Source: an uncultured Lachnospiraceae bacterium
GTDB taxonomy: Bacteria > Bacillota_A > Clostridia > Lachnospirales > Lachnospiraceae
Assembly: GCA_947175285.1 (NCBI GenBank)
Contig: CAMWMM010000188.1
Coordinates: forward strand, 1 to 8,654
DNA length: 8,654 nt
Direction of reading: 5' to 3'
Shown here: in pieces, positions 1-8,654 of the stretch
How positions within the stretch are numbered: the first letter of the stretch is position 1
How the letters are laid out: the number at the start of each line of letters is the position of its first letter
Translations under genes and position numbers: made by a program
The notes under the pieces: model-generated
What the model was told of the DNA's origin: nothing
What the model saw: the letters and a program-made list of their open reading frames with translations, nothing else
The model's database searches: none

Positions 1-105
1 ACCTAAAGGTTTCGCCTTAAGGCGAGGGTTTTAACCCCATTATACAGACAATAATTTGAAATCCATTTCCGCCATTTCATTGACTATTAAAATTTTCCTA
101 ATTTT
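1..105 (-). other. 5' leader of an operon that continues off the left edge
   Basis: This stretch lies just downstream (minus strand) of the promoter at 106-133, so it should be the untranslated leader of a gene beyond the window. It contains a group of short palindromes: CGCCTTAAGGCG (13-24, a perfect 12-bp palindrome), GGGTT-TT-AACCC (26-37) and the weaker ACC-TAAA-GGT (1-10). They could fold in the transcript. The only reading frames seen are tiny: ATG at 78-80 running 25 codons to a TAG at 3-5, and an overlapping 11-codon one. Neither has a well-placed ribosome binding site and I recognise neither. No gene is called. Confidence 0.4.
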
Positions 106-133
106 ATAATAACAAAATATGGTTAAAGGTCAA
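106..133 (-). promoter_or_regulatory. Promoter of the off-window left operon
   Basis: On the minus strand a TTGACC -35 (128-133) is followed by a 16-bp spacer and a TATTAT -10 (106-111). The -35 begins exactly 6 bp after the CTGCAA that ends the operator at 140-173. The same spacing occurs at the RiPP promoter and the agrB promoter, which is the main support for this call. TATAAA at a 19-bp spacer is an alternative -10. Confidence 0.65.
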
Positions 134-139
134 TTACCC

Positions 140-173
140 TTGCAGAAAGTGGACCTTTTTTGCAGAAAACGGC
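140..173 (-). promoter_or_regulatory. Paired direct-repeat operator 1 (LytTR/AgrA-like)
   Basis: On the + strand two half-sites, TTGCAGAAAGTGGA (140-153) and TTGCAGAAAACGGC (160-173), lie 20 bp apart, close to two helical turns and so on the same DNA face. Paired direct repeats just upstream of a weak -35 are how AgrA and other LytTR regulators bind. On the minus strand the core CCGTTTTC loosely fits the LytTR half-site pattern. Near-identical copies stand at 7507-7540 and 8442-8475. The regulator itself is not in the window, so the identity of the binding protein is inferred. Confidence 0.7.
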
Positions 174-231
174 ACAAAAAAACCTTTCTGATGCACCGTA
201 CCATTCTGAAAGGCTTTTTCTTATACTCAAT
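141..231. repeat. 91-bp direct repeat, left copy (terminator plus operator cassette)
   Basis: This stretch matches 7508-7598 without gaps at 86 of 91 positions. It contains the operator half-sites, an A7 tract, the terminator hairpin and the TGA stop codon of the ABC exporter gene (227-229). Similarity fades just inside the exporter coding region. The two copies flank the whole RiPP operon in direct orientation. Confidence 0.9.
176..219 (-). terminator. Rho-independent terminator of the RiPP operon
   Basis: In the minus-strand transcript, 13 nt after the exporter stop codon, CCTTTC (208-213) pairs with GAAAGG (183-188). Two further pairs extend the stem past a U-U mismatch, and a run of seven U (from 176-182) follows. 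A-rich sequence before the stem can pair with the U-run, so the structure could also work for + strand transcription. The U-run leads straight into operator 1. The right-hand copy at 7543-7585 has the perfect 9-bp version of this stem. Confidence 0.85.
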
Positions 232-1933
232 CTGCTTTTTCCATCATGATCTTTAATTCACTATTTTTACCTATTAATTCATCATATTTCCCTATATCAG
301 CAACCTCCCCTTCCCTTAGCACGACAATCTGATCCACTTCTCTCAATATCTCTTTCTTATGTGTTATCACTATTACTGTTTTTTCTTTCATCTTCGTATT
401 CAGCAGCCCGTTAATCTGCTGCTCTGAATAGGCATCTGTACTTGAAGTAGCTTCATCAAATATAATAATCGGCTTGTCATGTATCAATGCTCTTGCAAGA
501 GCTATCTTCTGTTTCTGTCCGCCGGAAAGCATTGCTCCATTCTGTCCTACCAGATAATCCAAAGAAACCTCTTTTATAAAATCTTCAAGTCCACTGTCCC
601 TGCAGGCTTCTTCTATCATAGTATCATCCACCTGCTTATACAGACAGATATTGTTTCTTATTGTGTCATTAAATAGGTATATCTGCTGGCTTACTACAGA
701 TACCATATTTCGGTATTCCGACAATGACAGTTCTGAAACATTCTCTGCTCCTAGCAATATCTTTCCACTTGCCGGCTCATACATTCTGGTAAGCAGGTTG
801 ATAATCGTTGTCTTTCCCGAACCATTACGTCCGATTATTGCCGTCTTACTGCCTTTTGCAAATAAGATGTCAATATTTTTAAGAATACATTTATCTTTTT
901 CATATGCAAAAGAAACCTGATCCAATTTCAAGTCATTCAGACACAAATCTGCGGTCTTTCCGTTATCCTTTTCTTCTTCTAAATCCATAAATGCATAGTA
1001 TCTTTTTGTTGACGGAATAATCCCTGATAAAAGGTATCCTATATTAAGGATTGCAGAAACCGGTCCAGTTACATAAGCACTATATGTAATGAATGCAAAC
1101 ACGCTACCTACTGAAAGCTGCAAATCAAATACCAGATTAGCACCCAATATATATAACAGTGTGGAAAGGAACTGTACCATAATGCCGTCTATGATCATAT
1201 TCCACTGACTTAACATGTTCATCTGCTTTTGTTTCTCTATAATTTCTTTCTGGTTAAGTACAAATTCCTCATGCTTTTTATCAAAGATATGAAACAGTTT
1301 TACTTCCCGTACTCCCCCGACAGTATCCCCAAACCATCTTGCATATTTCTGATTTTTCTTTATGAACTCGTCCATAATCTGCTTTTGTTTCTTAGCAAAG
1401 TATTTCATCACAACACACTTAATCGGTATAAACAAAAGTACCAGTATTGTCATTCTGAAATCTATGATAAATAAACCGATAATACCACCTGTCATGCTAA
1501 ACACCTGCGTAATTACAAAAAAAACACTGCTATTAGCAATAGAGGTTATCTGGTTTATATCCGTGTTGATATTATTCAGAGTTTCCGCATAATTGGTATT
1601 ATTGAAATAATTTACCTGAAGCTTCATAAGATGTGAAAAAGACTGTTCCGAAAGAAAATACTGTATCTTTGCCGAAATGTCTACACGTTTTTTTTCTTTG
1701 ATTATATCTATAAGGGAATTTATAGTGTAAATTACCATAGATGCCAAAACCAGCTCAATCAGCAATTTCTTATTGCCTCCGATAAAGCCATCGTCTATGA
1801 TCCGCTGGCTGATTAGCGGAATACAAAGATTTAGTCCCGTAGAAATAAACAGACAACAGACAATAGCAATTATAGTTTTTTTGTATCTGTTCAATAACAG
1901 AAGTAATCTCTTTACAGCCTCTTTGTTATCCAT
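227..1933 (-). CDS. ABC exporter, fused membrane and ATPase domains (RiPP export)
   Basis: A half-size exporter of 568 residues, expected to act as a homodimer in the cytoplasmic membrane and to pump out the modified peptide. The N-terminal half carries hydrophobic membrane spans of the type I exporter fold (clear ones near residues 20-45, 60-80, 140-175 and 255-300). The ATPase half has Walker A GRNGSGKT (368-375), Q-loop VVSQQ, signature LSGGQ (469-473), Walker B IIIFDE with catalytic Glu494, and H-loop His525, so it looks active. There is no N-terminal C39 peptidase domain, unlike many bacteriocin exporters; the adjacent subtilase may supply proteolysis. The ATG at 1931-1933 is chosen because GGAGG sits 6 nt upstream; the ATG two codons earlier is too close to that site. 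The start overlaps the protease stop (ATGGATAA), implying translational coupling. It is the last gene of the operon, with a terminator directly after. The substrate is inferred from context. Confidence 0.93.
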   Translation of the reverse strand: MDNKEAVKRLLLLLNRYKKTIIAIVCCLFISTGLNLCIPLISQRIIDDGFIGGNKKLLIELVLASMVIYTINSLIDIIKEKKRVDISAKIQYFLSEQSFSHLMKLQVNYFNNTNYAETLNNINTDINQITSIANSSVFFVITQVFSMTGGIIGLFIIDFRMTILVLLFIPIKCVVMKYFAKKQKQIMDEFIKKNQKYARWFGDTVGGVREVKLFHIFDKKHEEFVLNQKEIIEKQKQMNMLSQWNMIIDGIMVQFLSTLLYILGANLVFDLQLSVGSVFAFITYSAYVTGPVSAILNIGYLLSGIIPSTKRYYAFMDLEEEKDNGKTADLCLNDLKLDQVSFAYEKDKCILKNIDILFAKGSKTAIIGRNGSGKTTIINLLTRMYEPASGKILLGAENVSELSLSEYRNMVSVVSQQIYLFNDTIRNNICLYKQVDDTMIEEACRDSGLEDFIKEVSLDYLVGQNGAMLSGGQKQKIALARALIHDKPIIIFDEATSSTDAYSEQQINGLLNTKMKEKTVIVITHKKEILREVDQIVVLREGEVADIGKYDELIGKNSELKIMMEKAD

Positions 1934-3356
1934 CTTCATCCTCCGTCAATATTGTTATGAGCTGATTTACAATTTTCTCTACAAAATCCTTATCCATTTC
2001 ATAACTACCTATCTTTGACATAACTATATCTTCAATATGAATTTTTGCTAAGTATTTACCATTTACTTTATCAATCTTAACAATAACATCTATTTCTTTA
2101 AAAAGCTGTTTAATATTGTCAGATTTTTCTTTTATTATACTGAATAACACTCCATCATTTTGCTTGTAAAGTGTATGCCTATAAATGAACTCTCTAACCT
2201 TATTCCATTTACTCAGGCATTGTTCTGGTATATATTCTAATTCATACAAAACATTTTCTGGTTTTAAGCCTACTGTATAAATATTGTACTCGCATTCCGC
2301 AAAACCTTTCTTCAACTCTGTAAGCAAAAATATCTCATCCATCTTATTATCAACTTCACATACAATTACAGGAATATCTAACTCATGCTCATTTCCAATA
2401 CAACTGTCGATAAATTTCACCTTATCATTTGGACTCCAAAAAAAACAATTATCTAATTCCTTTCTTATTTTTTCCTTACCAATATAAATAATATGTTTTC
2501 CTAATTGAGCAAACTGATCCAAATCTGATAGTTTATCAATAATAAATGTATCTGCCTGATCCAACTCTCCCTCTGTCACAACATTAAAATAAAAATCAGC
2601 ACGACTTTTATTAATATCGGCGCTAATTACTGCATTACAAATCCAATCAGGTTCATACATTTCATGTAATGTTACTAATAATTCTTTACTATCTTTCCGT
2701 AGAACATGCCGTATTTTAACAATATCTTGAAACTTTTGCTCTATCAAAATCCTACCTATATAAGCAGTTACAAAAGGAGCTGCATAACTGTTACTTTTCT
2801 GAGTAACAGATGCAACTCCACACAATGTTATTGTATGTTCCGATTCCACAAGCACATCTATTCCAAGAAACAAATTTTTTAAATTATCTCTAAAAAATGG
2901 AGACTGTGCCGCAACACCTATTATGTTTGAAAAAGAAGCTGGATATGATTCATACCCACTGTTAGATGTTGCAGCCACAATAACTATCCCCATACATGCA
3001 TAATGGTTTATTAATGTTCTTAATAATGACTTATCCCTAAAATGTGTAGTGCCTAAGCTTAAATTAACTAAATTGATACTTTTTTTTATGCACCAATCCA
3101 ATGCCGGTTTTAAATGCTCTATCATTCCATTCCCTTTTTCATTTAATAACCGTATACTGTATATTTCTGAATTTGAACAATGTTTTTGAATAATAGCTGC
3201 ACATATTGTTCCATGAGCAAAACTTACTTCGCTCATATCTGCATCATCAACAACACATTCTTTTTTTTCATTAATATATACTTTTTCAGATATTTTTTTG
3301 CCCAAAGCCAATTCATCTACACCGTTGTCAATAATTGCGATCTTTATTTTATCCAC
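1926..3356 (-). CDS. Subtilisin-like (S8) serine protease of the RiPP operon
   Basis: A subtilase fold with the catalytic set visible: Asp in AIIDNGVD, His in AHGT, oxyanion Asn in ATSNSG and nucleophile Ser in NSYAAPF (Asp32, His70, Asn154 and Ser212 if counted from the upstream ATG). The usual GTS-M-A-A-P serine box is altered to NSYAAP but keeps the Ser and AAP. About 250 residues follow the protease domain, with no recognised motif. No signal peptide is seen, so it is probably cytoplasmic. The likely job is leader removal or maturation of the Cys-rich peptide, because the exporter lacks a peptidase domain; this is an inference. I prefer the GTG at 3354-3356 (476 residues), which has AGAGGG 8 nt upstream and falls 25 bp after the previous stop. 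The frame is open up to an ATG at 3422 (498 residues), but that start lacks a good binding site and would overlap the preceding gene by 41 bp. Its 3' end overlaps the exporter start. Confidence 0.9.
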   Translation of the reverse strand: MDKIKIAIIDNGVDELALGKKISEKVYINEKKECVVDDADMSEVSFAHGTICAAIIQKHCSNSEIYSIRLLNEKGNGMIEHLKPALDWCIKKSINLVNLSLGTTHFRDKSLLRTLINHYACMGIVIVAATSNSGYESYPASFSNIIGVAAQSPFFRDNLKNLFLGIDVLVESEHTITLCGVASVTQKSNSYAAPFVTAYIGRILIEQKFQDIVKIRHVLRKDSKELLVTLHEMYEPDWICNAVISADINKSRADFYFNVVTEGELDQADTFIIDKLSDLDQFAQLGKHIIYIGKEKIRKELDNCFFWSPNDKVKFIDSCIGNEHELDIPVIVCEVDNKMDEIFLLTELKKGFAECEYNIYTVGLKPENVLYELEYIPEQCLSKWNKVREFIYRHTLYKQNDGVLFSIIKEKSDNIKQLFKEIDVIVKIDKVNGKYLAKIHIEDIVMSKIGSYEMDKDFVEKIVNQLITILTEDEDG

Positions 3357-3381
3357 TCGTATCGCCCTCTTAACAAATTCA

Positions 3382-4128
3382 TCAAATCTTATTATCTTCT
3401 GACATTGCAAAGTTTGCCTCATAAGAAGCTAATGCCTGACTTGTTGTAACACTTTTATCAGCCAAATTAGCTCTCGCATCCTGCACTAATAACTTCTTAT
3501 TTTGCACATATTTCTCATATGCCGTTCTTTCCGCTTGCTTTTTCTGAATCCGCTTTTGCTCTTGCTGCTTTTTCATTTGAGTCTCTAATCTCTTTTTATT
3601 TTCCATCCTACGTTCCCAAAAACTATTTTCTGACTTGTCATTAAAAATTTTATTACCATTTCCATTGTTATATCCCGCACTCCACATTTCTGCATGACAT
3701 TCTTCCTTTGAAGCTCCATAATATATTGTAGAAAATGCTCCTCCGCATATACCTGACCATTTATCCGGCTGTGACCATCCTACCTGTAAATCATTTAATA
3801 CCCATGCCTCGTATTCTGGATCGTTCTTCATCGCCTCAAATCCAGCTTCTGAAATTGTTATGGATATTGACTCGCTTGCTCTTGTAGGATGCATTGGAAT
3901 TTGAGATATTTTATCATAAATGTATTGTTTGTATTCCTCCATTGTCATATCTTTAACGGAAACAGATCCTGTTTTTGAACTTCCAACTATACTTTCACTA
4001 CTTCGACTTTTTTCACTTACGCTTTCCATAAAACTCGTATTTCCCTTTTCTTGAGTCTTAGCTGCATTATTCTGTTGGTACTGGTTGTAAATCCTTGTCA
4101 GGTAGTTTACATTAATTGTATTACTCAT
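3382..4128 (-). CDS. Unassigned 248-residue protein with C-terminal coiled coil
   Basis: Function unknown. Residues 1-60 are polar, low-complexity and rich in Ser, Asn and Gln, so probably disordered. A conserved-looking block follows: MTMEEYKQYIYDKISQIPMH (61-80), then ISEAGFEAMKNDPEYEAWVL (92-111), an aromatic and Gly-rich part with CGGAFSTIYYGASKEE (128-143), and SFWERR (169-174). Residues 175-215 are a highly charged Lys/Gln/Glu helix, likely a coiled coil. From memory this layout matches a family common in Lachnospiraceae (possibly DUF6033), which has no known role and is not a standard RiPP component. There is no signal peptide or membrane span. The start has a strong AAGGAGGAG site. 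It sits 27 bp after the TIGR04066-like gene and just before the protease, so it is co-transcribed with the maturation genes. A scaffold, immunity or recognition role would be a guess. Confidence 0.85.
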   Translation of the reverse strand: MSNTINVNYLTRIYNQYQQNNAAKTQEKGNTSFMESVSEKSRSSESIVGSSKTGSVSVKDMTMEEYKQYIYDKISQIPMHPTRASESISITISEAGFEAMKNDPEYEAWVLNDLQVGWSQPDKWSGICGGAFSTIYYGASKEECHAEMWSAGYNNGNGNKIFNDKSENSFWERRMENKKRLETQMKKQQEQKRIQKKQAERTAYEKYVQNKKLLVQDARANLADKSVTTSQALASYEANFAMSEDNKI

Positions 4129-4155
4129 ATTAATCTCCTCCTTGCTATAAAAGCT

Positions 4156-5229
4156 TTAAAATATTTTAATTTCATCATAACCCGCTAATGTTTCTATTAA
4201 AAATTCTATCATATTTGGATATGTATTTTTACAATATACCTTGTGTGTATAATTTCCACATTGAGCTTCTATTTCTTCATCCTTATGCTCCAAATATTTT
4301 ATCGGCATAACAGAATTGATTGAAAACCTATCTATTGAATAATTACATAAGTAATAACAATCCACATTTACATTATAGCGATAACGCAAAAGGTTGTACA
4401 TTTCATCAAAATATTCCTCTTTATACTCTTCTTTATATAAAGACAAGATTGTAAAGTCAGGATCAACAGCATTTAATATCTCAAATGCTGTTATTCCAAA
4501 GTTCCCTGGCTTTTGTTTAGTAAGTGGAAGCAACTCACCAGGTATTCCAATAACAATTACTTCTGGCTTGTCATTTATCTCCACCTCTTTCAAATATTGA
4601 TTGTAACAAATTATCTTTTCGCTTTCTTTTAACCTCTTTTCATTCATAAATTTCGGAAATGCATGTATATTATCACCATTGTCAAATCTTCTGCTCGAAA
4701 TTAAACTTACATTGTAATCTTCTTCCAACAATGCACTAATAACTTGCATTTCAATCTCAAACGCATTGCATCTAACACCGTTTTCAATAATTGCAATTAC
4801 CGGAACGTTAATATTTTGTAAACCAGCAATATCTTTCTCCCAATTCGCAAAATAATCTTTTTGCATTTCTATTATTTTGACATTATATTTCTTACATATG
4901 TCAGAAACTTCCATTAACTCTGTTTCATTAATATTTCTTGCTATTATAATATTTTTTCCATTTTGGGCAGCTAAATCTATCTGATCTAATATCATTTCAA
5001 ACGGTACAACATGATATGAGTCCACAATAAGAAGTGCTTCCATCTCTTCTATTTCAGTTGCACTCATCTCACTTTTAACGATAAATTGTCTGCTATCTTC
5101 ATGCACCAACATATTATTTATTCCAAATCCCATTGGCGATATAAGTCCGCAAACTTCAAAATGCCAAAACTTCTCATGTTTTATTAACGGTTCTACATAA
5201 TTATCAAAAGGAAATACTACTACTTTCAT
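4156..5229 (-). CDS. RiPP maturation protein, TIGR04066-like
   Basis: A soluble protein of 357 residues with no signal peptide or membrane span. It reads as alternating beta strands and helices: MKVVVFPFD at the N-terminus, EALLIVDSY (64-72), KNIIIARNI (92-100), VPVIAIIENG (142-151) and PEVIVIGIPGE (222-232). This suggests two Rossmann-like domains. VIAIIENGVRCNAFEIE resembles the start of a nucleotide-handling domain, but no proper P-loop is present. I assign it to the clostridial 'peptide maturation system protein' family because that family occurs beside Cys-rich peptides, a CcpM-type radical SAM enzyme and an acyl-carrier-related protein, all present here; the sequence match is from memory. 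The biochemical role of that family is not known to me. The gene starts 11 bp after the maturase stop, with AGGTGG as the ribosome binding site. Confidence 0.75.
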   Translation of the reverse strand: MKVVVFPFDNYVEPLIKHEKFWHFEVCGLISPMGFGINNMLVHEDSRQFIVKSEMSATEIEEMEALLIVDSYHVVPFEMILDQIDLAAQNGKNIIIARNINETELMEVSDICKKYNVKIIEMQKDYFANWEKDIAGLQNINVPVIAIIENGVRCNAFEIEMQVISALLEEDYNVSLISSRRFDNGDNIHAFPKFMNEKRLKESEKIICYNQYLKEVEINDKPEVIVIGIPGELLPLTKQKPGNFGITAFEILNAVDPDFTILSLYKEEYKEEYFDEMYNLLRYRYNVNVDCYYLCNYSIDRFSINSVMPIKYLEHKDEEIEAQCGNYTHKVYCKNTYPNMIEFLIETLAGYDEIKIF

Positions 5230-5240
5230 TTAACTACCAC

Positions 5241-6638
5241 CTAGTTTTCAAAATTATATCCATATTCTCTTAGAGTACAATACTCTACTAAATATTGTTC
5301 AGCTTCTTTTTTCGCAACAGAACATTTTTGAAGTTTTTTCTGAGCAGAAAGCTCGTTTCCTTCTCCAAAATCTGCAGCACATATATTACAAAGATTTAAC
5401 GCCCAACAATTCTTGCATTCTTTTTCTGTCAACTTTCCTGTATTCAATAAATTTAAAACTTTTTCTGTTATAACACCACTTTTTATATCACCAATACAAT
5501 AGACCTCATTTGTCTCGCTTACTCTTTCACACGGATAAAATTTCCCTTCTGCTGTCACAAATAACCTATTATATCCTGCAATACATGGACCATTTGGATG
5601 ACATGTTCCCTTTCTATGATATGGCTTTGTTACCCTCTCATGTATTGAACTCATAAGCAATCCTTTATGAGCTATTATCAGTTTTGAAATGTATCTTTTA
5701 TCCAATTGCCCTGCATAAGCAATAAAACTCTTAAAAAGTTCATAATTATAATTAATATAAAAAGATTCACGTAAGGATACTTCTTGAATAGAATCTCTAT
5801 CACTAACCCCAGTAGAAGTAATTACTGCATCTTTAAGAAAATCATATGTAAAGAAATCACTACTACATGAAAAATCATTCTCTGCATCTATGACTGCATT
5901 AAAACTAATTTTATCCAAATATTGAGGATATAATTCTTGAATCATTTCTATCTTCTTTATTATAACTTCGAATGTCCCATGACAATTATCCGCAAACACC
6001 CTACTTTTATCCTGCACTGATTCTGGTCCATCAAGGCTAACCATAAGGTCAAAATTATGTTTCTGTAAAAAATCAATAATTTCTTCATTTAACAAAGTTG
6101 CATTTGTAGTCATATTTATTCGTAATTCTTTACCTGCAAAAACTCTTTCGCAATATTCAGTAATTTTCTTTATTAAGCTAAATTCTAATAATGGTTCTCC
6201 ACCATACAATCCTATGCGTACTATATCCGCTGCTCGGCTATGTAAATAGTAATAATCAATAGCTTCTTTTGCTATTTGAAACGTCATTCTTTTATTGGTA
6301 TGTACCCGATTTTTATAGCTACCAGAATAAACACAATATTTGCACCTCAAATTACAATTCTGTGTTAATTGCAATATTAATTGCTGCATACCTTCATTAA
6401 GATAACTTTCGATACCAGAAGATGCAGGATGGTCAATAATAATATCTTCTTTAGGTTGCAAGAAGCCATTTTCGTATAATTTCTTTAGCTGTTCTAATTC
6501 TGTAAAATTTTCGTTTTTATATAAAGTATTATACATTTCCTCATTAATTCTAATAATTGAACATGTATTTACATCATAACAATAAAATTGATTTCTTGTT
6601 TTAAACAAGTGAATACAGGGTGCATTATTTAATTCCAT
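5241..6638 (-). CDS. ccpM: Radical SAM/SPASM maturase of Cys-rich peptide (CcpM-like)
   Basis: A 465-residue enzyme expected to use S-adenosylmethionine radicals to modify the Cys-rich precursor encoded just upstream. The first 65 residues look like a small peptide-recognition domain (PqqD-like in pattern). The radical SAM cluster motif is CNLRCKYC (Cys95, Cys99, Cys102), followed by the SAM-binding GGEP (146-149). The C-terminal SPASM region supplies many cysteines for auxiliary Fe-S clusters: 346, 352, 370, 381, 408, 411, 417, 420 and 439. This is the layout of sactipeptide, ranthipeptide and SCIFF maturases, which form thioether links from Cys; that chemistry is likely but not proven here. 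The gene follows the precursor after an 80-bp gap holding a strong hairpin and has AGGAG ahead of the ATG. The CcpM name rests on the operon company (acyl-carrier-related and TIGR04066-like proteins) and length. Confidence 0.9.
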   Translation of the reverse strand: MELNNAPCIHLFKTRNQFYCYDVNTCSIIRINEEMYNTLYKNENFTELEQLKKLYENGFLQPKEDIIIDHPASSGIESYLNEGMQQLILQLTQNCNLRCKYCVYSGSYKNRVHTNKRMTFQIAKEAIDYYYLHSRAADIVRIGLYGGEPLLEFSLIKKITEYCERVFAGKELRINMTTNATLLNEEIIDFLQKHNFDLMVSLDGPESVQDKSRVFADNCHGTFEVIIKKIEMIQELYPQYLDKISFNAVIDAENDFSCSSDFFTYDFLKDAVITSTGVSDRDSIQEVSLRESFYINYNYELFKSFIAYAGQLDKRYISKLIIAHKGLLMSSIHERVTKPYHRKGTCHPNGPCIAGYNRLFVTAEGKFYPCERVSETNEVYCIGDIKSGVITEKVLNLLNTGKLTEKECKNCWALNLCNICAADFGEGNELSAQKKLQKCSVAKKEAEQYLVEYCTLREYGYNFEN

Positions 6639-6665
6639 ATTATATCTCCTAGTCTTGCTTGCAAA

Positions 6666-6696
6666 TGACTGACAGCAAAGTTGTTGCTGCCAGTCA
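6666..6696 (-). promoter_or_regulatory. Intercistronic RNA hairpin between precursor and maturase
   Basis: In minus-strand RNA the 13-nt arms TGACTGGCAGCAA and TTGCTGTCAGTCA pair fully, with one G-U, around a 5-nt loop. On the + strand that pair would be an A-C mismatch, so the structure favours the transcribed strand. Only UUU follows it, so it is at best a weak terminator. It may act as an attenuator or mRNA stabiliser that keeps precursor levels above enzyme levels. Confidence 0.8.
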
Positions 6697-6718
6697 CTAC
6701 AAGATCTACTTCTCTGAA

Positions 6719-6916
6719 TTAGGGAAAAAGGTAATTTGATCCCGACAAAGCTGTTGCCACAATCTTACCCATGTTTGCAGCATATGTGTTAGACTGTGTT
6801 GCAGCAGATGTGCAATTACAAAATGCACTTGATTGGCATACAGAGATACAATCACACGCAAAAGCGGTCATTGTTCCTTCCTGCATATGAGCTTTCTTTC
6901 CTAATTGCTTTTTCAT
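6719..6916 (-). CDS. Cys-rich RiPP precursor peptide (Clo7bot/CLI_3235-like)
   Basis: A 65-residue peptide, the presumed substrate of the adjacent radical SAM enzyme. The Lys-rich start MKKQLGKK leads to GTMTAFACDC, which resembles the G-T-x-x-A-x-x-C-x-C signature I recall for clostridial Clo7bot peptides. Five cysteines are packed between residues 21 and 35 (positions 21, 23, 27, 33, 35: C-x-C-x3-C-x5-C-x-C), each with Ser, Ala, Asn or Thr nearby as possible acceptors. The last 30 residues have no Cys and are rich in Ala, Ser and Asn, ending in NYLFP. The odd number of cysteines argues against a simple disulfide-only product. The ATG at 6914-6916 has a near-perfect AAAGGAGGA site, the best in the operon, as expected for an abundant substrate. 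Where leader ends and core begins cannot be read from the sequence. Confidence 0.88.
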   Translation of the reverse strand: MKKQLGKKAHMQEGTMTAFACDCISVCQSSAFCNCTSAATQSNTYAANMGKIVATALSGSNYLFP

Positions 6917-6984
6917 AGAACAATCCTCCTTTCTCTAGTATTGACAGTAATCTGCCATATAGTATCCTCATTATACATGAGTAG

Positions 6985-7251
6985 CTATACCTTACAATAA
7001 TGCCTTTTTACTGAACTTAAAATATTGTTATACACATCAAATCTGCTTTCTATTACATCTTTTTCATCAAATTTAATATGCAATTCTTTTTCCAATTCCA
7101 TATAAAGTACAAACAAATCTACTGCTTTAAACCCTATTTCTGGTTTAAGTAAACTATCTGCTCTCTGGCTCTCAGTTAATTTTTCTGGATTAAACTTAAA
7201 CTTACTCCTAAATACTGAATACACCTTTTGTTCAATATCCTTATCATTCAT
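6985..7251 (-). CDS. Acyl-carrier-related maturation protein lacking the carrier serine
   Basis: An 88-residue, acidic, all-helical protein, first gene of the RiPP operon. The stretch VDLFVLYMELEKELHIKF (44-61) matches helix II of acyl carrier proteins (compare LDTVELVMALEEEF). In that alignment the phosphopantetheine-bearing Ser of the DSL motif falls on Ala43 (KAVD). An upstream DSLL (32-35) is ten residues too early to be the attachment site. It therefore probably does not carry an acyl thioester and may instead act as a docking or carrier-like partner. It fits the 'acyl carrier-related' family found beside CcpM and TIGR04066 proteins (TIGR04069 from memory). The ATG has GGAG 7 nt upstream and is preceded by a leader of about 215 nt. 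The gap to the precursor gene is 68 bp. Confidence 0.82.
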   Translation of the reverse strand: MNDKDIEQKVYSVFRSKFKFNPEKLTESQRADSLLKPEIGFKAVDLFVLYMELEKELHIKFDEKDVIESRFDVYNNILSSVKRHYCKV

Positions 7252-7313
7252 ACTTTTTCTCCATTATAAAAATCATGATTTCTAAACCCTACTACTATAT
7301 ATATCTTATCGTC

Positions 7314-7354
7314 AAGCGGACTGTACACCGATGGCTTAATTCAACAGTCCGCTT
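7314..7354 (-). promoter_or_regulatory. Leader hairpin of the RiPP operon
   Basis: A perfect 11-bp inverted repeat, AAGCGGACTGT (7314-7324) and ACAGTCCGCTT (7344-7354), encloses 19 nt. In the minus-strand transcript it lies about 60 nt before the first gene, with no U-run after it, so it is not a simple terminator for the operon. On the + strand it is followed by TTTTATT and could stop antisense transcription. A 5' stabiliser, an attenuator or a leftover terminator are all possible. Confidence 0.7.
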
Positions 7355-7406
7355 TTATTGCAGCAATACAATGAACACAATATATTCTATTCCGGTACAA
7401 TAATGT

Positions 7407-7454
7407 TTAGCATACGATTTGAGCTACTAATTTCATTACTATCTTTTCTACCAT
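7407..7454 (-). pseudogene. 15-codon agrB-like reading frame after the RiPP promoter
   Basis: Translates as MVEKIVMKLVAQIVC and then TAA. The first 14 codons align without gaps to the AgrB start MVEKMAIRIINQME: five residues are identical (MVEK and Gln12) and most of the rest are conservative. The first 40 nt match agrB at 27 positions. The ATG also sits at nearly the same distance from its promoter (18 nt after the -10, against 22 for agrB). AAAGGA lies 8 nt upstream, but the predicted transcript starts at about that point, so translation is uncertain. I read it as a remnant of an agrB 5' end carried along with the promoter; a short functional leader peptide is the alternative. Confidence 0.55.
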
Positions 7455-7472
7455 ACCTAATATCCTTTTTTA

Positions 7473-7500
7473 AGTATAAAGAAAAATCAATATAAAACAA
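7473..7500 (-). promoter_or_regulatory. Promoter of the RiPP operon
   Basis: On the minus strand TTGTTT (-35, 7495-7500), a 16-bp spacer and TATACT (-10, 7473-7478) predict a start near 7466. The -35 begins exactly 6 bp after the last CTGCAA of the operator at 7507-7540, as at the other two promoters. The imperfect -35 fits dependence on an activator. It would drive all seven genes from the acyl-carrier-related protein to the exporter, since no other clear promoter or terminator lies between them. Confidence 0.72.
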
Positions 7501-7506
7501 TATACT

Positions 7507-7540
7507 TTGCAGAATGTGGACCTTTTTTGCAGAAAACGGC
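7507..7540 (-). promoter_or_regulatory. Paired direct-repeat operator 2 (LytTR/AgrA-like), RiPP operon
   Basis: Half-sites TTGCAGAATGTGGA (7507-7520) and TTGCAGAAAACGGC (7527-7540) lie 20 bp apart. The promoter-distal half is identical to those of operators 1 and 3, while the promoter-proximal half differs by one or two bases. The site abuts the RiPP promoter and links the operon to agr control. Confidence 0.72.
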
Positions 7541-7598
7541 ACAAAAAAACCTTTCAGATGCACTATACCATTCTGAAAGGCTTTTTCTTATACTTAAT
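7508..7598. repeat. 91-bp direct repeat, right copy (terminator plus operator cassette)
   Basis: Matches 141-231 with 5 substitutions and no gaps. Here it lies between agrD and the RiPP operon. It spans the operator, the A7 tract, the terminator hairpin and a TAA at 7594-7596, where the left copy has the exporter's stop codon. Confidence 0.9.
7543..7585 (-). terminator. Rho-independent terminator after agrBD
   Basis: In the minus-strand transcript TCTGAAAGG/CCTTTCAGA form a perfect 9-bp stem (7572-7580 with 7550-7558) around a 13-nt loop, followed by seven U (7543-7549). It ends the agrBD transcript, and its U-run leads directly into operator 2. Flanking A and T runs could make it bidirectional. 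Confidence 0.88.
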
Positions 7599-7623
7599 TT
7601 TCTTGTTCAACACAATCTTTGAT
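7594..7623 (-). pseudogene. Possible vestige of an exporter 3' end
   Basis: Immediately beyond the cassette the minus strand reads IKDCVEQEN then TAA, in the register of the exporter's LKIMMEKAD then TGA at the left copy. Lys and Glu are identical and several others are conservative. In-frame TAA codons precede it, so only about nine codons remain. The match is short and could be chance, but its position at the same edge of a clear duplication makes a remnant plausible. Confidence 0.35.
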
Positions 7624-7654
7624 TTATTATTATTGCCACATTAACTATTAAATC

Positions 7655-7804
7655 TTAATCCTCTTTCCTTTTCGGTCTTTTCGGCTGATGACCAATTCCC
7701 ATACAAATAGGCGGATCACCCCATATATCTTTTTGAACTTCATTGCGAACAATCCTCTCCACTACCTTGAGTGCCATTTTTTTGATTTTTCCATTTTTCT
7801 TCAT
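7655..7804 (-). CDS. agrD: AgrD-type cyclic autoinducer precursor
   Basis: A 49-residue precursor of the quorum-sensing peptide processed by AgrB. Residues 1-25 form a basic amphipathic helix (KIKKMALKVVERIV) that would hold it at the membrane. The core PPICMGIG contains the only Cys (34), and HQPKRPKRKED is the C-terminal tail. The layout parallels Listeria AgrD, where the ring ACFMFV is followed by YEPKSP, so the predicted pheromone is a five-residue thiolactone ring from Cys34 to Gly38 (CMGIG) with a short N-terminal extension. The tail is unusually basic for AgrD. The start is the ATG at 7802-7804, which overlaps the agrB stop (ATGA) and has GGAGG 8 nt upstream. The frame stays open upstream to 7858, but those codons lie inside agrB. 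A terminator follows at 7543-7585. Confidence 0.85.
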   Translation of the reverse strand: MKKNGKIKKMALKVVERIVRNEVQKDIWGDPPICMGIGHQPKRPKRKED

Positions 7805-8385
7805 TTTACACATACCTCCTGTTTTGTAATTTTTGCCAAACACATCAGAAACGCACATAATATGATAGCCACTGACATATATCCAATATAAAGAATATCA
7901 GCTTTCAGATAAACTAAAACAGCAATTATCATTACTTCAATTAAGACAACCAGTCTTGCCGCTTTCTTAGACTCTTGCAACTCGCTTTTACTCATATCCA
8001 TATTAGGATGGTTTATTGTCCCTATAATACAGATTAAAGTTATTGCAAAAAATAGCAGTCCATACATAATAGGCTGATTTATGCAAAGCATAGGTACAAT
8101 CTGTATAACCACAATATAAGTTATAACCGTCCCTAGATAACACTGCCAAAACTCATACGCATGAAATCCCCCTGTCCGTTTCCTCAAAGAAAGAAAAAAC
8201 ATAATAAAACAAATCGTTGGTAAAAATTGCCTGAATATCAATCCTAAAAGCAACATAGTTCCAACAGTTATAGCATGTTCCACCATACCTATTAATGCAT
8301 ATTCATAATATTCACAGTTTGATTTGCTTATTATCTTTTCCATCTCCATTTGATTGATGATCCTTATTGCCATCTTCTCTACCAT
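7801..8385 (-). CDS. agrB: AgrB-type peptide-processing membrane protease
   Basis: A 194-residue polytopic membrane endopeptidase that cuts the AgrD tail and forms the thiolactone. The family's catalytic pair is present with correct spacing: His75 and Cys82 in GGFHAYEFWQC, seven residues apart as in S. aureus AgrB (His77/Cys84), and preceded by the typical RKRTGG. Hydrophobic spans fall at about 30-50, 55-67, 84-100, 105-122, 144-160 and 165-184. Length is normal for the family. The start ATG has a strong AAGGAGG site. The agrB stop overlaps the agrD start by 4 bp, so the two are translationally coupled. Its own promoter and operator lie immediately upstream, implying autoinduction. The AgrC partner gene immediately upstream appears damaged. 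Confidence 0.93.
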   Translation of the reverse strand: MVEKMAIRIINQMEMEKIISKSNCEYYEYALIGMVEHAITVGTMLLLGLIFRQFLPTICFIMFFLSLRKRTGGFHAYEFWQCYLGTVITYIVVIQIVPMLCINQPIMYGLLFFAITLICIIGTINHPNMDMSKSELQESKKAARLVVLIEVMIIAVLVYLKADILYIGYMSVAIILCAFLMCLAKITKQEVCVK

Positions 8386-8407
8386 AAATATGCCTCCTTA
8401 GTTATTC

Positions 8408-8435
8408 AGTATGAATTATATATATGAAAATTCAA
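8408..8435 (-). promoter_or_regulatory. Promoter of agrBD
   Basis: On the minus strand TTGAAT (-35, 8430-8435), a 16-bp spacer and CATACT (-10, 8408-8413) put the start near 8401, giving a leader of about 16 nt that still includes AAGGAGG. The 6-bp distance from the operator matches the other two promoters exactly. A TATAAT at 8415-8420 is closer to consensus but has no -35 at a workable distance. Confidence 0.65.
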
Positions 8436-8441
8436 GCCATT

Positions 8442-8475
8442 TTGCAGAAAATGGACATTTTTTGCAGAAAACGGC
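8442..8475 (-). promoter_or_regulatory. Paired direct-repeat operator 3 (LytTR/AgrA-like), agrBD
   Basis: Half-sites TTGCAGAAAATGGA (8442-8455) and TTGCAGAAAACGGC (8462-8475) lie 20 bp apart. The site sits between the AgrC-like gene and agrB. An AgrA-type regulator binding here would give positive feedback on pheromone production. Confidence 0.72.
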
Positions 8476-8478
8476 AAT

Positions 8479-8504
8479 AAAATGGTTTTAGAACCAATCA
8501 TTTT
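8479..8504 (-). terminator. Weak terminator after the AgrC-like gene
   Basis: In minus-strand RNA UGGUU-CUAA-AACCA forms a 5-bp stem followed by UUUUAUU, with an upstream AAAA able to extend pairing across a bulge. It begins about 10 nt after the TGA of the kinase fragment. As at the other two boundaries its U-run leads into the operator. The short stem makes it leaky at best. Confidence 0.5.
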
Positions 8505-8514
8505 AACATTGCAT

Positions 8515-8654
8515 TCATGCAGGAATAATAATTGAAAAGTAAAATTCTTTATTCTTATCTTCAATAACATATGCTCCACAATATTTCACTATGATTTTTA
8601 ACACATTCTATATGCCTACACCATCTTCTTCCACATTTGATATTTTCGTAGATT
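8515..8654 (-). pseudogene. AgrC-like sensor kinase, 3' end, interrupted by a TAG stop
   Basis: The reading frame enters from beyond the right edge and gives STKISNVEEDGVGI, then TAG (8608-8610), then 30 more codons in the same frame starting NVLKIIVKYCG and ending EFYFSIIIPA, then TGA (8515-8517). Both sides match the C-terminus of AgrC-type GHKL histidine kinases: DGVGI-x-NV is the ATP-binding G2 box, and the F-x-F-S-I-x-I-P end is typical. Because the frame is kept and only one codon is stop, a single substitution from a Lys, Glu or Gln codon explains it. The shortened protein would lose the last strands and helix of the ATPase domain and would probably be inactive or weak. A sequencing error or suppression of the amber codon are alternatives. 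The rest of the gene, and any agrA, are outside the window. Confidence 0.75.

Follow-up and report, generated by a model that had tools for sequence, protein, structure and literature searches.

The window analysed here, a stretch of 8,654 nucleotides from an uncultured Lachnospiraceae bacterium, carries on its minus strand the 3' end of agrC, then agrB and agrD, and then a seven-gene RiPP operon of the CcpM/CLI_3235 system (Table 1). The assignment to this system follows from three members, the CcpM radical SAM maturase, the CLI_3235-type precursor and the TIGR04066 partner, all of which score above their cut-offs; in CcpM, the residues C95, C99 and C102 are invariant in a 24-row alignment. 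The crosslink chemistry is possibly of the thioether type, with sactipeptide or ranthipeptide as candidate classes. A preliminary description had placed agrBD side by side with a complete radical SAM RiPP operon, and this is confirmed, with agrB and agrD directly upstream of the operon. The span then given (7251..8475) was too short, as the operon extends to position 227, and the agrC 3' end (8520-8654) was missing from it. The acyl-carrier-related partner it named is present as a gene, although its TIGR04069 assignment, at 47.3 bits, stays below the curated cut-off of 70. The size and position of this 88-aa protein fit such a partner. The 248-aa protein had no Pfam or NCBIfam match, and its homologues occur in 30 of the 75 CcpM loci. 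The ABC exporter is 84-91% identical to those of 15 compared stretches.

Within the agr portion, AgrB is 90% identical to that of the related locus L030, and the DNA from 8654 to 7507 is 93.8% identical to the same locus. The start of agrD overlaps the agrB stop, with an alternative agrD start at 7813. The predicted pheromone core is CMGIG, with a putative cleavage site before an HQPKRPK tail; the AgrD proteins of the relatives have a CxxxxHQPKRPK-like pattern, the tail being common to them. AgrD thus has a Cys-containing core and a charged tail, with a narrow TIGR04223 margin. The agrC reading frame is interrupted at about 8608-8610 by an in-frame TAG, after which it runs on for 30 codons, and the piece beyond this stop matches the AgrC profile with 32 bits. 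The terminator-like hairpin between agrD and the second operator falls within a 146-nt direct repeat; it is absent from the list of the hairpin scan, which had a loop limit of 8.

Table 1. Features of the window in the order of minus-strand reading.
Feature	Position	Strand	Basis
agrC 3' end, histidine kinase C-terminus, gene cut by the window edge	8520..8654	-	frame 2 translation
Operator 1, upstream of agrB	8444..8474	-	0 mismatches; TATAAT 23 bp past core
agrB, 194 aa, pheromone-processing membrane protease	7801..8385	-	PF04647 108.7 bits, cut-off 23
agrD, 49 aa	7655..7804	-	TIGR04223 19.8 bits, cut-off 19 (narrow pass)
Terminator-like hairpin with T run (stem 9 bp, loop 13 nt), after agrD and ahead of operator 2	7543..7580	-	read from sequence
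Operator 2, before the RiPP operon	7509..7539	-	0 mismatches; -10-like TATACT at 7473-7478
Short ORF, 15 codons, resembling the AgrB start	7408..7455	-	DNA matches to agrB promoter regions; repeat D11
Acyl-carrier-related protein, 88 aa	6985..7251	-	TIGR04069-like, 47.3 bits, below cut-off 70
Cys-rich RiPP precursor (CLI_3235-type), 65 aa	6719..6916	-	TIGR04065 32.3 bits, cut-off 26
CcpM radical SAM maturase, 465 aa	5241..6638	-	TIGR04068 536.8 bits, cut-off 500
TIGR04066 peptide maturation protein, 357 aa	4156..5229	-	245 bits, cut-off 200
248-aa protein	3382..4128	-	family-less
Subtilisin-like serine protease (S8), 498 aa	1926..3422	-	PF00082 46.4 bits
ABC exporter, 570 aa	227..1939	-	PF00664 and PF00005
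Terminator-like hairpin and T run, 3' of the exporter gene	176..213	-	read from sequence; within the 146-nt repeat
Operator 3, after the RiPP operon, assigned to the operon that follows outside the window	142..172	-	0 mismatches; -10-like TATTAT at 106-111
Direct repeat, 146 nt	96..241	-	82% identical to 7463-7608

Three 31-bp paired-repeat operators are found in the window, whereas none of 200 shuffles contained three and 0.01 would be expected at up to two mismatches. They consist of paired direct repeats with a period of 20, in the range of 20-22 bp characteristic of LytTR/AgrA-type sites located just upstream of a -35 element. The operator said earlier to be shared is indeed present, without mismatch, before both agrB and the RiPP operon. 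A -10-like hexamer (5/6) follows the core by 30 bp at operators 2 and 3; at operator 1 the TATAAT lies at 23 and not at the common spacing of 30.

The same operator is widespread among the relatives. At up to two mismatches it was found in 17 of the 23 searched genomes, with one hit for the reversed control. By a hand tally, 88 of 97 sites at up to one mismatch lie on a contig with CcpM, a count that omits G006 (a single site with 2 mismatches) and includes CcpM contigs that are megabases long in G003, G005 and G011. Of 95 operator sites, 68 have a -10 box at offset 30/31, against a maximum of 9 after shuffling; the box has this offset at 22 of 25 RiPP sites and at only 5 of the 11 agrB sites that the profile scored. 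The profile itself was compared with single-base shuffles of 40 stretches. As CcpM loci served to build it, counts within these loci are partly selected, whereas the genome-wide scans are not. The profile is also fixed at a 20-bp period, and therefore missed the period-21 operators of agrB (14/24); when periods of 20-22 were allowed, 22 of the 24 island-type agrB genes had an operator at up to two mismatches and the other two had one at three. A second agr type, in three rows, had 7-9 mismatches at best, and hence no operator before its agrB. No operator site above the score cut was present in L111 or L112, the latter having an AgrA of the clade described below. The gene following the operator, determined at 90 sites by a simple gene caller of our own, belonged to the RiPP operon in 24 cases, was agrA in 8, agrB in 8 and another gene in 44, with none in 6; the stretches overlap, so that the 90 sites are 87 distinct contexts, and L052, a near copy of L009, was dropped. 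The other next genes were inspected in part (26, plus 10 by Pfam, of which 5 were family-less).

A scan of 397 genomes widened the sample. As a census across the family the threshold of two mismatches was rejected, with hits in 75 of the 397 genomes, mostly single ones at 2 mismatches, against 10 genomes with a reversed-control hit. At up to one mismatch the operator occurs in 15 genomes, of which G002, G005 and G009 were already known; stretches were taken from ten of the 15 (G138, G412, G362, G144, G218, G272, G323, G297, G084 and G321), leaving out G076 and G028, and G297 is the genome of L018 and hence adds no new CcpM locus. Among ten operator stretches from genomes without CcpM, agrA was present in seven and absent from three.

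The association of agr with CcpM was evaluated in 75 CcpM stretches. AgrB is encoded in 25 of them, on the same strand in 24, while 1.1 would be expected from 86 AgrB in 104.6 Mb, and the order agrA-agrC-agrB-agrD plus RiPP genes on one strand is recurrent. The arrangement recurs in many related genomes, and the peptide genes differ between them. The other 50 stretches, some of them short, are without agrB. Among 80 genomes picked from the 397, CcpM occurs in 6, namely in 2 of 12 with an operator at up to one mismatch versus 4 of 68 without operator; the check for agr beside CcpM in this sample left out G076, G030, G047, G104 and G109. From the agrB-less stretches and this split it follows that agr is not intrinsic to the CcpM class of RiPPs.

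An AgrA LytTR regulator was found in the islands of the relatives. In a quick tree without bootstrap, one AgrA clade (SH-aLRT 96) takes in 23 of the 27 AgrAs linked to an operator, and all 38 other regulators fall outside it. These 38 come from 58 non-island LytTR matches in G002-G004, of which 40 were fetched; the tree excludes L052, L076-L098, proteins below 200 aa and profile scores below 140. The genes, the operators, their positions and distribution, and the link to one AgrA clade are all direct observations on the sequences. Together, the gene order, the AgrA clade, the operators on CcpM contigs, their presence before the island-type agrB genes and not before the second agr type, their nearness to agrA in genomes lacking CcpM, and the promoter geometry of the relatives support the agr control of the RiPP operon that had been proposed, and we consider it likely that the locus is an agr island in which a pheromone-AgrC-AgrA pathway would switch both the agr and the RiPP operons. 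By analogy with known agr and LytTR biology, AgrB would process AgrD into a secreted pheromone, presumably a thiolactone, which at high density would be sensed by AgrC and lead to activation of AgrA. By binding the paired repeats that immediately precede the -35 elements, AgrA would then turn on agrA, agrB and the RiPP operon. The operon would yield a Cys-rich peptide modified by CcpM, which the subtilase would trim and the ABC transporter export, and the product may be antibacterial, as is SacP23.

The paired repeats might instead be bound by a different LytTR regulator or by a repressor, agr being a mere neighbour. There is no shortage of candidates, with 31 LytTR matches in G004, but the operators go with a single AgrA clade, and with none of the 38 others tested of the 58 in three genomes, the single LytTR match of G001 (1.9 Mb, maybe incomplete) is the AgrA of the same locus, and the sites sit at activator-like positions, so that this explanation appears unlikely. 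A closer relative of the preferred reading, and compatible with it, is that the wiring is as described and the agrC truncation leaves the switch of this particular strain deaf or altered, with RiPP expression then arising from basal promoter activity or from cross-talk of another kinase. The in-frame stop near the end of agrC means that this agr copy may be deaf: the TAG falls in the kinase C-terminus, with 30 codons of the frame still to come, and L001 reads the same region without a stop. Islands of this kind with an uninterrupted agrC occur in culturable relatives, for example Eubacterium sp. 14-2 (L009) and Petralouisia muris (L050). On the other hand, the TAG may reflect faulty sequencing or assembly of a single record, and agrB, agrD and the RiPP genes are all open; a deaf switch is possible but less likely than not.

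The RiPP genes form a differing cassette inserted between conserved agr and conserved exporter DNA, as judged by sharp breaks in DNA similarity at the end of operator 2 (7507) and at the S8/ABC overlap (about 1956). The 146-nt repeat corresponds to a terminator-operator-promoter module which flanks the operon on both sides. In sequence, the RiPP promoter looks like a copy of the agrB promoter: positions 7566-7417 are 83% identical to L009, 7560-7417 are 83% identical to L042 and 7548-7417 are 84% identical to L023, each match covering an agrB promoter and agrB start, and the 15-codon ORF can be read as the relic of that start. As a conserved leader peptide this ORF was rejected, being absent from the leaders of L030, L035, L049, L058, L038 and L003 and matching the agrB start. 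An Rfam search of the window gave no match up to E=1, and hence no described RNA family lies in the 257-bp leader. It could be argued that the repeats are mainly recombination sites which move cassettes, given the break at the end of operator 2 and the repeat on both flanks; their fixed -10 spacing fits promoters, as does their location in front of agrA, of agrB and of numerous unrelated genes, and recombination at repeated promoters is expected in any case, which makes this explanation very improbable. Lachnospiraceae may thus carry a pheromone-addressed docking island, in which a conserved agr switch, a conserved ABC exporter and copied agr promoters would receive exchangeable RiPP cassettes, a model for and against which we see about equal weight. 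Were it true, any cassette that lands there would at once share one density control and one export route.

The cassette type itself is already known, having been described in Paenibacillus (SacP23) and Roseburia; the new element is the control of the operon. The sactipeptide cluster SacP23 of Paenibacillus polymyxa #23, whose product is active on several Gram-positives on expression in B. subtilis, shares with the window CcpM (TIGR04068), TIGR04066, a CLI_3235-type precursor, a subtilase and an ABC transporter, and has a TIGR04069 protein, to which the window's below-cut-off candidate would correspond; in that paper the word "quorum" is absent and words beginning with agr appear 5 times (PMC10731318). 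None of the Paenibacillus CcpM loci of this analysis had a scored operator. The sactipeptide-like cluster of Roseburia intestinalis L1-82 likewise has TIGR04068, TIGR04066, TIGR04069, a subtilase and an ABC transporter, and, unlike the window with its precursor gene, no structural gene was found there; AgrB is unmentioned in that paper and "quorum" occurs once, in another context (PMC4573289).

Control by agr has a precedent in Clostridium acetobutylicum, where agr adjoins the LanM-like CA_C0082 and was shown with reporters and synthetic pheromone to control it, a gene which is needed for granulose (PMC10301443). As in the window, agr lies beside a RiPP-enzyme-like gene, but CA_C0082 is a single LanM-like protein with the other lanthipeptide machinery missing and not a radical SAM operon (PMC10301443). 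The earlier assertion that such control is not described holds for the open PMC text searched: no description of agr control of a Cys-rich radical SAM peptide operon, or of the regulation of CcpM-type peptides, was found there, but agr control of CA_C0082 and the co-location of agr with lanthipeptide genes are in print (PMC10301443). The operator geometry is like that of S. aureus agr P2/P3, where AgrA occupies paired repeats upstream of the promoters, centred near -60; the -35/-10 spacers there are a suboptimal 18 and 20, compared with a consensus of about 16 here, and the targets here, unlike P2/P3, are peptide operons (PMC4227749). Paired repeats close upstream of -35 are also found at LytTR bacteriocin promoters of Streptococcus mutans, where 9-bp repeats are in most cases 12 bp apart, in others 11 or 13 bp, and often lie 10 bp before -35; S. 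mutans uses the HdrRM/BrsRM membrane-inhibitor systems, whereas the window has agr (PMC6193735).

For the Lachnospiraceae, a single operator sequence offers a testable rule for when many members would produce CcpM-type peptides, of which the modified peptide of this operon is possibly antibacterial. The finding also points to a class of pheromones, Cxxxx thiolactones presumably cut from an HQPKRPK-like tail, that might turn on silent clusters, and it suggests a route by which a copied quorum-sensing promoter recruits new biosynthetic cassettes.

The agr genes and the RiPP operon of the window follow one another on the minus strand, which carries every gene of the stretch (table below). The preliminary description had placed agrBD next to a radical SAM RiPP operon with a common operator design, and this arrangement was borne out by the gene order and by three exact matches to the 31-bp operator pattern, for which 0.01 matches are expected at up to two mismatches. 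An in-frame TAG lies near the 3' end of agrC, at a point where L001, a stretch fetched around a CcpM locus in a relative, is open; the stop would mark either a pseudogene or a sequence error, and uninterrupted agrC homologues exist. The AgrD of the window carries CMGIG ahead of HQPKRPK at its end, and in relatives CSAIY, CAGFF, CFGIG, CGGLL and others precede a similar tail, a pattern that, by analogy with agr biology, fits a putative five-residue thiolactone of several types.

Features of the window, in order of transcription, and of stretches fetched from relatives (L numbers)
Stretch	Feature	Position	Remark
Window	agrC, 3' end		TAG at 8608-8610
Window	Operator 1	8444-8474	minus strand
Window	agrB
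Window	agrD
Window	Terminator-like hairpin
Window	Operator 2	7509-7539	minus strand
Window	Acyl-carrier-related protein
Window	Cys-rich precursor
Window	CcpM radical SAM maturase
Window	TIGR04066 protein
Window	248-aa protein	3382-4128	no Pfam/NCBIfam match
Window	Subtilase
Window	ABC exporter
Window	Second terminator-like hairpin
Window	Operator 3	142-172	minus strand
Window	54-bp segment	1-54	identical to L023 15380-15433; 96% to L011 18291-18344
L030	Matrixin-like metalloprotease gene	14828-15517	signal-like N-terminus; operator in front
L030	Conserved leader of about 250 bp, operator to first RiPP gene	1494-1800	also in L035, L049, L058, L038; differs from the window's
L009	Three half-sites in a row (overlapping matches 20 bp apart)	3804/3824	before small helix-turn-helix-like gene
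L023	As in L009	15192/15212	as in L009
L050	As in L009	1042/1062	as in L009

The RiPP cassette of the window is of a kind already known, and its parts are named by NCBIfam, one of them falling below its cut-off in the window. According to the available parts of the published accounts, a Paenibacillus polymyxa cluster with the same parts gave the antibacterial peptide SacP23 in B. subtilis (PMC10731318), and Roseburia intestinalis has a cluster resembling the cassette (PMC4573289); no agr was seen in those parts of the two accounts. The preliminary description regarded agr control of a Cys-rich radical SAM peptide as undescribed, and for a CcpM peptide none was found in the accessible portions of the open PMC literature; however, agr control of a LanM-like gene has been shown, and the co-location of agr and lanthipeptide genes noted (PMC10301443). 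For a Lachnospiraceae strain that has genes for a cyclic lactone autoinducer, a ranthipeptide and a thiopeptide, quorum-linked bacteriocin activity has also been proposed in the available part of one report (PMC11352710).

The adjacency of agr and CcpM is recurrent. By scanning genome contigs with a profile of the CcpM alignment, 75 loci were obtained from the best 80 of 219 candidates, each with up to 10 kb on either side, some stretches being shorter. AgrB was present in 25 of the 75, in 24 on the CcpM strand, against 1.1 expected from its density in 23 of these genomes (86 in 104.6 Mb); the 25 include two non-independent pairs, L007/L050 (one contig) and L009/L052 (near copies). It was not found in the other 50, some of them short, including Ruminiclostridium and Paenibacillus. 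The order agrA-agrC-agrB-agrD together with RiPP genes is repeated under record titles that include Lachnospiraceae, Eubacterium and Petralouisia, with a single case in Clostridium brassicae. In L001 agrA and agrC lie ahead of the RiPP genes and agrBD within the operon.

The operator was followed with a profile built from 46 distinct sites, with a score cut of 12 (maximum in 1.45 Mb of single-base shuffles, -1.7), and a site above the cut was found in 26 of the 75 loci from the best 80 candidates. With up to two mismatches the pattern occurred in 17 of 23 searched genomes, the reversed control giving one match; with at most one, 88 of 97 sites by hand tally lay on a CcpM-bearing contig. All nine sites of genome G003 fall inside 42 kb of 4.0 Mb, and all twelve of G011 inside 46 kb of 6.7 Mb. 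Among 90 sites (CcpM loci plus window) the next gene was RiPP in 24, agrA in 8, agrB in 8 and another gene in 44, with no gene called for 6. Signal-peptide-like proteins, regulators of the helix-turn-helix kind and a matrixin-like protease are among the products of these other genes. The family of the 248-aa protein, with homologues in 30 of the same 75 loci, is often first past the operator (16/90). Many agrB operators were missed by the profile because of its fixed period; when periods of 20 to 22 were allowed, the island-type agrB genes (profile above 200 bits) had an operator at up to two mismatches in 22 of 24 cases and at three in the remaining 2, mostly 52-65 bp upstream of the start. 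The second agr type on the same contigs (three rows, two being one gene) had best matches of 7 to 9 mismatches.

A TATAAT-like box lies 30 or 31 bp past the operator core at 68 of 95 sites above 30 bits (55 and 13, respectively), the highest count that 200 shuffled sets gave at a single offset being 9. By class, for sites above 12 bits, this spacing was seen in 22/25 RiPP, 8/11 agrA, 5/11 agrB and 41/65 other genes and in 5/9 with none called; in front of agrB in the window, L030, L035 and L049 the box is at 23. Taking -12 to -7 for the -10 box places the centre of the operator at about -58, compared with near -60 for the AgrA repeats of S. aureus in the available text (PMC4227749). LytTR repeats in other systems are described, in the accessible part of the source, as separated by 11-13 bp, with 10 bp to the -35 as the commonest distance (PMC6193735).

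Among 73 AgrA-like proteins placed in one tree, 38 of them other LytTR regulators from three island genomes, a single clade (SH-aLRT 96, 26 rows) holds 23 of 27 operator-linked AgrAs and 0 of the 38. For three of the four outside (L003, L099, L100) a clade member lies on the same stretch; the remaining one, L049, is a second copy, and its island's other AgrA, in L082 and omitted from the tree, has 77% identity to a clade member. Three clade AgrAs have no site within 7 kb, two having sites farther along the stretch and L112 none. In CcpM-free genomes found by the pattern alone, 7 of 10 stretches with an operator have agrA no more than about 3 kb from a site (L099 and L100, both among the seven, are near copies), a tie between operator and AgrA that does not depend on CcpM.

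The cassette sits between conserved ends. From agrC to operator 2 (8654-7507) the DNA is 93.8% identical to L030, and identity taken in 60-bp steps drops from 95% to 57% at the end of operator 2; across the exporter and as far as operator 3 (1956 to about 130) identity is 81-88% for 16 of the 22 listed stretches, the segment being lower or not listed in six others. Against L002 and L050 the break near 1956 is equally sharp (52-68% before, 83-98% after). Between the breaks the likeness in DNA is confined to pieces, chiefly of the CcpM gene. Protein identity is 90% to L030 for AgrB and 84-91% to 15 stretches for the exporter; it is 36-41% for the subtilase and 38-53% for CcpM, and gene order also differs. 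Beside operator 3, the 54-bp segment resembles a mobile-element end, its L023 copy seeming to break up a helix-turn-helix gene of which L009 has an intact version. Past operator 2, the DNA as far as 7417 shares 83-84% identity with the promoter and start of agrB in L009, L042 and L023 and still encodes a 15-codon ORF with an AgrB-like beginning, and for these reasons the promoter of the RiPP operon appears to be a copy of an agrB promoter of a different agr lineage. The RiPP operon is flanked on both sides by a 146-nt repeat, 82% identical. The whole is read, from sequence comparison, as a probable exchange of cassettes, in which the repeated operator-terminator modules would serve as homology.
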